DNA from: Paludibacteraceae bacterium
GTDB lineage: Bacteria; Bacteroidota; Bacteroidia; Bacteroidales; Paludibacteraceae
Assembly: GCA_024693065.1 (NCBI GenBank)
Contig: JAILLP010000033.1
Location: forward strand, 62,001-126,000
DNA length: 64,000 nucleotides
Direction of reading: 5' to 3'
A program made the translations under genes and the position numbers. Below are positions 1 to 64,000 of this stretch, in pieces; positions within the stretch are counted from its first letter, which is position 1, and each line of letters starts with the position of its first letter. Below the pieces are notes generated by a model that had not been told where the DNA came from, searched no databases, and was given only the letters and a program-made list of their open reading frames with translations.

Positions 1-1
1 C

Positions 2-874
2 CTGAAGAAGATGACGGAGCAGTATCCTAACCTCTACCAGACCTTCCTGCCGATGGGTGCGAAGTACATGAGCCGTAAGAAAATGTGCGTGACCGTGGGC
101 ATCAAGGCTGCTCATTACGACCATCTGCTCTTGATCGATGCGGACTGTGAGCCGGCGAGCGACCAGTGGATCGCCAACATCATGCGCCACTACGCCAGCG
201 GCACCTCCGTCGTGCTGGGCTATACGGGCTACAAGGGTAATAATGGGTTCCTGGACAATATGATCGCCTACGACATGATGTTCGAGGCGATGCGTTTCAT
301 GGGGTTCGCCCTGCAAAAGAAGCCGTACCGGGGCGTGAGCGGAAACCTCTCCTACTCGAAGGAGCTCTTCTTCGCGAAGAAAGGCTTCACCTCCCATCTG
401 ATCCTCTCGTATGGCGACGACGACCTGCTGATCCGTGACATCGCCACCGATCAAAACACGGCGGTGTGTGTGGAGCCGGAGGCTGTCACCTGGTCGCATA
501 GGGATTTGACGATGAATTCCTTCCTTTATCAGCGTGAGAAGCAGATGGAGACCTATGCGGAGTATCTCCCTTCCACGAAGTTCAGGATCAGTTCGGAAAT
601 CATCTCCCGCTATATCTTCTATTTATTGGCGCTTGTGTTGCTGGTGATGTTCGCCGTTTGGACCGATTTCATATCGATGGGCATCGTGGCGTTCCTGTTC
701 CTCATCCGCCTCATCACCCAGCTGGTTGTCTTCACGAAAACCTCCAACGCGTTGACGGAGAGGAAGTTCACATTGTCTATCGTGCTGTACGATATCATCT
801 TGCCGCTCATCACGCTCCATGTGCGTACCTTTGGCAAGATCGGTGAGAAGAAAAACGCCATGTGGAAGCAGTAG
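2..874 (+). CDS. Family 2 glycosyltransferase, C-terminal part (5' end outside window)
   Basis: The reading frame is open through the left edge, so the first in-frame ATG (11) is not necessarily the start; 290 residues are visible. LLIDADCEP is the DxD-type nucleotide-sugar/metal site, and GDDDLLIRDIA followed by a YQREKQ stretch resembles the acceptor-side and Q/RxxRW-type motifs of processive GT2 enzymes. The last 90 residues contain hydrophobic membrane segments (around IFYLLALVLLVMFAVW and GIVAFLFLIRLI), placing it in the inner membrane with a cytoplasmic catalytic domain. The likely role is transfer of a sugar to a lipid-linked or extracellular glycan; the substrate cannot be read. mazG follows closely downstream on the same strand. 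Confidence 0.85.
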   Translation: MKKMTEQYPNLYQTFLPMGAKYMSRKKMCVTVGIKAAHYDHLLLIDADCEPASDQWIANIMRHYASGTSVVLGYTGYKGNNGFLDNMIAYDMMFEAMRFMGFALQKKPYRGVSGNLSYSKELFFAKKGFTSHLILSYGDDDLLIRDIATDQNTAVCVEPEAVTWSHRDLTMNSFLYQREKQMETYAEYLPSTKFRISSEIISRYIFYLLALVLLVMFAVWTDFISMGIVAFLFLIRLITQLVVFTKTSNALTERKFTLSIVLYDIILPLITLHVRTFGKIGEKKNAMWKQ

Positions 875-907
875 GCGTATGATAGTTTCGTTTTGAGTAT
901 TGTTTCT

Positions 908-1702
908 ATGAATACGACAGAAGATAAATTGAAGGCTTTCCAACGCTTGTTGGATGTGATGGACGAGTTGAGGCTGAAGTGCCCTTGGGACAAGAAGCAG
1001 ACGTTCGAGTCGTTGCGCGCGAACACGATCGAGGAGACCTACGAGCTCTGCGACGCGATCATGAAGAAGGACATGAAGGAGATCCGCAAGGAGTTGGGGG
1101 ATGTGCTGTTGCATATCGTTTTCTATTCCAAGATAGCCTCCGAAACGAATGATTTCGACATCGCTGATGTGTGCAACTCATTGTGTGATAAGCTGATATT
1201 CCGCCATCCGCATGTCTTCGGCGAAGGTGCGGCGAAGACGGCCGGCGAGGTTGAGCAGACTTGGGAACAGATCAAACGGAAGGAGAAGGATGGTAACAAG
1301 AGTGTCCTTTCGGGCGTGCCGGATGCGCTTCCCGCACTGATCAAGTCTTACCGTATTCAGGACAAGGCCCGCAATGTGGGCTTCGACTGGGAAGAGAAGG
1401 AGCAGGTGTGGGACAAGGTGAAGGAGGAGTTCGACGAGCTCATGACGGAGGTGAAGCACCTCGACGCAGAGAAGATGGAGGAGGAGTTTGGCGACCTGAT
1501 GTTCAGCATGGTGAATGCCGCTCGGTTGTATAAGATAAACCCGGAGAACGCATTGGAGAAGTGCAACCAGAAGTTCATCCGCCGCTTCAATTACGTGGAG
1601 TCGCAGACGTTGGCCAAGGGCAAGGACCTGAAGGAGATGCCTTTGGAGGAGATGGACAGGTATTGGAACGAGGCGAAGGAAATAGAGCGAACGAAGAAAT
1701 AA
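908..1702 (+). CDS. mazG: Nucleoside triphosphate pyrophosphohydrolase MazG
   Basis: 264 residues, normal for two-domain MazG, which hydrolyses (d)NTPs to NMP and pyrophosphate to clean the nucleotide pool. The N-terminal domain carries LKCPWDKKQTFESLR, then the metal-binding EETYEL and KELGDVLLH helices (EExxE and ExxD pattern); a second, related domain has EEFDEL and EEFGDLMFS. An upstream TTG (893) is in frame, but ATG at 908 gives the usual start (MNTTEDKLKAFQRL). It lies 33 bases after the glycosyltransferase and converges on the minus-strand helicase gene, with only about 46 bases between them. Confidence 0.95.
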   Translation: MNTTEDKLKAFQRLLDVMDELRLKCPWDKKQTFESLRANTIEETYELCDAIMKKDMKEIRKELGDVLLHIVFYSKIASETNDFDIADVCNSLCDKLIFRHPHVFGEGAAKTAGEVEQTWEQIKRKEKDGNKSVLSGVPDALPALIKSYRIQDKARNVGFDWEEKEQVWDKVKEEFDELMTEVKHLDAEKMEEEFGDLMFSMVNAARLYKINPENALEKCNQKFIRRFNYVESQTLAKGKDLKEMPLEEMDRYWNEAKEIERTKK

Positions 1703-1748
1703 TGTAGGGCTGGTTAAACAGTCTTCGAAGTGGAGGTTTTGTGGTGTG

Positions 1749-4064
1749 TTAGATGGGTTCTGTATATGCACAATATGGATAATTGGTACACCCAATGAAC
1801 CAGTGTCCGTTTTTATTCTTCCTTTTTACTAGGAACCCTCCGCATAAAGGACACTTTATGGGATTGTGCAAAACAGAAATGTTTCGTAATGTGTACTTGC
1901 ACTTAGGAAAGTTTGAACATCCAATGAAAGAAGTTCCGTTGTGTTCCACTTCCAAGAGATCCCCTGTTTTACAATGTGGACATTTTGTTTGATTGTTGTT
2001 TTGTGCCGTTTTTAGGGATATAAAACAAACAGAGGGTGATTCAGTGAATTCCTTTAAAAATGTGGATGGGTTTTTATTGTCGGTTAGTATATAAGTCCTG
2101 TTTTTTGTACGAGTGATGGCCACATAAAATAGTCGACGTTCTTCGGCAAACTTGTAGTTTTCGGTGTTTGTTAAAACCAAATCCAGAACCCTATCGTCGG
2201 CTATCTGGCTCGGAAATCCAAGTTTGTCATTTTTGAAATTCAAAAGAATCACATTGTCGGCTTCCAACCCTTTTGATTTGTGCACCGATAGGAAATCGAG
2301 CTTTAATTCAGGTACAGGAATATATGATAATCTTTCCCTTTTGTCTTCATAGGAACATCTGAAAAGTCCTGTTTCTTTGGCTATTTCAATGTCATAATTT
2401 GTCCGTCCTAATAGTAGAATTGAAGCGTTTGTGCCATAGTCAGATATGATTTTGTTTATCATGGATTGTAGTGCTTTCTTAGGTGAGCTGTTATACCCCC
2501 AAAAGACAAGAGGATAACTGAGATTCTTATCAGAATGCAAATTCTTTTTCAATTGTAGAGGATTTTGAAGGATAAAACGGGAAGCCTCATTTATAAGTTG
2601 TTGAGAGTTCCGATATGTTTTTTCTATCCTTAAAACTTTTGTGTTGCCAAAGTACTTTTCGAAATCGGTAAACAGGGAAATGTCACTTCCTGCGAATCGA
2701 TATATTGACTGCCAATCATCTCCGACACAGAAAAACTTCGCTTCGGTCTTGTCTGCTATTGCTTTCAAAAGGTTGAAGCGAGATTTGGAAATGTCCTGGT
2801 ACTCGTCTACTATGACATGTTTGTACGGATGTATATAAAGACCGGCAGCGATTTTCCCCGCCGCATTGTTTATCATGTCGGAAAAGTCTATTGTGTGATT
2901 CTCTAATAGATGTTTTTGATATTCAGACAGAATTGTTTGTATAATGTCTAAAAAGATACTAGTTCGTTTCTGAAGAAATAGATTGTTCTCTCTCTTGAGG
3001 TATGCCCTCTTTATGCCCTTGATTTGTTCTGTTTTGTAATTGTTTGATTTGAAAAGAGTTATGAATGTGCAACAGAGTTTTATGAATTCGGAGAAATATT
3101 TGTTGCTTTTAGTGTCGTATACGGTGTTGAAAATGTCGGTAAAATTTGGTTGCTTAAGTGAGACATTGTTCTCTTGTAGAATTTCATACAACTTTTTCAG
3201 AAGAATTCCTTCCGAATTGTAATAAGAGTATGTCTCTATAAGTTTTGTGTTGTTCTCTTTATGGAAGTCCCTCTTCCATTTTATTCCGTCCAAGTATTTC
3301 TTTTCTTCTACTTTGGAAAGCCAGGGCACTTTGAATTCCTTAGTGACGCCAAAATGTTCCAGATATATGTCGTAGTCCGACAAGTAGAAGTCAGGTCTGT
3401 AGGATTTTCTCATTGGATCATCACTTTCATATGGATATAGTTTTTCGTATTCATAATTTACACCATGCAAAAAAAGGAAATTTGCGATTTTAGTCTCTTC
3501 CAAACTTTTTACGATTTCATTGTTGAGTGTCGTATATTGTTTGGCTTTCTCTTCTCCTGCTTCCCGGATATATTGCTCCCTTTCATATTTGGATTTCAAG
3601 GTCTCTAAATCTGACTTTTTTTCATCTTCATAACATTCGCCGAGAGATTTATACTTTTCCATGTCTTGTGGAATATCTATGAAGTATGCGAAATATTCTA
3701 TGAGATTTTGTACAAGGTCGGGGTGTTGCAATAGTTTGTTTTCAAAGAAATCGTGAACAAACTGAAAGAGTATATTTTCGTCTGCGATTTCGGGTCTGCA
3801 TCCATCATTTTGTTTGATTATGTCTAGTCCTAACTTGTGAAACGTCATGGCTTCGATAGGAATGCCTAACTTGTCGTGGATGCGCTCTGTCATTTCTTGG
3901 GCAGACTTCTTTGTGAACGAAATTAGTAGGATGTCTTGGGGATCCACACCCTTGGCTTCACATAGATACTTTACTTTTGCAGCGATAGTTAGGGTTTTCC
4001 CACTGCCTGCCCCTGCTAAAACAAGAACTCTGTTCTCGTCAGTAATAACGGCTGTGCGTTGTTG
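1749..4064 (-). pseudogene. HelD-like superfamily 1 DNA helicase, C-terminal 5/6 of an interrupted gene
   Basis: This holds most of a DNA helicase IV (HelD)-type enzyme: Walker A AGAGSGKT, VDEYQDIS (Walker B), VGDDWQSIYRFAG, EKTYRNSQ, SVHKSKGLEADNV and AEERRLFYVAITRTKNR, all in HelD order. Between Walker A and motif II lies an insert with YRPDFYL and IYLEHFG, which resembles a nuclease-like fold; that is inference. The last about 75 residues are two topoisomerase-type zinc ribbons (CPHC...CSNFPKC and CPLCGG...CTNYPYC). Coding homology starts abruptly at QQRTAVITDEN; the open frame continues to an ATG at 4199, but that extension is element sequence with no family resemblance. The missing N-terminus lies at 6015-6401 beyond a mobile relic, so this part has no proper start and is probably not translated as a functional helicase. 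Confidence 0.88.
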
Positions 4065-4077
4065 TTTGTATAAACAC

Positions 4078-4160
4078 AGAAATGAAAAGTACACGGAAGG
4101 TTTTGTATAAACATTGATATACAACACGTTACAAAAAGCGGTGCAAGAAATGAAAAGTAC
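4078..4160. repeat. Left-end repeated sites of the Mu-like relic
   Basis: AGAAATGAAAAGTAC occurs at 4078-4092 and 4146-4160, the core TGAAAAGTAC again at 4801-4810, and an inverted 9/10 match (GTACTTTTTA) near 4757-4766. TTTGTATAAACA is also duplicated at 4065-4076 and 4102-4113. Repeated sites clustered at one end are what Mu-type transposases bind (L1-L3 in Mu). That role is inferred here. It also means the boundary at TTTGT cannot be fixed to the base from the left end alone. Confidence 0.55.
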
Positions 4161-4250
4161 AAACAATGTGTTAAGGTGACAAAAAGGTGACAAAAACAAG
4201 GCAGTTTTCCCGGAATATAGGACTGGGGGTAAATTGAGCGAGAAAAGGGG

Positions 4251-4445
4251 CTAATTTCGCCCCTTTTCTCGCTCAAATCGTTCAATAATAGCCCGGACAA
4301 TGTACTCTGTTTTGTTGGGGACTGATTCGAGGATTGCGACCACCTCACCGGGGGCATTGAACCCATACGTCTTGCAGGTCGTTTTCTTACGCCCTGCTCC
4401 CTCTCTCTTTCCTCCTCTTTTTCTCTTTTCTTCTTGATTTTCCAT
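4251..4445 (-). CDS. Small REGAGRK-type DNA-binding protein
   Basis: 64 residues. The N-terminus is highly basic and contains GGKREGAGRK, a motif found at the start of many small ribbon-helix-helix-like proteins of phages and plasmids. The C-terminal half (EVVAILESVPNKTEYIVRAIIERFERE) has the strand-helix-helix pattern expected of such proteins. It lies inside the Mu-like relic near its left end, on the same strand as the repressor. A role in controlling the element is likely but unproven. It is not clear whether it belonged to the original prophage or was acquired later. Confidence 0.65.
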   Translation of the reverse strand: MENQEEKRKRGGKREGAGRKKTTCKTYGFNAPGEVVAILESVPNKTEYIVRAIIERFEREKGRN

Positions 4446-5071
4446 GATTTATGACTATCTTTGCATCCGAACAAGTCCAAAAGTGGGCGGTGTTCCAGCA
4501 CCGCCCAGAAGGTCATTTCTTTAACTGAATAGTTATTGTTACCTTCCCAATTTTAAAACTAATTTTTACCTCTTTTAGTTCCATAATAATTGGTCTTTTG
4601 GCTTGTTTTTCTAACCTTTCAGGCATTAGAAATCTCCTTTGTAACCCCTCTCTTTGATTACATTACAAATGTACAAAATTATTTGAAAACATATAAATAA
4701 TTTCAAATAAAATCACCTGAAAATCAGAAAAATAAATACATTTTTTTGAAAATTCCGTACTTTTTACCCCTAAAATGTTGCATAAACAACAAACGGGAAT
4801 TGAAAAGTACGTATTGGGGGGACAAAAAAGGCATTGGAGAGACGATTGGGGGGACAATTGGGGGGACAAACCTTTGTATTTTTTTATGCTGAAACCCCGC
4901 CAAATCGTGCGTGTTTCTGCGTGAAACCGCCAAAAATTGCACAAAAAAGGGGAGTTTGAAAATTAGTATACCTTTATATATTAAGTAGTTACGGGCAAAA
5001 ATGGCGGTTTTTGCCTCCCCTTTCCTGATTTTTACCCTATTTTTTACCCCGATTTATACCAGTTTCGAGTA
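4446..5071. other. Gene-free part of the relic with short direct repeats
   Basis: No convincing gene is present. A plus-oriented promoter-like TATCTTTG is near 4454. Between about 4812 and 4870 the unit TTGGGGGGACAA occurs three times, with a fourth degenerate copy (TTGGAGAGACG), next to a TGAAAAGTAC site at 4801. A related gtgacaaaaa doublet is at 4176-4196. The iterated pattern suggests a protein-binding region, possibly the left-end or enhancer region of the prophage. The short open frames seen here have no recognisable product. Confidence 0.45.
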
Positions 5072-5437
5072 TTATTGGTTAGATATTTTCTTCAGGATCC
5101 TCACCTGGTCTTTTAATACTTCTATCTGCTCTTTGAGTTCCTCGATCCTCTTATCCTTCTCTTCACACATCCTGCATGGACTTTCGTTCACTTTGACTGT
5201 CTTGTTCTTGATGATATCTCCTTCATTTTTCTGTCTCATCATAGACCCATTACCGGTTAGCAGCCATTCGATGGATAAATTAGGGTATTTCTCTACTATT
5301 AGAGCCAGTTTTTCTCTTCCTATTCCCTTGCTAATACTATTCACGTAGCCATTAGAGACATTAATGGAGGCCTCGAACGCTTTAACTGTTATATTTTCTT
5401 GCGAACAGAACTTTTTTAACCGCTCTTTTGTATTCAT
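5072..5437 (-). CDS. XRE/CI-type prophage repressor
   Basis: 121 residues. Residues 1-60 form a helix-turn-helix domain (CSQENITVKAFEASINVSNGYVNSI), followed by NLSIEWLLTGNGSMM, a signature of Bacteroidales phage repressors of the CI/XRE class. The C-terminal third (EEKDKRIEELKEQIEVLKDQVRILKK) is a heptad coiled coil that should mediate dimerisation; there is no LexA-like peptidase domain. It is divergent from the early genes at 5558 and 5764, with paired inverted repeats between them, so it very probably represses their promoter and its own. Confidence 0.88.
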   Translation of the reverse strand: MNTKERLKKFCSQENITVKAFEASINVSNGYVNSISKGIGREKLALIVEKYPNLSIEWLLTGNGSMMRQKNEGDIIKNKTVKVNESPCRMCEEKDKRIEELKEQIEVLKDQVRILKKISNQ

Positions 5438-5459
5438 AATCAGTGTATTAATAAAAATT

Positions 5460-5514
5460 CTCTAAAAAATAGAGTTTTTTATTTGGAAAATAGAGAAATA
5501 CTCTATTACTTTGC
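5460..5514 (+). promoter_or_regulatory. Early promoter with two repressor operators
   Basis: A Bacteroidota promoter for the rightward early genes is visible: TTTG at 5482-5485, 21 bases, TACTTTGC at 5507-5514. CTCTA-N5-TAGAG (5460-5474) lies upstream, and TAGAG-N5-CTCTA (5491-5505) lies between the -33 and -7 elements. Both are built from the same TAGAG half-site with the same 5-base spacing. Binding of the divergent repressor to the second site would block polymerase. Binding is inferred; the sequence elements are seen. Confidence 0.7.
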
Positions 5515-5557
5515 GTTGTTATCAATTATAACGAGTTATTAAACAACGTGCAAAATT

Positions 5558-5761
5558 ATGAACAATTCTGAAAATAAACAAGACCAAGAGCCGATCGTCC
5601 TCAATTGGGGTATGACGGTCAAGCTTCAGCGAAAATTTGGCTGCTATCATGGTGTAGTGAAGAAAGCCCTTGAATACAAGGGTAATACTCCACTACACCA
5701 AGCAATCCGTAAGGAGGCTAAAAAGATGGTTGACGAGTTCATGAAGCAATACGATGATTAA
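5558..5761 (+). CDS. Small prophage early protein, HTH-like
   Basis: 67 residues. The core (LNWGMTVKLQRKFGCYHGVVKKALEYKGNTPLHQAIRKEA) has the wGm..rLq..F.cs...v..AL pattern of small HTH-like proteins found next to transposase genes in Bacteroidales prophages, in the position that Ner occupies in Mu. It is the first gene after the operator/promoter region and ends 2 bases before the transposase fragment, so the two form one transcript. A role as early regulator is inferred from position. Confidence 0.65.
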   Translation: MNNSENKQDQEPIVLNWGMTVKLQRKFGCYHGVVKKALEYKGNTPLHQAIRKEAKKMVDEFMKQYDD

Positions 5762-5763
5762 GT

Positions 5764-6084
5764 ATGGGTGCGATACACGAGATAATGGGGCGCCCAGCTG
5801 TAAGCGTAGCCTGGATGGTCGAAGAGGGCATCATCACTCTTGCGAACTGCAAGAAGATGGTGATTCGCAGAGACCTGGAACAGGCATCGAGGGGAAGCCG
5901 GAACCATCCCGCTCTTGTGTTCGTCGACAATATGCCACTCCGATTCAGAGGGCAAGTCATTGAGAAGTTAGGAGATATCTACGAAGCCATGGAGACAACA
6001 ATCTTAGACATACATTTGTCTAAAGATTTCCCATCAATGTTTGAGAAAAATGCATCGAACTTTGCCGATTCGGAATCAATATAG
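5764..6084 (+). pseudogene. Mu-like transposase, N-terminal fragment
   Basis: The first about 75 residues (GRPAVSVAWMVEEGIITLANCKKMVIRRDLEQASRG, NHPALVFVDNMPLRFRGQVIEKLGD) resemble the N-terminal DNA-binding domain of large Mu-like transposases of Bacteroidales prophages. At codon 84 or so the frame runs through the right end of the element (about 6014) into the antisense of the helicase gene and stops at 6084. The DDE catalytic domain, several hundred residues, is missing, so it cannot catalyse transposition. The family call is from pattern memory and should be tested. Confidence 0.55.
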
Positions 6085-6401
6085 TTTTGGTTGAGAGAGT
6101 TGATATAATCAGGTAAGTTCTTATATGAGTTTTTAAATCGATTAATTTCTTTGTGTGTTTTATTCTTTTGAGAAACATTGTGCGTCAGTGCGTTAGAGTA
6201 TAATTCTTTCCATTTCGAGATGAATATGTTTCCCTCTGTCTTTGAGATATAGTGATTCTGGAGAGTTGATATATCCTCGAAGTAGAGTCTTATAGGTTCC
6301 ATAAGGGACTGTGCCCAATCTTCTATCTTTTTGATGTGCCATCTCCAATATGTCAGTAGGAGAACTATAACCGTAATGGTTATTAAAACTATAATAGTCA
6401 T
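6020..6401 (-). pseudogene. HelD-like DNA helicase, N-terminal fragment of the interrupted gene
   Basis: From ATG 6401 the frame encodes a hydrophobic segment (MTIIVLITITVIVLLLTYW), then a helical domain ending in ESAKFDAFFSNIDGKSLDK. The sequence just before Walker A in HelD proteins has the same shape (acidic helix, FF, then L(N/D)xxQxxAVV). Past 6015 the frame enters the inserted relic and stops at 5979. Joined to 4064-1749 it gives about 900 codons with no frame change. The longer open frame starts at 6464, but the promoter lies inside that extension, so 6401 is preferred. The fragment has the promoter and start but no catalytic motifs. Confidence 0.82.
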
Positions 6402-6450
6402 AAAATTTGTAGCGTTGTGTGCGATGTTGCGTGATTTACTTTGTTCCCCG

Positions 6451-6481
6451 CAAATATAGTCCATTTGTGGGTATCTTCAAA
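6451..6481 (-). promoter_or_regulatory. Promoter of the interrupted helicase gene
   Basis: On the minus strand TTTG (6478-6481), 19 bases, TATATTTG (6451-6458) is a full match to the Bacteroidota promoter. Transcription would begin near 6445, about 45 bases before ATG 6401. It now drives only the N-terminal fragment into the relic. Confidence 0.7.
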
Positions 6482-6589
6482 TATCATGACGATATCTCTG
6501 ATCTCATCATTTGATAGCTCGCCTAATGTGCTTGATTGTTTTTTATACTCCTTATCCTCTGATTTATAAACTCATCATACATCTGACTG

Positions 6590-6619
6590 TTTGCTTTTAA
6601 GGGAAAATGTGTATATTTG
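6590..6619 (+). promoter_or_regulatory. Promoter of the RhuM array
   Basis: TTTG (6590-6593), 18 bases, TATATTTG (6612-6619). The predicted start is about 25 bases before the first ATG of the array (6652). No equally good promoter is seen between the broken copies and the intact gene, so the whole array may be one transcript. Confidence 0.6.
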
Positions 6620-6678
6620 CATAAATAAAACCTGTCAAATTGTTTGCAATCATGGCACAAAAGAAAGAATTAGTATTC

Positions 6679-6703
6679 AACTGTCAAGGAATACTTGACA
6701 GTT
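6679..6703 (+). repeat. RhuM cassette palindrome P1
   Basis: Inverted repeat AACTGTCAAG, 5-base centre, CTTGACAGTT (10-base arms). Read in the RhuM frame it spells STVKEYLTVQ, with the centre at the third base of the fifth codon, the same phase as the other three palindromes. Confidence 0.8.
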
Positions 6704-6729
6704 CAACAAGAAGACCGCTAGGCCTTTTC

Positions 6730-6754
6730 AACTGTCGCAAAATTTGCGACAGTT
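6730..6754 (+). repeat. RhuM cassette palindrome P2
   Basis: Perfect inverted repeat with 12-base arms (AACTGTCGCAAA / TTTGCGACAGTT) around a single central base. The encoded segment is STVAKFATVQ. Confidence 0.9.
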
Positions 6755-6845
6755 CAATCAGATGGTGGTGGACGGGTGAGACGTCTTGTGGAGTATTCAA
6801 GGATTGCTGGAGTTTGAAAATCAATTATAAAATTTGTTTGCAATT

Positions 6846-7079
6846 ATGGCACAGAAGAATGAAATAGTATTGTACCAGCCCGATGAGGCGGTAAGGATAG
6901 AAGTACGTATGGATGGGGAAACGGTCTGGCTGAATCGTAACCAAATGGCAACCCTGTTCGGACGTGATGTGAAAACCATCGGTAAGCATATCGCCAATGC
7001 GCTTTCTGAAGAATTGGCGGAAATTTCAGTTGTCGCAAATTTTGCGACAACTGCTAGCAATGGCAAAACGTTCATATAA
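6846..7079 (+). pseudogene. Truncated RhuM N-terminal copy 2
   Basis: 77 codons in frame from MAQKNEIVLYQPDEAVRIEV. The N-terminal DNA-binding region is intact (ETVWLNRNQMATLFGRDVKTIGKHIANAL) up to the variable segment SVVANFATTASNGKTF, where it stops. The next copy then begins with the same 5' sequence. It differs from copy 3 in the recognition-helix region as well as in the palindrome, so it is a diverged paralogue fused by deletion and not a recent exact duplication. A short HTH-only protein could still be made from it. Confidence 0.7.
7027..7053 (+). repeat. RhuM cassette palindrome P3
   Basis: Perfect 27-base palindrome, 13-base arms (CAGTTGTCGCAAA / TTTGCGACAACTG) around one base, inside copy 2 and in frame with its ATG at offset 181. 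The encoded segment is SVVANFATTA. Confidence 0.92.
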
Positions 7080-7092
7080 ATTGTTTGCAATT

Positions 7093-7929
7093 ATGGCACA
7101 AAAGAATGAGATAGTATTATACCAGCCCGATGAGGCGGTGAAAATAGAAGTACGATTAGAAAACGAAACCGTTTGGCTTACGCAGCAACAGATGGCTGAA
7201 TTGTTTCAAACAACACGTAATAACGTGACTTTGCATATAAACAATGTTTTTAAGGAACAAGAATTGTTGCGTGAATCAGTATGTAAGGATTCCTTACATA
7301 CTGCCACCGATGGAAAAAAATACAAGACAAAGTTGTATAACCTTGACGTTATCATATCTGTGGGTTACCGTGTGAAAAGTAGCAGAGGTACCCAATTCAG
7401 AATATGGGCGAATAAAGTGCTGAAGGACCATTTGCTGAGGGGGTATTCCATTAACCAACGATTTGAACAGTTGGAGCAGCGGGTATCCGAGACGGAGAAC
7501 AAAATAGACTTCTTCGTCCGCACCTCCCTGCCGCCCGTGGAGGGCATCTTCTACGACGGACAGATATTCGACGCCTACAAGTTCGTCAATGACTTGATAC
7601 GCAGTGCAAAGCGTCGTATCGTGTTGATAGACAATTATGTGGATGATACCGTCCTGCAAATGCTCGACAAGCGCCGGGAGCCTGTGGAAGCCACCATCTT
7701 CACCAAGAGCTTGAATGCCACGTTCCGCCTCGACGTGCAACGGCACAATGCGCAGTACCGCCCCGTCACCGTCCGGGAGTTTGCCCACTCGCACGACCGT
7801 TTCCTTGTGATCGATGATGAGGTCTACCACATCGGAGCCTCCATCAAGGACTTGGGGAAGAAGTGGTTCGCCTTCTGCAAGATGGAGCTACGGGCGGAGG
7901 AATTGCTGCGTAGGGTGGAAACTGTATGA
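7093..7929 (+). CDS. RhuM-family protein with C-terminal PLD-like domain
   Basis: 278 residues from ATG 7093. Residues 1-110 are the RhuM/DNA-binding region (YQPDEAVKIEV, ETVWLTQQQMAELFQTTRNNVTLHINNVF, YNLDVIISVGYRVKSSRGTQFRIWANKVLKDHLLRGYSIN). A coiled-coil-like linker (FEQLEQRVSETENKIDFF) leads to a C-terminal half with IVLIDNYVDD and HSHDRFLVIDDEVYHIGASIKDLGKKWFAF, resembling one half of a phospholipase D-type active site (HxD in place of HxK). RhuM proteins are often near mobile or restriction loci; the biochemical role of the family is unsettled. The variable segment SVCKDSLHTA is encoded by a perfect palindrome, and two broken copies of the 5' part precede the gene. Confidence 0.85.
   Translation: MAQKNEIVLYQPDEAVKIEVRLENETVWLTQQQMAELFQTTRNNVTLHINNVFKEQELLRESVCKDSLHTATDGKKYKTKLYNLDVIISVGYRVKSSRGTQFRIWANKVLKDHLLRGYSINQRFEQLEQRVSETENKIDFFVRTSLPPVEGIFYDGQIFDAYKFVNDLIRSAKRRIVLIDNYVDDTVLQMLDKRREPVEATIFTKSLNATFRLDVQRHNAQYRPVTVREFAHSHDRFLVIDDEVYHIGASIKDLGKKWFAFCKMELRAEELLRRVETV
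7277..7303 (+). repeat. RhuM cassette palindrome P4 (in intact gene)
   Basis: Perfect 27-base palindrome, 13-base arms (CAGTATGTAAGGA / TCCTTACATACTG) around one base, at offset 184 from the ATG, one codon different from copy 2. The encoded segment is SVCKDSLHTA. Confidence 0.92.
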
Positions 7930-8046
7930 AACAACAACCCTTCCATAGCCATGCCCGAAAAATAGAATTTGCATAAATGCTTTAATTTTATATCTTTGTC
8001 ATTTGATTATTCGTTACGTGTGTTGATTTAATTGATTATTAAAACC

Positions 8047-9255
8047 ATGAAAAGAGGATTAATTGTACTGTTCTCCTTCCTCGCTATCTTTACTTGCAGG
8101 GGGCAGGAGGCTCTCGGGCTGAATCCCGAGCTGAACATCACGACAAGCAACTTCCCTGTGCTGGATGGCTCTGAATCGACCAGTCCGCTACGGCTCATTT
8201 TGATGTGCAAGTTGTTGGGGTATGACTATGAGTGGCAATACAGCCCGTTTATCCAGCGTCAGGAGGATGCGCCAAGGTATGTTGAGCCTAACTATACATG
8301 TGACGAGGAGACGAGGCGTGACTTGCTGCTCAATCGCTTGCTGAACAACAACACGCACGGGGCGTTCGTCAATCTCATCGATGACAAGGTGGATATTATC
8401 ATTACCGCCAGAAGCATCTCCCGCGACGAGAAAGTCTATGCGGAGGAGCAGGGGGTGACCTTGCTGGAACAGCCGATCGCGCGGGACGCCCTCACCTTTA
8501 TGGTGAACGCGAAAAACCCTGTCAGCAACCTCTCCATCGATCAGATCCATGACATCTATATGGGGAAGGTCGCGAATTGGTCGGAGGTGGGCGGCCTGGA
8601 TTGCGTGATGAAACCGTATGTGCGGAACAGGAACTCGGGTAGCCAGGAGAAGTTCGAGACGATGGTGATGGATGGACTGACGATCGCGGATTTCCCTGAA
8701 ATGCAGATCGGTAGGACGATGATGTCTCCGTATTATCAGCTGGAGGATGACACGGCGGGCATTGCCTTCTCCCCTTTCTACTACTATAAGGTCATGGTGG
8801 ATAGCAAGAAGGTCAGGGCGGTCGGCGTGGACGGTGTGGAGATGACCAAGGAGAATGTCATGAACGGTACCTATCCCTACACGTCCAAGGTCTATACGGC
8901 GGTGCGCTCCGACATCGACAAGTCTTCCGTCGCCTACAGACTGTTTGAGTTCCTCACAAGCGAGGCGGGCCAGGCTATCGTCGACGAAAGCGGTTATGTG
9001 CCTTTGAACGCATACACGGGTGTGCGCATGACGGAGAGCGAAGCATTCGAACTGAGTTACAGCAACCATACCCTCACCATCCTCTCCCCGAATCTTCCTA
9101 AACGATTGGAAATCTACGACTTGGAGGGAAGAAAAGTGTTCGAAAGTGCGGTCCTCTCCTGCGACGTGCAAATACCGGAAGGTTTGCGTGGAATGCATGT
9201 GGTTTACTTGCTGCAGGGCGATGGAAGCCTCTGTGCGAAGAAGATTGTTTTCTGA
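8047..9255 (+). CDS. PstS-like periplasmic/surface binding protein with T9SS type A sorting domain
   Basis: 402 residues from ATG 8047 (an in-frame TTG at 8032 is less likely). A signal peptide (MKRGLIVLFSFLAIFTCRGQ) leads a PstS-type type II binding fold: DIIITARSISRDE, DALTFMVNAKNPVSNLSIDQIHDIYMGKVANWSEVGG, RNRNSGSQEKFE and a C-terminal helix region ending GQAIVDESGYVPL. These are the phosphate-binding (TGS/SGS-like) and domain-swap motifs. The last about 75 residues (LEIYDLEGRKVFES, EGLRGMHVVYLLQGDGSLCAKKIVF) fit a T9SS type A C-terminal domain. No pstCAB genes are nearby, so transport is not implied. Phosphate as ligand is a family-level guess. Confidence 0.82.
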   Translation: MKRGLIVLFSFLAIFTCRGQEALGLNPELNITTSNFPVLDGSESTSPLRLILMCKLLGYDYEWQYSPFIQRQEDAPRYVEPNYTCDEETRRDLLLNRLLNNNTHGAFVNLIDDKVDIIITARSISRDEKVYAEEQGVTLLEQPIARDALTFMVNAKNPVSNLSIDQIHDIYMGKVANWSEVGGLDCVMKPYVRNRNSGSQEKFETMVMDGLTIADFPEMQIGRTMMSPYYQLEDDTAGIAFSPFYYYKVMVDSKKVRAVGVDGVEMTKENVMNGTYPYTSKVYTAVRSDIDKSSVAYRLFEFLTSEAGQAIVDESGYVPLNAYTGVRMTESEAFELSYSNHTLTILSPNLPKRLEIYDLEGRKVFESAVLSCDVQIPEGLRGMHVVYLLQGDGSLCAKKIVF

Positions 9256-9272
9256 CCGTAAAATATTATACC

Positions 9273-9310
9273 GATGCCCTGTCCATGCGTTTGGCCATGG
9301 ATAGGGCATC
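9273..9310 (+). terminator. Hairpin after the PstS-like gene
   Basis: GATGCCCTGTCCATG pairs with CATGGATAGGGCATC (one G-T pair), 18 bases after the stop codon. There is no T-run, so it could be a processing or stability hairpin instead of an intrinsic terminator. Confidence 0.55.
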
Positions 9311-9332
9311 GTTGCTATGGACGCATCATGTT

Positions 9333-9645
9333 CCCGTGTGATTACCTATCCCCAGGGCGTTGCCCCGGGCTATATAATGTGTTGGGCTTTCAGCCCGTTG
9401 GGGAGGCCCGACCAGGGAAGCGATTCGCATGATGGAATTCTTAACTCTTAATTCTAAATTTTAACTTTTAATTTTATAAAATGCCGCCACCCCGTGTGAT
9501 TACTCTATCCCCAGGGCGTTGCCCCGGGCTATATAATGTGTTGGGCTTTCAGCCCGTTGGGGAGGCCTGACCAGGGAAGCGATTCGCATGATGGAATTCT
9601 TAACTCTTAATTCTTAATTTTTAATTTTATAAAATACCACCTCCC
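9333..9645. repeat. Tandem 158-bp intergenic repeat, two copies
   Basis: Two near-identical copies (9333-9490 and 9491 to about 9645) begin CCCGTGTGATTAC. They contain CCCCAGGGCGTTGCCCCGGG and TTGGGCTTTCAGCCCGTTGG, both self-complementary, followed by A/T-rich TTAACTCTTAATTC tracts. Differences are a few single bases. The GC-rich core resembles a palindromic element common in intergenic DNA of Bacteroidales and some other phyla. No transposase is present here. The rest of the 9256-9796 gap holds only the hairpin at 9273 and more TTAATTC tracts, with a TACCTTTG promoter -7 element at 9690 for proS. Confidence 0.85.
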
Positions 9646-9796
9646 CCCAATTCTTAATTCTTAATTCATAATTCTTAATTATAATTTCGTACCTTTGTAC
9701 TTTAATTGTTTATGATATGCAATGGCGGGTCAGGGGGTATGGTTCCCTCGTTTCGTCGCATGGCTAGTTGGAAATTTAGTTTTACAAAAATACAAG

Positions 9797-11281
9797 ATGG
9801 CAAAAGAATTGACTCCACGCAGTGAGGATTACTCACAGTGGTATAACGACTTGGTGATCAAGGCTGATTTGGCGGAGAGCTCCGCAGTGAGAGGTTGTAT
9901 GGTGATTAAACCGTACGGGTATGCTATTTGGGAGAAGATGCAGCATGAGTTGGACCGTATGTTCAAGGAGACGGGTCATGTGAACGCTTATTTCCCTCTT
10001 TTCATTCCTAAATCTTTTTTGAGCAAGGAGGCTGACCATGTGGAAGGCTTCGCGAAAGAGTGCGCGGTTGTCACCCACTATAGACTGAAGACCAATCCCG
10101 ACGGGAGCGGTGTGGTGGTGGACCCTGAGGCCAAGTTGGAGGAGGAGTTGATTGTCCGTCCTACGTCCGAGACCATAATCTGGAACACATACAAGAACTG
10201 GATCCACTCCTACCGTGACCTTCCGATCCTCTGCAACCAGTGGGCGAATGTGGTTCGTTGGGAGATGCGTACGCGTCTCTTCCTCCGTACCGCCGAGTTC
10301 CTGTGGCAAGAGGGCCATACGGCTCACGAGACCTACGAGGAGGCTGAGGCAGAGGCTCAGAAGATGCTGAATGTCTATGGGGATTTCGTGGAGAACTTCA
10401 TGGCCGTGCCGGTCATCAAGGGTGTGAAGTCCGAGACAGAGCGTTTCGCCGGTGCGGTGGACACCTATACCATCGAGGCTTTGATGCAGGATGGCAAGGC
10501 ATTGCAGTCGGGTACTTCCCACTTCCTGGGTCAGAACTTCGCGAAGGCGTTCGACGTGCAGTACCAGACCCGCGAGGGCAAGCTCGACTATGTGTGGGCT
10601 ACCTCTTGGGGCGTTTCCACCCGTTTGATGGGTGCGCTCATCATGACGCACTCCGACGACAACGGTTTGGTTTTGCCGCCTAACCTGGCGCCGATCCAAG
10701 TGGTGATCGTGCCTATCTTCAAGACGGAGGAGCAGTTGGCTGAGATCTCCGCTAAGGTGAACGAAATCACCGCTAAGCTGAAGGCTTTGGGCATCACGGT
10801 TAAGTATGATGATTCGGACGCTAAGAAGCCGGGCTGGAAGTTCGCCGAGTACGAGCTGAAGGGTGTGCCTGTACGTTTGGCTATGGGCGCGAGAGACCTT
10901 GAGAACGGTACGGTCGAGGTGGCTCGCCGTGATACCCTCACGAAGGAGACCGTCAGTCTGGAGGGCATCGACGCATACGTTAAGAACCTGTTGGAGGAGA
11001 TCCAAAAGAATATCTTCAAGAAGGCTTTGGACTACCGTAACTCCATGATCAAAAAGGTGGATAGCTACGACGAGTTCAAGGTGGAGATCGAGAAGGGCGG
11101 TTTCATCTTGGCCCACTGGGACGGCACTCCTGAGACGGAGGCGCAGATCAAGGAGGAGACCAAGGCGACCATCCGTTGCGTTCCGTTCGACACCTACCTG
11201 GGCGACGACAAGGAGCCTGGCAAGTGCATGGTGACGGGCAAACCGTCCAAGTGCAGGGTGCTCTTCGCAAGATCATATTAA
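9797..11281 (+). CDS. proS: Prolyl-tRNA synthetase, archaeal/eukaryotic type
   Basis: 494 residues from ATG 9797 ([20 protein letters not shown]); the longer frame from 9722 adds unrelated residues. It charges tRNA-Pro with proline. Class II motifs are visible: motif 2 [24 protein letters not shown] and motif 3 [24 protein letters not shown], followed by the anticodon-binding domain. The C-terminal extension ends in a tyrosine (RVLFARSY), a hallmark of the ProS type 3 found in archaea, eukaryotes and Bacteroidota. No editing (INS) domain is present. Confidence 0.97.
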
Positions 11282-11295
11282 TGAATTCATTCATA

Positions 11296-11331
11296 GGCGT
11301 TGGGACGTTTATCAGTCCTGACGCCTTTTTT
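11296..11331 (+). terminator. Intrinsic terminator of proS
   Basis: AGGCGTtgGGAC ... GTCCtgACGCC hairpin followed by TTTTTT, 15 bases after the proS stop. Confidence 0.85.
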
Positions 11332-11350
11332 GCTTTTTAGGAGAGAGTGT

Positions 11351-12634
11351 ATGAGAAAATTCGCGTTGCTAATATTGGCCTTGATGCTTCATGCCTTGGG
11401 TGTGGAGGCTGGCGTCCGTTCACTCTACTCCCCCGATTCTGTGGCTGTGGAGGCGGAACCTTCTAAGTCACTTACTTGTCCTCCTTCGATGGGAGTGTAT
11501 TATTATCCTCATCGGCCATATCTGATTGGAGGGAAAGGAGCTGAAAGGCAGACGCTTTTGTTTTACCCGAATGTGACGACCTTCGTCCGTGATGCGGAGT
11601 ATTTCCTCCCTTACACGAAAGGGTACAGCGCATTGGGCTTCTTCATGAAGCCAACCTTGACGTACATTCATGATGAACGGCTAAGCCTATCTGTCGGTCT
11701 CCATCTGTTGGGAATCGCGGGCGATCATAAGAAACTGCGGGAGGTTTCCCCTATCGTGCGGATTGAATACAAACCCAACAAGATCATAATGATTGTGGGT
11801 GGTACTTTATTCGATAGATTCGATAGATTCATCGGTCATGGACTTTATCAACCGATGTATGACTATGACAGACTCTTCTACGCCAACAAGGAAGATGGAC
11901 TGCAGCTATTTGCCCGTACCAAACATTGGCGGTCCGAGATGTGGTGCAACTGGGAGGATTTCATCGTCATAGACTCCCCTTGGCAGGAGAAATTCACTTT
12001 CGGATGGGTGAATGAATTGAAATTCGATAATAGAGAACATAACCGTACTTTTAGAATCCCTATTCATCTGATGATGAACCATAGGGGCGGACAAATTGAT
12101 GCGGTGCAGGACACGTGCATCGAGACGCTTGCCAACGTGGCGGCTGGTCTGGAATATAATAAGAGGTTTAACCATGGTGGTATGGGCGCGAAACTGCCTT
12201 TCTTCGGGTTCTCCAACCGTTCCAATGAGCAGCACATTCATACCCATTTCAAGAAGGGGTGGGGTATTTACCCTCAACTATTTTTTGATAGAGTTTGGAC
12301 GAAAAGTACAAGCAGCGTGGAGAATGGGTACGAAGTGATTAAGATTCAACATGAACATGTTGTGTACGGCAATATAGGATACTGGTACGGTGACGGGTTT
12401 GTCTCCGGCAGGGGTAGTTACCTCTTCCAATCGAGGAGCTACTTCGACGATGCCTTTGAGCGTCGTTACCGTCATATGCTCACGGCGGAAGCTGTTTATG
12501 GGTTGAATGGTGTGCTACGAACCAGGTTCCAAGCCTATTACGATTTGGATGAGCGTAGTGTGGATTATGCGGTGACCTTCGCTTTGATGTTCGATCGTGT
12601 GTTTAAGATTCATTCGTGGGGGGAAGAGAAATGA
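11351..12634 (+). CDS. Exported protein, probable outer-membrane beta-barrel, function unknown
   Basis: 427 residues from ATG 11351, with a signal peptide (MRKFALLILALMLHALGVEA). The rest is rich in aromatic residues and alternating polar/hydrophobic stretches (LSLSVGLHLLGIAG, LQLFARTKHWRSEMWCNW, FGWVNELKFDN, RSVDYAVTFALMFDRVFKIHSWG), as in an outer-membrane beta-barrel. I do not recognise the family. It overlaps the next gene by 4 bases (ATGA) and heads a three-gene operon with an OmpA-type and a PorP/SprF-type protein, so an envelope role is likely. Confidence 0.75.
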   Translation: MRKFALLILALMLHALGVEAGVRSLYSPDSVAVEAEPSKSLTCPPSMGVYYYPHRPYLIGGKGAERQTLLFYPNVTTFVRDAEYFLPYTKGYSALGFFMKPTLTYIHDERLSLSVGLHLLGIAGDHKKLREVSPIVRIEYKPNKIIMIVGGTLFDRFDRFIGHGLYQPMYDYDRLFYANKEDGLQLFARTKHWRSEMWCNWEDFIVIDSPWQEKFTFGWVNELKFDNREHNRTFRIPIHLMMNHRGGQIDAVQDTCIETLANVAAGLEYNKRFNHGGMGAKLPFFGFSNRSNEQHIHTHFKKGWGIYPQLFFDRVWTKSTSSVENGYEVIKIQHEHVVYGNIGYWYGDGFVSGRGSYLFQSRSYFDDAFERRYRHMLTAEAVYGLNGVLRTRFQAYYDLDERSVDYAVTFALMFDRVFKIHSWGEEK

Positions 12635-13275
12635 GAAGAGCGTTTCCCATCGTATTGCTTTTGTTCGTCGTTTTGTCATTGAGTGGCAAGAAGAAGGAAC
12701 GCATCACGGAACGTGGCTCCTCTCTTTTCTACCGCAGCTGGCGTTACCCGGTCGTGGAGGAGGAGAAGAGGGATACGATGGAGAAGGATACGGTTCCTGT
12801 GTTGCCGGTGGACACTGTGCCTGCGGATACGCTCGTGCAGGATTCCGTCGTCGTGGACACGCTGCCGAACGTGCTGACGGAGACTCCGAAGGAGCCTGCG
12901 GATACGTTGCCGACACCGCCACGCGTCTCCCGCCCGGACATCAACACCTGCATCGTCTATTTTATCTTTGACCAAAATAATTTCATCACGGACTATTCCG
13001 CGGAGTTCGATACCATCATGGCCTTCATCGACTACCATAAGGGGAAGGATTTCGAGGTGATCGGACATACGGACGAGCGTGGTACGGTGGCCTATAACCA
13101 AGGACTCTCCGAGCGCCGCGCCAAAAGGGTCTATGAGGTCTTGGTGCGCCGTGGAGTCGACCCGAAACGGCTGACGATGATCGGCCGCAGCGAGCTGGAA
13201 CTGGTCTACCCGCATGCGAAGAACGAATATGAACATTTGATGAACCGTAGGGTAGTGGTTAGAGTGAAGGAATGA
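12631..13275 (+). CDS. OmpA-family peptidoglycan-binding protein
   Basis: 214 residues from ATG 12631, overlapping the upstream stop. A hydrophobic N-terminus (MRRAFPIVLLLFVVLSLSG) is followed by a low-complexity acidic, Pro/Thr/Val-rich linker (TVPVLPVDTVPADT...). The C-terminal OmpA domain has YFIFDQNNFITDYSAEFDTI, VIGHTDERGTVAYNQGLSERRAKRVYEVLV and PKRLTMIGRSE, which binds diaminopimelate in peptidoglycan. The next gene encodes a PorP/SprF protein and overlaps by 4 bases. OmpA plus PorP/SprF pairs accompany T9SS and its substrates, so this probably anchors an outer-membrane complex to the wall. Confidence 0.88.
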   Translation: MRRAFPIVLLLFVVLSLSGKKKERITERGSSLFYRSWRYPVVEEEKRDTMEKDTVPVLPVDTVPADTLVQDSVVVDTLPNVLTETPKEPADTLPTPPRVSRPDINTCIVYFIFDQNNFITDYSAEFDTIMAFIDYHKGKDFEVIGHTDERGTVAYNQGLSERRAKRVYEVLVRRGVDPKRLTMIGRSELELVYPHAKNEYEHLMNRRVVVRVKE

Positions 13276-14174
13276 TGAAGAGGCTTTTCTACATATTGCT
13301 GCTATGTTTGGGCTTGGGACAGGTTGCCTTCGCCCAGCAAGACTTGTTGCTTACCCAGCAGCTCTTTTCCCGTGGCAACATCAACCCTGCGGGCGTGGGC
13401 AACACGGGCGATGTGGACATCTTCCTGATGGGGCGTCTGCAATGGTTGGGTGTGGACAACTCTCCGCATACCTTACTCCTGAACGCCACGAACTACTTCA
13501 AGCGCATCCAGTCGGGCGTAGGCTTGACGGTCTACCGTGACGTGATGGGTGTGGGGCATAGCATGACGGAGGTGAAGGCGGAATACTCTTATCAGATAGA
13601 CCTGAATCCGCACTGGATCCTCTCCATGGGTATCTCCGCAGGCGCTTTCTGGGGCTCCTATGACCCTTCCGCCAACACGTTGGGCAAGGAGTACGAGCGT
13701 GCGTTGCTGGACCTGTCGAAAGAGCGTGTCACGGAGGCTTCCCCTGACTTCAATGTGGGTTTTGAGGTCACTTCGAAGGATTGGACGTTCGGAATCTCTT
13801 CCACCCATGTTCAGAACAACCAGTCGCTTTCCTTTTCGTCCGACCGCCATTTCTATGGCTATGCGGTGCGCTCCTTCGTCTTGGGGGATGATTGGGACCT
13901 GTGGGTGGATTTAGGCTATATGAACCGTAATAAAGTGCACGTGGCGGATTTGGGCACCTTGCTCTTCTACCGTCGTTTACTATGGGGCGGACTATCGTGG
14001 CGCCCTGACCTGGTGAACGGTTGCAACCCTTCCTACCTCTCGGTGGTGCTGGGCTTGGAGTACCGTATCGTCCGCTTCGGCTATGTCTATGAGTGCGGCA
14101 TGGGAAGCAACTGCACCCTGCCGAGCAATACGCACGAGATCCTTTTGTCCTTTAGGATTGATAAGAAAAAGTAA
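13272..14174 (+). CDS. PorP/SprF-family outer-membrane protein
   Basis: 300 residues. The signal peptide ends at VAFAQQ, followed by DLLLTQQLFSRGNINPAGVGNTGDVDIFLMGRLQWLG. This matches the PorP/SprF signature (QY-like start, NPAxAG, RxQW). The remaining sequence is a predicted beta-barrel with an RFGYVYECGM and HEILLSFRI ending. PorP/SprF proteins belong to or assist the T9SS; paralogues hold type B-tagged proteins on the cell surface. The operon (11351-14174) ends here. A type B-tagged protein exists at 40792 but is far away, so a pairing is only a suggestion. Confidence 0.9.
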   Translation: MMKRLFYILLLCLGLGQVAFAQQDLLLTQQLFSRGNINPAGVGNTGDVDIFLMGRLQWLGVDNSPHTLLLNATNYFKRIQSGVGLTVYRDVMGVGHSMTEVKAEYSYQIDLNPHWILSMGISAGAFWGSYDPSANTLGKEYERALLDLSKERVTEASPDFNVGFEVTSKDWTFGISSTHVQNNQSLSFSSDRHFYGYAVRSFVLGDDWDLWVDLGYMNRNKVHVADLGTLLFYRRLLWGGLSWRPDLVNGCNPSYLSVVLGLEYRIVRFGYVYECGMGSNCTLPSNTHEILLSFRIDKKK

Positions 14175-14452
14175 AGGGGATTTACTATTTAGCTATTTAG
14201 CTATTTACGATTTACTATTTGCGGTTTGCGGTTCGGGACGGAGTTAGGGGTCTGAAATTTTTCTTATTTACTATTTAGCTATTTACTATTTACTGTTTGT
14301 GATATGCGGTTCGATATGGGTGCGGGTGGCTGACCCTTTCGTATTTACGATTTGGCTATTTACGATTTACTATTTTTCTGGTTTGGAGGATATCTTCACG
14401 CACATCCAACCAGAACACCCTAAAACTCTTACTTCTTAACTCTTAACTATTT
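14175..14452. repeat. Intergenic A/T-rich short tandem repeats
   Basis: Irregular reiteration of atttagct, atttacg and atttactat units, interrupted by GGTTCGGGACGG-like stretches, between two convergent genes. Similar units recur at 52052-52160 and about 61355-61390. No gene or clear terminator is seen. Confidence 0.7.
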
Positions 14453-16225
14453 TTACTCGTCCGACAACGTCACCAGCAACTCCCTATAGGCGGAGAATAT
14501 CTTCGATTTGGAGACATAGCCCAGGTACCTGCCTTCCGCATCCAGCACGGGCAGATTCCACGCCTTGGTCTTCTCAAACTTGTACATCACCTTCTCCATT
14601 GGTTCGTCGGCGGAGACGAAGTCCGGCGGGGAGACCATCAGTTTGGATACCTTGAAGCGGTTGTATAGTTCCGGGCGAAACATGATGTTACGTATTTCGT
14701 TCAGGCTGATGAGCCCCACCATCCTGTGTTTGGAGTCGAGTACCGGGAAGATGTTACGGTTGGAGTTCGCCACGATCTTGATGACGTCGCCCAGGTACAT
14801 TTCCGGGTGGAGCGTTTGGAAATCCGTTTCGATGACGTTCTCCGTCTTCAGCAAGGTGAGGATGTTCTTGTCCGTGTTGTGGGTCAATAGCTCGCCCTTC
14901 TTGGCGAGACGCATGGCGTACAAGCTATGAGGCTCGAAGGCCAGTATGGTGACGTAGGCGACGGTGGCCGTGATCATCAGGCAGATGAAGAGGTCGTATC
15001 CTCCCGTCAGTTCGGCGATGAGGAAAGCACCCGTCAGCGGTGCGTGCATGACACCCGCCATGACGCCCGACATGCCAGCCAGTGCGAAGTTCTTCTCAGG
15101 CAAGGCCCCCAGACTTGTGTAGTTAGTGATGAAGGCCATCGCATAGCCCGTGATACAACCCATGAATAGGCTAGGGGCGAAGATTCCGCCCGTTCCGCCG
15201 CTTCCGTTCGTTGCCGCCGAGGCGAATATCTTAAAGAAGATGATGAGGAAGAGGAAGAGCAGCACCATCCAGAAATTATCCCTGAAATCGTAGAAGACGC
15301 TATTCTCCGTGATGGCTTGCACGTTGCCGTCGAGCAGGTAGCCGATGGTGTCATAACCCTCTCCGTAGAGCGGTGGGATGAAGAAGATCAGGACGCTCAG
15401 CATGATACCTCCGGCGAACAGCTTTTTTATGGGTGTATCGAGGCTGGCGAAGAAGGACTCCAATTTGGTCATTCCCCTCGTGAAGTAGAGCGAAACGAAT
15501 CCGCAGAGGATTCCGAGCGCCACGTAGTAAGGCACGTTGTGGAGGGAGAAAGGGACGGGTTCGAAGGTGAACATCGCCTCCGAGCTGGTGAGGAAGTAGG
15601 TGAAGATGGAGGCGGTCGCCGCGGAGATGAGCAGTGGCACGATGGATGCCATCGTCAAGTCGAGCATCAACACCTCCAGGGTGAAGCAGACACCCGCGAT
15701 CGGGGCCTTAAAGATACCAGCCACAGCACCTGCCGCACCGCAACCGACGAGCAACATCAGCGTCTTCTGCTCCATACGGAAGAGCTGTCCGAGGTTCGAG
15801 CCGATGGCGGAACCCGTCAGCACGATCGGGGCCTCGGCTCCTACCGACCCTCCGAATCCGATGGTGAGCGAACTGGCGATGGTGGACGACCACATGTTGT
15901 GTCGCTTGATGCGCGCCTTCTTTTGCGAGATGGCGAACATGATCTTCGTGACTCCATGGCTGATGTCATCCTTCACGATGTAACGGACGTAGGCGCTGGC
16001 GAGGCATACGCCGATGATTGGTGTCGCCAAGTAGAGGTAGTTCAAACTGCCGTCCGTGAAGTTGCTCTTCACTAACTCATGCAGAAATGCGACGATGCTT
16101 TTTAGTATGTGTGCGGCGATGGCGCAGAACAATCCTGTCAGAAAACTAAGAAACAATGTGAAGTGTTTCTCGCTGATGTTCGCTTCCCTCCACCGTAATA
16201 TTCTTATGAAATATTCTTCTATCAT
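14453..16225 (-). CDS. Clc-family chloride channel/antiporter with tandem CBS domains
   Basis: 590 residues from ATG 16225. About 430 residues of membrane helices carry the Clc anion-pathway motifs: GGSVGAEAPIV (GxEGP-like, glutamate kept), GIFKAPIAGVCFTLEV and GSGGTGGIFAPSLFMG. The C-terminal 150 residues are two CBS domains (MYLGDVIKIVANSNRNIFPVLDSKHRMVGLISLNEIR, MEKVMYKFEKTKAWNLPVLDAEGRYLGYVSKSK), which sense adenine nucleotides in this family. It probably moves Cl- or a similar anion across the inner membrane. The final P in GAEAP replaces the usual GP. Confidence 0.93.
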   Translation of the reverse strand: MIEEYFIRILRWREANISEKHFTLFLSFLTGLFCAIAAHILKSIVAFLHELVKSNFTDGSLNYLYLATPIIGVCLASAYVRYIVKDDISHGVTKIMFAISQKKARIKRHNMWSSTIASSLTIGFGGSVGAEAPIVLTGSAIGSNLGQLFRMEQKTLMLLVGCGAAGAVAGIFKAPIAGVCFTLEVLMLDLTMASIVPLLISAATASIFTYFLTSSEAMFTFEPVPFSLHNVPYYVALGILCGFVSLYFTRGMTKLESFFASLDTPIKKLFAGGIMLSVLIFFIPPLYGEGYDTIGYLLDGNVQAITENSVFYDFRDNFWMVLLFLFLIIFFKIFASAATNGSGGTGGIFAPSLFMGCITGYAMAFITNYTSLGALPEKNFALAGMSGVMAGVMHAPLTGAFLIAELTGGYDLFICLMITATVAYVTILAFEPHSLYAMRLAKKGELLTHNTDKNILTLLKTENVIETDFQTLHPEMYLGDVIKIVANSNRNIFPVLDSKHRMVGLISLNEIRNIMFRPELYNRFKVSKLMVSPPDFVSADEPMEKVMYKFEKTKAWNLPVLDAEGRYLGYVSKSKIFSAYRELLVTLSDE

Positions 16226-16442
16226 GTTTGTATTTTCTTCCCACAAAAACGAACGGCTAATTTAATAAAAAACGTGTTTCCAATACCTGATATTATGCTA
16301 AAACGACAAAAAAATTTTTTCGTTATGTGTTTTTGATATGAATTTATTAACTTTACAAGTTGTTTTTTCCGTTTGACGAATTGAGGAAAAATTCGTGGGA
16401 GAAAATGCCTTTTGATAGAAAAATAGAAAAATAACATATATA

Positions 16443-18188
16443 ATGATTAACAGATGGAATTTTATACCTCTGACAGACGAACAAGAAAAACAAAAGGTGC
16501 AGCTTTCCGAAGCGCTGGGCATCAGTCCTGTCCTTTGCCAATTGCTAGTTCAAAGGGGTATTACAACTTTCGCCCAGGCGAAGAGTTTTTTCCGTCCGCA
16601 ACTGGCCGATTTGCACGATCCTTTCCTCATGAACGACATGGAGAAGGCTGTGGATCGTCTGAATAGGGCTATAGGCAATAAGGAGAAAATCTTGGTCTAT
16701 GGCGACTATGATGTGGATGGTATCACGGCGGTGGCGCTCGTGTACAAGTTTTTGAAACAGTTCTATTCGAACGTGGATTTTTACATCCCCGACCGCTACA
16801 CGGAGGGGTATGGTGTCTCTTCCAAGGGCATAAACTATGCCGTGGAGAATAAGATTAAACTGATTATCGCGCTTGACTGCGGTATCAAGGAGGTAGAACA
16901 GGTGGACTTCGCCAATCAGTTGGGGGTCGACTTCATCATATGCGACCATCACACACCTGACGAATGCCTGCCGAACGCGGTGGCGGTCCTCGATTCCAAA
17001 CGCGCGGATAACACCTATCCGGATGTGAATCTGTCGGGCTGCGGCGTGGGCTTTAAGTTCATGCAGGCTTTTGCTTCCAACAATGGCATTCCGTTCGATA
17101 AGCTGGAACCGATGCTGGATTTCCTTGCGGTGAGCATCGCATCCGACATTGTGCCGATCAACGGGGAGAACCGTATCCTCGCCTACTATGGACTGAAACA
17201 GTTGAACTCCAACCCTAGCTTGGGAATGAAGAGCATCATCGATGTCTGTGGCTTGGCGGATAAGGAGATCACCATCAGTGATATTGTCTTCAAAATCGGT
17301 CCTCGCCTGAACGCTTCTGGACGTATGCAGACCGCCCGTGAGTCTGTCGAATTACTGATTTCCAGAGATTTGAGTTTCGCGAAGGCAAAGAGTGACTGCA
17401 TCGACCAATACAACAACAAGCGTAAGGACTTGGACAAGAGCATCACCGACGAGGCGAAGGCTAAGTTGGAGAGCGAGGAGGGTTGGGAGGCCCGCAATTC
17501 CATCGTCGTTTACAACACGGACTGGAACAAGGGTGTCATCGCTATCGTGGCTTCCCGCTTGACCGAGATGTATTACAAACCTACCATCGTGCTGACGCAC
17601 TCGAACGGATTCGCGACGGGCTCGGGACGCTCCGTGCAGGGCTTCGATATCTACAAGGCGATCGAGTCGTGCCGTGACCTGCTGGAGAACTTCGGCGGTC
17701 ACATGTATGCGGTGGGTCTCTCCATGCGTGAGGAGAATGTGCCGGAGTTCAAGCGTCGCTTCGAACAGTATGTCACGGAGAATATCTTGGAGGAGCAGAA
17801 ACAGCCTCAGATCGATATCGACGCATTCATCGATTTCAAGGAGATCACCCCGAAATTCTTCCGCTTGCTGAAACAGTTCAATCCGTTTGGTCCGGAGAAC
17901 TCCAAGCCGGTATTCGTCACCCGCAGGGTCTTCGATTACGGTACGAGCCGCGCGGTGGGCAAGGAACAGGAACACATGAAGCTGGAGTTGATCGACTCCC
18001 AGTCGGAGTGCATCATGAATGGTATCGCCTTCGGGTTCGGTCAGCCGAAATGCCCGGGTGAGGTCGATTTCAATAAATACATCAAAGAGTTAAACCCTGT
18101 CGACATCTGCTATACGATAGAGGAGAACACCTTCAATGGAACGACCTCCATCCAGTTGATGATCAAGGATATAAAAACGGTTGAATGA
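16443..18188 (+). CDS. recJ: Single-stranded-DNA-specific exonuclease RecJ
   Basis: 581 residues, typical length. DHH-superfamily motifs are present: YGDYDVDGITA, ALDCGIKE, CDHHTPDE and SGCGVGFKF. They are followed by DHHA1 (TGSGRSVQGFDIYKAIESC, GGHMYAVGLSM) and a C-terminal OB-type domain. It degrades single-stranded DNA 5' to 3' in recombination and mismatch/base-excision repair. It overlaps the next gene by 4 bases. Confidence 0.97.
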   Translation: MINRWNFIPLTDEQEKQKVQLSEALGISPVLCQLLVQRGITTFAQAKSFFRPQLADLHDPFLMNDMEKAVDRLNRAIGNKEKILVYGDYDVDGITAVALVYKFLKQFYSNVDFYIPDRYTEGYGVSSKGINYAVENKIKLIIALDCGIKEVEQVDFANQLGVDFIICDHHTPDECLPNAVAVLDSKRADNTYPDVNLSGCGVGFKFMQAFASNNGIPFDKLEPMLDFLAVSIASDIVPINGENRILAYYGLKQLNSNPSLGMKSIIDVCGLADKEITISDIVFKIGPRLNASGRMQTARESVELLISRDLSFAKAKSDCIDQYNNKRKDLDKSITDEAKAKLESEEGWEARNSIVVYNTDWNKGVIAIVASRLTEMYYKPTIVLTHSNGFATGSGRSVQGFDIYKAIESCRDLLENFGGHMYAVGLSMREENVPEFKRRFEQYVTENILEEQKQPQIDIDAFIDFKEITPKFFRLLKQFNPFGPENSKPVFVTRRVFDYGTSRAVGKEQEHMKLELIDSQSECIMNGIAFGFGQPKCPGEVDFNKYIKELNPVDICYTIEENTFNGTTSIQLMIKDIKTVE

Positions 18189-18685
18189 TGGAACTACATA
18201 ATGAGACAACGCTTACCCCGGAGATAATCTATTCGGTTAACACGAGGGCGCAGAGGAGTTTTATTATTACCATTATTGTGGTATTATTGTTTACGGTGTC
18301 TTTCATCCTCTCTGTTTGGGATGTTCCATCTCCGGATTGGATGTTGTCGGGCATCTATCTGCTGGCTATTGTTGTATTTGGCAGAAGACTCATTAAGTTA
18401 TCGCCTGGGAGTGCAAAAAGCAGGTTGAGGAAACAGATGGGAGAAAAAATGATCTGCCACTATGTTTTCAAGGATGAGGAGGTGATTTTCTCGTCTCAGG
18501 ATGATTATTCGAGTCAAGAGTGGAACGGTCGGTATGGTTTGTTTCAGAAACTGAAAGTGAAGAAACAGCAATACCTTTGCCTGTACTACGATTCGTATCA
18601 GATGCTTATTGTCGATAAGAATGGTTTCGCGTCTGAGGAAGAGTGGAATCAACTGCTCGATTTCCTGAAGACGAAGAACCTGTAA
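18185..18685 (+). CDS. Two-helix membrane protein, YcxB-like
   Basis: 166 residues. Two adjacent membrane helices (SFIITIIVVLLFTVSFILSVW, MLSGIYLLAIVVFG) are followed by a soluble C-terminal half (VFKDEEVIFSSQDDYSSQEWNGRYGLFQKLKVKKQQYLCLYYDSYQMLIVDKNGF) that resembles the YcxB-like C-terminal domain. The function is unknown. It is translationally coupled to recJ (ATGA overlap) and ends at a strong terminator. Confidence 0.7.
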   Translation: MMELHNETTLTPEIIYSVNTRAQRSFIITIIVVLLFTVSFILSVWDVPSPDWMLSGIYLLAIVVFGRRLIKLSPGSAKSRLRKQMGEKMICHYVFKDEEVIFSSQDDYSSQEWNGRYGLFQKLKVKKQQYLCLYYDSYQMLIVDKNGFASEEEWNQLLDFLKTKNL

Positions 18686-18700
18686 TAGAAATAGAATAGT

Positions 18701-18739
18701 AAAAAAATCGGTCGGGATGTGCTCCTGACCGATTTTTTT
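18701..18739 (+). terminator. Intrinsic terminator of the recJ operon
   Basis: AAATCGGTCGGGA / TCCTGACCGATTT stem followed by a T-run; the A-run on the other side makes it usable from both strands. Confidence 0.9.
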
Positions 18740-18842
18740 GTGGATGGTCCGTTCTCATCCATTCTATATAGAGGAACCAACGGAACCTATGGATTCTCCT
18801 TAAACTTTTAACTTTTAACTCTTCCTTCTTAACTCTTAACTT

Positions 18843-20312
18843 CTACTGCATCTTCACGTTCAGTTTCCCCTTTAAGTCAAGGTCCACCTTGATGCCTTCC
18901 TCTGTGAGGAATATTTTGTTCACGTTGAGTTTCTCCAGAAAACCGTTCACGTGTACGTTCTTGAACACCTCCATGTTGAAGAGTTCCGAGCGGCTCATCT
19001 CCTTGACGAGCGATAGCTCCTCCTTCAGGGAGAAAATCAGGTTCTCCTCGATTTTCTTCTTGAGCCCTTTCTTGTAGAAGAGGTTGACGATTTTGGCCAA
19101 TACGTTTTTGGTCGTGATCCGGTAATCCACATCCCGCACTTTGATGGAGCTTGTCGCGTTGTCGAAGTATGGTGTGGCGGTAAGATAGATCTTGCCGTTG
19201 ATGAAGCCTGACACCTGTAGTCCGATGACCAGCTCTGTGGTTTGTCCGTAGACTTCTATGCTGTCCACCACGATCTCATGCCTTCCTTCACCGAATTTCT
19301 CTCCGATCATGATGGACTTCGCCACGGAATCCACCAGTTCGAATGGTATGTCGCCCAAGATGTTGATGTTGAAGCTCTCGTCCGTGCTCTTGTATTGTTT
19401 GTAGGGAGGAATCGTCGCCACTTTGGATATCCTTCTAGGCGTTTTGCCCATGTAGACCTCCATGAGGCATTGTACGCCTATGGTGGTGCGCAGGATGCCG
19501 TATTGTCCTTCGATAGGGGTGCTGTAGAGTTGTTTTGGGGTGGTCTTAATCCACGCCTTGTAGTCTGCGGTGCTGATGTCAATCGGTTCCTGCACCGAAC
19601 TCCAGATGTTTTCCACGTAGCTCTTCAGCGGAATATACTCGCGGATGGATTTGTCGATGGCCTTTCCGATGACAGCTTGGTTGTCCCTGAGGAGCTTCTC
19701 CGCGATGGTGGTGATGGGGATGTTCAACCCGATGACTTTGATAGTCGGTGTCTTAATCCATTTGTACTCAACGATTTTCGTGGATGATATGATGCTCCAA
19801 TCCTTCGAGAAGGCGATCTTTGTCTTGAACGTCATGCTGATGGAACCCTCAATCTCACGGTCGGTCGTCGTGATGCCTAGGTCGAACCGTTTCTTGATCC
19901 ACAGCTTGATGGGCACACGGTAGGTGAGCTCGTTCCCGTCGTAGGCGATCATGAAGTCCTGCTCCTTCCACGCCTTGATCATCAGGCTATCGTCTTCGAT
20001 ATTGTTGTCTTCGTAGATGAGGCCTTGGAAGTTGTCGTTGATGATCTTCTCCATCAGGGCCATATTGATCTCTATGGGGATATGCAGGACGGAGGTCTTA
20101 GGCGTGTAAACGACAGGCACGTAGGTCTCCTCCGGACGTTCCTCCACGATGAGCGAATCTGTTTCCGTGTCGAAGTTGATCCCTAGATCCTTGGCGGCGG
20201 TGGTGTCGATGCGGATGGAGTCCGGCTCCTGCGAAACCTCCCTGTTCCGTCTCGCCTCCGCTATTTGGAAGACCAGGAGAAATGATAGTATGATGAGTAT
20301 TTTTGTTTTCAT
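18843..20312 (-). CDS. DUF4403 family exported protein
   Basis: 489 residues with a signal peptide (MKTKILIILSFLLVFQIAEA). The body (SVLHIPIEINMALMEKIINDNFQGLIYEDNN, FKTKIAFSKDWSIISSTKIVEYKWIKTP, DIPFELVDSVAKSIM, GQTTELVIGLQVSGFINGKIYLTATPYFD) has the repeating lipid-binding-like beta pattern of DUF4403 proteins, which are found in Gram-negative envelopes. Function is not established. It is flanked by repetitive ttaactctt tracts at its 3' side. Confidence 0.8.
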   Translation of the reverse strand: MKTKILIILSFLLVFQIAEARRNREVSQEPDSIRIDTTAAKDLGINFDTETDSLIVEERPEETYVPVVYTPKTSVLHIPIEINMALMEKIINDNFQGLIYEDNNIEDDSLMIKAWKEQDFMIAYDGNELTYRVPIKLWIKKRFDLGITTTDREIEGSISMTFKTKIAFSKDWSIISSTKIVEYKWIKTPTIKVIGLNIPITTIAEKLLRDNQAVIGKAIDKSIREYIPLKSYVENIWSSVQEPIDISTADYKAWIKTTPKQLYSTPIEGQYGILRTTIGVQCLMEVYMGKTPRRISKVATIPPYKQYKSTDESFNINILGDIPFELVDSVAKSIMIGEKFGEGRHEIVVDSIEVYGQTTELVIGLQVSGFINGKIYLTATPYFDNATSSIKVRDVDYRITTKNVLAKIVNLFYKKGLKKKIEENLIFSLKEELSLVKEMSRSELFNMEVFKNVHVNGFLEKLNVNKIFLTEEGIKVDLDLKGKLNVKMQ

Positions 20313-20395
20313 AGGTTCGCTTTTTTGTCTATGTGCAAAGTTATTCCTTTTTAGTTTAACGTGTAACTTGTCCTCCTCATCTTTTCTTGATTACA

Positions 20396-21109
20396 TTATA
20401 GAGCCTTGGTTATTCTTGCCAAATAATCGTAGTGCTCCCCCTCAGCCACCACTTCGACGCTGTAGCCGTTCTCCTCTGCTTTTTGCCGCAGTGTGTCGGC
20501 GTCGATGTAGAGCCACTCGAAGGGTTCCCCGACGGTCTCTTTGTATTGCATACGGAACGATAGCTCCCCGTAATAGGCGGAGTCTTCAGGATATTCGATG
20601 AAACCCTCTTCGTCTTCGAACACGTAGCTGATGTCCGACGAGTCGCAGAGCAGTTGCCCGCCGGGCGCCAGGATGTTGTCGAGGTGGCGGAAGAAGTCCG
20701 GTAGACGTTCCAATGTCCCGACGATGCCGATACCGTTCATCAGCATGAGGATGGTGTCGTATTTCCCTTTTAGGGTGTAGAAGTCCTGCTCCTTTACATC
20801 CTTGACGCCACGGGACTTCATCGTCTCGACGGAGAGCGGTGAGATGTCGATGGCGGTCACCTCCACGCCCCGCTGTTGGAGGACAAGCGTATGGCAGCCC
20901 GATCCGGCCCCCACATCGAGCGTCCGGCCTTGGGTCATGTCGAGCGCCTCCCGCTCAATCTCCGGCATCTCCTCATACTTGCGGAATAGTGTCTCCACGG
21001 GTATCTCGTCCTCATCGAACATCGGGGAGAATACCCTGAGCTTACCCGTTCTCTTGCCTTGGTGGTAGTCCGCTATGGCCCTACCCATCGGATCTTTTTT
21101 ACTGTCCAT
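20396..21109 (-). CDS. Class I SAM-dependent methyltransferase
   Basis: 237 residues from ATG 21109; an in-frame TTG start at 21157 would add 16 charged residues. Motif I LDVGAGSGCHTLVLQQRG, the acidic residue at the end of strand 2 (VTAIDISPLSVE), DTILMLMNGIGIVG and GGQLLCDSSDISYV mark a Rossmann-fold methyltransferase. The substrate cannot be inferred. It is divergent from recQ. Confidence 0.9.
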   Translation of the reverse strand: MDSKKDPMGRAIADYHQGKRTGKLRVFSPMFDEDEIPVETLFRKYEEMPEIEREALDMTQGRTLDVGAGSGCHTLVLQQRGVEVTAIDISPLSVETMKSRGVKDVKEQDFYTLKGKYDTILMLMNGIGIVGTLERLPDFFRHLDNILAPGGQLLCDSSDISYVFEDEEGFIEYPEDSAYYGELSFRMQYKETVGEPFEWLYIDADTLRQKAEENGYSVEVVAEGEHYDYLARITKAL

Positions 21110-21401
21110 CTCTTCGTTTTTTTGTTCTTTCGCGGAGGACGTATTCCTCCGTGCCAATGATGGCGTAATTTACCATTATGCGTGTAAAAATGCAATTTTT
21201 TCTCTGTTTTTATTTTAGGTAATGAAAAAGAATATTGCGTTTTTCCGTAACTTTACGGCAACAAACGAAAACTAATATAATGCTGGTCGTGCGGAACGAT
21301 TGTTCCAAGGACGGATTTTGCGTGTGTAACTACATTTCTACCGTTTGCGAGTTGAATCGTTGGCGCACGATGACCATTGATTTTTTATAAAAAACAGTCC
21401 C

Positions 21402-23321
21402 ATGGCAGACGATAATATTTTCAGATCCATTCTTCGCAAATATTGGGGGTATTCAGACTTCCGCCCGCTCCAGCTGGACATTGTACGTGCGGTCTACGAA
21501 GGCAGGGATGTCCTAGGCTTGATGCCTACGGGTGGTGGTAAGAGCATCACCTTCCAGGTGCCGGCCCTTGCCATGAAGGGGCTATGCTTGGTCGTCACGC
21601 CGCTGATCGCCCTGATGAAGGACCAGGTGGATAACCTGAAGGATAGGGGCATCCAGGCGGCGGCGATCTATTCGGGCATGACCAACGAGGAGATTTTTGT
21701 CACGTTGGATAACTGCATCTATGGGGACTATAAGTTCCTGTACGTCTCGCCGGAGAGGTTGGGCACGGAGTTCTTCCGCCAGAAGATGAAGCTGATGGAT
21801 ATCTGCATGATCGCGGTGGACGAGTCCCACTGTATCTCCCAATGGGGATATGACTTCCGCCCTTCCTACCTGCATATCGCTGATGCGCGCGAACTCTTGC
21901 CTGATGTGCCGGTGCTGGCTCTGACCGCCACCGCCACACCTGACGTGGTGGAGGATATCCAGCGTAAACTGCGGTTCCGCCATGGGGTTGTCTTCCAAAA
22001 AAGTTTCGAAAGGAAGAACATCGCCTATGTCGTGCGCAAGACGGATGATAAGTTGGGGCAGATGCTGAAGATTTTGGAGAAGGTTCCCGGCACCTCCATC
22101 GTCTATGTGCGTAGCCGTGAGAAGACCAAGGAGATAGCCGACTGGCTGAAACAGCATGGTGTGGTGGCGGATCATTTCCATGCGGGACTGAGCCAGGAGA
22201 CGAAGAACCGTAAGCAGGAGGCCTGGCGTACGGGCGAGTGCCGCGTGATCGTGGCGACGAACGCCTTCGGTATGGGTATCGACAAGCCCGATGTGCGCAC
22301 CGTCATCCATGTCGACCTGCCTGACACGCTGGAGGCCTACTTCCAGGAGGCGGGGCGCGCGGGACGTGACGAGAAACGTTCTTATGCCACGCTGCTCTAC
22401 AATAAGATGGACATCACGAACCTGAAGAAACGTATTGCAGAGTCTTATCCTTCCCGTGATTTCATCAAGGACGTCTACACGAAGGTGGCTTGCTACTTCC
22501 AAATCGGTGAGGGGGAGGGCGAGGACTTCATGCATAGTTTCAGCCTGAGTGATTTTTGCAGTTCTTTCCATTTGCCTATCACACAGACTTTCAGTGCGTT
22601 GAAGATCCTACAGCAGGCGGAATATATGGAACTGACGGACGAGCTGAACTTGGGTTCTCGGGTGATGTTCTCCGTGCCTCGACGCAAGTTGTACGACTAT
22701 GATTTCTCCGCCGAACCCGTGTTGGACGATATCTTGGAGATGTTGCTCCGCTCCTATTCGGGGTTGTTCGCCGACTATGTGCGGATTGATGAGGCCGATA
22801 TGGCGAAGCGGCTGAAGCTCACCCGTGACGAGATGTACCATAAGCTCTCCAAACTGAGGTATTATGGTGTGATTGATTATATACCGGGCAAGAAGACCCC
22901 TTATATCAAGTTCCTGAAACGAAGGGTGGAGGAGTCCCGTCTCTACATCTCGAAGGAGGTGTACGAGGAGCGCCTGGCTCGTTTCTCCAGTCGGATCGAG
23001 CGGGTGATCGCCTATGCGACGGATGAATCACATTGCCGCAGCAGAATGCTTTTGCGCTATTTCGGGGAGGAGAACTCACATGATTGCGGGGCGTGCGACT
23101 ATTGCTTGGGCAAGAATGAGTCGGGACTGACGAATTACCAGTTTGACTCGGTGCGGGATCTCCTCGTTGAGCAATTGGCTGATTCCCCAAAGCCGATCCG
23201 TTCCCTGCTGTCGATGACGGATGTCGATGAGAAGAAGTTTTTCACGGTGATCCGCCATCTGCGTGACCAAGGGATCGTTGAGGTGGATGAGGCGGACTGG
23301 ATAAGAATGAGAAAATTATGA
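21402..23321 (+). CDS. recQ: ATP-dependent DNA helicase RecQ-type
   Basis: 639 residues. Superfamily 2 motifs: FRPLQLDIV (motif 0), TGGGKSITFQ, DESHCISQWGYDFRPSY (DEVH-type box plus the RecQ aromatic loop), ALTATATP, VYVRSREKTKEIA, ATNAFGMGIDKPDVR and QEAGRAGRDE. The RecQ zinc-binding domain is at CRSRMLLRYFGEENSHDCGACDYC, followed by a short C-terminus without an obvious HRDC domain. Bacteroidales often carry two RecQ paralogues; this is the shorter type. It unwinds 3'-tailed DNA during repair. Confidence 0.95.
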   Translation: MADDNIFRSILRKYWGYSDFRPLQLDIVRAVYEGRDVLGLMPTGGGKSITFQVPALAMKGLCLVVTPLIALMKDQVDNLKDRGIQAAAIYSGMTNEEIFVTLDNCIYGDYKFLYVSPERLGTEFFRQKMKLMDICMIAVDESHCISQWGYDFRPSYLHIADARELLPDVPVLALTATATPDVVEDIQRKLRFRHGVVFQKSFERKNIAYVVRKTDDKLGQMLKILEKVPGTSIVYVRSREKTKEIADWLKQHGVVADHFHAGLSQETKNRKQEAWRTGECRVIVATNAFGMGIDKPDVRTVIHVDLPDTLEAYFQEAGRAGRDEKRSYATLLYNKMDITNLKKRIAESYPSRDFIKDVYTKVACYFQIGEGEGEDFMHSFSLSDFCSSFHLPITQTFSALKILQQAEYMELTDELNLGSRVMFSVPRRKLYDYDFSAEPVLDDILEMLLRSYSGLFADYVRIDEADMAKRLKLTRDEMYHKLSKLRYYGVIDYIPGKKTPYIKFLKRRVEESRLYISKEVYEERLARFSSRIERVIAYATDESHCRSRMLLRYFGEENSHDCGACDYCLGKNESGLTNYQFDSVRDLLVEQLADSPKPIRSLLSMTDVDEKKFFTVIRHLRDQGIVEVDEADWIRMRKL

Positions 23322-23386
23322 ATTTTGAAATTTGAATTATGAATTGGGGGGGTAGGTCCTGTGAATCCGTTGCGAGGCGTGGTTTT

Positions 23387-23414
23387 GTAGAGACGCAATG
23401 CATTGCGTCTCTAC
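23387..23414. repeat. 28-base perfect palindrome
   Basis: GTAGAGACGCAATG followed directly by its reverse complement, 66 bases after recQ. This GTAGAGACGCAATG type of inverted repeat is common in intergenic DNA of many bacteria (REP-like). Confidence 0.85.
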
Positions 23415-23432
23415 GCAGTTACCCATTAGCCA

Positions 23433-23462
23433 TAAAAAAAGCCAGTGAGAACACTGGCTTTC
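23433..23462 (-). terminator. Terminator of the SRP RNA-tRNA-Thr transcript
   Basis: On the minus strand AAAGCCAGTG, TTCT, CACTGGCTTT and then a run of T, 13 bases after the tRNA 3' end. Confidence 0.9.
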
Positions 23463-23474
23463 GATTCCTTTTTG

Positions 23475-23548
23475 AGCCTCTTGTCGGATTCGAACCAACG
23501 ACCCCGAGATTACAAATCACGTGCTCTGGCCAACTGAGCTAAAGAGGC
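23475..23548 (-). tRNA. tRNA-Thr (anticodon TGT)
   Basis: 74 nt cloverleaf: acceptor GCCTCTT/AAGAGGC with discriminator T, D stem GCTC/GAGC, anticodon loop TTTGTAA, T arm GTTGG-TTCGAAT-CCGAC. The anticodon stem has one T-T mismatch (CGTGA/TCTCG). CCA is not encoded. It begins one base after the SRP RNA and shares its promoter and terminator. Confidence 0.97.
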
Positions 23549-23549
23549 A

Positions 23550-23651
23550 GGTGGGCAAGCTTACTACATCGCACCGCTACAACCGACTCTCCTTGCTGCG
23601 GTCAGGCCCTGGGGAACTAGAAGGGAGCTGGTCGTGTAGGACTTACCCACC
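23550..23651 (-). ncRNA. ffs: Small SRP RNA (4.5S-type)
   Basis: About 102 nt that folds back on itself: 5' GGTGGGTAAG pairs with 3' CTTGCCCACC, with a G-U pair that is stable only on this strand. The inner part has CCAGCTCCC, CCCCAGG ... AGCAAGG for the M-domain-binding helix 8 loops, and GTGCGATGTAG, the conserved 3' side of bacterial small SRP RNAs. It lies right after a good promoter and is followed by tRNA-Thr, from which it must be cut. The apical loop differs from GGAA (centre CTGACC), which lowers certainty. Confidence 0.78.
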
Positions 23652-23652
23652 G

Positions 23653-23683
23653 CGAAAGTAGACATTTTTTTTATACTGGCAAA
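23653..23683 (-). promoter_or_regulatory. Promoter of SRP RNA and tRNA-Thr
   Basis: On the minus strand TTTG (23680-23683), 19 bases, TACTTTCG (23653-23660), placing the transcription start at or just before the SRP RNA 5' end. Confidence 0.75.
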
Positions 23684-23785
23684 CGCTTTCGGCTAATTAT
23701 TTTTCTTGAAAAATTACGGTATGGACTGAAAAAAGAGTATTTTTGTGGAGAAATTGGGTGGAAGTTGGAAAAAGCATCACAAAAT

Positions 23786-24280
23786 ATGGCGGAGGTATCA
23801 ATGCGCGGGGGGCTTGTCCTCGGCTTGATCTTGGCGGGTTGCATATACCTGACCCTTCTGTCCCCTGCCATTTCATTGTTTCTGATGATCATGATGTTCT
23901 TCTCCATCTATCGGTGTATGACGATGTATGTGGGGGATTATCGGGACAACGTGTTGGGGGGAGTTATTCCCTATGGGAAGTCGTTCCATTTGTGCGTGTT
24001 TATGTCGTTCTTCGCATCGACGATCGTGGCGGTCGCCATCTTTATCTACTGCAGGTGGCTCGATCCTGACGGTTTTTCCCAAGCGGTGCACGTTTCTTCC
24101 CAGTATTGGGCGAAGCACGCCGCGACGGAGGATCAGGTGGCCGTGGCGGAAGAGATGAAGAACACGTCCGCGGCGGATATGGCATTCTCTTCCATTTGGC
24201 TCTTCTCGATCTTGGGGTGCCTCATCTCGCTCATCGCTTCCGCCTCCATTGTTAGAAAAAATAAAAAAAATAATAGTTGA
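23786..24280 (+). CDS. DUF4199 family membrane protein
   Basis: 164 residues from ATG 23786 (an in-frame TTG at 23765 is possible). Four hydrophobic segments (GLVLGLILAGCIYLTLL, AISLFLMIMMFFSIY, LCVFMSFFASTIVAVAIFIY, FSSIWLFSILGCLISLIAS) with a GKSFHLCVFMS loop fit DUF4199, which in Bacteroidales usually sits directly upstream of a lipid-phosphate glycosyltransferase, as here. Function is unknown. Confidence 0.82.
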   Translation: MAEVSMRGGLVLGLILAGCIYLTLLSPAISLFLMIMMFFSIYRCMTMYVGDYRDNVLGGVIPYGKSFHLCVFMSFFASTIVAVAIFIYCRWLDPDGFSQAVHVSSQYWAKHAATEDQVAVAEEMKNTSAADMAFSSIWLFSILGCLISLIASASIVRKNKKNNS

Positions 24281-24285
24281 AAGAT

Positions 24286-25245
24286 ATGGACATTTCAGTT
24301 GTTGTCCCTTTGTACAATGAGGAGGAGTCTCTCCCTGAGCTTTTCGCATGGATCAAGCGTGTGATGGAGGCTCATCAATTTACTTATGAAGTGATTTTTG
24401 TGAATGACGGAAGTTCAGACTCGTCTTGGCAAATCATAGAGAATCTGGCGAAGGAGAACCCTACGGTGAAGGGCATTTCGTTCCGCCGCAACTATGGCAA
24501 GTCGGCCGCACTCTACTGCGGTTTCGACCGCGCGCAGGGTGATGTGGTCATCACGATGGATGCCGACCTGCAGGATAGTCCCGACGAGATTCCTGAACTC
24601 TACCGCATGGTGAAGGAGGATGGATATGACTTGGTGTCCGGTTGGAAGAAAAAAAGATACGACTCCAAGCTCGCCAAGAACCTGCCGTCTAAGTTGTTCA
24701 ATGCAACCACACGTCTCATTTCGGGTATCAAGTTGCATGACTTCAACTGCGGACTGAAGGCCTACCGTAAGAATGTGGTGAAGAGCATCGAAGTCTATGG
24801 CGAGATGCACCGCTACGTGCCTTATTTGGCCAAGAACGCGGGCTTCAAGAAAATAGGCGAGAAGGTGGTTATCCATCAAGCCCGCAAATATGGGTCCACC
24901 AAGTTCGGTTTGAACCGTTTTGTGAATGGTTACTTGGATCTTCTCACCCTGTGGTTCCTATCCACTTTCGGGAAAAAACCGATGCACTTCTTCGGGGTGG
25001 TGGGCTCCCTGATGTTCCTGATCGGTTTTGTCTCCGTCTGCTTTGTTGGCGGTAACAAGCTCTCCCATATCTTGGAAGGCACGAGCGCTCCGTTGGTGGC
25101 GAACAACCCCTATTTCTATTTGGCGCTTACCACCATGATCATCGGTACGCAGCTCTTCCTGTGTGGATTCTTGGGCGAGATGATCGCGCGTTCCTCTTCG
25201 GAGCGCAATGATTATAAATTGGATAGTACTATAAACTTAGATTGA
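24286..25245 (+). CDS. GT2 glycosyltransferase, polyprenyl-phosphate type
   Basis: 319 residues from ATG 24286. The GT-A domain has VVVPLYNEEESLPEL, FVNDGSSDSSW, MDADLQDSPDEIPEL (DxD) and a GWKKKRYDSKLAKNLPSKLFN loop typical of DPM1/ArnC-like enzymes. Two C-terminal membrane helices follow (MHFFGVVGSLMFLIGFVSVCF, FYLALTTMIIGTQLFLCGFLG). It should load a sugar onto undecaprenyl phosphate at the inner membrane for later transfer to envelope glycans. It is the second gene of a six-gene operon. Confidence 0.92.
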   Translation: MDISVVVPLYNEEESLPELFAWIKRVMEAHQFTYEVIFVNDGSSDSSWQIIENLAKENPTVKGISFRRNYGKSAALYCGFDRAQGDVVITMDADLQDSPDEIPELYRMVKEDGYDLVSGWKKKRYDSKLAKNLPSKLFNATTRLISGIKLHDFNCGLKAYRKNVVKSIEVYGEMHRYVPYLAKNAGFKKIGEKVVIHQARKYGSTKFGLNRFVNGYLDLLTLWFLSTFGKKPMHFFGVVGSLMFLIGFVSVCFVGGNKLSHILEGTSAPLVANNPYFYLALTTMIIGTQLFLCGFLGEMIARSSSERNDYKLDSTINLD

Positions 25246-25252
25246 TATCGAT

Positions 25253-25777
25253 ATGATGAATTTCTTGTTGGAAATAGCTAAGATCACGATTCCGGGTATC
25301 CTTGTGTTGCTGGCCGCCTATTATGTGTTGCGCGACCTGCTGCGGAATGCGGAGCGTACCCGTTTCTATGAGATGAAGAAGGAGTCGGCGAAGGCGTTGA
25401 CCCCAGTGAAGCTGACCGCTTACGAGCGTCTCGCTTTGTTCTTGGAGCGCATGAAGCCCGAGTCTCTGCTGATACGGACTCAGTTGTCTAACATGACGGT
25501 GCATGAGCTGCATATCGCTCTGCTCAACACGATCCGCGAGGAGTTCGAGCACAATGTCACGCAACAGATCTATGTGGGCAATGACGTATGGTTGTTGACC
25601 CGTAATGCGAAGGATAGCCTGATCCAATTGATTAATTCGATCGCCTCGGATATGCCGGATGATTTGCCTGCCTTGGAGTTGTCCAAGATGGTCATTGAAC
25701 GTTATAATTCGGTGGAGGAGACTCCTATCGACTTGGCGTTGAGCGCATTGAAGAGTGAAGTTAAATCGTTTAAGTGA
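25253..25777 (+). CDS. Conserved membrane-anchored protein, function unknown
   Basis: 174 residues. One N-terminal membrane helix (ITIPGILVLLAAYYVL) is followed by a helical cytoplasmic domain (LTAYERLALFLERMKPESLLIRTQLSNMTVHELHIALLNTIREEFEHNVTQQIYV, SLIQLINSIASDMPDD). I do not recognise a named family; proteins of this type are common in Bacteroidales. It lies in the operon between the glycosyltransferase and the nitroreductase. Confidence 0.8.
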   Translation: MMNFLLEIAKITIPGILVLLAAYYVLRDLLRNAERTRFYEMKKESAKALTPVKLTAYERLALFLERMKPESLLIRTQLSNMTVHELHIALLNTIREEFEHNVTQQIYVGNDVWLLTRNAKDSLIQLINSIASDMPDDLPALELSKMVIERYNSVEETPIDLALSALKSEVKSFK

Positions 25778-25782
25778 TTGAT

Positions 25783-26292
25783 ATGGATTTTCTGAAATTG
25801 TCAGAATCGCGTTATTCAGTGCGTGGCTATCAGTCCCGTCCTGTGCCGGACGAGCTGTTGGATAAGGTCCTAGCGTCCGCCCGTTTGGCGCCTTCCGCCG
25901 TCAATAAACAGCCGTGGAAGTTCGTCGTCGTGCGGAGCGAAGAGGCGAAGAATCGTTTGAGGGCATGCTACGATAGGGAGTGGTTCGCGACCGCGCCCGT
26001 TTACATCGTCGTGTGTGGTGACCATTCGGCTTCATGGAAGCGTCCCTCTGACGGGAAGGACCATTGTGACATCGATGTGGCGATCGCCACGGAGCATATC
26101 ACTTTGTCTGCTGCCTCTTTGGGGTTGGGTACATGCTGGGTTTGCAATTTCGATGCGGTGGCGTGCAAGACGATGCTAGGCTTGCCGGAAGAGTGGGAGC
26201 CTTGCGTCATCATCCCTATCGGTTTCCCCGCGACGGAGGCGATTCCTTCGAAAAACAGAAAGGATTTGTCGGAAATAGTTTCCTATATATGA
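25783..26292 (+). CDS. Nitroreductase family FMN-dependent oxidoreductase
   Basis: 169 residues from ATG 25783 (GTG 25774 is an alternative). FMN-binding RYSVRGYQSRPVPDE (SxRxF-like), SARLAPSAVNKQPWKFVVV and AAASLGLGTCWVCNF define the fold; the short length fits small NAD(P)H oxidoreductases of this family. It overlaps the following lipoprotein gene by 4 bases. The physiological substrate is unknown. Confidence 0.92.
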   Translation: MDFLKLSESRYSVRGYQSRPVPDELLDKVLASARLAPSAVNKQPWKFVVVRSEEAKNRLRACYDREWFATAPVYIVVCGDHSASWKRPSDGKDHCDIDVAIATEHITLSAASLGLGTCWVCNFDAVACKTMLGLPEEWEPCVIIPIGFPATEAIPSKNRKDLSEIVSYI

Positions 26293-26957
26293 AGAAAATC
26301 GGGTTGAGATTATCGTTTGTCTTATGGATTGTGGCGGGTGCTGCGTTATTGTCGTTGCCGGCCTGCAAGAATGACCATTGCGATGAGTTGATGTATGCGC
26401 CGACGACGCTATTGTTCTATTCCGAAATGGACACTTCCGTCTCTGTTGATCCGGTGTTGTTGGTGTTGAAGGGGGTGGAATCCGACTCTGTTATGAACTG
26501 CAGCAAGCAGTCTTCCGTTCAGCTTCGACTCGACAATCGCACGGAGCGTTGTATGTATTCATGTGCGGTGGTGACCGACCATTCGGCATATGACTTTCTC
26601 TATGCGGGCTCGTCCGTGCGGTTGACGGGGGAGGGGGTGGACTTGGAGTTCCCTTCTTATACGCTTGATGAGGCGACGGGTGTTATCACGTTTGAGGGTT
26701 CCGACGAGGTCCGTTTGATGCGTTGGTCGGAGGACGACACTACCTTCGTGGTGTCACGTCCCGAGGTCGACACGCTGGTCTTTGACTACACGAACACGGT
26801 AGAGTTCGTCTCTGCCGAGTGCGGGTGTTTCGTCTCCCATGTTTTGAAGAACGTTAAATTCCTCCATAATGGTATCGGAACGGTATCTGTTGTGGATTCC
26901 ACAGTAACTAATTTAAGCGATGCGAAGAACGTCAAGATATATTTGGAGAATTATTAG
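26289..26957 (+). CDS. Lipoprotein, probable DUF6452 family
   Basis: 222 residues from ATG 26289. The signal peptide ends in the lipobox LPAC (Cys26), so it should be lipid-anchored. The mature part (CKNDHCDELMYAPTTLLFYSEMDTSVSVDPVLLVLKGVESDSV) has the shape of DUF6452 proteins, and the following gene looks like DUF6048, its usual partner. The two genes overlap by 38 bases in different frames. Confidence 0.7.
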   Translation: MKKIGLRLSFVLWIVAGAALLSLPACKNDHCDELMYAPTTLLFYSEMDTSVSVDPVLLVLKGVESDSVMNCSKQSSVQLRLDNRTERCMYSCAVVTDHSAYDFLYAGSSVRLTGEGVDLEFPSYTLDEATGVITFEGSDEVRLMRWSEDDTTFVVSRPEVDTLVFDYTNTVEFVSAECGCFVSHVLKNVKFLHNGIGTVSVVDSTVTNLSDAKNVKIYLENY

Positions 26958-27702
26958 TGCTTGCGTATTGTTGTTTTTCTCCCTTTCCGCATACTCGGAG
27001 GAGGGCTCAGAAAAGTCCAGAAAGGCCTCCGCGAAGCCGCAGACGGTCTTGTACGGTTGCTATGTGGATGTAGATGTCATGGATCCTATTCTCCATGTCT
27101 TCGACAATTCACGGAATGGGTTAGACGCTAGTCTGGAGGTGGACCTCTTCCATCGCCTTTATCCTTCTTTTGTGCTCGGTTATCAAAGCCATGATGCCAG
27201 TGGCAAGTACGATTATCCTATACCTGCGGAGAATGCGTGTTATAAGGTGGATGGACTCTATTTCAAGGTGGGCCTCTCCATAAATGTGTGGAAAAAGGAT
27301 TATTACAGGAAATTGAATCCTATTTCATATGTTGGATTGAACTTCGGTTGCTCTCCGAATTTTAGTGCGGAGGTTAGTGGTTACCCGATAGACAATGGTT
27401 TCTGGGGGGCGGACGGACAAACCGACAACACCTTCTCGTATCAAGGGAAGAACAAGGCCCGTTGGGGAGAGGTGTTCCTAGGCATGAAAGCTCCGATTGT
27501 AGGCCATTTCTGTCTCGGCGTGGAGGTGATGTTCAAGACATTGCTCCATACGGAGGTCAAGGAAGCGACCTCTTGTAGGATCCATCATTCCTACGCTCCT
27601 GGCTTTGGTAGCGAGAAGAATGGCAAATGGGGCTTCCGTTACAATCTCAGCTATTATTTTTCTTTCTATCGGGGTTCGGTGGCTGATGATGAGATGTATT
27701 GA
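26920..27702 (+). CDS. Outer-membrane beta-barrel, probable DUF6048 family
   Basis: 260 residues. The signal-like N-terminus (IISACVLLFFSLSAYS) is followed by beta-strand-rich sequence (GLDASLEVDLFHRLYPSFVLGYQSH, YFKVGLSINVWKKDYYRKLNPISYVGLNFG, WGFRYNLSYYFSFYRG) as in an outer-membrane barrel. Its start lies within the upstream lipoprotein gene, and the pair probably forms one envelope complex. Last gene of the 23786-27702 operon. Confidence 0.72.
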   Translation: MRRTSRYIWRIISACVLLFFSLSAYSEEGSEKSRKASAKPQTVLYGCYVDVDVMDPILHVFDNSRNGLDASLEVDLFHRLYPSFVLGYQSHDASGKYDYPIPAENACYKVDGLYFKVGLSINVWKKDYYRKLNPISYVGLNFGCSPNFSAEVSGYPIDNGFWGADGQTDNTFSYQGKNKARWGEVFLGMKAPIVGHFCLGVEVMFKTLLHTEVKEATSCRIHHSYAPGFGSEKNGKWGFRYNLSYYFSFYRGSVADDEMY

Positions 27703-27719
27703 ATCAACGTAGAGTAGGG

Positions 27720-27917
27720 GAGAACTATTGTGATATTAACATGGCTGAAGGCATAGGCCTTAGGAAAAAGAATTTTAAGTTTGGCTCTAGGCTTGGCCAG
27801 CCATCGATATTAGCGATGTGAAAAGCAGTTCCCCCGTCAGAAGAGGGATCAAATGGCACCTCCTAAGGTGTGTATTACTTATATCAGATCTATTGGAGAC
27901 TTCGGTCTCCTTTTTTT
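27720..27917 (+). ncRNA. Candidate small RNA with intrinsic terminator
   Basis: About 190 bases after the last operon gene contain no open frame but have strong pairing: ATGGCTG ... CAGCCAT, ATCG-ATATTAG-CGAT, CACCT-CCTA-AGGTG and CCTTAGG ... CCTAAGG. They end in GGAGAC-TTCG-GTCTCC followed by seven T (27895-27917). Size would suit a 6S-type RNA, but no 6S-specific signature was identified, so this is only a candidate. It could also be the long 3' UTR of the operon. Confidence 0.45.
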
Positions 27918-27949
27918 GTCTTTCAGGTATCGCTTCCTTCCATTTAACA

Positions 27950-27997
27950 AGTCAGTCGATGGATGCGGGGACTAGCCCTGGCATCCATCGACTGACT
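27950..27997. repeat. 17-bp perfect hairpin between convergent genes
   Basis: AGTCAGTCGATGGATGC and its exact reverse complement are separated by a 14-base loop that itself can pair GGG with CCC. It lies between the terminated RNA and the end of the BspA-like gene. There is no T-run on either side, so it is not a plain intrinsic terminator. Further 3' (28001-28060) are weaker repeats (CAACAT ... ATGTTG). Confidence 0.8.
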
Positions 27998-28067
27998 CAA
28001 TTGTCCCTCATTTAAGGGCAACATTTTTCTGCCCCTAAAAAGGGATGTTGTAAAATTGCCTAACAGA

Positions 28068-31000
28068 TTAGTCTACAATAACCAATTTCGAACGTGCACC
28101 TGTCTTTATGACATAAACGCCTTTTGGAACAGTTATTTCTGTGCGTACTGCGGTGGCTGGCTGACGAATAATGAACTGCCCCGCAATATTGAACACATAT
28201 ACATCCTCTGTCGCACTTTCCACAATAATAGCCTCTTTCGCACCATAAATCATTTTGTCGTCAAGGTCAGACTTGACGGACTGTATGCCAGTGGAAAGAG
28301 GAGAGAATAATGCCTTGTATTTCTTTGCCTCAGACACAATCACAGTGCGCACACTGTCTGTGTATCCATCCTCCCATTTGATGAATTTATAACCAGTTTT
28401 CGGGTGTGCTATAAGAAGAGCCTCATCATTCTCCAAATAAGTGCCGGCATAGATGACGCTTCCTCTCTCTTCATTGTCTGGATCAGCCTCAATCGTAATC
28501 ATCGGAGCTCCCCATACAATCTTAGACTGAGAAGACGCCCATCCGTCATCCCATCCGGACGGTTTCTCTTCTGCTTGACAATAAATAGCACCAGACTGTG
28601 CCGGCGCACTTCTCATATTCCTAGGTCTCCCATAGTTTATGTTCATCATCAAATTATCACAACGGTAGAACACCCCACATCCCATAGAAGTGACAGAACT
28701 AGGGATTGTGGCAGACGTTAGACTATCACAAGCTTCAAACGCAAAGTCTCCAATTGATGTGACTGAATTAGGGATAACGATTGACTTTAAACCAGTACAC
28801 TCAAGGAATGCGTATGACTTGATCCGTTCAATTGAATTAGGAAGAGTGATGGATGATAGGCTAGGACAATATGCGAAAGCCTCCTCTTCAATGGTCGTTA
28901 CTCCAGTAGGAATGGTGACAGATGACAGCTTCCCGCAATCTCGGAATGTGCAACTGCTGATAGTCGTAAGAGAATCAGAGAGGGTGACGGATGTAAGGCT
29001 GTCATTATTAGACAAAATGTGTACACCAATGGAAGTGACAGAATTAGGCATCTCGAACGATGTTAACCCTGTAGTGCAAAATGCATATTCGTCAATCTCC
29101 GTGACAGACGACGGTATGTCAATTGAAGTGAGTTTTTTGCATCCATGAAATGCATTCTGAGGAATCTTTGTTATCGAATTAGGGATTGTGACAGACGTTA
29201 GACTGGTACAGTTGTCAAATACCCCTCTGTCCCCATATGCCATTTTGCCTTCAAGACTACCATACGCAACGCCGCCCCTTTCATCTCCAAGAGATGTGAC
29301 TGAATTAGGGATTACCACACTCTTCAGATTGGTGCAATTATAGAATGAACCCATCGCGATATATGTGACAGAATCAGGAATGACTATGGATACCATTTCT
29401 TTACAATTCATAAACGCCAACATGTTAATCCTCGTGACTGAATCAGGTATGATGACATTCGCATCTTCTCCAACATAGCGCGCTATTTTCTTATTCCCCT
29501 CGTCGGAATAGATGAAGTCGCCGATTTGGCTTTTCCCTTTAAAGTCGGCTCCCCACGGACAATGGTCTAGCTCTCCATTATATATGACTACGTCCACTCC
29601 TTTGAATGCGTCACTTTTTATCTCTGTTACTGAATCAGGAACTACCCACACTTTTTTCTTAGATCCGGAATTGTAAAATGCGTACAACCCAATCGTATCA
29701 ATTGATTGAGGTATTTCCAGTTCTGTTATATTCGTACATTTCTGAAAAGCGCCATCTCCAATCGTAGTTAGCGAATCAGACAACCTAACCTTCTCCAACT
29801 TCTCACAACCGGCGAATGCGGCAGCCTCTATTTTTTTCACACTGTCAGACATGGTGACGGATTGGATGGATAGGTTATTGTTAAATGCTCTTTTCCCGAT
29901 TGTAACAACCGTCTCAGGGATCGTAACATCACTTTCCGTTCCAATGTACAATACCAACTTCGTCTTCGTCTCGTCCTCAAAGATGAAATCACCCTCTACA
30001 ACTTCCGCATGGTAGCGTTTCACAGCTCCCCATGTACGCATATCTTCCGCTCCATCGCCTTCGTATATGAGCACATTCACTCCGCTGAAGGCATCGTCGC
30101 CAATCGTATCAACAGAACTAGGGATATAAAGAGTGTTCAATCCTTTGTCATTCAAAAAGACGCCTTTCCCCAACGAGTTGACACTATTCGGAACGATCAC
30201 GGATGTTAAACTCGTGCAATTAAAGAACAAGCTGTCTTCAAGAACCTTCACGGAATCAGGTATCTGAACGGATGTCAGCCCTGCGCAGCCACTAAAGGCA
30301 TTTTTACCCATGCTTACAATCGAAGCTGGCAACGCAATGGATGTTAGGCTGTCACAACCGCTAAAAGCATTCTCTCCAATATTAGTAATCGTGTTAGGGA
30401 TGGAAATGGAAGCCAATCGTTTGCAATCCTTGAACGTGCACGATCCGATAGCGGTGATAGAAGACGGTATGACTACGGATGTCAACTCGTCATATCCCAT
30501 GAATGAGCTATCCTTAATGGCTTCCACATGATCTGGGATGACCATTCCCGTACTCGTTCCAATGTAGCCTATCAATGTCTTTTTTGTTTCATCACTATAA
30601 ACAAAATCTCCATCCACAACATCGCCTCTAATGATTCTCTTCGCACCCCATGGACCACCCTCTACAGGCCCATTGTAAATGAGTGTTCCTACATTTCCAG
30701 TTCTATATTTATCCGATTTTCCAAATGGATCATAATTGCCCAACCAAGTGACAGAATTAGGAATCTGTAAATAATTCAATTTTTCGCATCCGGCGAATGC
30801 CTCTTCTTGGATGTATGTAAGCGAGTTGGGCAAGTCGATGTGAGAAAGTTTGGCGCACCCTTCAAACGCATTTTTCTCAATTCCCTCAAGATTTTTGGGG
30901 AGATTCACCTCTTCCAAACTAATACATCCCTTAAACACGTCAGAATATATGGAAGTGAGAGACGCTGGTAACGTAATGGATTTAAGGCTCTCACAATCCT

Positions 31001-31406
31001 TAAATGCACTCCATTCAATTAAGGTGTCTCCTTCGGGGATGTTGATGGAGGTCAATGCATAGCATTCATTAAAAGCTAGAGTCTTAATCGAAGTGACCGT
31101 GTTAGGTATACGAACAGATGTTATATTCTTGCAACCTATAAAGCCCACTTCCCCTATTGAGGTAACCGTATATTTCTTTCCTTCATATTCCACCTCATTG
31201 GGAATGACTATGTCTCCATATATTTCAGTTTTGGATTTTGCTCTTATAGCTACTGTATATTCCACAGAATCAGTGATTTCATATTCGAAATCTCCCTTTT
31301 TGAATCGAACCGGTCTGTCCTCTGACATGACATGGGAGAAAGGGAAAATAAGACACCCTAGCAAAAGGAGGGCTTGGCATCTTTTTCTTGCGTTTGCATG
31401 TTTCAT
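28068..31406 (-). CDS. BspA-like leucine-rich-repeat surface protein with T9SS type A domain
   Basis: 1112 residues. A signal peptide (ALLLLGCLIFPFSHVMS) is followed by about 35 LRR_5 (Treponema pallidum/BspA-type) repeats of the form F.gC..LtsV.IPnSVtsIG..AF, interrupted by three spacers with GDFIYSDE/GDFVYSDE and VIYNG or LIYNG motifs. Near the C-terminus is a DPDNEERGSVIYAGTYLENDEALLIAHPKTGYKFIKWEDG unit (InlB/Listeria-Bacteroides-repeat-like). The last about 80 residues (VYVFNIAGQFIIRQ, EITVPKGVYVIKTGARSKLVIVD) fit a T9SS type A sorting domain. It is thus expected on the cell surface, where BspA proteins bind host or extracellular matrix ligands. Confidence 0.92.
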   Translation of the reverse strand: MKHANARKRCQALLLLGCLIFPFSHVMSEDRPVRFKKGDFEYEITDSVEYTVAIRAKSKTEIYGDIVIPNEVEYEGKKYTVTSIGEVGFIGCKNITSVRIPNTVTSIKTLAFNECYALTSINIPEGDTLIEWSAFKDCESLKSITLPASLTSIYSDVFKGCISLEEVNLPKNLEGIEKNAFEGCAKLSHIDLPNSLTYIQEEAFAGCEKLNYLQIPNSVTWLGNYDPFGKSDKYRTGNVGTLIYNGPVEGGPWGAKRIIRGDVVDGDFVYSDETKKTLIGYIGTSTGMVIPDHVEAIKDSSFMGYDELTSVVIPSSITAIGSCTFKDCKRLASISIPNTITNIGENAFSGCDSLTSIALPASIVSMGKNAFSGCAGLTSVQIPDSVKVLEDSLFFNCTSLTSVIVPNSVNSLGKGVFLNDKGLNTLYIPSSVDTIGDDAFSGVNVLIYEGDGAEDMRTWGAVKRYHAEVVEGDFIFEDETKTKLVLYIGTESDVTIPETVVTIGKRAFNNNLSIQSVTMSDSVKKIEAAAFAGCEKLEKVRLSDSLTTIGDGAFQKCTNITELEIPQSIDTIGLYAFYNSGSKKKVWVVPDSVTEIKSDAFKGVDVVIYNGELDHCPWGADFKGKSQIGDFIYSDEGNKKIARYVGEDANVIIPDSVTRINMLAFMNCKEMVSIVIPDSVTYIAMGSFYNCTNLKSVVIPNSVTSLGDERGGVAYGSLEGKMAYGDRGVFDNCTSLTSVTIPNSITKIPQNAFHGCKKLTSIDIPSSVTEIDEYAFCTTGLTSFEMPNSVTSIGVHILSNNDSLTSVTLSDSLTTISSCTFRDCGKLSSVTIPTGVTTIEEEAFAYCPSLSSITLPNSIERIKSYAFLECTGLKSIVIPNSVTSIGDFAFEACDSLTSATIPSSVTSMGCGVFYRCDNLMMNINYGRPRNMRSAPAQSGAIYCQAEEKPSGWDDGWASSQSKIVWGAPMITIEADPDNEERGSVIYAGTYLENDEALLIAHPKTGYKFIKWEDGYTDSVRTVIVSEAKKYKALFSPLSTGIQSVKSDLDDKMIYGAKEAIIVESATEDVYVFNIAGQFIIRQPATAVRTEITVPKGVYVIKTGARSKLVIVD

Positions 31407-31431
31407 GATGTATTTTTTTATAGATAATTAT

Positions 31432-31463
31432 TCAAATATAGACGATATGAGTAAAAAAAACAA
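31432..31463 (-). promoter_or_regulatory. Promoter of the BspA-like gene
   Basis: On the minus strand TTTG (31460-31463), 20 bases, TATATTTG (31432-31439), 26 bases before the ATG. The opposite strand has a TAACTTTG -7-like element at 31655-31662 for the divergent gene. No other feature is seen in the 273-base gap. Confidence 0.65.
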
Positions 31464-31679
31464 AAAAACGCTTCCTTTTTTACAGATAATAATTAAACCG
31501 AATAAATCTTTATGCTTTAAATGATGCTGAACACCAGTGAAATGGCGTGAGGGAAAGGGATTTGACTTTTCGGACGTGGACGTTTGTGGAGAATATTCGG
31601 TCCGATTGTGGAGAAAAAGCAGGGATAAATCCTCCCTCGAAATCTAAAAAATTATAACTTTGCGACAAAATTGTGAGAG

Positions 31680-32270
31680 ATGAGCGTTAGCGAAGAATAT
31701 CCACAACATCCAGTCTACGATAAGAACACGATAGAGTTCGTTACCGTGGCCGCAGAGTACTGCTCCTTCGTCGAGCGATGTGGCGGCATGGGCGAACGGG
31801 TGTTTCTGGACAAAATGGCCAAGCTATTACCTCTGCTTTATCTGAAGATGTCTTTGGTGCCCGAGTTGGACACCAGTTCCATCTCTGATTTGATCACGTA
31901 CGTGTCTGAGCGTCAATATGATGCGGTGCGTGCTCAAATACAGGCCATCGTGGGCGAACATGACGAATATCTAGAAGTTTTCCAAGAGGATATGAAGTAC
32001 AGCGACACACCGATTGTGGCTAGCATTTCGGAAAATTTGGCCGATGTGTACCAGCAATTGCGTGACATGATAGGCAATTTCCAGTCTGCTGACTTGGCCA
32101 TCATGAACGATTCGCTGATCACTTGTGTGGATGAGTTCCGCAATTATTGGGGGCAGTCCGCACTGAATGCGTTGAGGGCCATCCACAACGTTTTGTATAG
32201 TGATGAGGATTTTTCTGAAGGTGAAGAACTTGATGATGAACAGAACGAAGTAGATTTTTTCAATGACTGA
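31680..32270 (+). CDS. DUF5063 family protein
   Basis: 196 residues, acidic and mostly helical (TIEFVTVAAEYCSFVERCGGMGERVFLDKMAKLLPLLYLKMSLVPEL, GNFQSADLAIMNDSLITCVDEFRNYWGQSALNALRAIHNVLY), matching DUF5063, a Bacteroidota family that is usually next to an RNase D-like exonuclease gene, as here. Its 3' end overlaps that gene by 8 bases. Function unknown. Confidence 0.85.
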   Translation: MSVSEEYPQHPVYDKNTIEFVTVAAEYCSFVERCGGMGERVFLDKMAKLLPLLYLKMSLVPELDTSSISDLITYVSERQYDAVRAQIQAIVGEHDEYLEVFQEDMKYSDTPIVASISENLADVYQQLRDMIGNFQSADLAIMNDSLITCVDEFRNYWGQSALNALRAIHNVLYSDEDFSEGEELDDEQNEVDFFND

Positions 32271-32874
32271 GATGTTTAGACCAACGATTGAGAAGACGGA
32301 GCTGGCGCAGTTGCAACCTGCGCAGTTCGAGGGGACTATAATCGTAATCCAAAGTGAAAGGGAGGCTAAAAAGGCGGTCGCCGCTCTCATGAAAGAGAAG
32401 GTGCTGGGGTTCGATACGGAGACGAGGCCTTCATTCGCCAAGGGGAAAAGCAATGCGGTATGTTTGGTGCAGTTGTCGACAGAAAAGACGTGCTTCCTCT
32501 TCCGCCTAAAGGAAAACAATTGTTTACCTCTTCTGAAACCCATTTTCGAGGAGGAAAAAATACTGAAGATAGGCCTTTCCCTGAAGGATGATTTCCATGC
32601 CATCAGGAAACAGATGGAGTTCGAACCTGCCGGTTTCCTGGACCTCCAACCATATGTGAAGGATTTCGGGATTGAGGACAACAGTCTGTCGAAAATATAT
32701 GCGATCATTTTCAATATGCGCATCTCCAAGGCGCAGCGCCTCACCAACTGGGAGGCTGATTTCCTTACAGACAAACAGAAACACTATGCCGCATTGGACG
32801 CTTGGGCGGCACTCCGTATCTATGAGGAACTGGAGAAACGAAAAGATGATATTTCAAATCTAAACAATAAATAG
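32263..32874 (+). CDS. 3'-5' exonuclease, RNase D-like DEDDy family
   Basis: 203 residues. Exo I VLGFDTETRPSFAKG (DxE), Exo II LKIGLSLKDDFHAI (D) and Exo III KQKHYAALDAWAALRIYEEL (YxxxD, DEDDy type) are present, but not the HRDC domains of full RNase D. It probably trims RNA or DNA 3' ends. ATG 32272 is an alternative start that would avoid the overlap with the DUF5063 gene. Confidence 0.92.
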   Translation: MTEMFRPTIEKTELAQLQPAQFEGTIIVIQSEREAKKAVAALMKEKVLGFDTETRPSFAKGKSNAVCLVQLSTEKTCFLFRLKENNCLPLLKPIFEEEKILKIGLSLKDDFHAIRKQMEFEPAGFLDLQPYVKDFGIEDNSLSKIYAIIFNMRISKAQRLTNWEADFLTDKQKHYAALDAWAALRIYEELEKRKDDISNLNNK

Positions 32875-32876
32875 AC

Positions 32877-34286
32877 ATGGGCGGTTTTTTTGGTACAATC
32901 AAAAAAAGTAGTTGTTTGATGGACCTCTTCTATGGAACGGATTACAACTCGCATTTGGGGACGAAACGTGGTGGTATGGCCATTTATGACGAGGAAATCG
33001 GTTTTACTCGAAGCATACATAATCTTGAGAACTCCTACTTCCGCACGAAGTTCGAGCCTAACTTGCCTAAGTTCAAGGGTAACGCGGGTATAGGTGTCAT
33101 CAGCGACACGGATGCGCAGCCGATCCTGATCAACTCCCACTTGGGACGTTTCGCGATCGCCACGATTGCTTGCATCAACAATATTGAGGAATTAGGTAAG
33201 GAACTGTTGGATAAGAAGATGCCTTTCTCGGAGATGAGTTCCGGTAAGATTAACCAGACGGAGTTGATCGCTTTGCTTATTTCCGATGCGGACTCCTTTA
33301 AGGAGGGTATCGAGAACGTCTATAAAAAAATAAAAGGCTCTTGCACCATCATGTTGCTGACGGAGAACGGTATCATCGTAGGCCGTGACAAATTGGGTCG
33401 TCTGCCGGTCATCATCGCCAAGGGTGAGGATGGCTATGCGATCTCCTGCGAGTCCTGCTCTTTCCATAACTTGGGCTATGAGCCTTGCTATAACGTCGGT
33501 CCGGGCGAGATCGTTCAGGTATTCGCCGACCGCTACGAGCAGTTGCGCGCTCCTGGTAAGAAGATGCAGATATGCTCCTTCTTGTGGGTATACTACGGTT
33601 ACCCTGTCAGCACGTATGAGGATAAGAACGTCGATTTCGCCCGCCATGCGGCTGGTTGTCTGATGGGTAAGAAGGATAAGTGTGACGCTGACTATGTGGC
33701 GGCTGTGCCTGATTCGGGTATCGGTTTCGCCATCGGCTACTCCAACGGTAGCGGTATCCCTTACAAGAGGGCTTTGATCAAATATACGCCTACATGGCCT
33801 CGTAGCTTCACCCCTGCTACGCAGGAAATCCGTAAGCTGGTCGCCAAGATGAAACTGATTCCGAACAAGCAACTGTTGGAGGGCAGCCGTGTGATTTTCT
33901 GTGATGACTCTATCGTTCGCGGAACGCAATTGTCTGATAATGTGTCGGCTTTGTATGGATACGGAGCGAAGGAGGTTCACATGAGAATTTCTTGTCCTCC
34001 GTTGATTTATCCATGCGAATTTCTTAACTTCGCCTCCAAGAACAGCGAATTGGATTTGATCACAAGACGTATCATTAAGAAGTTCGAGGGTGCGCACGAT
34101 AAGAATTTGCAGAAGTACCAGACGACGGATTCTCCGGAATACAAGAAGATGGTCGAGGATATCCGCTCCACTTTCAACCTCACATCCTTGAGGTTCTGCA
34201 CGGTGGAGGATTTGGTCGAGGCGATCGGCTTGCCTAAGGAGCAGGTTTGTACCCACTGTTTCGACGGCTCCAGCTACTTCGATTAA
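32877..34286 (+). CDS. Amidophosphoribosyltransferase-like protein without the N-terminal cysteine
   Basis: 469 residues with PurF architecture: an N-terminal Ntn-type glutamine amidotransferase domain (residues 1 to about 230) and a phosphoribosyltransferase domain with the PRPP loop VIFCDDSIVRGTQLSD. Authentic PurF starts MCG, the Cys becoming the glutaminase nucleophile; here the sequence is MGGFFGTI, so residue 2 is Gly and Gln-dependent activity by the normal mechanism is not expected. The C-terminal domain ends in CTHCFDGSSYFD. Such PurF paralogues exist in Bacteroidales; they may use ammonia or another substrate. Start at ATG 32877, 2 bases after the exonuclease stop. Confidence 0.88.
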   Translation: MGGFFGTIKKSSCLMDLFYGTDYNSHLGTKRGGMAIYDEEIGFTRSIHNLENSYFRTKFEPNLPKFKGNAGIGVISDTDAQPILINSHLGRFAIATIACINNIEELGKELLDKKMPFSEMSSGKINQTELIALLISDADSFKEGIENVYKKIKGSCTIMLLTENGIIVGRDKLGRLPVIIAKGEDGYAISCESCSFHNLGYEPCYNVGPGEIVQVFADRYEQLRAPGKKMQICSFLWVYYGYPVSTYEDKNVDFARHAAGCLMGKKDKCDADYVAAVPDSGIGFAIGYSNGSGIPYKRALIKYTPTWPRSFTPATQEIRKLVAKMKLIPNKQLLEGSRVIFCDDSIVRGTQLSDNVSALYGYGAKEVHMRISCPPLIYPCEFLNFASKNSELDLITRRIIKKFEGAHDKNLQKYQTTDSPEYKKMVEDIRSTFNLTSLRFCTVEDLVEAIGLPKEQVCTHCFDGSSYFD

Positions 34287-34340
34287 TTCGGGTCGCTGAC
34301 CGTAGTCGCTTTAGAGATATATTATCTAATTTACGGTTGT

Positions 34341-36020
34341 ATGAACATGGATAAAATCATTATTTACCAAGTGCTTCCGAGACTCTTCGGAAACCAGAAC
34401 AAAAGTTTGGTGGAGAATGGCGACCTTTCTCAGAATGGTTGCGGTAAACTCAGTGATTTTACCGATGAGCGATTACGTAACATCCGTGATCTGGGCGCCA
34501 CACACATCTGGTATACGGGTGTCATCGAACATGCCACCCAAACGGACTATAGCAAGTATGGCATACGCAAGGACCATCCCGCTGTCGTCAAGGGCAAGGC
34601 GGGTTCTCCCTATGCGATCAAAGATTATTATGATATAGACCCCGACTTGGCTACGAAGGTGGAGAACCGTAGGAAAGAGTTCGCTGACCTGGTGAAACGT
34701 ACCCATAAGGCGGGCTTGAAGGTCATCATGGACTTCGTTCCGAATCACGTGGCCCGACAGTATTTCTCCGATGCGAAACCGAAGGGCGTCAGAGACTTGG
34801 GTGAGGATGACGTGAAGGAGGTGTTTTTCTCGAACCAAAATAATTTCTATTACCTTGTCGACCAGCCATTCGCAGGCCACATGGACCTCTATGCGGGTGA
34901 GAAGGAACCTTACACGGAAATGCCTTGCAAGGTGACGGGTAATGATTTCTTTTCCAATAATCCGGGTATCTACGAGTGGTATGAGACGGTCAAACTGAAC
35001 TATGGCATTGACTATCGGAATGGACATTCCCGTGATTTTGTGCCTAGACCGGACACTTGGCAAAAGATGCTCGACATCCTCTTGTACTGGTGTGGTTTGG
35101 GGGTTGACGGATTTCGTTGCGATATGGCGGAGATGGTGCCTGTCGAGTTCTGGAGTTGGGTGATTCCTTCTGTTAAGGAGAAATATCCGGAATTGATCTT
35201 TATCGCGGAGACGTATGACCCGTCACAATACAGAAGCTTCATCTTCGACGGTAAGTTCGATTACTTGTACGATAAGGTGGGACTCTATGATACGCTTCGT
35301 GGCATCATGTGCAATGAAAACTCCTGCCATGCTGTGACGGATTGTTGGCAGCGGCTTTCTGGCATTGATCCTCATATGCTGAATTTCCTTGAGAACCATG
35401 ACGAACAACGTGTCGCCTCCGATTTCTTCGCTTCCGATGCGTTGAAGGGTAGACCTGCCATGATCATAGCCTCTTGCATCAATACGGGGCCGATCATGCT
35501 CTATTTTGGTCAGGAACTGGGTGAGAAGGCGATGGACAAGGCTGGTTTCAGTGGCATCGACGGGCGCACCACGATATTCGATTATTGGGCGGTTCCAACC
35601 ATCCAGCGTTGGCTGGCGGGAAAATCGACCAAGGAGGAGAGTGACCTGCGCTCTTTTTATGCTTCTCTGCTCAATGTCTGCAAGAAGGAGAAGGCGATCG
35701 CTGACGGTTCCTTCTTCGATTTGACTTATGCTAACTTTAATAATCCGGACTATAACACACATAAGCAGTATGCTTTCTTCCGTAAGTATGGTAAAGAGTG
35801 CATCCTGATTGTGGTCAACTTCGAAAACAATGATGTGAAGCTGAAAGTCAATATTCCACAACACGCGTTCGATGTTTTGCAAATGCCTGATGATGGGAAG
35901 GATCGGTCTTTTACTGATTTGTTATCAGGAAATCGATTTAAACAAAAAATGTCATTTAATGCCCCTTTCTCCGTTGATGTCAAACAAAACGACGGCGTGG
36001 TGTTGAAATTTGTTTTGTGA
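34341..36020 (+). CDS. GH13 family alpha-amylase-type glycoside hydrolase
   Basis: 559 residues, no signal peptide, so cytoplasmic. GH13 motifs in order: MDFVPNHVAR (region I), GVDGFRCDMAEMV (region II, nucleophile Asp), LIFIAETYDP (region III, acid/base Glu) and FLENHDEQR (region IV, Asp). The C-terminal 100 residues are the usual beta domain. It hydrolyses or rearranges alpha-glucans such as maltodextrin or glycogen. Start ATG 34341 or 34347. Confidence 0.95.
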   Translation: MNMDKIIIYQVLPRLFGNQNKSLVENGDLSQNGCGKLSDFTDERLRNIRDLGATHIWYTGVIEHATQTDYSKYGIRKDHPAVVKGKAGSPYAIKDYYDIDPDLATKVENRRKEFADLVKRTHKAGLKVIMDFVPNHVARQYFSDAKPKGVRDLGEDDVKEVFFSNQNNFYYLVDQPFAGHMDLYAGEKEPYTEMPCKVTGNDFFSNNPGIYEWYETVKLNYGIDYRNGHSRDFVPRPDTWQKMLDILLYWCGLGVDGFRCDMAEMVPVEFWSWVIPSVKEKYPELIFIAETYDPSQYRSFIFDGKFDYLYDKVGLYDTLRGIMCNENSCHAVTDCWQRLSGIDPHMLNFLENHDEQRVASDFFASDALKGRPAMIIASCINTGPIMLYFGQELGEKAMDKAGFSGIDGRTTIFDYWAVPTIQRWLAGKSTKEESDLRSFYASLLNVCKKEKAIADGSFFDLTYANFNNPDYNTHKQYAFFRKYGKECILIVVNFENNDVKLKVNIPQHAFDVLQMPDDGKDRSFTDLLSGNRFKQKMSFNAPFSVDVKQNDGVVLKFVL

Positions 36021-36119
36021 TTATCATCGTGTGTGATTTCGCTTGTTTGGCGTTCTAATTGTAAAGTGTTACATTTGCGCGGATTTTGGCAATGCACATT
36101 GTCGCAAAATGTTGTTAAT

Positions 36120-36314
36120 ATGGTAAATAATTTTAAATTTTGGGTTGGGTTGGCTTTGTTGTCTGGTTCGATTCTTTCGTCATTCTCTTCTTGTACGGCT
36201 AGTACTACTGACTGCGAATGCAAGTCGAAGAATACGGTCACTCAATTCTATGATCAAGAGGGAGACTGTTCCGATTTGGAGGATTCCAGTGATATGGAAT
36301 GCACCGCAATGTAG
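36120..36314 (+). CDS. Small lipoprotein
   Basis: 64 residues from ATG 36120. Signal peptide VGLALLSGSILSSFSSC with lipobox FSSC at Cys25, then a Cys- and Asp-rich tail (TTDCECKSKNTVTQFYDQEGDCSDLEDSSDMEC). No family recognised. It ends 2 bases before a MauE/thioredoxin-type gene, so the cysteines may be a redox partner site; this is inference. Confidence 0.6.
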   Translation: MVNNFKFWVGLALLSGSILSSFSSCTASTTDCECKSKNTVTQFYDQEGDCSDLEDSSDMECTAM

Positions 36315-36316
36315 TT

Positions 36317-37213
36317 ATGCCATATAAGACGAAGACTCTTTTTTTATGTAGATCGTTGGCGGGTGTCATATTCATTTTGTCCGCCATCTTGAAGTTCTTA
36401 TCGGTCGATTCATTCGAATTATACATCTATGGGCTTGACTGGTTCAGTCTAGCCGTGTCTTCATTTTTAGCCCGCGCATTGCTCTTCGCCGAAATGTCTT
36501 TGGGCATATGCCTCCTCATTGGACTATATGGACGGTTGGCTTCGAGGCTCTCCTCCGCTTTACTGCTCCTATTCACCGTTTTCCTGATTTATTTAGCCAC
36601 TACAGGTCAAGGGGACAACTGCCATTGTTTCGGTGACTTTGTTGAAATGGATCCGCTGGAGTCTATGGGGAAGAACGTTCTTTTGGGCGTTTTTATCTTC
36701 CTAGGCTGGAACCTGGAGGATTGGCGGGCGAGTTGGCGCCCTGCGTTGTTGACCGTCGTATTGGTGGGTTCCTTGGTCTTCGCCTTCGTGCTCAAGGCTC
36801 CGTACGGATTCGGGACGAAGAACGTCGGTTATTCCTCCGACGATTATGCGCAACTCGTTTCGCAGCATCCTGAGTTGAAGGGAAATGGCAAGAAGATCCT
36901 GGCGTTTGTCAGCACTGGTTGCAAACATTGTAAGATGGCTTCCCGTAAACTGAACATCGCCTTGCATCGTGCCGGTGTCTCTCTTGAACCTGTGCATTGG
37001 TTCGTCATCGGAGACTCTGTCCGTTTCCAGACGTTCCTCGAGGAGACGGAAGTGGTTCCTTTTCGCTATGATTTCCTTCCTCCAAGGGATTTCCTGAAAA
37101 TAACTCAAGGCACCCTTCCTCTCATCCTACTGACGGAGGATGGGAAAGTGTCGAAGGTCATGAGCAATGCCACATTTAATGAAAATGATATTGTCAAATT
37201 TGTAAAAGAATAA
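36317..37213 (+). CDS. DoxX/MauE-like membrane protein with thioredoxin-like C-terminus
   Basis: 298 residues from ATG 36317, which follows the upstream stop; ATG 36299 would overlap it. Residues 1-160 have four or more membrane helices with a conserved NCHCFGDFV motif as in MauE/DoxX-type proteins. The rest is a periplasmic thioredoxin-like part with [14 protein letters not shown] (CKHC redox pair) and [14 protein letters not shown] (cis-Pro-like loop). It probably passes electrons or thiol equivalents across the inner membrane. hisA follows after 2 bases. Confidence 0.82.
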
Positions 37214-37215
37214 CC

Positions 37216-37938
37216 ATGATAGAGATTATACCAGCCATTGACATCATCGACGCTAAGTGCGTCCGCCTCTCCCAAGGAGATTACGAGCAAAAGAAAGTCT
37301 ATAACGAGAACCCTTTGGAGGTGGCGAAAATGTTCGAGGCCGCGGGTATCCAACGTTTGCACTTGGTGGACCTGGACGGCGCGAAGGCGCAGCACATCGT
37401 GAACTATAGGGTGCTGGAGTCCATCGCTACGCATACGAGCCTCACCATCGACTTCGGTGGCGGTCTGAAGAGCGACGAGGACTTGCGCATCGCCTTCGAG
37501 AGCGGTGCGAAGATGATCACAGGCGGTAGCATCGCAGTGAAGAAGCCGGACGTCTTCTCTTCGTGGATCGAGAAGTTCGGCTCGGAGCGTATTATCCTTG
37601 GGGCGGACGTCAAGAACGAGAAGATCGCCGTGGGTGGTTGGATCGAGACGACCGATGCGGACCTGTTGCCTTTTGTGGAGAAGTTCAAGGCGCAGGGTGT
37701 GGACAAGGTGATCTGCACCGACATCAGCAAGGACGGTATGTTGCAGGGACCATCCATCGAACTCTACAAGAAGATCTTGGAACAATTCCCGGACCTCTAC
37801 CTGATCGCCAGCGGAGGCGTAAGTTCCATGGCGGACATTGAGGCGCTGCAGGAGGCGAATGTACCCGCCGTCATCACGGGGAAGGCCATCTATGAGGGCC
37901 GGATCACGATGGCTGATTTGACGAAATTCATCGGGTAA
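37216..37938 (+). CDS. hisA: ProFAR isomerase, histidine biosynthesis
   Basis: 240 residues, the normal length. (beta/alpha)8 barrel with both phosphate sites and catalytic Asp residues: [20 protein letters not shown] (first Asp), [30 protein letters not shown] and [13 protein letters not shown] (second Asp), ASGGVSS. It converts ProFAR to PRFAR. It is not with other his genes; hisI is 20 kb away, and the gene appears coupled to the MauE-like gene. Confidence 0.95.
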
Positions 37939-38070
37939 AACCATCAGAAGAAGTGACAGACCGCTTCACGCCTAATGCGTTCGCCAAGTGGGTTTGTTTG
38001 CCTCCCGCTATTTGTGGGACCGTGATTTTTATGTAATTTCGCGTATTTAAGGATAAGAAGAAGTTTTGTT

Positions 38071-39480
38071 GTGAAAGAATATATAAACAATAATATTTTC
38101 AAGTCGATTTCCGAGGTGGCGGACAAGAAGGGCGTGGAGTGCTACGTGATAGGCGGTTTTGTGCGCGACATCTTCCTGAAGCGTCCCTCGAACGATATTG
38201 ATGTGGTGGTGGTCGGTAGCGGCATCGAGGTGGCGGAGGCTTTCCACAAGAAATGGAAGGGAAGCACGTTGGCTGTCTTCAAGAACTTCGGTACCGCCCA
38301 GGTGAAACGGGGCGATATGGAGGTGGAGTTCGTCGGCGCCAGGAAAGAGTCGTACCGGGAGGATTCCCGCAAACCCATCGTCGAGGACGGCACGCTGGAG
38401 GATGACCAGAACCGTCGCGACTTCACCATCAATGCATTGGCCATCTGTCTGAACGAGAAGCGTTTCGGAGAACTGGTGGACCCGTTCGGAGGCATGGAGG
38501 ATATCCGCAACATGATTATCCGCACTCCGCTCGACCCGGACATCACCTTTAGTGACGACCCGCTTCGCATGATGCGTTGCATACGTTTCGCCACCCAATT
38601 GCGCTTCTTCATCGATGCGAACACCTTTGACGCTATCTGTCGCATGAAGGAGCGTATCTCCATCATCTCGAAGGAGCGTATCGTAGATGAACTGAATAAA
38701 ATCATGGCTTCGTCACGGCCGTCCGTGGGTTTCGACCTGCTGGAGCGTTGTGGCTTGCTGGAACTCATATTGCCCGAGATCCATAGGCTTTGCGGCGTGG
38801 AGGAAAAGGAGGGTAGGGGACATAAGGATAACTTCCTGCATACGATGCAAGTGCTGGACGCCGTGGCGGAGCAATCCGACGACCTTTGGTTGCGCTGGGC
38901 GGCCCTCTTCCATGACGTGGCGAAACCCGTCACGAAGAAGTGGGACAATCGGATCGGTTGGACATTCCATAACCATAACTACGTGGGCGCCAAGATGATC
39001 CCTAAGATTTTCACCCGCATGAAACTCCCGCTGAACGAGCACATGAAGTTCGTCCAGAAGATGGTGGAGCTCCATATGCGTCCCATCTCCCTGGTGGAGG
39101 AGACCGTGACCGACTCCGCTGTCCGTCGTTTGCTTTTTGACGCGGGTGACGACATTGATGCGCTGATGATCCTTTGCGACGCCGACATCACCTCCAAGAA
39201 CGCCGACAAGGTGCGTCGGTACCGTGATAACTTCCGCATCGTGCGCGAGAAACTGAAGGAGATCGAGGAGAAAGACCGTGTGCGCAATTTCCAGCCGCCT
39301 ATCACGGGCGAGGAGATCATGCGCATCTTCGACCTCACCCCTTGCCGCGCCATCGGAGACATCAAGACGGCCATCAAGGACGCTATCCTGGATGGTATCA
39401 TTCCGAACGAGTACGAACCCGCCTACCATTTCATGATCGAGAAGGCGAAGGAGCTCGGACTTACTCCCAAGGAGGCGTAA
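38071..39480 (+). CDS. CCA tRNA nucleotidyltransferase / poly(A) polymerase family with HD domain
   Basis: 469 residues from GTG 38071. Nucleotidyltransferase motif VIGGFVRDIFLKRPSNDIDVVVV (DxD), then RRDFTINALAICL, DPLRMMRCIRFATQ and ISKERIVDEL, the ERxxxEL-type nucleotide-recognition helix. A C-terminal HD phosphohydrolase domain (HDNFLHTMQ-like GHKDNFLHTMQVLD, LFHDVAKP) is present, as in HD-containing CCA-adding enzymes. It adds or repairs the 3' CCA of tRNAs; the tRNA-Thr in this window does not encode CCA. Confidence 0.93.
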   Translation: MKEYINNNIFKSISEVADKKGVECYVIGGFVRDIFLKRPSNDIDVVVVGSGIEVAEAFHKKWKGSTLAVFKNFGTAQVKRGDMEVEFVGARKESYREDSRKPIVEDGTLEDDQNRRDFTINALAICLNEKRFGELVDPFGGMEDIRNMIIRTPLDPDITFSDDPLRMMRCIRFATQLRFFIDANTFDAICRMKERISIISKERIVDELNKIMASSRPSVGFDLLERCGLLELILPEIHRLCGVEEKEGRGHKDNFLHTMQVLDAVAEQSDDLWLRWAALFHDVAKPVTKKWDNRIGWTFHNHNYVGAKMIPKIFTRMKLPLNEHMKFVQKMVELHMRPISLVEETVTDSAVRRLLFDAGDDIDALMILCDADITSKNADKVRRYRDNFRIVREKLKEIEEKDRVRNFQPPITGEEIMRIFDLTPCRAIGDIKTAIKDAILDGIIPNEYEPAYHFMIEKAKELGLTPKEA

Positions 39481-39515
39481 TGACTTGAATTTTAACCACT
39501 CATATTCTTTTTATT

Positions 39516-39701
39516 ATGGACATAGAACACATCATAGAACATGGGAAGGTTTTCCGTAAATCGTCCGATAACGATAACAATAAGAGCACCAAGGTGAAGA
39601 CCAAGGCGAAGAAGACCTCCTACATCAAGGGGGCGCATGGCTCCGATTCCGCCAAGATGAAGGCGGAGTATCGCAGGAAAAGAGCGAATCGACATAAATA
39701 A
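39516..39701 (+). CDS. Small basic protein of unknown function
   Basis: 61 residues, strongly basic in the second half (KVKTKAKKTSYIKGAHGSDSAKMKAEYRRKRANRHK), likely nucleic-acid- or ribosome-associated. No family recognised. It fits neatly between cca and the epimerase gene on the same strand, which supports a real gene. Confidence 0.6.
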   Translation: MDIEHIIEHGKVFRKSSDNDNNKSTKVKTKAKKTSYIKGAHGSDSAKMKAEYRRKRANRHK

Positions 39702-39721
39702 TCCTATTAAAATTTATAAGT

Positions 39722-40750
39722 ATGAATGTTTTATTTATTGGTGGAACAGGCACCATCAGCATGGCGATCACGAAAAGGTTGGCGGCTGAGGGGCATCAAT
39801 TGTTCCTGTTGAACCGTGGCAATCGTTCGGTTCAACTTCCTGACAATGTGAAGTCCATTCGTGTGAATGATGTGAATGACGAGGCTGAGGTGAAGGCCAA
39901 AATCGCCGGCATGAAGTTCGATGTGGTCTGTGACTTCATCATCTTCCACAAGGAGCAGGCAGAGCGTGACTTCCGTCTCTTCGCAGGGAAGACGAATCAG
40001 TTCATCTTCATCAGCAGCGCCTCTGCTTACCATAAGCCGTTGGCCTCCTACTTGATTACGGAGGGGACGACACTAGCGAACCCTTATTGGCTGTACTCCA
40101 GGGAGAAGATCGAATGTGAGGAGTTCTTCCTCGACCAATACTGTCAGACGGGTTTCCCGATTACGATCGTACGCCCGAGCCACACCTATGATGAGCGTTC
40201 CGTGCCGTTGGGCGTGCATGGCGACAAGGGTAGCTGGCAGGTCGTGAAACGCATGTTGGAGGGGAAACCGGTCATCATCCAAGGCGATGGCACCTCTCTG
40301 TGGACCATGACGCACAACAGCGATTTCGCCAAGGCCTTCGTGGGCTTGATGGGCAATCCGCATGCGATAGGGGAGGCCTTTCAAATCACTTCGGACGAGA
40401 CCCTGACGTGGAACCAGATATACAAATCCATCGCGCAGGCGTTGGGCGTGGAGCTGAAACCCTACTATGTCTCCTCCGAGTTCTTGGCGGAAGTCGGGCA
40501 TTATGACTTGTTGGGTAGCTTGGTCGGTGACAAATCCAACTCGGTCGTTTTCGATAACACGAAACTGAAAAGAGCGGTGCCCGATTATGTCACGAGCGTC
40601 CCATTCTCCAAGGGCGTGAAGCAAACTATTGATTACGTTCTCGCCCATCCGGAGTGCCAATGCCCCGATCCGGAGTTCGATTTATGGTGCGACAGCATAA
40701 TTGATTCTTTGGAAAAGGCAAAAAAAGAGTTAAAAAAGTTATCTTTGTAA
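39722..40750 (+). CDS. NAD-dependent epimerase/dehydratase (extended SDR)
   Basis: 342 residues. Rossmann motif IGGTGTISMAI (GxxGxxS), FIFISSASAYHKP with the active-site serine, and YSREKIECEEFF (YxxxK). The C-terminal part binds the substrate (VRPSHTYDERSVP). It resembles mRNA-binding/CSP41-like atypical SDRs and sugar-nucleotide epimerases; the substrate is not identifiable. Confidence 0.9.
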   Translation: MNVLFIGGTGTISMAITKRLAAEGHQLFLLNRGNRSVQLPDNVKSIRVNDVNDEAEVKAKIAGMKFDVVCDFIIFHKEQAERDFRLFAGKTNQFIFISSASAYHKPLASYLITEGTTLANPYWLYSREKIECEEFFLDQYCQTGFPITIVRPSHTYDERSVPLGVHGDKGSWQVVKRMLEGKPVIIQGDGTSLWTMTHNSDFAKAFVGLMGNPHAIGEAFQITSDETLTWNQIYKSIAQALGVELKPYYVSSEFLAEVGHYDLLGSLVGDKSNSVVFDNTKLKRAVPDYVTSVPFSKGVKQTIDYVLAHPECQCPDPEFDLWCDSIIDSLEKAKKELKKLSL

Positions 40751-40791
40751 AGTGAAATTTTTTTTGAACAATATAAAGGGCTAGTATTTGT

Positions 40792-43700
40792 ATGAGAAAC
40801 CAGATGATAAGGAAAGTCTTGCTAGGGATGCTGCTGGGCGTCATAGGGGGAGCCTTATCTGTTTCTCAGGCAATTCCCTACAATGGATGTCCCGATTTCA
40901 TGGACATCTCCGCCTCCTATGTGGACTTCTATACGGGTATGACCGACAACCCCTTTGAGGATTTAGGTATCAATCCGAAACGACATCATCTGAACGAAGA
41001 GCAGGGGTATGATCCCCATACCGGTAACAAACTGAAGCTCATCCCTGATGGAGAGTCGAAGTCCATCCGTTTGGGCAATGACAGTATCGGAGGCGAGTCG
41101 GAGGCGGTCGTGTACCACTACATCGTTGATCCGGACAATTCCCTATTGTTCGTCAATTTTGCCGTGGTGATGGAGGACCCCGGACATGAATTCGCTTTCC
41201 AGCCACGCTTCGTCATCCGTGTCACAGACAAGGATGGCAAGTTGGTGAATGATTGTTCCGTTTATGATGTCACCGCCGCCGCTGGACTAGAGGGATTCCA
41301 GGATTTCTCGTACTCCGAGGGCGACGAGTATCACATGGTCCGATGGCGGGATTGGTCGAAGATAGGCCTCGATCTAACTCCATTTGTCGGTCAGGAGGTG
41401 CAGGTCCAGTTCATCACGTACGACTGTTTCCTTTTCGGACATTACGGGTACGCCTATTTCACCGCCTCCTGTGCGCCTAACAAACTGAGCATAGACGTGT
41501 GTGAGGGGGCTAGCTTTTCCTTGGCTGCGCCGGAAGGATTCCCTTCTTATCGTTGGGACAATGGAGACACGACGCGAGTCTCGACCCGTACCTTTAATGG
41601 GGGAGACATGAACATATACTGCGAAATCACTTCGGCGACGGGCTGTCAATTTATTCAGAGCGCTTACGTCACCGACTCCTATGCTGGTGGAGACATTACC
41701 ATTCGGGACACCATCTGCCAAGGGGAATCCTATAGTCTCTACAATTTTGATTTGCCTCCACAGATGAAAGTGGGCACGTTTGGATTTACTAACTTAATCG
41801 CTAATCCCGCCACATGCTCCGCTTCCGCTATGGTCAACCTCGAATTGACCGTTCTGCAAAAATATTTCCCTGTCAATGTTTATATCTGCGAGGGGGAGGA
41901 CTATGTCGAAAATGGATTTCACATTATACAACCTCCTGCGGGTGTCTTGACGGACACGCTGAAATTCGAGCGGAGCAGGCAGCGTTGTGATAGTATCGTC
42001 TGTCTTCGTCTAGTGGTCAACGACACCAAAAACCTTTCCAACGAGTTGAAGGGTGAACTCCACCCTTGTACCAACCAGGTCGTCACCTATTCTTCGGAAC
42101 TGGAAGATAATCTTTCCCAATACAAGTGGGACCTTCCTGCCAATGTGAAGGTAGTCAGCGGAGAACATTCCCCGCAAATCGCCCTCTATTTCACTTCTGA
42201 CGAACCGGCGACGTTGACGCTGATCGGTGAGAACGGGTGCGGAACAAGTGCGTCGCCTTACACCGTCTATCCGTATGCTTCCTACCACGAAATCGTCTCC
42301 GATACGGTATGTCAGGGGGAAAGCTATAGCATGGGAAGCATCTCTTTGGGCAAGCAGGAAAAATCTGGCTTCTTCACATCCACCCATTCCTTCCGGACGC
42401 AGAAAGGGTGTGACAGTACCATCGTGCTGCAGCTGACGGTATTGCCTATTCCAGCGGTTACGTTTGAGGTCTCTCCTAACAAGGGCATTCATTGCGACTC
42501 GTCCATGCTTCGGCTCTCCGTCAAGAGCTCCGGCAGTACCCTCATTTATCATCAGTGCGATCCCTCACCAGTCTCCATCGGTGATGTATACTGCTCCGAC
42601 GGCTCGTTCGTGAGCATAGATTCCTTCCAAGCGTCAGGCAAACAGGCGGAGGGTGTTGTGTACCATTACGACGACACGGAGGGGTACGCTTATGTGGTAT
42701 ATCTGTTTGAACCATCCCAAGAACTGCGATGGAGTACTGTCTACTATGATATACCAGCATTGGAGAACCAACAGTATCTTCCGAATTTGTTGGATGATAT
42801 GGATGGGTACGGTCACACCGCTTTGATCAGGGGAACGGGTGATGCAGATGAATACCCGCTTGCCTGGTCTGCCGATTTGGAACATGGATGGTATATCCCT
42901 GCGATAGGGGAACTTCGGAAAATGTTCGGGTCCGTCAGCCTCTTGAACGCCTCGCTGAACCGCTTGGGCGGAGATACCATCTTTCATAACAATTACGACG
43001 CTTTCCAAAATGATCGGTTCTATTATTATTTCTCAAGTAGCGAATACGGCGACGATAAGGTTTGTTGCGTAAAATGGGACCTCTTCATATATGCGATATC
43101 TAAAAAAAGTTATTTGACTACCAGATACTCCCGCAAAGTGAAGCTCTCGAATTGGGCTCAGCCGAAATATAAGATGGGTGATGTGGTCACTAACGCGGAT
43201 GGCTCGCAAGGAATTGTCCTTTATGTCAGCCCGGACGGAAAAACGGGTACGATGATCTCCATGGAGGATATCGACTCTATTCATATCCAGAACACTTTGG
43301 ATACTCTTGCGGATATCTTAATGACGCAGGTGGATGACCGCTTGTACACTTCACATGGCTATGAGTGTACACGGAAATACCGCGAATTGGGGGACTCCTC
43401 GCAATATCCCGCCGCATGGGCGGTTGACTTCGAGAACGGGTGGTACATCCCAACCCGTGCGGAGATGAATTTCCTCTATTCCAATTTGACACTGTTGGAC
43501 TCTGTACTTTATGAGAATAATGGAACCAATTTCTCCGCCGAAGCTTATTGGACTTGTGATGTTTCATCGCATCCTTATGGATATGTCATCTCTATACCGC
43601 AAGGCAATTTCGATTACGCTTGGCTGACGGAGGATTTGTACATCCGACCGATGCGTCAATTTACTGTCTGTGAGGATTATACGGAGTATGAGGATACCAC

Positions 43701-44904
43701 GCTCTCATATCATTGGAACACGGGCGATAGGACCCCCAACATTGTAGATTATCCAACTCATACAACCAATTACGAGGTCACTATTCAGTCTAGCAATGGA
43801 AAGTGTAGCTCTAAGTATGACACGACCATTTACGTCCAAAGCGTTGAACCTATCTCATTGAACAAGACGATATGCCATGGACAGGTCTATAAGGATGACT
43901 ATTTTGAGGCTTCCGAGTCGGGTGTCTATCAGGCTGAGGCCGATAATGGAGAGTGTACTCAGAAAATCATTTTGAATCTTACGGTTCTGGATGCGCAGGA
44001 TACCACCCGTGTGAGTGATGCCACTTGCCAAGGATCCATTTATAAAAAGAATGGGTTCCTTCTCCAACCGTCGCTCCCGGGCATTGTCTACGACACCGTG
44101 ACGTTGTCCGATGGAAATGGATGTGATAGCGTCATCTGCCTGCGTTTGGAGGTGTTGCCTGCCCAACGGGACACCCAATACGCCCATGTGTGCCAGAACG
44201 AGGGCTATTACAAGAACGGCTTCGAGGTGCCTGCCTTCCAGCCTTCCGGTTTGCAATACAAAGAGCGCTCGGAGATCAACGAGGAGGGTTGCACATTCAT
44301 CCATGTGCTGGCGCTTACGGTCGATACCGTGTATCAGATCTCCATGGTGGACTCCATCTGTTTCATGGAACGTTATCAACGCAACGGATTCGATTTTCTG
44401 GTCGATGAGGAGGGGTACAGCCTCCATTACCAAACGCTCACGTCCTCCACGCATTGCGATAGTATCCTCTCCTTGAGCGTGAAGGCTTTCCCTAAAACGG
44501 ACTTCACCTATTCCGATACGATATTGTATGGGGATATCTACCGTGACCGGAACTTTGACCTCCCAGCCCAGAAGGTGCCTGGCTTGCATACGTTTGATAC
44601 CATGTACGTTAATTCGAAGGGTTGCGATAGCCTTGTCACGCTCCTGTTGTTCGTGCGCAACGAGGACGATGTGGATGTGCCGACCTCCTTCACACCGAAG
44701 GATGGTAACGGTATCAATGATATCTTCATGGAGGGGTATGAGATATTCATCCATGACCGCTACGGATTGCTGGTCTGCCATTCCACCAACGGTTGGGACG
44801 GCCGTTACCGAGGCGAACCGGCCGATGCGGGGGTATATATCTATACCATCCGATTCAGGAACGGGAAGGAGAAGCATGGTACTGTAGAGATTTTGAAAGA
44901 ATAA
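40792..44904 (+). CDS. Large surface protein with T9SS type B (gliding-type) sorting domain
   Basis: 1370 residues. An N-terminal secretion signal (VLLGMLLGVIGGALSVSQA) is followed by a beta-rich domain (VVYHYIVDPDNSLLFVNFAVVMEDPGHEFAFQPRFVIRV). Next come several Cys-containing repeats of the form DTICQGESYS...F...G...TLTV. A middle region carries two DUF1566/Lcl-like modules (YPLAWSADLEHGWYIPAIGELRKMF about residue 685 and YPAAWAVDFENGWYIPTRAEMNFLY about residue 870). The last 90 residues (VPTSFTPKDGNGINDIFMEGYEIFIHDRYG, DGRYRGEPADAGVYIYTIRF) are the gliding-motility-associated C-terminal domain, T9SS type B. It is expected to be exported and held at the cell surface. Ligand unknown. Confidence 0.92.
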   Translation: MRNQMIRKVLLGMLLGVIGGALSVSQAIPYNGCPDFMDISASYVDFYTGMTDNPFEDLGINPKRHHLNEEQGYDPHTGNKLKLIPDGESKSIRLGNDSIGGESEAVVYHYIVDPDNSLLFVNFAVVMEDPGHEFAFQPRFVIRVTDKDGKLVNDCSVYDVTAAAGLEGFQDFSYSEGDEYHMVRWRDWSKIGLDLTPFVGQEVQVQFITYDCFLFGHYGYAYFTASCAPNKLSIDVCEGASFSLAAPEGFPSYRWDNGDTTRVSTRTFNGGDMNIYCEITSATGCQFIQSAYVTDSYAGGDITIRDTICQGESYSLYNFDLPPQMKVGTFGFTNLIANPATCSASAMVNLELTVLQKYFPVNVYICEGEDYVENGFHIIQPPAGVLTDTLKFERSRQRCDSIVCLRLVVNDTKNLSNELKGELHPCTNQVVTYSSELEDNLSQYKWDLPANVKVVSGEHSPQIALYFTSDEPATLTLIGENGCGTSASPYTVYPYASYHEIVSDTVCQGESYSMGSISLGKQEKSGFFTSTHSFRTQKGCDSTIVLQLTVLPIPAVTFEVSPNKGIHCDSSMLRLSVKSSGSTLIYHQCDPSPVSIGDVYCSDGSFVSIDSFQASGKQAEGVVYHYDDTEGYAYVVYLFEPSQELRWSTVYYDIPALENQQYLPNLLDDMDGYGHTALIRGTGDADEYPLAWSADLEHGWYIPAIGELRKMFGSVSLLNASLNRLGGDTIFHNNYDAFQNDRFYYYFSSSEYGDDKVCCVKWDLFIYAISKKSYLTTRYSRKVKLSNWAQPKYKMGDVVTNADGSQGIVLYVSPDGKTGTMISMEDIDSIHIQNTLDTLADILMTQVDDRLYTSHGYECTRKYRELGDSSQYPAAWAVDFENGWYIPTRAEMNFLYSNLTLLDSVLYENNGTNFSAEAYWTCDVSSHPYGYVISIPQGNFDYAWLTEDLYIRPMRQFTVCEDYTEYEDTTLSYHWNTGDRTPNIVDYPTHTTNYEVTIQSSNGKCSSKYDTTIYVQSVEPISLNKTICHGQVYKDDYFEASESGVYQAEADNGECTQKIILNLTVLDAQDTTRVSDATCQGSIYKKNGFLLQPSLPGIVYDTVTLSDGNGCDSVICLRLEVLPAQRDTQYAHVCQNEGYYKNGFEVPAFQPSGLQYKERSEINEEGCTFIHVLALTVDTVYQISMVDSICFMERYQRNGFDFLVDEEGYSLHYQTLTSSTHCDSILSLSVKAFPKTDFTYSDTILYGDIYRDRNFDLPAQKVPGLHTFDTMYVNSKGCDSLVTLLLFVRNEDDVDVPTSFTPKDGNGINDIFMEGYEIFIHDRYGLLVCHSTNGWDGRYRGEPADAGVYIYTIRFRNGKEKHGTVEILKE

Positions 44905-44914
44905 GAAACATAGC

Positions 44915-45352
44915 ATGGATAAGAAAAGAATTGTAACGATTATCATCATGGTTCTTTGTTTGGGTATCTTTTTCTATAACCTGATCAAGAACAAATCTAA
45001 TATCGAGGCGTCGAGGGAGGATTTCCCTACCGCTTCCTATGAGCCTGGCTCTTTCAAGGACCAGGGGGAGATGTGGGACTACCTCCATTCGCATAGTTTC
45101 CGCCTGGCCGCCGCTGCCGACAGTGACTCCGCCGCTGTGATGACGGTGCGGAATTTTGAACTGTACTTGAACGGACAACAATTCTCTGAAAGGTTGGAAG
45201 TGTCCGATTTCCAACATGTTGCGGTGGGCCTCTCCGGCTTCAATATGCAGGGACAGCGTTTACGGATGGTGCTGCAGAAGGATAGCGTTAGGTGCGTGTT
45301 GGTGGACATGACCAATGCCTCTGACAGCCGGGTGTACAAGGTTGTGGAATGA
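44915..45352 (+). CDS. Membrane-anchored protein of unknown function
   Basis: 145 residues, one N-terminal helix (IVTIIIMVLCLGIFFYNLI) and a soluble exported part with an Ala-rich patch. No family recognised. It starts 10 bases after the T9SS protein gene and probably shares its transcript. Confidence 0.72.
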   Translation: MDKKRIVTIIIMVLCLGIFFYNLIKNKSNIEASREDFPTASYEPGSFKDQGEMWDYLHSHSFRLAAAADSDSAAVMTVRNFELYLNGQQFSERLEVSDFQHVAVGLSGFNMQGQRLRMVLQKDSVRCVLVDMTNASDSRVYKVVE

Positions 45353-45534
45353 TTTTGCGGGAGAGTGTCCGTGCGGATTTTTCTCCTTTGGGGCGACGAC
45401 TCATTCCTTGCGCGCTTTTTCGTGTCGCGTTGCTGTGATTTTTGTCCTATAATTTTATTACTTTTGTAGTGTGATATGACATGGTTCACGGACGGGAAGC
45501 CTTTCCGTGGATGGATTAAAAAATTTAATATATT

Positions 45535-46113
45535 ATGAAGACTGATATTATCTTGTCAGGAGTTGGAGGACAAGGCATTTTGTCCATCGCCGCGGTGATT
45601 GGTGAAGCGGCTATTAAGAATGATCTTTATATGAAACAGGCTGAGGTCCATGGTATGAGCCAAAGGGGTGGGGATGTGCAATCCAACCTGAGGATCTCCG
45701 ACAAACCGATCGCGTCAGACCTGATCGCGAAGGGAACAGCCGATTTGATAATCTCTCTGGAGCCTATGGAGTCCCTCCGCTACCTTCCTTTCCTGAAGGA
45801 GGATGGTTGCGTGGTCACCAGCAACGTTCCTTTGATCAACATCCCTGATTACCCGAATGTCGACGATGTGTTGGCTGAGGTGAAGAAGGTGAAGAACCAC
45901 GTCATCCTGGATGTCGAGTCCATCGCCAAGGAGGTCGGTTCTCCTCGTGTCGCTAACATAGTCATGCTCGGTGCGGCCACTCCGTTCCTGGGGATCTCTT
46001 ATGATAAGATCCAAGAGGGTATCCGTTCCATCTTCGGCAGGAAGGGCGACGAGATCGTGAATCTGAACCTGAAGGCGCTTGAGGCCGGCAAGAATATTAC
46101 CGAGAAAAAATAA
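45535..46113 (+). CDS. iorB: Indolepyruvate ferredoxin oxidoreductase, beta subunit
   Basis: 192 residues, full length for IorB. ILSGVGGQGILSIAAVIGEAAIKNDLYMKQAEVHGMSQRGGDVQSNLRISD is the gamma-type domain shared with 2-oxoacid:ferredoxin oxidoreductases. With IorA it oxidises aryl pyruvates to aryl-acetyl-CoA. The iorA gene normally just upstream is absent; the gene before it is an unrelated membrane protein 180 bases away. It is followed after 6 bases by a DUF4293 gene. Confidence 0.93.
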   Translation: MKTDIILSGVGGQGILSIAAVIGEAAIKNDLYMKQAEVHGMSQRGGDVQSNLRISDKPIASDLIAKGTADLIISLEPMESLRYLPFLKEDGCVVTSNVPLINIPDYPNVDDVLAEVKKVKNHVILDVESIAKEVGSPRVANIVMLGAATPFLGISYDKIQEGIRSIFGRKGDEIVNLNLKALEAGKNITEKK

Positions 46114-46119
46114 TACGCT

Positions 46120-46617
46120 ATGCTTCAGAGAATCCAAACCGTTTATCTTCTTGTGACGTTTATCCTCACGGTCCTCCTTTTCTTCCTGCCTATGGGCTAC
46201 AATGTGATGGGGGAAGGGGCAGTGAGAACATTTGAACTGAATGCGGTGGGTGCTTACCAGATCATTTCCGATCCGGGCACGTCGACCACTACCACCCAAT
46301 TCGCGAAGGGTGCGTGGGCGTTGTTCGCCTTGGTAAGCATTATCTTGGGAGTCACCGCGTACGACATACTGCTTTTCAAGAGACGCATCTTCCAGATCCG
46401 TGTGGCCATCTTCAACATGATGCTGCACTTGGGTATATATGCGCTCTTCGCATTCTATTATTTCTTCCTGATGCCTAATCAGGGGGTTATACAGGGATCG
46501 TTCCAACCGAACTGGACCATCGTCCTGCCAATCGTGAACGTCATCCTGACGTATTTGGCGATCCGCGCCATCGGTAGCGACGAGGCGTTGGTGCGCTCTT
46601 TGGACAGATTACGTTGA
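46120..46617 (+). CDS. DUF4293 family membrane protein
   Basis: 165 residues with four membrane helices (VYLLVTFILTVLLFFLPMG, AKGAWALFALVSIILGVTAYD, IFNMMLHLGIYALFAFYYFFL, WTIVLPIVNVILTYLAIRAI) beginning MLQRIQTVYLL, as in DUF4293. Ends DEALVRSLDRLR, typical of the family. Function unknown. Confidence 0.88.
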   Translation: MLQRIQTVYLLVTFILTVLLFFLPMGYNVMGEGAVRTFELNAVGAYQIISDPGTSTTTTQFAKGAWALFALVSIILGVTAYDILLFKRRIFQIRVAIFNMMLHLGIYALFAFYYFFLMPNQGVIQGSFQPNWTIVLPIVNVILTYLAIRAIGSDEALVRSLDRLR

Positions 46618-46622
46618 CCATC

Positions 46623-47147
46623 ATGGCTTTGCTCTCCGCCGACCGTCTTTCCCTCAGGGCTTTGGAACCGGAAGACCTGGATTTCCTTTACCGCTGGGAG
46701 AATGACTCGTCCATTTGGGGCGAGGGGAGCATGATACCTCCCTTTTCCCGCTATGACCTGAAGAATTATATCGCCAATGCGACGGATATCTTTACGTCGA
46801 GGGAGTTGCGCCTCATCGTGGAGGAAAAGGCCTCCCGCAGGCAGGTGGGTGTGGTCGATCTCTTTGATTTCGAGCCGATCGCGCAACGTGTCGAGCTGGG
46901 AATCCTGATCGATGAGGCGGTGCGTGGCAGAGGCTATGCGAAGGAGACGCTCGAAATGGTGGTGCGCTACGTCTTCGACTATTTGCGCTGCCACCAAATC
47001 ATGGCGAAGGTCAATGCGAAGAACGAACCGAGCCTTAAATTGTTCCAAGAGATGAATTTCACGCAGGCAGGTAAATTGACGGATTGGGTCCGGGATGGAG
47101 ACGATTGGTCGGATTGCGTTCTGTTTCAATTAGTTAATGGTAAATAA
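46623..47147 (+). CDS. GNAT N-acetyltransferase (RimJ/SpeG-like)
   Basis: 174 residues from ATG 46623 (TTG 46614 is less likely). LSLRALEPEDLDFLYRWEND is the family start, and VELGILIDEAVRGRGYAKETLEMVVRYVFD contains the acetyl-CoA pyrophosphate loop (R-G-R-G-Y-A). It resembles SpeG/RimJ-type acetyltransferases for polyamines or protein N-termini; the acceptor is not determined. Confidence 0.9.
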   Translation: MALLSADRLSLRALEPEDLDFLYRWENDSSIWGEGSMIPPFSRYDLKNYIANATDIFTSRELRLIVEEKASRRQVGVVDLFDFEPIAQRVELGILIDEAVRGRGYAKETLEMVVRYVFDYLRCHQIMAKVNAKNEPSLKLFQEMNFTQAGKLTDWVRDGDDWSDCVLFQLVNGK

Positions 47148-47158
47148 ATTATTCAGAC

Positions 47159-48460
47159 ATGATAGATAAAAACATAGTGAAATCCGTGATCGAGGAGATG
47201 CATCTTCCGGATTTCAACAAAGCGACGATTCGTGAGATTGTAGCGATTGCTAACAAAGTAGAGGCTCTGACGGGCGAGAAATATGTCAGGATGGAGATGG
47301 GTGTTCCTGGTCTTGCGCCGGACGCTATCGGTACCGCGGCTGAGATCGAGGCGTTGAAGAGGGGCGTGGCCTCCAAGTATCCTATGTTGGACGGACATCC
47401 GGACCTGAAGAAGGAGGCTTCCCGTTTCATCAAGGCGTTCATCGACGTGGATGTGAAGCCGGAGGGCTGTGTGCCTACATCGGGCTCCATGCAGGGTACT
47501 TACGCTTCCTTCCTCGTGTCGGGACAGTGTGACCCTAAGTGCGACACGGTCCTCTTCATCGACCCGGGCTTCCCTGTGCAGAAGACGCAGTTGCTCGTTT
47601 TGGGTCTGAAGTACGAGTCGTTCGATATGTACGAATATAGAGGGGATAAGTTGATCGAGAAGGTGGAGAGCTACCTGAAGAAGGGCAATATCTGCAACAT
47701 CATCTACTCCAACCCTAACAACCCGTCTTGGTTCTGCCTGACGGAGGAGGAACTAAAGGGAATCGGTGAGTTGGCCACTAAATACGACGTCATCGTCATG
47801 GAGGACTTGGCCTACTTCGCTATGGACTTCCGCAAGGACCTCAGCAAACCGTTCGTGCCACCTTTCCAGCCATCGGTTGCGAAGTACACGGACAACTACA
47901 TTCTGCTGATCTCTGGTTCCAAGGCGTTTAGCTATGCGGGACAACGTATCGGTGTCTCTGCTATCTCCGACAAATTGTACCACCGCTTCTACCAAGGTCT
48001 TGCGGACCGCTATTCGATTGGCGAGTTTGGTACGATCTTCGTGAACAGAATCCTCTACGTGCTCTCTTCGGGTACGGCACACTCCGCGCAATATGCCTTG
48101 GCGGCTATGTTCAAAGCGGCTTGCGACGGAAAATACAACTTCCTGGAGGGCGTGCAGGAGTACGGAAGACGTGCGGCCAAGCTGAAAGCGATCTTCCAGA
48201 AACATGGGTTCCACATTGTCTATGACAAAGATATTGACCGTGAGATCGGTGACGGTTTCTACTTCACGGTAGGCTACGAGGGCATGACGGGTGGTCAACT
48301 GATGTACGAGCTCCTCTTCTACGGTGTGAGCGTCATCTCACTGCTCACTACGGGTAGCAAGCAAGAGGGCTTGAGGGCTTGTACCTCCTTCATCCAAGAC
48401 AATCAGTACGACGTGTTGGACGAGCGTCTGGCGGAATTCGAGAAAGATCACAAGAAATAA
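47159..48460 (+). CDS. PLP-dependent aminotransferase, class I/II
   Basis: 433 residues. Fold type I signature: NPNNPSWFCLTEEE, VIVMEDLAYFAMDF (Asp/Tyr to PLP) and ISGSKAFSYAGQRIGV with the Schiff-base lysine. SPT-like YPMLDGHPDLKKEASRF. The substrate is unclear; this Bacteroidales type is usually annotated simply as an aminotransferase of aspartate/aromatic type. Confidence 0.9.
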   Translation: MIDKNIVKSVIEEMHLPDFNKATIREIVAIANKVEALTGEKYVRMEMGVPGLAPDAIGTAAEIEALKRGVASKYPMLDGHPDLKKEASRFIKAFIDVDVKPEGCVPTSGSMQGTYASFLVSGQCDPKCDTVLFIDPGFPVQKTQLLVLGLKYESFDMYEYRGDKLIEKVESYLKKGNICNIIYSNPNNPSWFCLTEEELKGIGELATKYDVIVMEDLAYFAMDFRKDLSKPFVPPFQPSVAKYTDNYILLISGSKAFSYAGQRIGVSAISDKLYHRFYQGLADRYSIGEFGTIFVNRILYVLSSGTAHSAQYALAAMFKAACDGKYNFLEGVQEYGRRAAKLKAIFQKHGFHIVYDKDIDREIGDGFYFTVGYEGMTGGQLMYELLFYGVSVISLLTTGSKQEGLRACTSFIQDNQYDVLDERLAEFEKDHKK

Positions 48461-48476
48461 TTAAAATAGAAAGATC

Positions 48477-48716
48477 ATGAATATCACAACGTTTATCGTA
48501 GGCCTCTTGTTCGTTGCGGTGGGTGCCTATTTATTGATTAGCAGAATCATCCTTAAAAAGGAATCTTCTAAATTGGATATACTTGAAAGGAAATTGGGCC
48601 TTCTCGGTAAGGTCATCTATATCATCTGCTACGTTCTTTTCCCTCTGCTCATGGGCGCTCTGCTTATATTCTCAAGCACTTTGGGCCTCAGTTTGAAGGA
48701 TACGATTTTTTCATGA
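48477..48716 (+). CDS. Small two-helix membrane protein
   Basis: 79 residues, two membrane helices (TFIVGLLFVAVGAYLLISRII, VIYIICYVLFPLLMGALLIFS) with a basic loop between. It lies 17 bases after the aminotransferase with a GAAAGATC leader. No family recognised. Confidence 0.65.
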   Translation: MNITTFIVGLLFVAVGAYLLISRIILKKESSKLDILERKLGLLGKVIYIICYVLFPLLMGALLIFSSTLGLSLKDTIFS

Positions 48717-48813
48717 TTCGTGCGTGAAGGTTAACGATTCCCTTCGTCCAAGGCATGGATGGTTATCCTGCCATAGCGTGTGATCGTTCTCTCTTCGAAC
48801 AGATATGGTACGT

Positions 48814-48856
48814 GGCGGAGATGTTTGGTGAATGTCTGGTTCATCGCATCTCCGCC
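48814..48856 (+). terminator. Inverted repeat before dprA
   Basis: GGCGGAGATG (48814-48823) and CATCTCCGCC (48847-48856) with a 23-base loop, without a clear T-run afterwards (tgtgttttcc). The same arms recur after the uvrD-type gene at 52168-52198. No other feature is seen in 48717-48966. Confidence 0.5.
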
Positions 48857-48966
48857 TGTGTTTTCCTTTGAAGAATTGGGCGATTGATGGTTGCCTCGTT
48901 CCTGCCTTTTTGCCTGATGTCTGTTTTTTTTGCTAATTTTGTCTAGAGAAGTATTTGTTTGCATTT

Positions 48967-49881
48967 ATGTTGACGGTTAAGCAGATTGTAACGATTCAGA
49001 ATTTGTTTGGGGTGGGTTCCAAATATGTTCCCATGGCGGATGCTATGCGGGATGGAGAACTCTTCGCCCGGCTATCGGCTTGTGGAGCGAAGGTGCGGGA
49101 GACGGGACGTGTGGTCCCTTTGGCTTCCTGCCATGTCGAGGAGGCGGAGCGCTTGGCGGATTCTATCCTTCAGGCCTCGGAGGCGCAGGGTGTTGGAATC
49201 CTTACCCGGCAGGGAGACGCCTACCCGGCTAGATTGGAGCAGACCGTTGATGAGAAAGGATTGCCTGCCCTTCCTTATTTGCTTTATTATAAGGGGGATA
49301 TCTCTCTGCTGAAATGTCCGTGCGTCTCGCTCATCGGTACGCGCTATCCGACGAAGGAGGGTGTTGAGACTGGTGCCTATTTGGCGAGGGAGTTCGCGAA
49401 GGAGGGCTTCTGTGTCGTCTCGGGTTTGGCGAGCGGATGTGATGCTTCGGCGCATCGGGGTGCTTTGCAGGCGAAAGGGAAGACCATCGCGGTTCTTGCG
49501 CATGGCCTGGATCGGGTCTATCCTGCGGAACACTCCGCTATGGCGCGTGAAATCGTTGAGGCTGGTGGCCTGCTCCTTTCCGAGTATCCTGTCGGTACGC
49601 AGGTTTGTAAGTATAATTTCATCGCGCGTGACCGCTTGGTCTCCGCTCTCTCGCATGCGGTGATCGTCCTTCAGACGGGTGTGGACGGAGGCGCAATGTA
49701 TGTGGCGAACAATGCCTTGTCGCTCGGTAAACCGTTGTATTCGGTCTATTACAAGGATGAGTCTGTCCGTCGGTCGCAGGTTTGCGAGGGAAACAGACGG
49801 TTGGTGGAACTGGGTGCGCAGTACCTGCGGGGCTCGGATGTGCCTTCCGTCGTGGAGTTGCTGCGCAAGGCCTCCGTGTGA
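48967..49881 (+). CDS. DprA-family (SLOG) DNA-processing protein, short form
   Basis: 304 residues from ATG 48967 (an in-frame TTG at 48955 is less likely). The Rossmann-like core has VSLIGTRYPTKEGVETGAYLAREFAKEGFCVVSGLASGCDASAHRGAL, IAVLAHGLDRVYPAEHS, LLLSEYPVGT and NFIARDRLVSALSHAVIVLQTGVDGGAMYVANNAL, which is the single-stranded-DNA-binding, RecA-loading fold of DprA. The C-terminal winged-helix domain of standard DprA is not evident and the N-terminus is divergent. It is followed by a UvrD-type helicase gene. It may be a second DprA paralogue and not the transformation protein. Confidence 0.85.
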   Translation: MLTVKQIVTIQNLFGVGSKYVPMADAMRDGELFARLSACGAKVRETGRVVPLASCHVEEAERLADSILQASEAQGVGILTRQGDAYPARLEQTVDEKGLPALPYLLYYKGDISLLKCPCVSLIGTRYPTKEGVETGAYLAREFAKEGFCVVSGLASGCDASAHRGALQAKGKTIAVLAHGLDRVYPAEHSAMAREIVEAGGLLLSEYPVGTQVCKYNFIARDRLVSALSHAVIVLQTGVDGGAMYVANNALSLGKPLYSVYYKDESVRRSQVCEGNRRLVELGAQYLRGSDVPSVVELLRKASV

Positions 49882-50041
49882 GCGGTGTGACGGATGGTTG
49901 AAAACTCTCTTGTGAAATTCCTCTTTTTTATTTCGGCGGATGTCTCCAAATCCTTAATTTTGCGTCAGACAAATGGTTGGGCTTTAGAGGGAATGGCTCT
50001 TCCTTCCTCGTCGTTTGGGGATATGTCTCAAATAATTTACA

Positions 50042-52051
50042 ATGGAAGAATTGAACGAACAACAGCGGAAGGCTGTGGAATATGACGGGAAGCACCTATT
50101 GGTGGTCGCCGGGGCTGGAACGGGTAAGACGCGTACCATCATCGCCCGTGCGAAGTATCTTCTTCAGCAGGGTGTGCCGGCGAATAGGATCCTGATCCTC
50201 AGCTTCACACGCAAGTCGGCGCGTGAGATCGTTGAGCGCATCAAGTCTGAAATCGGCGGAATCTCCGTCGACGGACTGCGTGGACAAACCTTCCACTCCT
50301 GGTGCATGGATGTGATTATGAACAACCCGAAGGTTTTCATGCACCACGAATACACGTTGCTCGACGAGGAAGACCGGGAGAGTTGTGTGAAACTGCTTTG
50401 CGGCAAGGGCCTAAGGGATAAGGAGAAGCATGTGGTGAAACCCTCCTCGATATTGGATGTCTACTCCTTCGCCATCAATGCCTGCTGCAGCCTGTCGGAT
50501 GCGATGCGCATGAAGCTCTACGATAATGCTTCCCGGGAAGACCCCGCCACGCTGAAGAGCATTGAACTCAACAAACCCGTCTACGAGGAGATCATCAAAC
50601 GCTACATGGCCTACAAGACGGTGCATAAATACATGGATTACGACGATATACTGAACGTCGTCTCCAAAGGACTCAAGAAGAATGCGGAGGCGAGACGGTT
50701 TGTCTCCTCCCGCTACGACCATATCTTGGTGGACGAGATGCAGGACACCAACCCGCTTCAATATGAGTTGCTTAGCTCCTTCTACGAGCGATGCCACCTC
50801 TTCTGCGTGGGCGACGATGCGCAGAGCATCTATGCCTTCCGTGGGGCGGACTTCAAGACCATGCACAATTTCACCTCGGTGGTGCCTCAGTCCGAAATGA
50901 TGAAACTCACCCTCAACTACCGTTCCACGCAGGAGATCCTGGACCTCTCCAATTGGGTGCTGGCAAAGTCTCCTTTGCACTACGACAAGGAACTGACCGC
51001 CGTCCGTGGCAAGGGTAAGAAACCTGTGGTGGTGACGTGCGAGAACGAGTGGGACGAGGCGAACGACGTGACGGAGAAGATCCGCCGGAGCATTGTGGAC
51101 AAAGGCGCGAAGTACGAGGACAACATGGTCCTTTCCCGCTCTTTGTATGGCCTTCGTACCGTGGAGTCGCAGTGTATCTCGAAAAAGATTCCTTACATCA
51201 TCTTCGGTGGGGTGGGGCTGATGCAGTCCAAGCATGTGCGTGACGTGGTGTCACCGATGCGCATCGTGGCGAACTACAAGGATGAACTTGCCTGGATGCG
51301 TTACCTGCTGCTTTGGCGGGGTATTGGCGAGGTCAGCGCCTCCAGGATCATCAATAACGTCATTGAGGAGGAGACGCTGGACAAGTGTCTCGACAAGCTG
51401 GCGGGGAATGGTCTGCAGGAGGAGATCACCCAGACGCTCCGCAACATCAGTACCCTGCAGTTCTCTCCTTCCCAAGCTATCTCCAAAACGTTGGAGACGA
51501 TGGAGGATCGGTTGAAGGAACTCTACAAAGACGAGTGGAAATGGCGCAAGCAAGACTTTGAAGTGCTGCAGGAAGTGGCGCTCGGCACCGCAGGCATTCA
51601 GGAGTTTGTCTCGGAATATGTCCTGGACCCTAAGCTGGAGACAACAGTCAAGCAAGGTGAGAACGGACCGGAGGACGCATGCATCCTCACAACCATACAC
51701 TCCGCCAAGGGATTGGAGGCCAATATCTGCTATTTGCTGAAGGCCTCACCCGCCTCATTCCCAACCCCGCGCTCCATCGAGTCGGGACCCGATGCGGTGG
51801 AGGAAGAGCGTCGTTGCCTCTATGTCGCCCTCACGCGCGCCAAGGATGAATTGCATATCTACCGCAACGTTCATTCCATCCACGTGGACCCGCAGTCCGA
51901 AGACCCGACGGAAAGCCTTTACTTCTTTAACGAACTGCCAGACGAACTGGTGGAGAAGGAGGTGACCCGCACCGCCCGCCTGAACCCTGAGATGGACTAC
52001 CAAGGACCCGTCGTAGGCTTTGACGTGACGGATGATTTCGACTTCGGTTAA
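50042..52051 (+). CDS. UvrD/PcrA-like ATP-dependent DNA helicase
   Basis: 669 residues. Superfamily 1A motifs: LNEQQRKAVEYDGKHLLVVAGAGTGKT (Q motif, I), LSFTRKSAREI (Ia), ILVDEMQDTN (II), VGDDAQSIYAFRGA (III), LTLNYRST (IV), TTIHSAKGLEANICYLL (V) and EEERRCLYVALTRAKDELHI (VI). It translocates 3' to 5' on DNA. It lies 160 bases after the DprA-like gene on the same strand, and the two are flanked by inverted repeats with the same arms. Confidence 0.94.
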   Translation: MEELNEQQRKAVEYDGKHLLVVAGAGTGKTRTIIARAKYLLQQGVPANRILILSFTRKSAREIVERIKSEIGGISVDGLRGQTFHSWCMDVIMNNPKVFMHHEYTLLDEEDRESCVKLLCGKGLRDKEKHVVKPSSILDVYSFAINACCSLSDAMRMKLYDNASREDPATLKSIELNKPVYEEIIKRYMAYKTVHKYMDYDDILNVVSKGLKKNAEARRFVSSRYDHILVDEMQDTNPLQYELLSSFYERCHLFCVGDDAQSIYAFRGADFKTMHNFTSVVPQSEMMKLTLNYRSTQEILDLSNWVLAKSPLHYDKELTAVRGKGKKPVVVTCENEWDEANDVTEKIRRSIVDKGAKYEDNMVLSRSLYGLRTVESQCISKKIPYIIFGGVGLMQSKHVRDVVSPMRIVANYKDELAWMRYLLLWRGIGEVSASRIINNVIEEETLDKCLDKLAGNGLQEEITQTLRNISTLQFSPSQAISKTLETMEDRLKELYKDEWKWRKQDFEVLQEVALGTAGIQEFVSEYVLDPKLETTVKQGENGPEDACILTTIHSAKGLEANICYLLKASPASFPTPRSIESGPDAVEEERRCLYVALTRAKDELHIYRNVHSIHVDPQSEDPTESLYFFNELPDELVEKEVTRTARLNPEMDYQGPVVGFDVTDDFDFG

Positions 52052-52165
52052 ATAGTAAATGTCTAAATCATAAACATCTAAATAGTAAATCGTAAATAGC
52101 TAAATAGTAAATCAAAGATGGCCAAATAGTAAATCGTAAATAGCTAAATAGTAAATAAATATCAT
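52052..52165. repeat. Intergenic taaatagtaaat repeats
   Basis: Reiterated units ctaaatagtaaat and cgtaaatagctaaatagtaaat between the helicase stop and the terminator. This is the same family as at 14175-14452, in the opposite orientation. Confidence 0.75.
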
Positions 52166-52204
52166 AAGGGCGGAGATGTGACTTGCGCATCTCCGCCCTT
52201 GTTG
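52166..52204 (+). terminator. Bidirectional terminator hairpin
   Basis: AAGGGCGGAGATG (52166-52178) pairs with CATCTCCGCCCTT (52188-52200), followed by gttgttt. It lies between the convergent helicase and creD genes. Confidence 0.8.
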
Positions 52205-52238
52205 TTTAATCGTTTAATAATAAAACCTGTAGTTTATC

Positions 52239-53612
52239 CTATTGCTCTTTGTTCCATTCTATCTTTTGGGAGAGGTACATGAAGAAGGCCAGAATGGCGA
52301 ACAATCCGAGGCTGCCTGCCAACAATGCGTAGTTCTCCATCTGGATCAGCACGAAGATGTAGGAGTAAAGCAGTAGCAACGCACCACCGATGTAGAAGGC
52401 AGTCTTCCTGATCTTCAGCACGGCCGAAGTGTAGACGGTCAGCAGGGCGACGGTCATGCCCGTGGAGACGAGGTAGGCCGGTGTGAAGCCGATGTGCTCG
52501 GAGAAGGAGAGCAACAGCGAGTAGAAGAGCGTGAGCGCTAGTCCGACCAATGCGTATTGCACAGGGTGAATGTTCTTCTTGTGGATCATTTCGATGAAGA
52601 AGAATACCGCCAAGGTGAGGACGATGAAGAGTATCGCGTACTTCACGCAGCGCAGTGACTTCTGGTAATGACCCACAGGCACCAGGAGGTTCACACCGAA
52701 GGCCGATTTGTTGATCTCGTAGCTGTACGTATTCTCGCTTCTGTCGTAGAACTGAGGGTAGTTGCGGTTCAAGTAGGATACCTTCCACTCCCTTGAGAAA
52801 CCTTTTCCTGCTTTCGTGGAGTCTGAAGAATCGCTAGGCAGGAAGTTGCCGCAGAAGCTAGGTGTCTGACAATCAGAGGATAGACGCACGGTCGTGCTCT
52901 TGCCCACAGGTGTGAACTGAAGTGATTGGCTTCCCCTTAGGGTGATGTTCATCGAGAAAGGAATTTCTTGCAGTTCCGCCCATTCCTGCGTGTCGATGAC
53001 CGCGGATAGTTGGCTGGTTCCTGAGCAGATGCCGTTGCCGTCAGGTTCCAATGTGTAGACCTTCCCTCCGAGCGTGATCTTCGTTTCGTCGCAGATGCCT
53101 TTTAGGTCAGACAACCCGAAGTTGATCTTAACCTTTCCGTTGATGGCGCATTTGTTTAGTTTGTCCCACTCCTCCTCTGTGAAGGTGAAGGTACCATTCA
53201 CCTCTATCGGACCTCTGAATGTCACGATTTTGTAGATGCCCCGGTGCTTGCTCTCCGTGTTCACTTCTCCGTTGAAGGATAGGGTGTTGGGGAGCAGGTC
53301 ATAGGTGATTTCCCTCAGTATGTTTTTGCGCTTGTTGTCTATGATCTCCTGTCGTACTTCCTTGCATTGAATACTGAGTGTGGGACCTACCAAAATCTGT
53401 TCGCCTCCCCATTTCTCGTACACCTCGCTCATCGCATCTTTGGAGGTCCGCTCTCTCTCCTTGATCAGGTCTTGGATCATGAACTTCGGTATCAATAGCA
53501 GTAATATGATCACTACTATCGCCGCAATCTTGAATTTGAGGTTCTTAGTCTTTGCTTTTCCCTCGGTTGGAACTTCTTGGTTCCCAAAGTTGAATAATTT
53601 CTCGTTTTCCAT
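52239..53612 (-). CDS. creD: Cell envelope integrity protein CreD
   Basis: 457 residues. One N-terminal helix (FKIAAIVVIILLLLIPKFMI), a periplasmic beta-rich domain with the CreD phrases QILVGPTLSIQ, RGIYKIVTFRGPIEVNGTF, DLKGICDETKITLGGK and WAELQEIPFSMNITLRGSQSL, then five or six helices with SFSEHIGFTPAYLVSTGMTVALLTVYT. CreD is an inner-membrane protein linked to envelope stress and colicin tolerance. It ends the operon 54579-52239, which includes a regulator and a membrane protein, a common Bacteroidota arrangement. Confidence 0.93.
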   Translation of the reverse strand: MENEKLFNFGNQEVPTEGKAKTKNLKFKIAAIVVIILLLLIPKFMIQDLIKERERTSKDAMSEVYEKWGGEQILVGPTLSIQCKEVRQEIIDNKRKNILREITYDLLPNTLSFNGEVNTESKHRGIYKIVTFRGPIEVNGTFTFTEEEWDKLNKCAINGKVKINFGLSDLKGICDETKITLGGKVYTLEPDGNGICSGTSQLSAVIDTQEWAELQEIPFSMNITLRGSQSLQFTPVGKSTTVRLSSDCQTPSFCGNFLPSDSSDSTKAGKGFSREWKVSYLNRNYPQFYDRSENTYSYEINKSAFGVNLLVPVGHYQKSLRCVKYAILFIVLTLAVFFFIEMIHKKNIHPVQYALVGLALTLFYSLLLSFSEHIGFTPAYLVSTGMTVALLTVYTSAVLKIRKTAFYIGGALLLLYSYIFVLIQMENYALLAGSLGLFAILAFFMYLSQKIEWNKEQ

Positions 53613-53668
53613 ATCCGTAATGTTTTTAAAGTACTTTGAATTTCAAAGTGTATAGTTAAAAAAATAAG

Positions 53669-53974
53669 TTAATTACCTAATGAAATTTTCAAAAAGTCTT
53701 CCAGAGCCTTCAAGTGCTCCGAGAAGGCGGCTCTCCCGTTTTCGGTCATCTGGAAGGTGGTGTTAGGCTTCCGTCCGATGAATTGCTTCTTGGACTGGAT
53801 GTAACCCAACTCCTCCAGGCTCCTCGTGTGGCTGGCCAGGTTGCCGTCCGTGAGGTCGAGCAGCGATTTCAGGGTAGTGAAATCGATCTCCTCGTTCACC
53901 ATCAGGGCGGACATGATGCCTAACCTGACCTTGCTTTCGAAAGCCTTGTTGATATGTTCCAAACTCATATTCAT
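53669..53974 (-). CDS. Winged-helix transcriptional regulator (MarR/ArsR-like)
   Basis: 101 residues. SKVRLGIMSALMVNEEIDFTTLKSLLDLTDGNLASHTRSLEELGYIQSKKQFIGRKPNTTFQMTENGRAAFSEHLKALEDF is a full winged helix of the type often found with creD and a small membrane protein. It probably controls this operon. It overlaps the upstream gene by 4 bases. Confidence 0.92.
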   Translation of the reverse strand: MNMSLEHINKAFESKVRLGIMSALMVNEEIDFTTLKSLLDLTDGNLASHTRSLEELGYIQSKKQFIGRKPNTTFQMTENGRAAFSEHLKALEDFLKISLGN

Positions 53975-54579
53975 CTCTCACCCTTCCTTTCTTTCAAAAA
54001 GTAAAAGAGAATACCGTATATGATGTGGCACACGCCGAAGCCGAGGGCCCAGAAAATCAGGGAATGGTTGACCGCCATGAAGTCGATCAGGCCTAGTATC
54101 ACCTGCGCGTACCCAAGGTATTTCGTGGAGGAAAACGTATAGCTTGAGAGGTTGATGAGCGCCAGTCCGTAGAAGATCAGCATCATGGAGGATGTCAGTC
54201 CGTAGTGTGCCTGATGGATCAGTCCTATGCAGAGGACGCCTCCGGTGATGAGCGGTATGGCGAAGTTCCATAACATCCTGCGGCTCGTTTGGTCGAACGT
54301 GAACCTGTAGTTGTTTTTCTTCGCCTTGTGCCTTGCGAAAAGGAAAACCGTCGCGACGCAGATGACCAGTAATATCAGCGCTAGCGTTGTTAGGATGGAT
54401 ACCTTCTGGTAGTGCATCCAGGATGTGTCGTTCAGAACATATTGGGCCGCACCGCATGCCAGCAGGGCGAGTACCCCGACCAATGCGCATGATAGTCCGC
54501 TCAAGGACAATACCTTTGACGACTTGGCCATCATGTCCCGAATCTCTGACAATGTGTTTATCACCTCTTTGTTTTCCAT
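53971..54579 (-). CDS. Six-helix membrane protein upstream of the creD regulator
   Basis: 202 residues from ATG 54579 (MENKEVINTLSEIRDMMAKSSK); 54612 adds residues lying over the promoter. Six predicted membrane helices (SLSGLSCALVGVLALLACG ... FWALGFGVCHIIYGILFYFL). The N-terminal MxxLxEIRxMMxxSSK pattern recurs in homologous operons. Function unknown. Confidence 0.85.
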   Translation of the reverse strand: MENKEVINTLSEIRDMMAKSSKVLSLSGLSCALVGVLALLACGAAQYVLNDTSWMHYQKVSILTTLALILLVICVATVFLFARHKAKKNNYRFTFDQTSRRMLWNFAIPLITGGVLCIGLIHQAHYGLTSSMMLIFYGLALINLSSYTFSSTKYLGYAQVILGLIDFMAVNHSLIFWALGFGVCHIIYGILFYFLKERKGER

Positions 54580-54608
54580 TCTTGTAAGTTTAAAAAGAAC
54601 TTTGTACT

Positions 54609-54641
54609 GCAAAGTAAACGATAAAAAATGAATCCCGCAAA
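54609..54641 (-). promoter_or_regulatory. Promoter of the creD operon
   Basis: On the minus strand TTTG (54638-54641), 21 bases, TACTTTGC (54609-54616), 30 bases before ATG 54579. Confidence 0.7.
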
Positions 54642-54863
54642 TTTTTTAGCGAAAAAATGATGGAAAAAATTTCGGGGATTCCTATTCCTCCCTAAAACCA
54701 TGCTAAATCCCCCTGAATCCAAGTTTGACGGCTGGGGCACTCCTTTCATGTTTTTTAACGCTTAATATTTATCTCTTAACTTTTATTCGCTTCTAACGCT
54801 AGTCCTGACGCAAAACTATATGTTTTTGAAATGAATTTATAACGCTGAAAGATCAAAAGGCCA

Positions 54864-55224
54864 TATCTTTGCAGTGTAAGCATTGACGGGATATAGTGAT
54901 TGTTTTTCCGAAGTGAAAGTGGTTCTTTGATGATTTGTTTTGTGGGGGCGGATAATAAGGGTGACATCTCTATACATACAAAAAGTAATGTTTGATTACT
55001 TGCGGGTATGACGGCTATGCTGCATATTGAAGAATGGTCATTAGACAAAAGCAACCTATATATACATACACTATTATGAAACATGACGGAGAGGCCGTCA
55101 GACAATTGTTTGACGGCTGATCTGTTCTGTTGGAAAGGAACCTTTAACACATTATGAGCAAAGAAGGGACGGTTTTCTAAGAGTATGGGCGCGGTCAACA
55201 GATATGTTTGGCTGCGCTTTTTTT
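54864..55224 (+). ncRNA. Candidate structured RNA ending in an intrinsic terminator
   Basis: This lies in a 750-base gap without open frames. TATCTTTG (54864-54871) could be a -7 element, although a matching TTTG at the right distance is missing. Downstream are AAGTAAT-GTTTG-ATTACTT (54983-55001) and two mutually exclusive hairpins that share CCGTC: GACGG/CCGTC (55085-55099) or GCCGTCA/TGACGGC (55094-55117). The end is GCGCGGTCAA/TTGGCTGCGC plus seven T (55189-55224). No tmRNA, RNase P or known riboswitch signature was found. The rest of the gap (54642-54863, 55225-55329) shows only an AACAGGCGGT/ACCGCCTGTT hairpin at 55256-55286, a likely terminator for the gene at 55330. Confidence 0.45.
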
Positions 55225-55329
55225 GTCCTTTTAATGTTCGTGTAAGGAAATGAAACAGGCGGTCCCGGGAAGGAACCGCCTGTTTGCGAGTATGCGATTA
55301 ATGCGATTTAATCCAGTGGTGGTCTCGGA

Positions 55330-57087
55330 TTATTTGTATTCATCGAGAGTACCCCTGAAATAGTCGTTTCTGATGATCTTCTCAGATATCTCGCTCGTAC
55401 GCCATACTTCGTAGTTAGGATCTCTCTTGATTTCCTTTGACATGTCGTATCCGAAGCCTCTCCATGGGTAGTTGTCGAGTTTGAATAATCCTAATAGGGT
55501 AGGATAGATGTCGCATTGGTAAGTGGAGTCTGTTATCTCCTTTGAACTCTCCAGATTGTTAGGGGATGAGATGATGAAAGGAATGAAGTCTCCTCTGTTC
55601 GCACGGAGAGATTGTCCGATCTCTGAAGCGTCGAACTCCTCTCTGTCGCTAGAGAATGTGCAGTGGTCTCCTAAGATTACGAATGTTGTTTTCGCGAATT
55701 TCGGATTATCCTTCACCTTCTCTATGAATTCGCCGAAGCATTTGTCCGTATAGTTCAAACTCTTGATGTAGTTTTCCTTGAATGAAGGGAGTCCTTCTGG
55801 AATGTTTAAGTCGGAATTACCCGCATATTTCCAGAACGGTGCGTGGGAAGCCATGGTGACAGCTTCTATGCAGAATGGCTCTTGTATGGTGTCGAATACG
55901 ACGGCTAGATCCTCAAACAGATTCTTGTCCGGATAATCTTGTCCGTGTAGCGTAGGGAATCCCCAAGGACCGGAGATTTTCGCCTGGTTCCATGCTGATG
56001 GTTTGGTTGGAACTAACATCATATTGGTTGACCCTAATTTCATCATGGCATCCCCGATTGAGTAATAGTAGTTGTCCTCGTAGGCGAAACATGCGGCTTC
56101 AAAAATCAGAGGCATGAGTCCGGTGTTGACAAGCAATTGTGCGTCGCTGGACGCTCCACGTTGCGTTTGAGGGCACATCTTCTCTCCGTATATGGCGTTC
56201 CTTTTCGCCATGGCGTTGAAGTTCGGTGTGATCTCTTGCCCGTTTATGCTGTTGTTGAGGGTCCAACCCTCCATGCTCTCCACGAAAAGAATGAACAGGT
56301 TGTCTTTCAACGTGTCTTTCCCTGCTGGTTTTATCATGAAATGCTTGATCGATTCTTTCTCATCGTCCGTTAAATCCACGTGCTTAGGGATGTCATTCAG
56401 TGAATTGCAGAAATTCAGCTCGGATATCAAGTCCAGGAATATGGTGTAATCTGTCACGAACGTCTCCCGTCCATCTCCTGAAACGTTCATTTGATCGAAT
56501 ATGTTCACTGGCAAGCCCCACAATTCGTTGAATTTAAGAGGCTTCATGATTAGTAGAGGAATGGATATGATTAACATCACCAATCCTGCGATCCATCTCC
56601 TGCGGAATGGCTTGAAGAATTTCACGTAGACGAATATGAATGCTCCTGTGGAGATGAACAGTAGTAGGTCGGAAAACCTCATGTAGGCAAAAATACTGTC
56701 CCAGAATCCATCCATGTTCCCGATGAGACGGAAGTCATATCCTGTGATCATGATGCCATGGGCACGCATGCTGATGTAATCTGCTAACATCCATATGTCC
56801 AAAATGAGGTCTAAGGCGAATGCCGGCCAAAAATATTTTGAGAATGCTCCCAATGCCACGAATAGTAAAGCGACTCCAGCATAGATAGAATAACTCATCA
56901 AAAAGTTTGATACGGGCGAGTCATCCATTCCTGAGGAGAAAAACAGACTGCCATTCACGTTCAATGTGAACGTGACAAGTTTCAATAGTACTGAAATGAA
57001 AAATGCGGACACGAAAATGGTATATTTTTTGTCCCATTTCTCGGGAATCGCCCCTTTGATTTTAATGACCAAATCTTTAAAGTCCAT
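55330..57087 (-). CDS. LTA synthase-like sulfatase-fold phosphotransferase
   Basis: 585 residues. Five N-terminal membrane helices (to about residue 190) are followed by an extracytoplasmic alkaline-phosphatase/sulfatase-fold domain: LFILFVESMEGW (first metal-binding Glu), CPQTQRGASSDAQLLVNTG (nucleophile region), TMASHAPF and VILGDHCTF (metal-binding Asp-His). In LtaS the nucleophile is Thr in GKTSD; here it reads GASSD, a Ser in its place. In Gram-negative cells such enzymes transfer phosphoglycerol, phosphoethanolamine or similar groups to envelope glycans. Confidence 0.9.
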   Translation of the reverse strand: MDFKDLVIKIKGAIPEKWDKKYTIFVSAFFISVLLKLVTFTLNVNGSLFFSSGMDDSPVSNFLMSYSIYAGVALLFVALGAFSKYFWPAFALDLILDIWMLADYISMRAHGIMITGYDFRLIGNMDGFWDSIFAYMRFSDLLLFISTGAFIFVYVKFFKPFRRRWIAGLVMLIISIPLLIMKPLKFNELWGLPVNIFDQMNVSGDGRETFVTDYTIFLDLISELNFCNSLNDIPKHVDLTDDEKESIKHFMIKPAGKDTLKDNLFILFVESMEGWTLNNSINGQEITPNFNAMAKRNAIYGEKMCPQTQRGASSDAQLLVNTGLMPLIFEAACFAYEDNYYYSIGDAMMKLGSTNMMLVPTKPSAWNQAKISGPWGFPTLHGQDYPDKNLFEDLAVVFDTIQEPFCIEAVTMASHAPFWKYAGNSDLNIPEGLPSFKENYIKSLNYTDKCFGEFIEKVKDNPKFAKTTFVILGDHCTFSSDREEFDASEIGQSLRANRGDFIPFIISSPNNLESSKEITDSTYQCDIYPTLLGLFKLDNYPWRGFGYDMSKEIKRDPNYEVWRTSEISEKIIRNDYFRGTLDEYK

Positions 57088-57294
57088 TTGTTTGTTTGTT
57101 TTTAATTATTTGTACAATTATATATTTAACGTTTGAATGTTTTTCCGATTGTGCAAAGTAATAGTTTTTTTTCTCATTGTGCAAATGTGCAGGTTATATT
57201 CGGATGCGTATGTTTGCGATGTGCCGGGTTTTTTGCGAACCTTTTGTGGTGATGTGAATAAACAAAAAAAATAGTATCTTTGCGAAAAACTATA

Positions 57295-57630
57295 ATGATG
57301 CGAGATATAGATATTATTTCTAGATTGGATTTCGAGAAGTGCGGTGGATTGGTGCCTGCCATTGTGCAGGATGCTGACACCCGTGTCGTGCTGATGTTGG
57401 GTTATATGAATAAGGAGGCGCTGGAAAAGACGATTGAGTCGGGGAAGGTGACTTTCTATAGCCGCACAAGGAAATGCTTGTGGACCAAGGGCGAAACCAG
57501 TGGAAATTTCCTTAACCTTGTCTCCTTGAAGGAGGATTGTGACAAGGATACCCTTTTGGTGAAAGTGCATCCTGTTGGTCCTGTGTGCCATACAGGTACT
57601 GATACTTGCTGGGGGGAAGTTAATAAGTAA
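57295..57630 (+). CDS. hisI: Phosphoribosyl-AMP cyclohydrolase
   Basis: 111 residues from ATG 57295 (ATG 57298 is adjacent). Hallmarks: [67 protein letters not shown] with the zinc-binding cysteines. Single-domain HisI without the HisE pyrophosphatase. TATCTTTG at 57274-57281 puts the transcription start only a few bases before the ATG. It stands apart from hisA. Confidence 0.95.
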
Positions 57631-57646
57631 TTATAAAGAGAAGGTA

Positions 57647-58342
57647 ATGGCTGTCATAGATTTCAATAATGTGTGCGTCAACCGCCAAGAACAGACCGTC
57701 CTGAAGAATGTTTGCGTGACGGTGAACGAGGGTGACCTAGTCTTCTTGTTAGGACGTGTCGGAAGTGGTAAGAGTACATTCCTGAAATCGCTTTATTACG
57801 AAGCGATCATATCGTCAGGCGAGGCGAAAGTATTGGACTTCGACCTGCGCAACATGAAGATGAAACAGATTCCGATGCTTCGCAGACAGCTTGGCATTGT
57901 GTTCCAAGACTTCCAATTGCTTTCTGACAGGAATGTTTACGCGAACCTCGAATTTGTGTTGAAGGCGACGGGGAAACGCTCGAAAGAGGAAATCGAAAGC
58001 CGCATCGCGGAGGTCCTTAATTATGTGGGTATGACCAACAAGGGATACCGTATGCCACACGAGTTGTCTGGCGGTGAACAACAACGTATTGTCATCGCGA
58101 GGGCTTTGTTGAATAAACCGAAAATCATCTTGGCGGATGAGCCTACGGGTAATCTCGACCCGATCACGGCGAACGACCTGATGCAGCTTTTCCGCCAGAT
58201 CGCCAAGGAGAAGACGGCGGTCATCATGGCTACCCATAGAACCCAGATCGCGGAAAGCACGCCGGGGTCCAGGATCCTTCATTTCGAGAATGGTGTCGTG
58301 ACGGAGGGCGTGACGGAGTCTAACCGAATATATGAGGAGTGA
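57647..58342 (+). CDS. ftsE: Cell division ATP-binding protein FtsE
   Basis: 231 residues from ATG 57647. ABC motifs: Walker A GRVGSGKST, QDFQLLSDRNVYANL (Q loop, FtsE-like), LSGGEQQRIVIARAL and Walker B IILADEPTGNLD, and THRTQI. It should pair with FtsX to control periplasmic peptidoglycan hydrolysis at the septum. No ftsX lies next to it; hisI precedes by 16 bases and metF follows. Confidence 0.9.
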   Translation: MAVIDFNNVCVNRQEQTVLKNVCVTVNEGDLVFLLGRVGSGKSTFLKSLYYEAIISSGEAKVLDFDLRNMKMKQIPMLRRQLGIVFQDFQLLSDRNVYANLEFVLKATGKRSKEEIESRIAEVLNYVGMTNKGYRMPHELSGGEQQRIVIARALLNKPKIILADEPTGNLDPITANDLMQLFRQIAKEKTAVIMATHRTQIAESTPGSRILHFENGVVTEGVTESNRIYEE

Positions 58343-58346
58343 TAGG

Positions 58347-59303
58347 ATGAGTGTCAGGGATTTAATATTGAATAGTAAAAAGACGGCTTTCTCGTTTGAG
58401 ATATTGCCGCCGTTGAAGGGGAATGGTATTGAGGCTATTTACGACACGATCGACCAGTTGTTGGAATTCGACCCTCAATATATTGATATCACTACCCACC
58501 GTAGCCAGCTGGTCTACCGCGCGCTGGAAAATGGCTTGTACCAGTGTGAACGAGTGCGTCAACGCCCGGGTACTGTGGCCATTGCGGCGGCCATTAAGTC
58601 TAAATATAACATTGAGGTGGTCCCTCATATCCTTTGCAGTGGTTTCTCCAAGGAGGAGACCGAGTATGTGCTGATCGACCTCGATTTCTTGGGTATCTAT
58701 GATTTGTTGTTGCTGAGAGGGGATCGGGCCAAGTTGGAGAATGTCTCCATGCCGAATGAGGAGGGTTATGCCCATGCGTCCGAACTGCAGGAGCAGATCA
58801 ACCGTTTTAACGAGGGCTATTTCTTGGACGGCACCAAACAGAAACGGGAACGCATGAAATTCTTCACCTACGGAGTGGCGGGCTATCCCGAAAAGCATGA
58901 GGAGGCGCCTAATGTCGATTCCGATATGTATTGGCTGAAGAAGAAAGTGGAGAATGGCGCGGAATATATCGTCACTCAGATGTTCTTCGACAATGCGAAG
59001 TTCTTCGAGTTCGAGGCGCTGTGCAGGCGGGAGGGAATCAACGTGCCTATCGTGCCGGGACTTAAACCTATCACCACCATGAAACAGCTCACCGTCTTGC
59101 CGAGGACCTTCCATGTGGACTTGCCTCGGGATTTGGCGGATGAATTGCGGAAGTGTAAAAACGATGAGGATGCCCGCAATGTCGGTATCGAATGGTGTAC
59201 CATGCAGGCGAAAGAACTGCGTGCGCATGGGGCGCCTAGCATCCACTTCTATACGATGTCTAATCCAAGAAGTGTTAAGGAAATAGCGAAACGTGTCTTT
59301 TGA
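58347..59303 (+). CDS. metF: 5,10-methylenetetrahydrofolate reductase
   Basis: 318 residues from ATG 58347, preceded by an AGGAGTGATAGG ribosome-binding context; ATG 58332 lies inside ftsE. FAD/folate barrel motifs: KTAFSFEILPPLKG, DPQYIDITTHRS, HILCSGFSKEETEYVLIDLDFLGIYDLLLLRGD, TYGVAGYPEKHEEAP and TQMFFDNAKFFEF, with IPIVPGLKPI. It makes 5-methyl-THF for methionine synthesis. Confidence 0.95.
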   Translation: MSVRDLILNSKKTAFSFEILPPLKGNGIEAIYDTIDQLLEFDPQYIDITTHRSQLVYRALENGLYQCERVRQRPGTVAIAAAIKSKYNIEVVPHILCSGFSKEETEYVLIDLDFLGIYDLLLLRGDRAKLENVSMPNEEGYAHASELQEQINRFNEGYFLDGTKQKRERMKFFTYGVAGYPEKHEEAPNVDSDMYWLKKKVENGAEYIVTQMFFDNAKFFEFEALCRREGINVPIVPGLKPITTMKQLTVLPRTFHVDLPRDLADELRKCKNDEDARNVGIEWCTMQAKELRAHGAPSIHFYTMSNPRSVKEIAKRVF

Positions 59304-59316
59304 TAGTTGAATCGAA

Positions 59317-59619
59317 ATGGGTACTTTAATTTTGTTCATATTGATGATGGGGCTCTTCCTCTTCTTCGGTTTCTTAGGAATCGCGGGAAGATTGTTGGGG
59401 GGTGTTTTCAATATGCTCAAGGGTCTCGTTTCTAATGATGGCGGCGGACGGTCTTCCGATGATTATGTCTCGGAAGATAACCGTGGCGCACAGACTGAGA
59501 CCGCCGTTCGGAGGATGAAACGGTTCAAGTCGTGGGCGGAGGATACTTCCTACGAGGAGTCTGTCGACGAAAAGGTGGAGATGGAGCAGCCTGTGCGTGA
59601 GGAGATGGTGAATAAATAA
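59317..59619 (+). CDS. DUF4834 family small membrane protein
   Basis: 100 residues. One N-terminal helix (LILFILMMGLFLFFGFLGIAG) is followed by a soluble tail rich in Glu and Ser ending in EEMVNK, the layout of DUF4834. It lies 13 bases after metF. Function unknown. Confidence 0.8.
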   Translation: MGTLILFILMMGLFLFFGFLGIAGRLLGGVFNMLKGLVSNDGGGRSSDDYVSEDNRGAQTETAVRRMKRFKSWAEDTSYEESVDEKVEMEQPVREEMVNK

Positions 59620-59639
59620 ATTTATTAACATAAAAAAAG

Positions 59640-61166
59640 ATGAGTAAGAAAGTATTATTGATGATCCTCGATGGTTGGGGATTCGGAAACAAGACAAAGT
59701 CTGATGTGATCGCTTCAACCCCAACTCCTTATTGGGATTCGTTATTGAAAAATTATCCATATTCCCAGTTGCAGGCTTGCGGCGAATTCGTGGGTTTGCC
59801 AGACGGACAGATGGGTAACTCGGAGGTGGGACACCTGAACATCGGTGCTGGCCGTGTCGTTTACCAGGATTTGGTGAAGATTAACATGGCTTGTAAGGAG
59901 GGTACCATCATGGACAACCCTGAAATCAAGAGCGCATTCTCTTATGCGAAGGATAATGGCAAGCAGATCCACTTCATGGGCTTGGTCTCCAACGGAGGTG
60001 TGCATTCCTCTTTGGACCATTTGTTCAAATTGATCGAGATCTCCAAGGCTTATGGCTTGGATAAGACTTTTGTGCACTGCTTCATGGACGGTCGTGACAC
60101 TGACCCTAAGAGCGGCAAGGGTTTCATCGAACAATTGGAGGCTCAACTGGCGAAGAACACGGGTAAGATCGCTTCCATCATCGGTCGTTTCTATGCGATG
60201 GACCGTGACAAACGTTGGGAGCGCATCAAGGAGGCTTATGACTTGCTGATCGAAGGAAAGGGTAAACCTTGCACCGATATGGTGAAGGCGATGGAGGAGT
60301 CTTACGCTGATGGCGTGACCGACGAGTTCATCAAGCCTATCGCTAGGGTGGAGAACGGCAAGCCTGTCGGAACGATCCAAGAGGGTGATGTCGTTATCTT
60401 CTTTAACTATCGTAACGACCGTGCGAAGGAGTTGACCATCGTGTTGACTCAAAAAGATATGCCTGAGGCTGGCATGAAGACTATCAAGGGCTTGCAATAC
60501 TACTGCATGACTCCATACGACGCTTCCTTCACGGGTGTGCATATCCTTTTCAATAAGGAGAATGTGATGAACACCCTCGGTGAGGTGGTTTCAAAGGCGG
60601 GCATGAAACAATTGCATATCGCCGAGACGGAGAAGTACGCACACGTGACCTTCTTCTTCAACGGTGGACGTGAGGCTCCGTACGATGCGGAGGATAGAAT
60701 CTTGGTTCCTTCTCCAAAGGTGGCTACCTACGATCTGAAGCCGGAGATGAGCGCTTATGAGGTGAAGGATAAATTGGTCGAGGCAATCGGCACCAAGAAG
60801 TATGACTGGATCGTGGTGAACTATGCTAATGGAGACATGGTGGGCCACACTGGCATCTATTCCGCCATCGAGAAAGCGGTTGTCGCTATCGACAACTGTG
60901 TGAAGGATACTGTCGAGGCTTGCAAGGCAAACGGTTACGATGTCATCATCATCGCCGACCACGGTAACTGCGACAATGCGATCAATCCGGACGGCACGCC
61001 TAATACGGCACACTCACTTAACCCTGTACCGTTCGTTTATGTGAGCGACAATAAGTCTGCGAAGGTGACGGATGGAAAATTGGCGGATGTGGCACCTTCC
61101 ATCTGTGCGTTGTTGGGCCTTCAACAACCTGCGGAGATGACAGGAAAGAATCTGATTACGCTTTGA
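59640..61166 (+). CDS. gpmI: 2,3-bisphosphoglycerate-independent phosphoglycerate mutase
   Basis: 508 residues, full length. [10 protein letters not shown] (metal Asp), [22 protein letters not shown] with the phosphoserine Ser, [48 protein letters not shown] and ADHGNCD (Mn ligands). It interconverts 3- and 2-phosphoglycerate in glycolysis. Confidence 0.97.
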
Positions 61167-61591
61167 TGCTGAACGGGTCCGACAATCGTTCCCGAAGAAT
61201 GTTTGGTTGAATCGGTGGCTTTTTAGGACTTGCCGGAAATATTTCATGATTGTGGAGGTATGGGTTCCCCTGCCTCCACTTTTGTGTTTATATGTCTGCC
61301 TCGGATTTTAATTTGGATGAGGAAGGATACGCTCAGTTTTTTCCTCCTCTCTGAAAAAGTAAATCGTAAACCGTTAAATAGTAAATGATTGGGGGAAGAC
61401 CAATCTGGGGAAACTCCTCCGTGGCGTATATTTATAGGATAGGGAAAAATCGAGCCTGAAAGATTTTGTAGTTTGAAAAATTAAGGGTAAATTCGCGGTC
61501 GATTTATTATCCGAAATAGTCAAATGCCGTAGGCTTGCCCGAAGCTGAAGGCAACGTGAAAGATTAATTAACTAATTAAAAACAAATTAAA
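61167..61591. other. Gap before the ribosomal operon
   Basis: No gene. A short AGTAAATCGTAAACCGTTAAATAGTAAAT tract at about 61359-61388 belongs to the dispersed repeat family. The last 130 bases hold the rplM promoter and a leader with GGCTTGCCCGAAGCT pairing, which could be a ribosomal-protein autoregulatory element; that is inference. Confidence 0.6.
61465..61495 (+). promoter_or_regulatory. Promoter of the rplM operon
   Basis: TTTG (61465-61468), 19 bases, TAAATTCG (61488-61495). This gives a 5' UTR of about 90 bases before GTG 61592. Confidence 0.65.
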
Positions 61592-62047
61592 GTGGATACT
61601 TTAAGTTTTAAAACCATTTCTGCTAACAAGGCAACCGTAAAGAAAGAGTGGGTTGTCGTAGATGCGGCGGACCAATCATTGGGACGTTTGGGGTCAAAAG
61701 TAGCGAAACTTCTGAGAGGAAAGTACAAGCCGAACTTCACCCCACATGTAGACTGCGGAGACAATGTGATTGTCATCAACGCGGCTAAAGTAAAAATCAC
61801 TGGTAACAAGGCTACTGACCGTATTTATTTGAGATTTACGGGTTATCCGGGTGGACAAAGGGAGTATACTCCTGGCGATCTCTTGAACAAGAGTCCGGAG
61901 AAGCTTATCAGAAAAGTCGTTAAGGGTATGTTGCCTAAGAATCGTCTTGGCAGTGCCATCCTCGGCAACCTTTACGTTTATGCTGGAAGCGAGCACAACC
62001 AAACTGCTCAACAACCTAAAAATATCGATTTAAACTCAATCAAGTAA
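61592..62047 (+). CDS. rplM: 50S ribosomal protein L13
   Basis: 151 residues from GTG 61592, preceded by AAATTAAA. WVVVDAADQSLGRLGSKVAKLLRGKYKPNFTPHVDCGDNVIVINAAKVKITGNK and the GMLPKNRLG motif are diagnostic. Binds 23S rRNA early in 50S assembly. 4 bases before rpsI. Confidence 0.97.
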   Translation: MDTLSFKTISANKATVKKEWVVVDAADQSLGRLGSKVAKLLRGKYKPNFTPHVDCGDNVIVINAAKVKITGNKATDRIYLRFTGYPGGQREYTPGDLLNKSPEKLIRKVVKGMLPKNRLGSAILGNLYVYAGSEHNQTAQQPKNIDLNSIK

Positions 62048-62051
62048 TAAC

Positions 62052-62438
62052 ATGGAAGTAGTTAATGCCGTAGGTAGAAGAAAAGCTGCTATTGCACGCG
62101 TTTACCTTTCTGAGGGTGATGGCAAAATCACCATCAACAATAAAGATGTTACAGTGTACTTCCCTTCCGGGATTTTGCAATATGTTGTAAAGCAACCTTT
62201 GAACGCTATCAATGTCGCTGGCAAGTTTGATGTGAAGGCGATTTTGGATGGTGGTGGTTTCAAGGGCCAGGCTGAGGCTTTGCGTTTGGCTATCGCCCGC
62301 GCATTGGTTAAGGTTGACGCTGAGAACAAGTCTGCTTTGAAGGGTGAGGGCTTCTTGACTCGTGATTCCCGTGAGGTTGAGCGTAAGAAACCAGGTCGTC
62401 CTAAAGCAAGAAAGAGATTCCAGTTCAGTAAACGTTAG
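62052..62438 (+). CDS. rpsI: 30S ribosomal protein S9
   Basis: 128 residues. NAVGRRKAAIARVYL at the start and the basic tail ERKKPGRPKARKRFQFSKR, whose last Lys-Arg contact tRNA in the P site. Standard rplM-rpsI pair. Confidence 0.97.
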   Translation: MEVVNAVGRRKAAIARVYLSEGDGKITINNKDVTVYFPSGILQYVVKQPLNAINVAGKFDVKAILDGGGFKGQAEALRLAIARALVKVDAENKSALKGEGFLTRDSREVERKKPGRPKARKRFQFSKR

Positions 62439-62577
62439 TGCTTGGATGAGGCTTGCCACTTGTTTGGCATGGCTTCGTATGAGAGTACGTTTAGTATCTA
62501 AATCGGTCGGACTTCGGTTGTCGGACTACCGGTCGATTGTTTAATTCAAGAATGTAAACGATTAAAAAATTAAGAAA

Positions 62578-63411
62578 ATGTCAAGAACTAATTTTGATGA
62601 GTTATTAGAGGCTGGATGTCACTTCGGTCACTTGAAAAGAAAGTGGAACCCAGCAATGGAACCTTATATCTTCATGACTCGTAATGGTATCCATATTATT
62701 GATCTTCACAAGACTGTCGTAAAAATAGAAGAAGCTGCTGCTGCTTTGAAACAAGTTGCAAAATCGGGCAAGAAGATTCTTTTTGTTGCAACTAAGAAAC
62801 AGGCTAAACAAGTCGTTGCCGACAAGGCTGCCGAGGTTTCCATGCCTTTCGTTACTGAAAGATGGGCTGGCGGTATGTTGACGAACTTCCCTACTATCCG
62901 TAAGGCTGTTAGGAAGATGTCGTCTATCGATAAATTGTCTAACGATGGTACTTTCGATAACCTTTCTAAGCGTGAGAAACTCCAAATCTCCCGCCAAAGA
63001 GCTAAGTTGGAGAAGAACTTGGGTAGTATCGCTGATATGACTCGCCTTCCTTCCGCTTTGTTCGTGGTTGACGTGACGAAGGAGAACATCGCCGTAAGAG
63101 AGGCTAAGAGATTGGGTATTCCTGTTTACGGTATCGTGGACACGAACTCTAACCCTAACGATGTTGATTTCGTTATCCCTGCTAATGATGATGCTACAAA
63201 GTCTGTCGAGGTTATCTTGAACGCTTTGTGCGGCGCCATCAAGGAGGGCTTGGATGAGAGAAAAGTCGAGAAGGAAGAGAATGAGGCTGCTGAGGCTCCT
63301 GAGCAAAAGAAGGAAAGAAAGAGAACTACCGCCAAGAAAAGCAAAACTAATGTTGACGGTGAGGCTTTGAACGCTAAGGTTGCCAGCAAGTTTGAAGTGT
63401 CTGAGGATTAA
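62578..63411 (+). CDS. rpsB: 30S ribosomal protein S2
   Basis: 277 residues. LLEAGCHFGHLKRKWNPAMEPYIFMTRNGIHIIDLHKT, ERWAGGMLTNFPTI and PVYGIVDTNSNPNDVDFVIPANDDA are diagnostic. A Lys/Glu-rich C-terminal extension of about 50 residues (EAPEQKKERKRTTAKKSK) is longer than in E. coli and is usual in Bacteroidota. It sits 139 bases after rpsI and 28 before tsf. Confidence 0.97.
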   Translation: MSRTNFDELLEAGCHFGHLKRKWNPAMEPYIFMTRNGIHIIDLHKTVVKIEEAAAALKQVAKSGKKILFVATKKQAKQVVADKAAEVSMPFVTERWAGGMLTNFPTIRKAVRKMSSIDKLSNDGTFDNLSKREKLQISRQRAKLEKNLGSIADMTRLPSALFVVDVTKENIAVREAKRLGIPVYGIVDTNSNPNDVDFVIPANDDATKSVEVILNALCGAIKEGLDERKVEKEENEAAEAPEQKKERKRTTAKKSKTNVDGEALNAKVASKFEVSED

Positions 63412-63439
63412 TTAATAATTTTTGAAAAATAGTATTATT

Positions 63440-64000
63440 ATGGCTGTTTCATTGGCTGATATTAGCAAATTGCGTACCATGACGGGTGCCGGCATGATGG
63501 ATTGCAAGAAGGCTCTTACTGAGGCTGACGGCAATTTCGACAAGGCTGTAGAACTCATCCGTAAAAGAGGTCAGGCAATCGCTGCAAAGAGAAGTGATCG
63601 TGAGGCTGCTCAGGGTTGTGTTTTGGCTGCTGCGAAGGGCGATTTCGCTGCTATCGTTGCGCTGAAGTGTGAAACTGACTTCGTGGCTAAGAACGCTGAC
63701 TTCATCGCATTGACTCAACAAATATTGGATAAGGCCATGGAGGCTAAACCGGCTTCTTTGGATGCCTTGACCGCTTTGACTATCGGTAACTCTACGGTTC
63801 AACAATTGATCACCGACCGCTCTGGTGTGACTGGTGAGAAGATGGAGTTGGGTATGTATGAGTTCGTTAGTGGTCCTGCTGTTTGGGCTTACATCCACCC
63901 GGGTAACATGTTGGCTTCCATCGTTGCTTTCAACGAGGCTGGCTTGGACGCTCAGGTCTACAAGGATGTCGCTATGCAGGTCGCTGCTATGAACCCGATC
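63440..64000 (+). CDS. tsf: Elongation factor Ts (3' end outside window)
   Basis: The frame starts at ATG 63440 (MAVSLADISKLRTMTGAGMMDCKKALTEADGNFDKAVELIRKRG) and stays open to the right edge, about 187 residues of an expected 275-330. The UBA-like N-terminal domain and CETDFVAKNADFIAL, the TDFV motif that exchanges GDP on EF-Tu, are present. Standard rpsB-tsf order. Confidence 0.97.
   Translation, partial: MAVSLADISKLRTMTGAGMMDCKKALTEADGNFDKAVELIRKRGQAIAAKRSDREAAQGCVLAAAKGDFAAIVALKCETDFVAKNADFIALTQQILDKAMEAKPASLDALTALTIGNSTVQQLITDRSGVTGEKMELGMYEFVSGPAVWAYIHPGNMLASIVAFNEAGLDAQVYKDVAMQVAAMNPI

Follow-up and report, generated by a model that had tools for sequence, protein, structure and literature searches.

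The window analysed here, a stretch of 64 kb from a Paludibacteraceae genome, contains three tandem starts of a RhuM-type gene, termed C1, C2 and C3. Four palindromes (P1 to P4) accompany them. The features are listed below; the columns of the coupled residues, which are described further on, were mapped by hand.

6640..6675, + strand: leader repeat and first codons of dead cassette C1 (ATG at 6652)
6679..6703, centre 6691: palindrome P1, in dead cassette C1 (25 bp, 11 of 12 pairs)
6730..6754, centre 6742: palindrome P2, in dead cassette C1 (25 bp, 12 of 12 pairs)
6846..7079, + strand: cassette C2, a 77-codon open reading frame with a predicted winged-helix domain
6963..6986, + strand: codons of the C2 coupled residues R40-K47
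7027..7053, centre 7040: palindrome P3, predicted site of the C2 protein (27 bp, 13 pairs; 12 of 12 scored)
7093..7929, + strand: full-length gene C3, 278 aa, with a RhuM N-terminal domain and a weakly PLD-like C-terminal part
7210..7233, + strand: codons of the C3 coupled residues T40-L47
7277..7303, centre 7290: palindrome P4, predicted operator of the C3 protein (27 bp, 13 pairs; 12 of 12 scored)

The leader TTGTTTGCAATYATGGCA is common to C1, C2 and C3 (copies at 6640, 6834 and 7081). C2 and C3 are near-identical over the leader and the first ∼20 codons, after which the recognition helix and the palindrome differ; the C2 frame stops 17 codons past the start of the P3 block. A single pair of P1 is mismatched; P1 is also present in four of six loci from the same genus, and the half-site core is identical in P2 and P3. 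Translation from the ATG at 6652 is not in the frame of the P1 and P2 peptides, which a TAG also separates, and both palindromes are therefore in dead cassettes.

A first-pass annotation had described palindromes of 25, 25, 27 and 27 bp, each centred on the third base of the fifth codon of a ten-residue peptide (STVKEYLTVQ, STVAKFATVQ, SVVANFATTA and SVCKDSLHTA). Lengths and centres are borne out. It also had each palindrome start at the second base of a TCA codon and lie within a coding peptide; P3 and P4 start there, P1 and P2 start at the third base of TCA, and these two lie in dead cassettes. The palindromes are real features of the sequence: the four lie within 625 bp, the entire 64 kb window has seven palindromes that reach 11 of 12 pairs, these four included, and dinucleotide shuffles of 6640-7303 yielded seven such sites in total over 1000 shuffles, against the four observed. 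At position 23400, apart from the RhuM array, is a perfect even-centred palindrome, AGAGACGCAATGCATTGCGTCTCT (12 of 12 pairs). A 125-nt direct repeat of 97% identity (9346-9470 and 9505-9629) is found 3′ of the open reading frame at 8032-9255.

The C3 protein is a member of Pfam family PF13310 (RhuM), with 75.8 bits against a cut-off of 33.7 over residues 62-129, the alignment spanning just 69 of the 252 model positions. The match starts at residue 62, which is the serine encoded by the palindrome. In PADLOC the protein matches the candidate defence family PDC-S05 (E = 1.3e-131) and is also filed under PDC-S23. The match to PLDc_2 (E = 0.1) is under that family's cut-off, and NCBIfam and PHROGs gave nothing useful. 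An AlphaFold model (mean pLDDT 76.5; 91-95 in the blocks from 31 to 60) places the recognition helix at residues 42-54, so that the coupled residues 40-47 would form the first half of the helix and the preceding turn. The strand at 64-70, the first of the wing in the model, is encoded by P4. A PDB fold search with the model gave 0 matches at E 0.001 or better; the weak matches include TFIIE/TFE and MarR-like winged helices. The N-terminal domain is therefore predicted to be a winged helix from the order in which elements follow one another in the model.

Homologues of RhuM were detected in 115 of 395 Bacteroidota genomes (E 1e-5) and, at E 1e-20, in 47 of 299 genomes of a phylum sample centred on a Clostridium genome and 85 of 398 genomes of one centred on a Pelistega genome. 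Sequences were taken for a part of all matches, namely 30 loci and 80 regions, 30 loci and 20 regions, and 30 loci and 60 regions, respectively; 80 loci from genome contigs (the best 80 of at least 580) and 19 loci from viral contigs were added. The HMM gave 380 matches, of which 372 were kept after 8 were dropped for gaps in the block, and 303 genes were left after removal of copies >90% identical and of genes too close to the locus end. A palindrome of at least 9 of 12 pairs is found at the same place in 301 of these 303 non-redundant genes, with all 12 pairs present in 132; the remaining two (L120 and L006) score just 8. The centre is in the register of the window gene in 283 genes, shifted by +8 in 11 and by −1 in 7. 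The 301 genes display 91 distinct half-sites (right arm, positions 3-12). A nucleotide search in E. coli for a RhuM gene like that of locus L096 gave no match.

DNA symmetry is under selection within the RhuM coding region, as the first-pass annotation had claimed, and the comparison it proposed, of homologues with codon-shuffled controls, gives symmetry in excess of the controls. The mean is 11.10 of 12 pairs in the 283 main-register genes and 7.85 in codon shuffles that retain the peptide; 267 of the 283 genes are individually significant at P < 0.05. At other third-base centres the mean symmetry is 2.9 and the maximum 4.2. Pairs 3, 6, 9 and 12, which join two wobble positions, are Watson-Crick in 98, 99.6, 87 and 99.6% of the 283 genes (expectation, 24-33%), such that a symmetric site in the protein's own gene is kept at synonymous positions, as a self-encoded operator would be. 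Four of the ten block columns have a synonymous codon identity of 0.82-0.99 and the remaining six one of 0.49-0.73; off the block the average is 0.39 (sd 0.13), with no column above 0.64. Moreover, the same 15-bp palindrome, TTCGGAAATTCCGAA, is found in two frames, encoding RKFR in L016 (main class) and KFGNSE in L045 (+8 class), in proteins whose reading residues are alike at six of seven positions. The ORF6N sequence GGTCGCAAATTGCGACC is likewise translated as RSQIAT (L222) and as VANCDR (L243). Since synonymous codons keep the palindrome and the same DNA is read in other frames, it is the DNA and not the peptide that is conserved.

For 288 genes (13 of the 301 were left out for gaps), the coupling of each protein column to half-site bases 3-9 was measured as mutual information, with permutation within clusters. 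The seven most strongly coupled columns are seven of the eight positions from −22 to −15 before the block (z 29-70), and the best column beyond these, at −31 in the same DNA-binding domain, has z 20; relatedness is controlled only loosely by these permutations, as one cluster comprises 207 of the 288 genes. It is better handled by 144 disjoint nearest pairs, in which changes in the helix correlate with changes in the half-site at rho 0.88 and divergence of the rest of the domain at rho 0.30. The seven residues had been chosen first in the same data; the ranking across all columns is free of that choice, and there the same seven rank first among the 116 tested. When the half-site is predicted from the nearest helix among proteins <50% identical elsewhere, 6.08 of 7 bases are correct. 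Prediction from the most similar rest of the domain gives 5.00 with any protein and 3.12 with proteins <50% identical, and random choice gives 3.19.

Parts of this correspondence can be read as a code. At residue −15, 94 of 96 genes with Glu have CCG, all 52 with Arg have TGC, all 14 with Tyr have TCG and all 44 with Leu have CTT or CTC; Lys is ambiguous (TGC 26, GGA 18, GTT 4, TGA 1). Arg at −19 is paired with GG in 29 of 29 genes, and Lys at −20 with AC in 130 of 140; Val at −20 occurs with AT in 32 and AC in 17 of 51. By hand, C3 (Leu47, Arg42) fits P4 and C2 (Lys47, Val42) fits P3, both genes being part of the data set. For the 17 off-register genes compared, agreement with the canonical genes whose helix is nearest averages just 4.0 to 6.5 of 7 bases. 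Site specificity follows the recognition helix of the same protein, and to judge from these comparisons the palindrome appears to change in step with the helix that reads it. That the palindrome is the operator of the protein encoded around it, one of the meanings offered at first pass, remains a prediction, but one that the covariation strongly supports.

The trait is common to the ORF6N genes, DinD-type genes, many Bro-N genes and most KilA-N genes examined; the counts are softer than those for RhuM because the best palindrome in a searched stretch was taken. Of the 31 unique ORF6N genes, 30 score 9 or more out of 12 (elsewhere in the domain, 1 of 31 does), the centre falling at one model column in 27 and at the neighbouring column, in another frame, in 3. 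All 11 DinD-type genes reach 10, with even centres at one column. Among 44 Bro-N genes, 37 reach at least 9 (elsewhere in the domain, 7), 25 reach at least 10 (elsewhere none), mostly in one stretch, and 7 score 8 or less. KilA-N has at least 10 of 12 pairs in 15 of 19 loci, centred 144-176 bases into the match, although a single gene, present five times in one genome, accounts for five of the 15, and for these the second-best scores in the stretch are 8 to 10. By eye, Bro-N-type palindromes adjoin KilA-N or RhuM genes at five loci (L464, L126, L087, L095 and L385). Members of the KilA-N/Bro-N/RhuM superfamily may cluster together.

The dinD gene of E. coli K-12 displays 14 of 16 pairs at codon 63. 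Matches to dinD are present in 4668 genomes, 1526 of them covering at least 80% of the K-12 gene. Twelve records, from 30 listed, comprise four of the K-12 type or a near form, among them the shorter dinD of PK5086, and eight with another 5′ part. One of the eight, L487 from E. coli isolate 3702594, is annotated as two fragments; in the seven that are full-length, the first 246 nt are 59-60% identical to K-12 and the rest 96.5-99.3%. E. coli dinD (L450, L476-L487) thus has two highly divergent 5′ types. The palindrome of the second type, as measured in L487, has 10 of 16 pairs, a weak score that counts against universality.

Within the genus the array is variable, and 41 of 101 related genomes (its own included) match some part of the region. 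All six same-genus loci (L489-L494) have a P3-type copy as the 3′-most one, which continues into the effector part, as against a P4-type copy in the window. These P3-type effector copies are 277 aa in five loci, and in L491 the frame is lost after residue 176. Four of the six loci have P4 upstream, in a copy that is truncated or dead. An extra truncated cassette in L494 has the helix SADNVGLHL together with a CCTCGG palindrome, as the code predicts. Truncated cassettes are rearranged between genomes of the genus. Across seven genomes the dead P2 cassette varies at one of 25 palindrome columns, the unpaired centre base, and at 18 of 92 columns downstream, which suggests either that sites in dead cassettes are kept or that the copies are young. 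More speculatively, the array may store specificities.

P4 was not found elsewhere in its own 3.48 Mb genome with up to two mismatches, and no perfect P2/P3 core was found there beyond P2 and P3. Two imperfect sites for this core, with two mismatches each, are on contig C7 and by eye lie outside these families. The two near-palindromes on this contig (L474 and L475), TGTCGCRAAATKTGCGACG, have similar flanks, are 1.3 kb apart and resemble the P2/P3 core. A second operator near the gene was considered and rejected, as a second copy of the own site occurs at three of 301 loci (one being P2/P3), close to the 1.7 of a swapped-site control. Orphan palindromes near RhuM genes amount to 22 rows in 358 loci (∼1.07 Mb), or 20 distinct places, the rows for L001 and L005 being the same place (P1 and P2). 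By eye, those at L087, L095, L126 and L385 seem to be of Bro-N type, those at L053, L081 and L163 seem to belong to neither family, and the remainder resemble remnants of RhuM genes. They were rejected as second operators too: P2 agrees with the adjacent gene at 7 of 7 half-site bases and all others at 5 or fewer.

The first-pass annotation had also considered a recombination site for the swapping of specificity cassettes. The rearrangement of truncated-cassette arrays within the genus is real and fits, as do the orphan palindromes near other RhuM genes. A recombination site should, however, share a core, and the 91 half-sites differ and go with their own protein's helix. The blocks that differ, both between C2 and C3 and between the dinD types of E. 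coli, include helix and palindrome together, with their edges elsewhere, so the palindrome as a crossover point is unsupported, and the proposal as a whole is very unlikely. Lower in probability is an in-gene site for initiation of replication, as in RepA_N or repABC plasmids. Its precedents, according to passages of the papers concerned, are pSK41 Rep, whose N-terminal winged-helix domain binds Rep boxes inside the rep coding sequence (PMC5703833), and the oriV within repC, where silent changes destroyed function (PMC3155836). C3 has one palindrome, though, no iteron family is present among 20 of the 23 repeat families, and RepA_N is absent from the Pfam matches of C3 (E up to 1).

An mRNA hairpin that controls translation or decay, a further suggestion of the first-pass annotation, is more improbable yet: perfect symmetry would give a stem, but G-T mispairs occupy just 32 of 3010 cells at pairs 3-12, which argues against RNA, where G-U would be tolerated, and the half-site covaries with a DNA-recognition helix. 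Least probable of all is symmetry that arises incidentally, from conservation of the peptide or from templated mutation of quasi-palindromes, since, although templated repair can perfect palindromes, codon shuffles of the same peptide lose the symmetry and covariation with residues encoded 15-22 codons away is expected from neither cause.

The computed selection on symmetry, covariation of helix and half-site, spread to related families and rearrangement of cassettes would be brought together by a self-encoded operator. It is quite probable, on sequence grounds, that the winged-helix protein of a RhuM-type gene has its operator within that gene, binds there as a dimer and regulates the gene negatively in cis. 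The operator would be two-fold symmetric, 15-22 codons downstream of the codons for the reading residues, and read by the same helix. Binding of a presumed dimer to the palindrome in its own gene would, as the most likely consequence, block transcription of that gene whatever promoter is upstream. If the site has no copy at the promoter, autorepression would need a roadblock ∼200 bp into the gene. A bare target could escape by silent mutation, so that near-absolute conservation would imply a benefit to the carrier gene, which favours autoregulation. Because they are within ∼100 bp of each other, reader and site travel and swap as one unit, and such a unit would suit a gene that is mobile and whose C-terminal part may be toxic or defensive. 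A role for the truncated cassettes is one that we infer.

Proteins of the KilA-N, Bro-N, ORF6N, DinD and RhuM types occur in many bacteria, phages and restriction-modification loci. RhuM has been proposed as a toxin domain in restriction-modification neighbourhoods (PMC3710099); the passages available from that paper on RhuM (PF13310; PADLOC PDC-S05/PDC-S23) say nothing of an in-gene site. The portions available of the PMC literature, including PMC5771137, PMC5704556, PMC3710099 and PMC8263062, gave no report of such sites, and a DNA target of KilA-N, Bro-N, ORF6N, DinD or RhuM proteins was not found in the portions searched. If these genes carry their own operator, specificity becomes predictable from sequence, with a residue-to-base code from natural pairs, and regulation is directly testable by silent mutations. 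A broader proposal, which we hold as tentative and somewhat doubtful, is that nearly all KilA-N, Bro-N, DinD, ORF6N and RhuM genes store their own target, and that the cassettes of this genus are a store of alternative specificities that re-target the effector. Storage across the superfamily would make thousands of cognate helix-operator pairs readable from sequence alone. The cassette store would consist of mini winged-helix open reading frames, each with its operator, whose replacement re-targets the full-length effector gene, comparable to mating-type or antigen switching.

Self-encoded sites are already known for replication initiators. The lambda O iterons, inside gene O, are self-encoded binding sites as proposed here for RhuM, but form a replication origin with several iterons. 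To our knowledge, no such sites with a readable code are known for transcription-factor-like proteins. In the RepA_N initiators, as represented by pSK41 Rep, reader and in-gene site are one unit, as would be the case in RhuM genes. The RepA_N proteins initiate plasmid replication and their four Rep boxes are in a linker that is dispensable, as described in a portion of the report (PMC5703833), whereas RhuM genes are not known as initiators and have one palindrome, which encodes the wing itself and is found in many specificities. The repABC plasmids also resemble RhuM genes, in that a DNA element is inside the gene of its own protein; the oriV in repC is an A + T-rich origin in which, according to the passages available, no repeats were found (PMC3155836), whereas the RhuM site is an operator-like palindrome.
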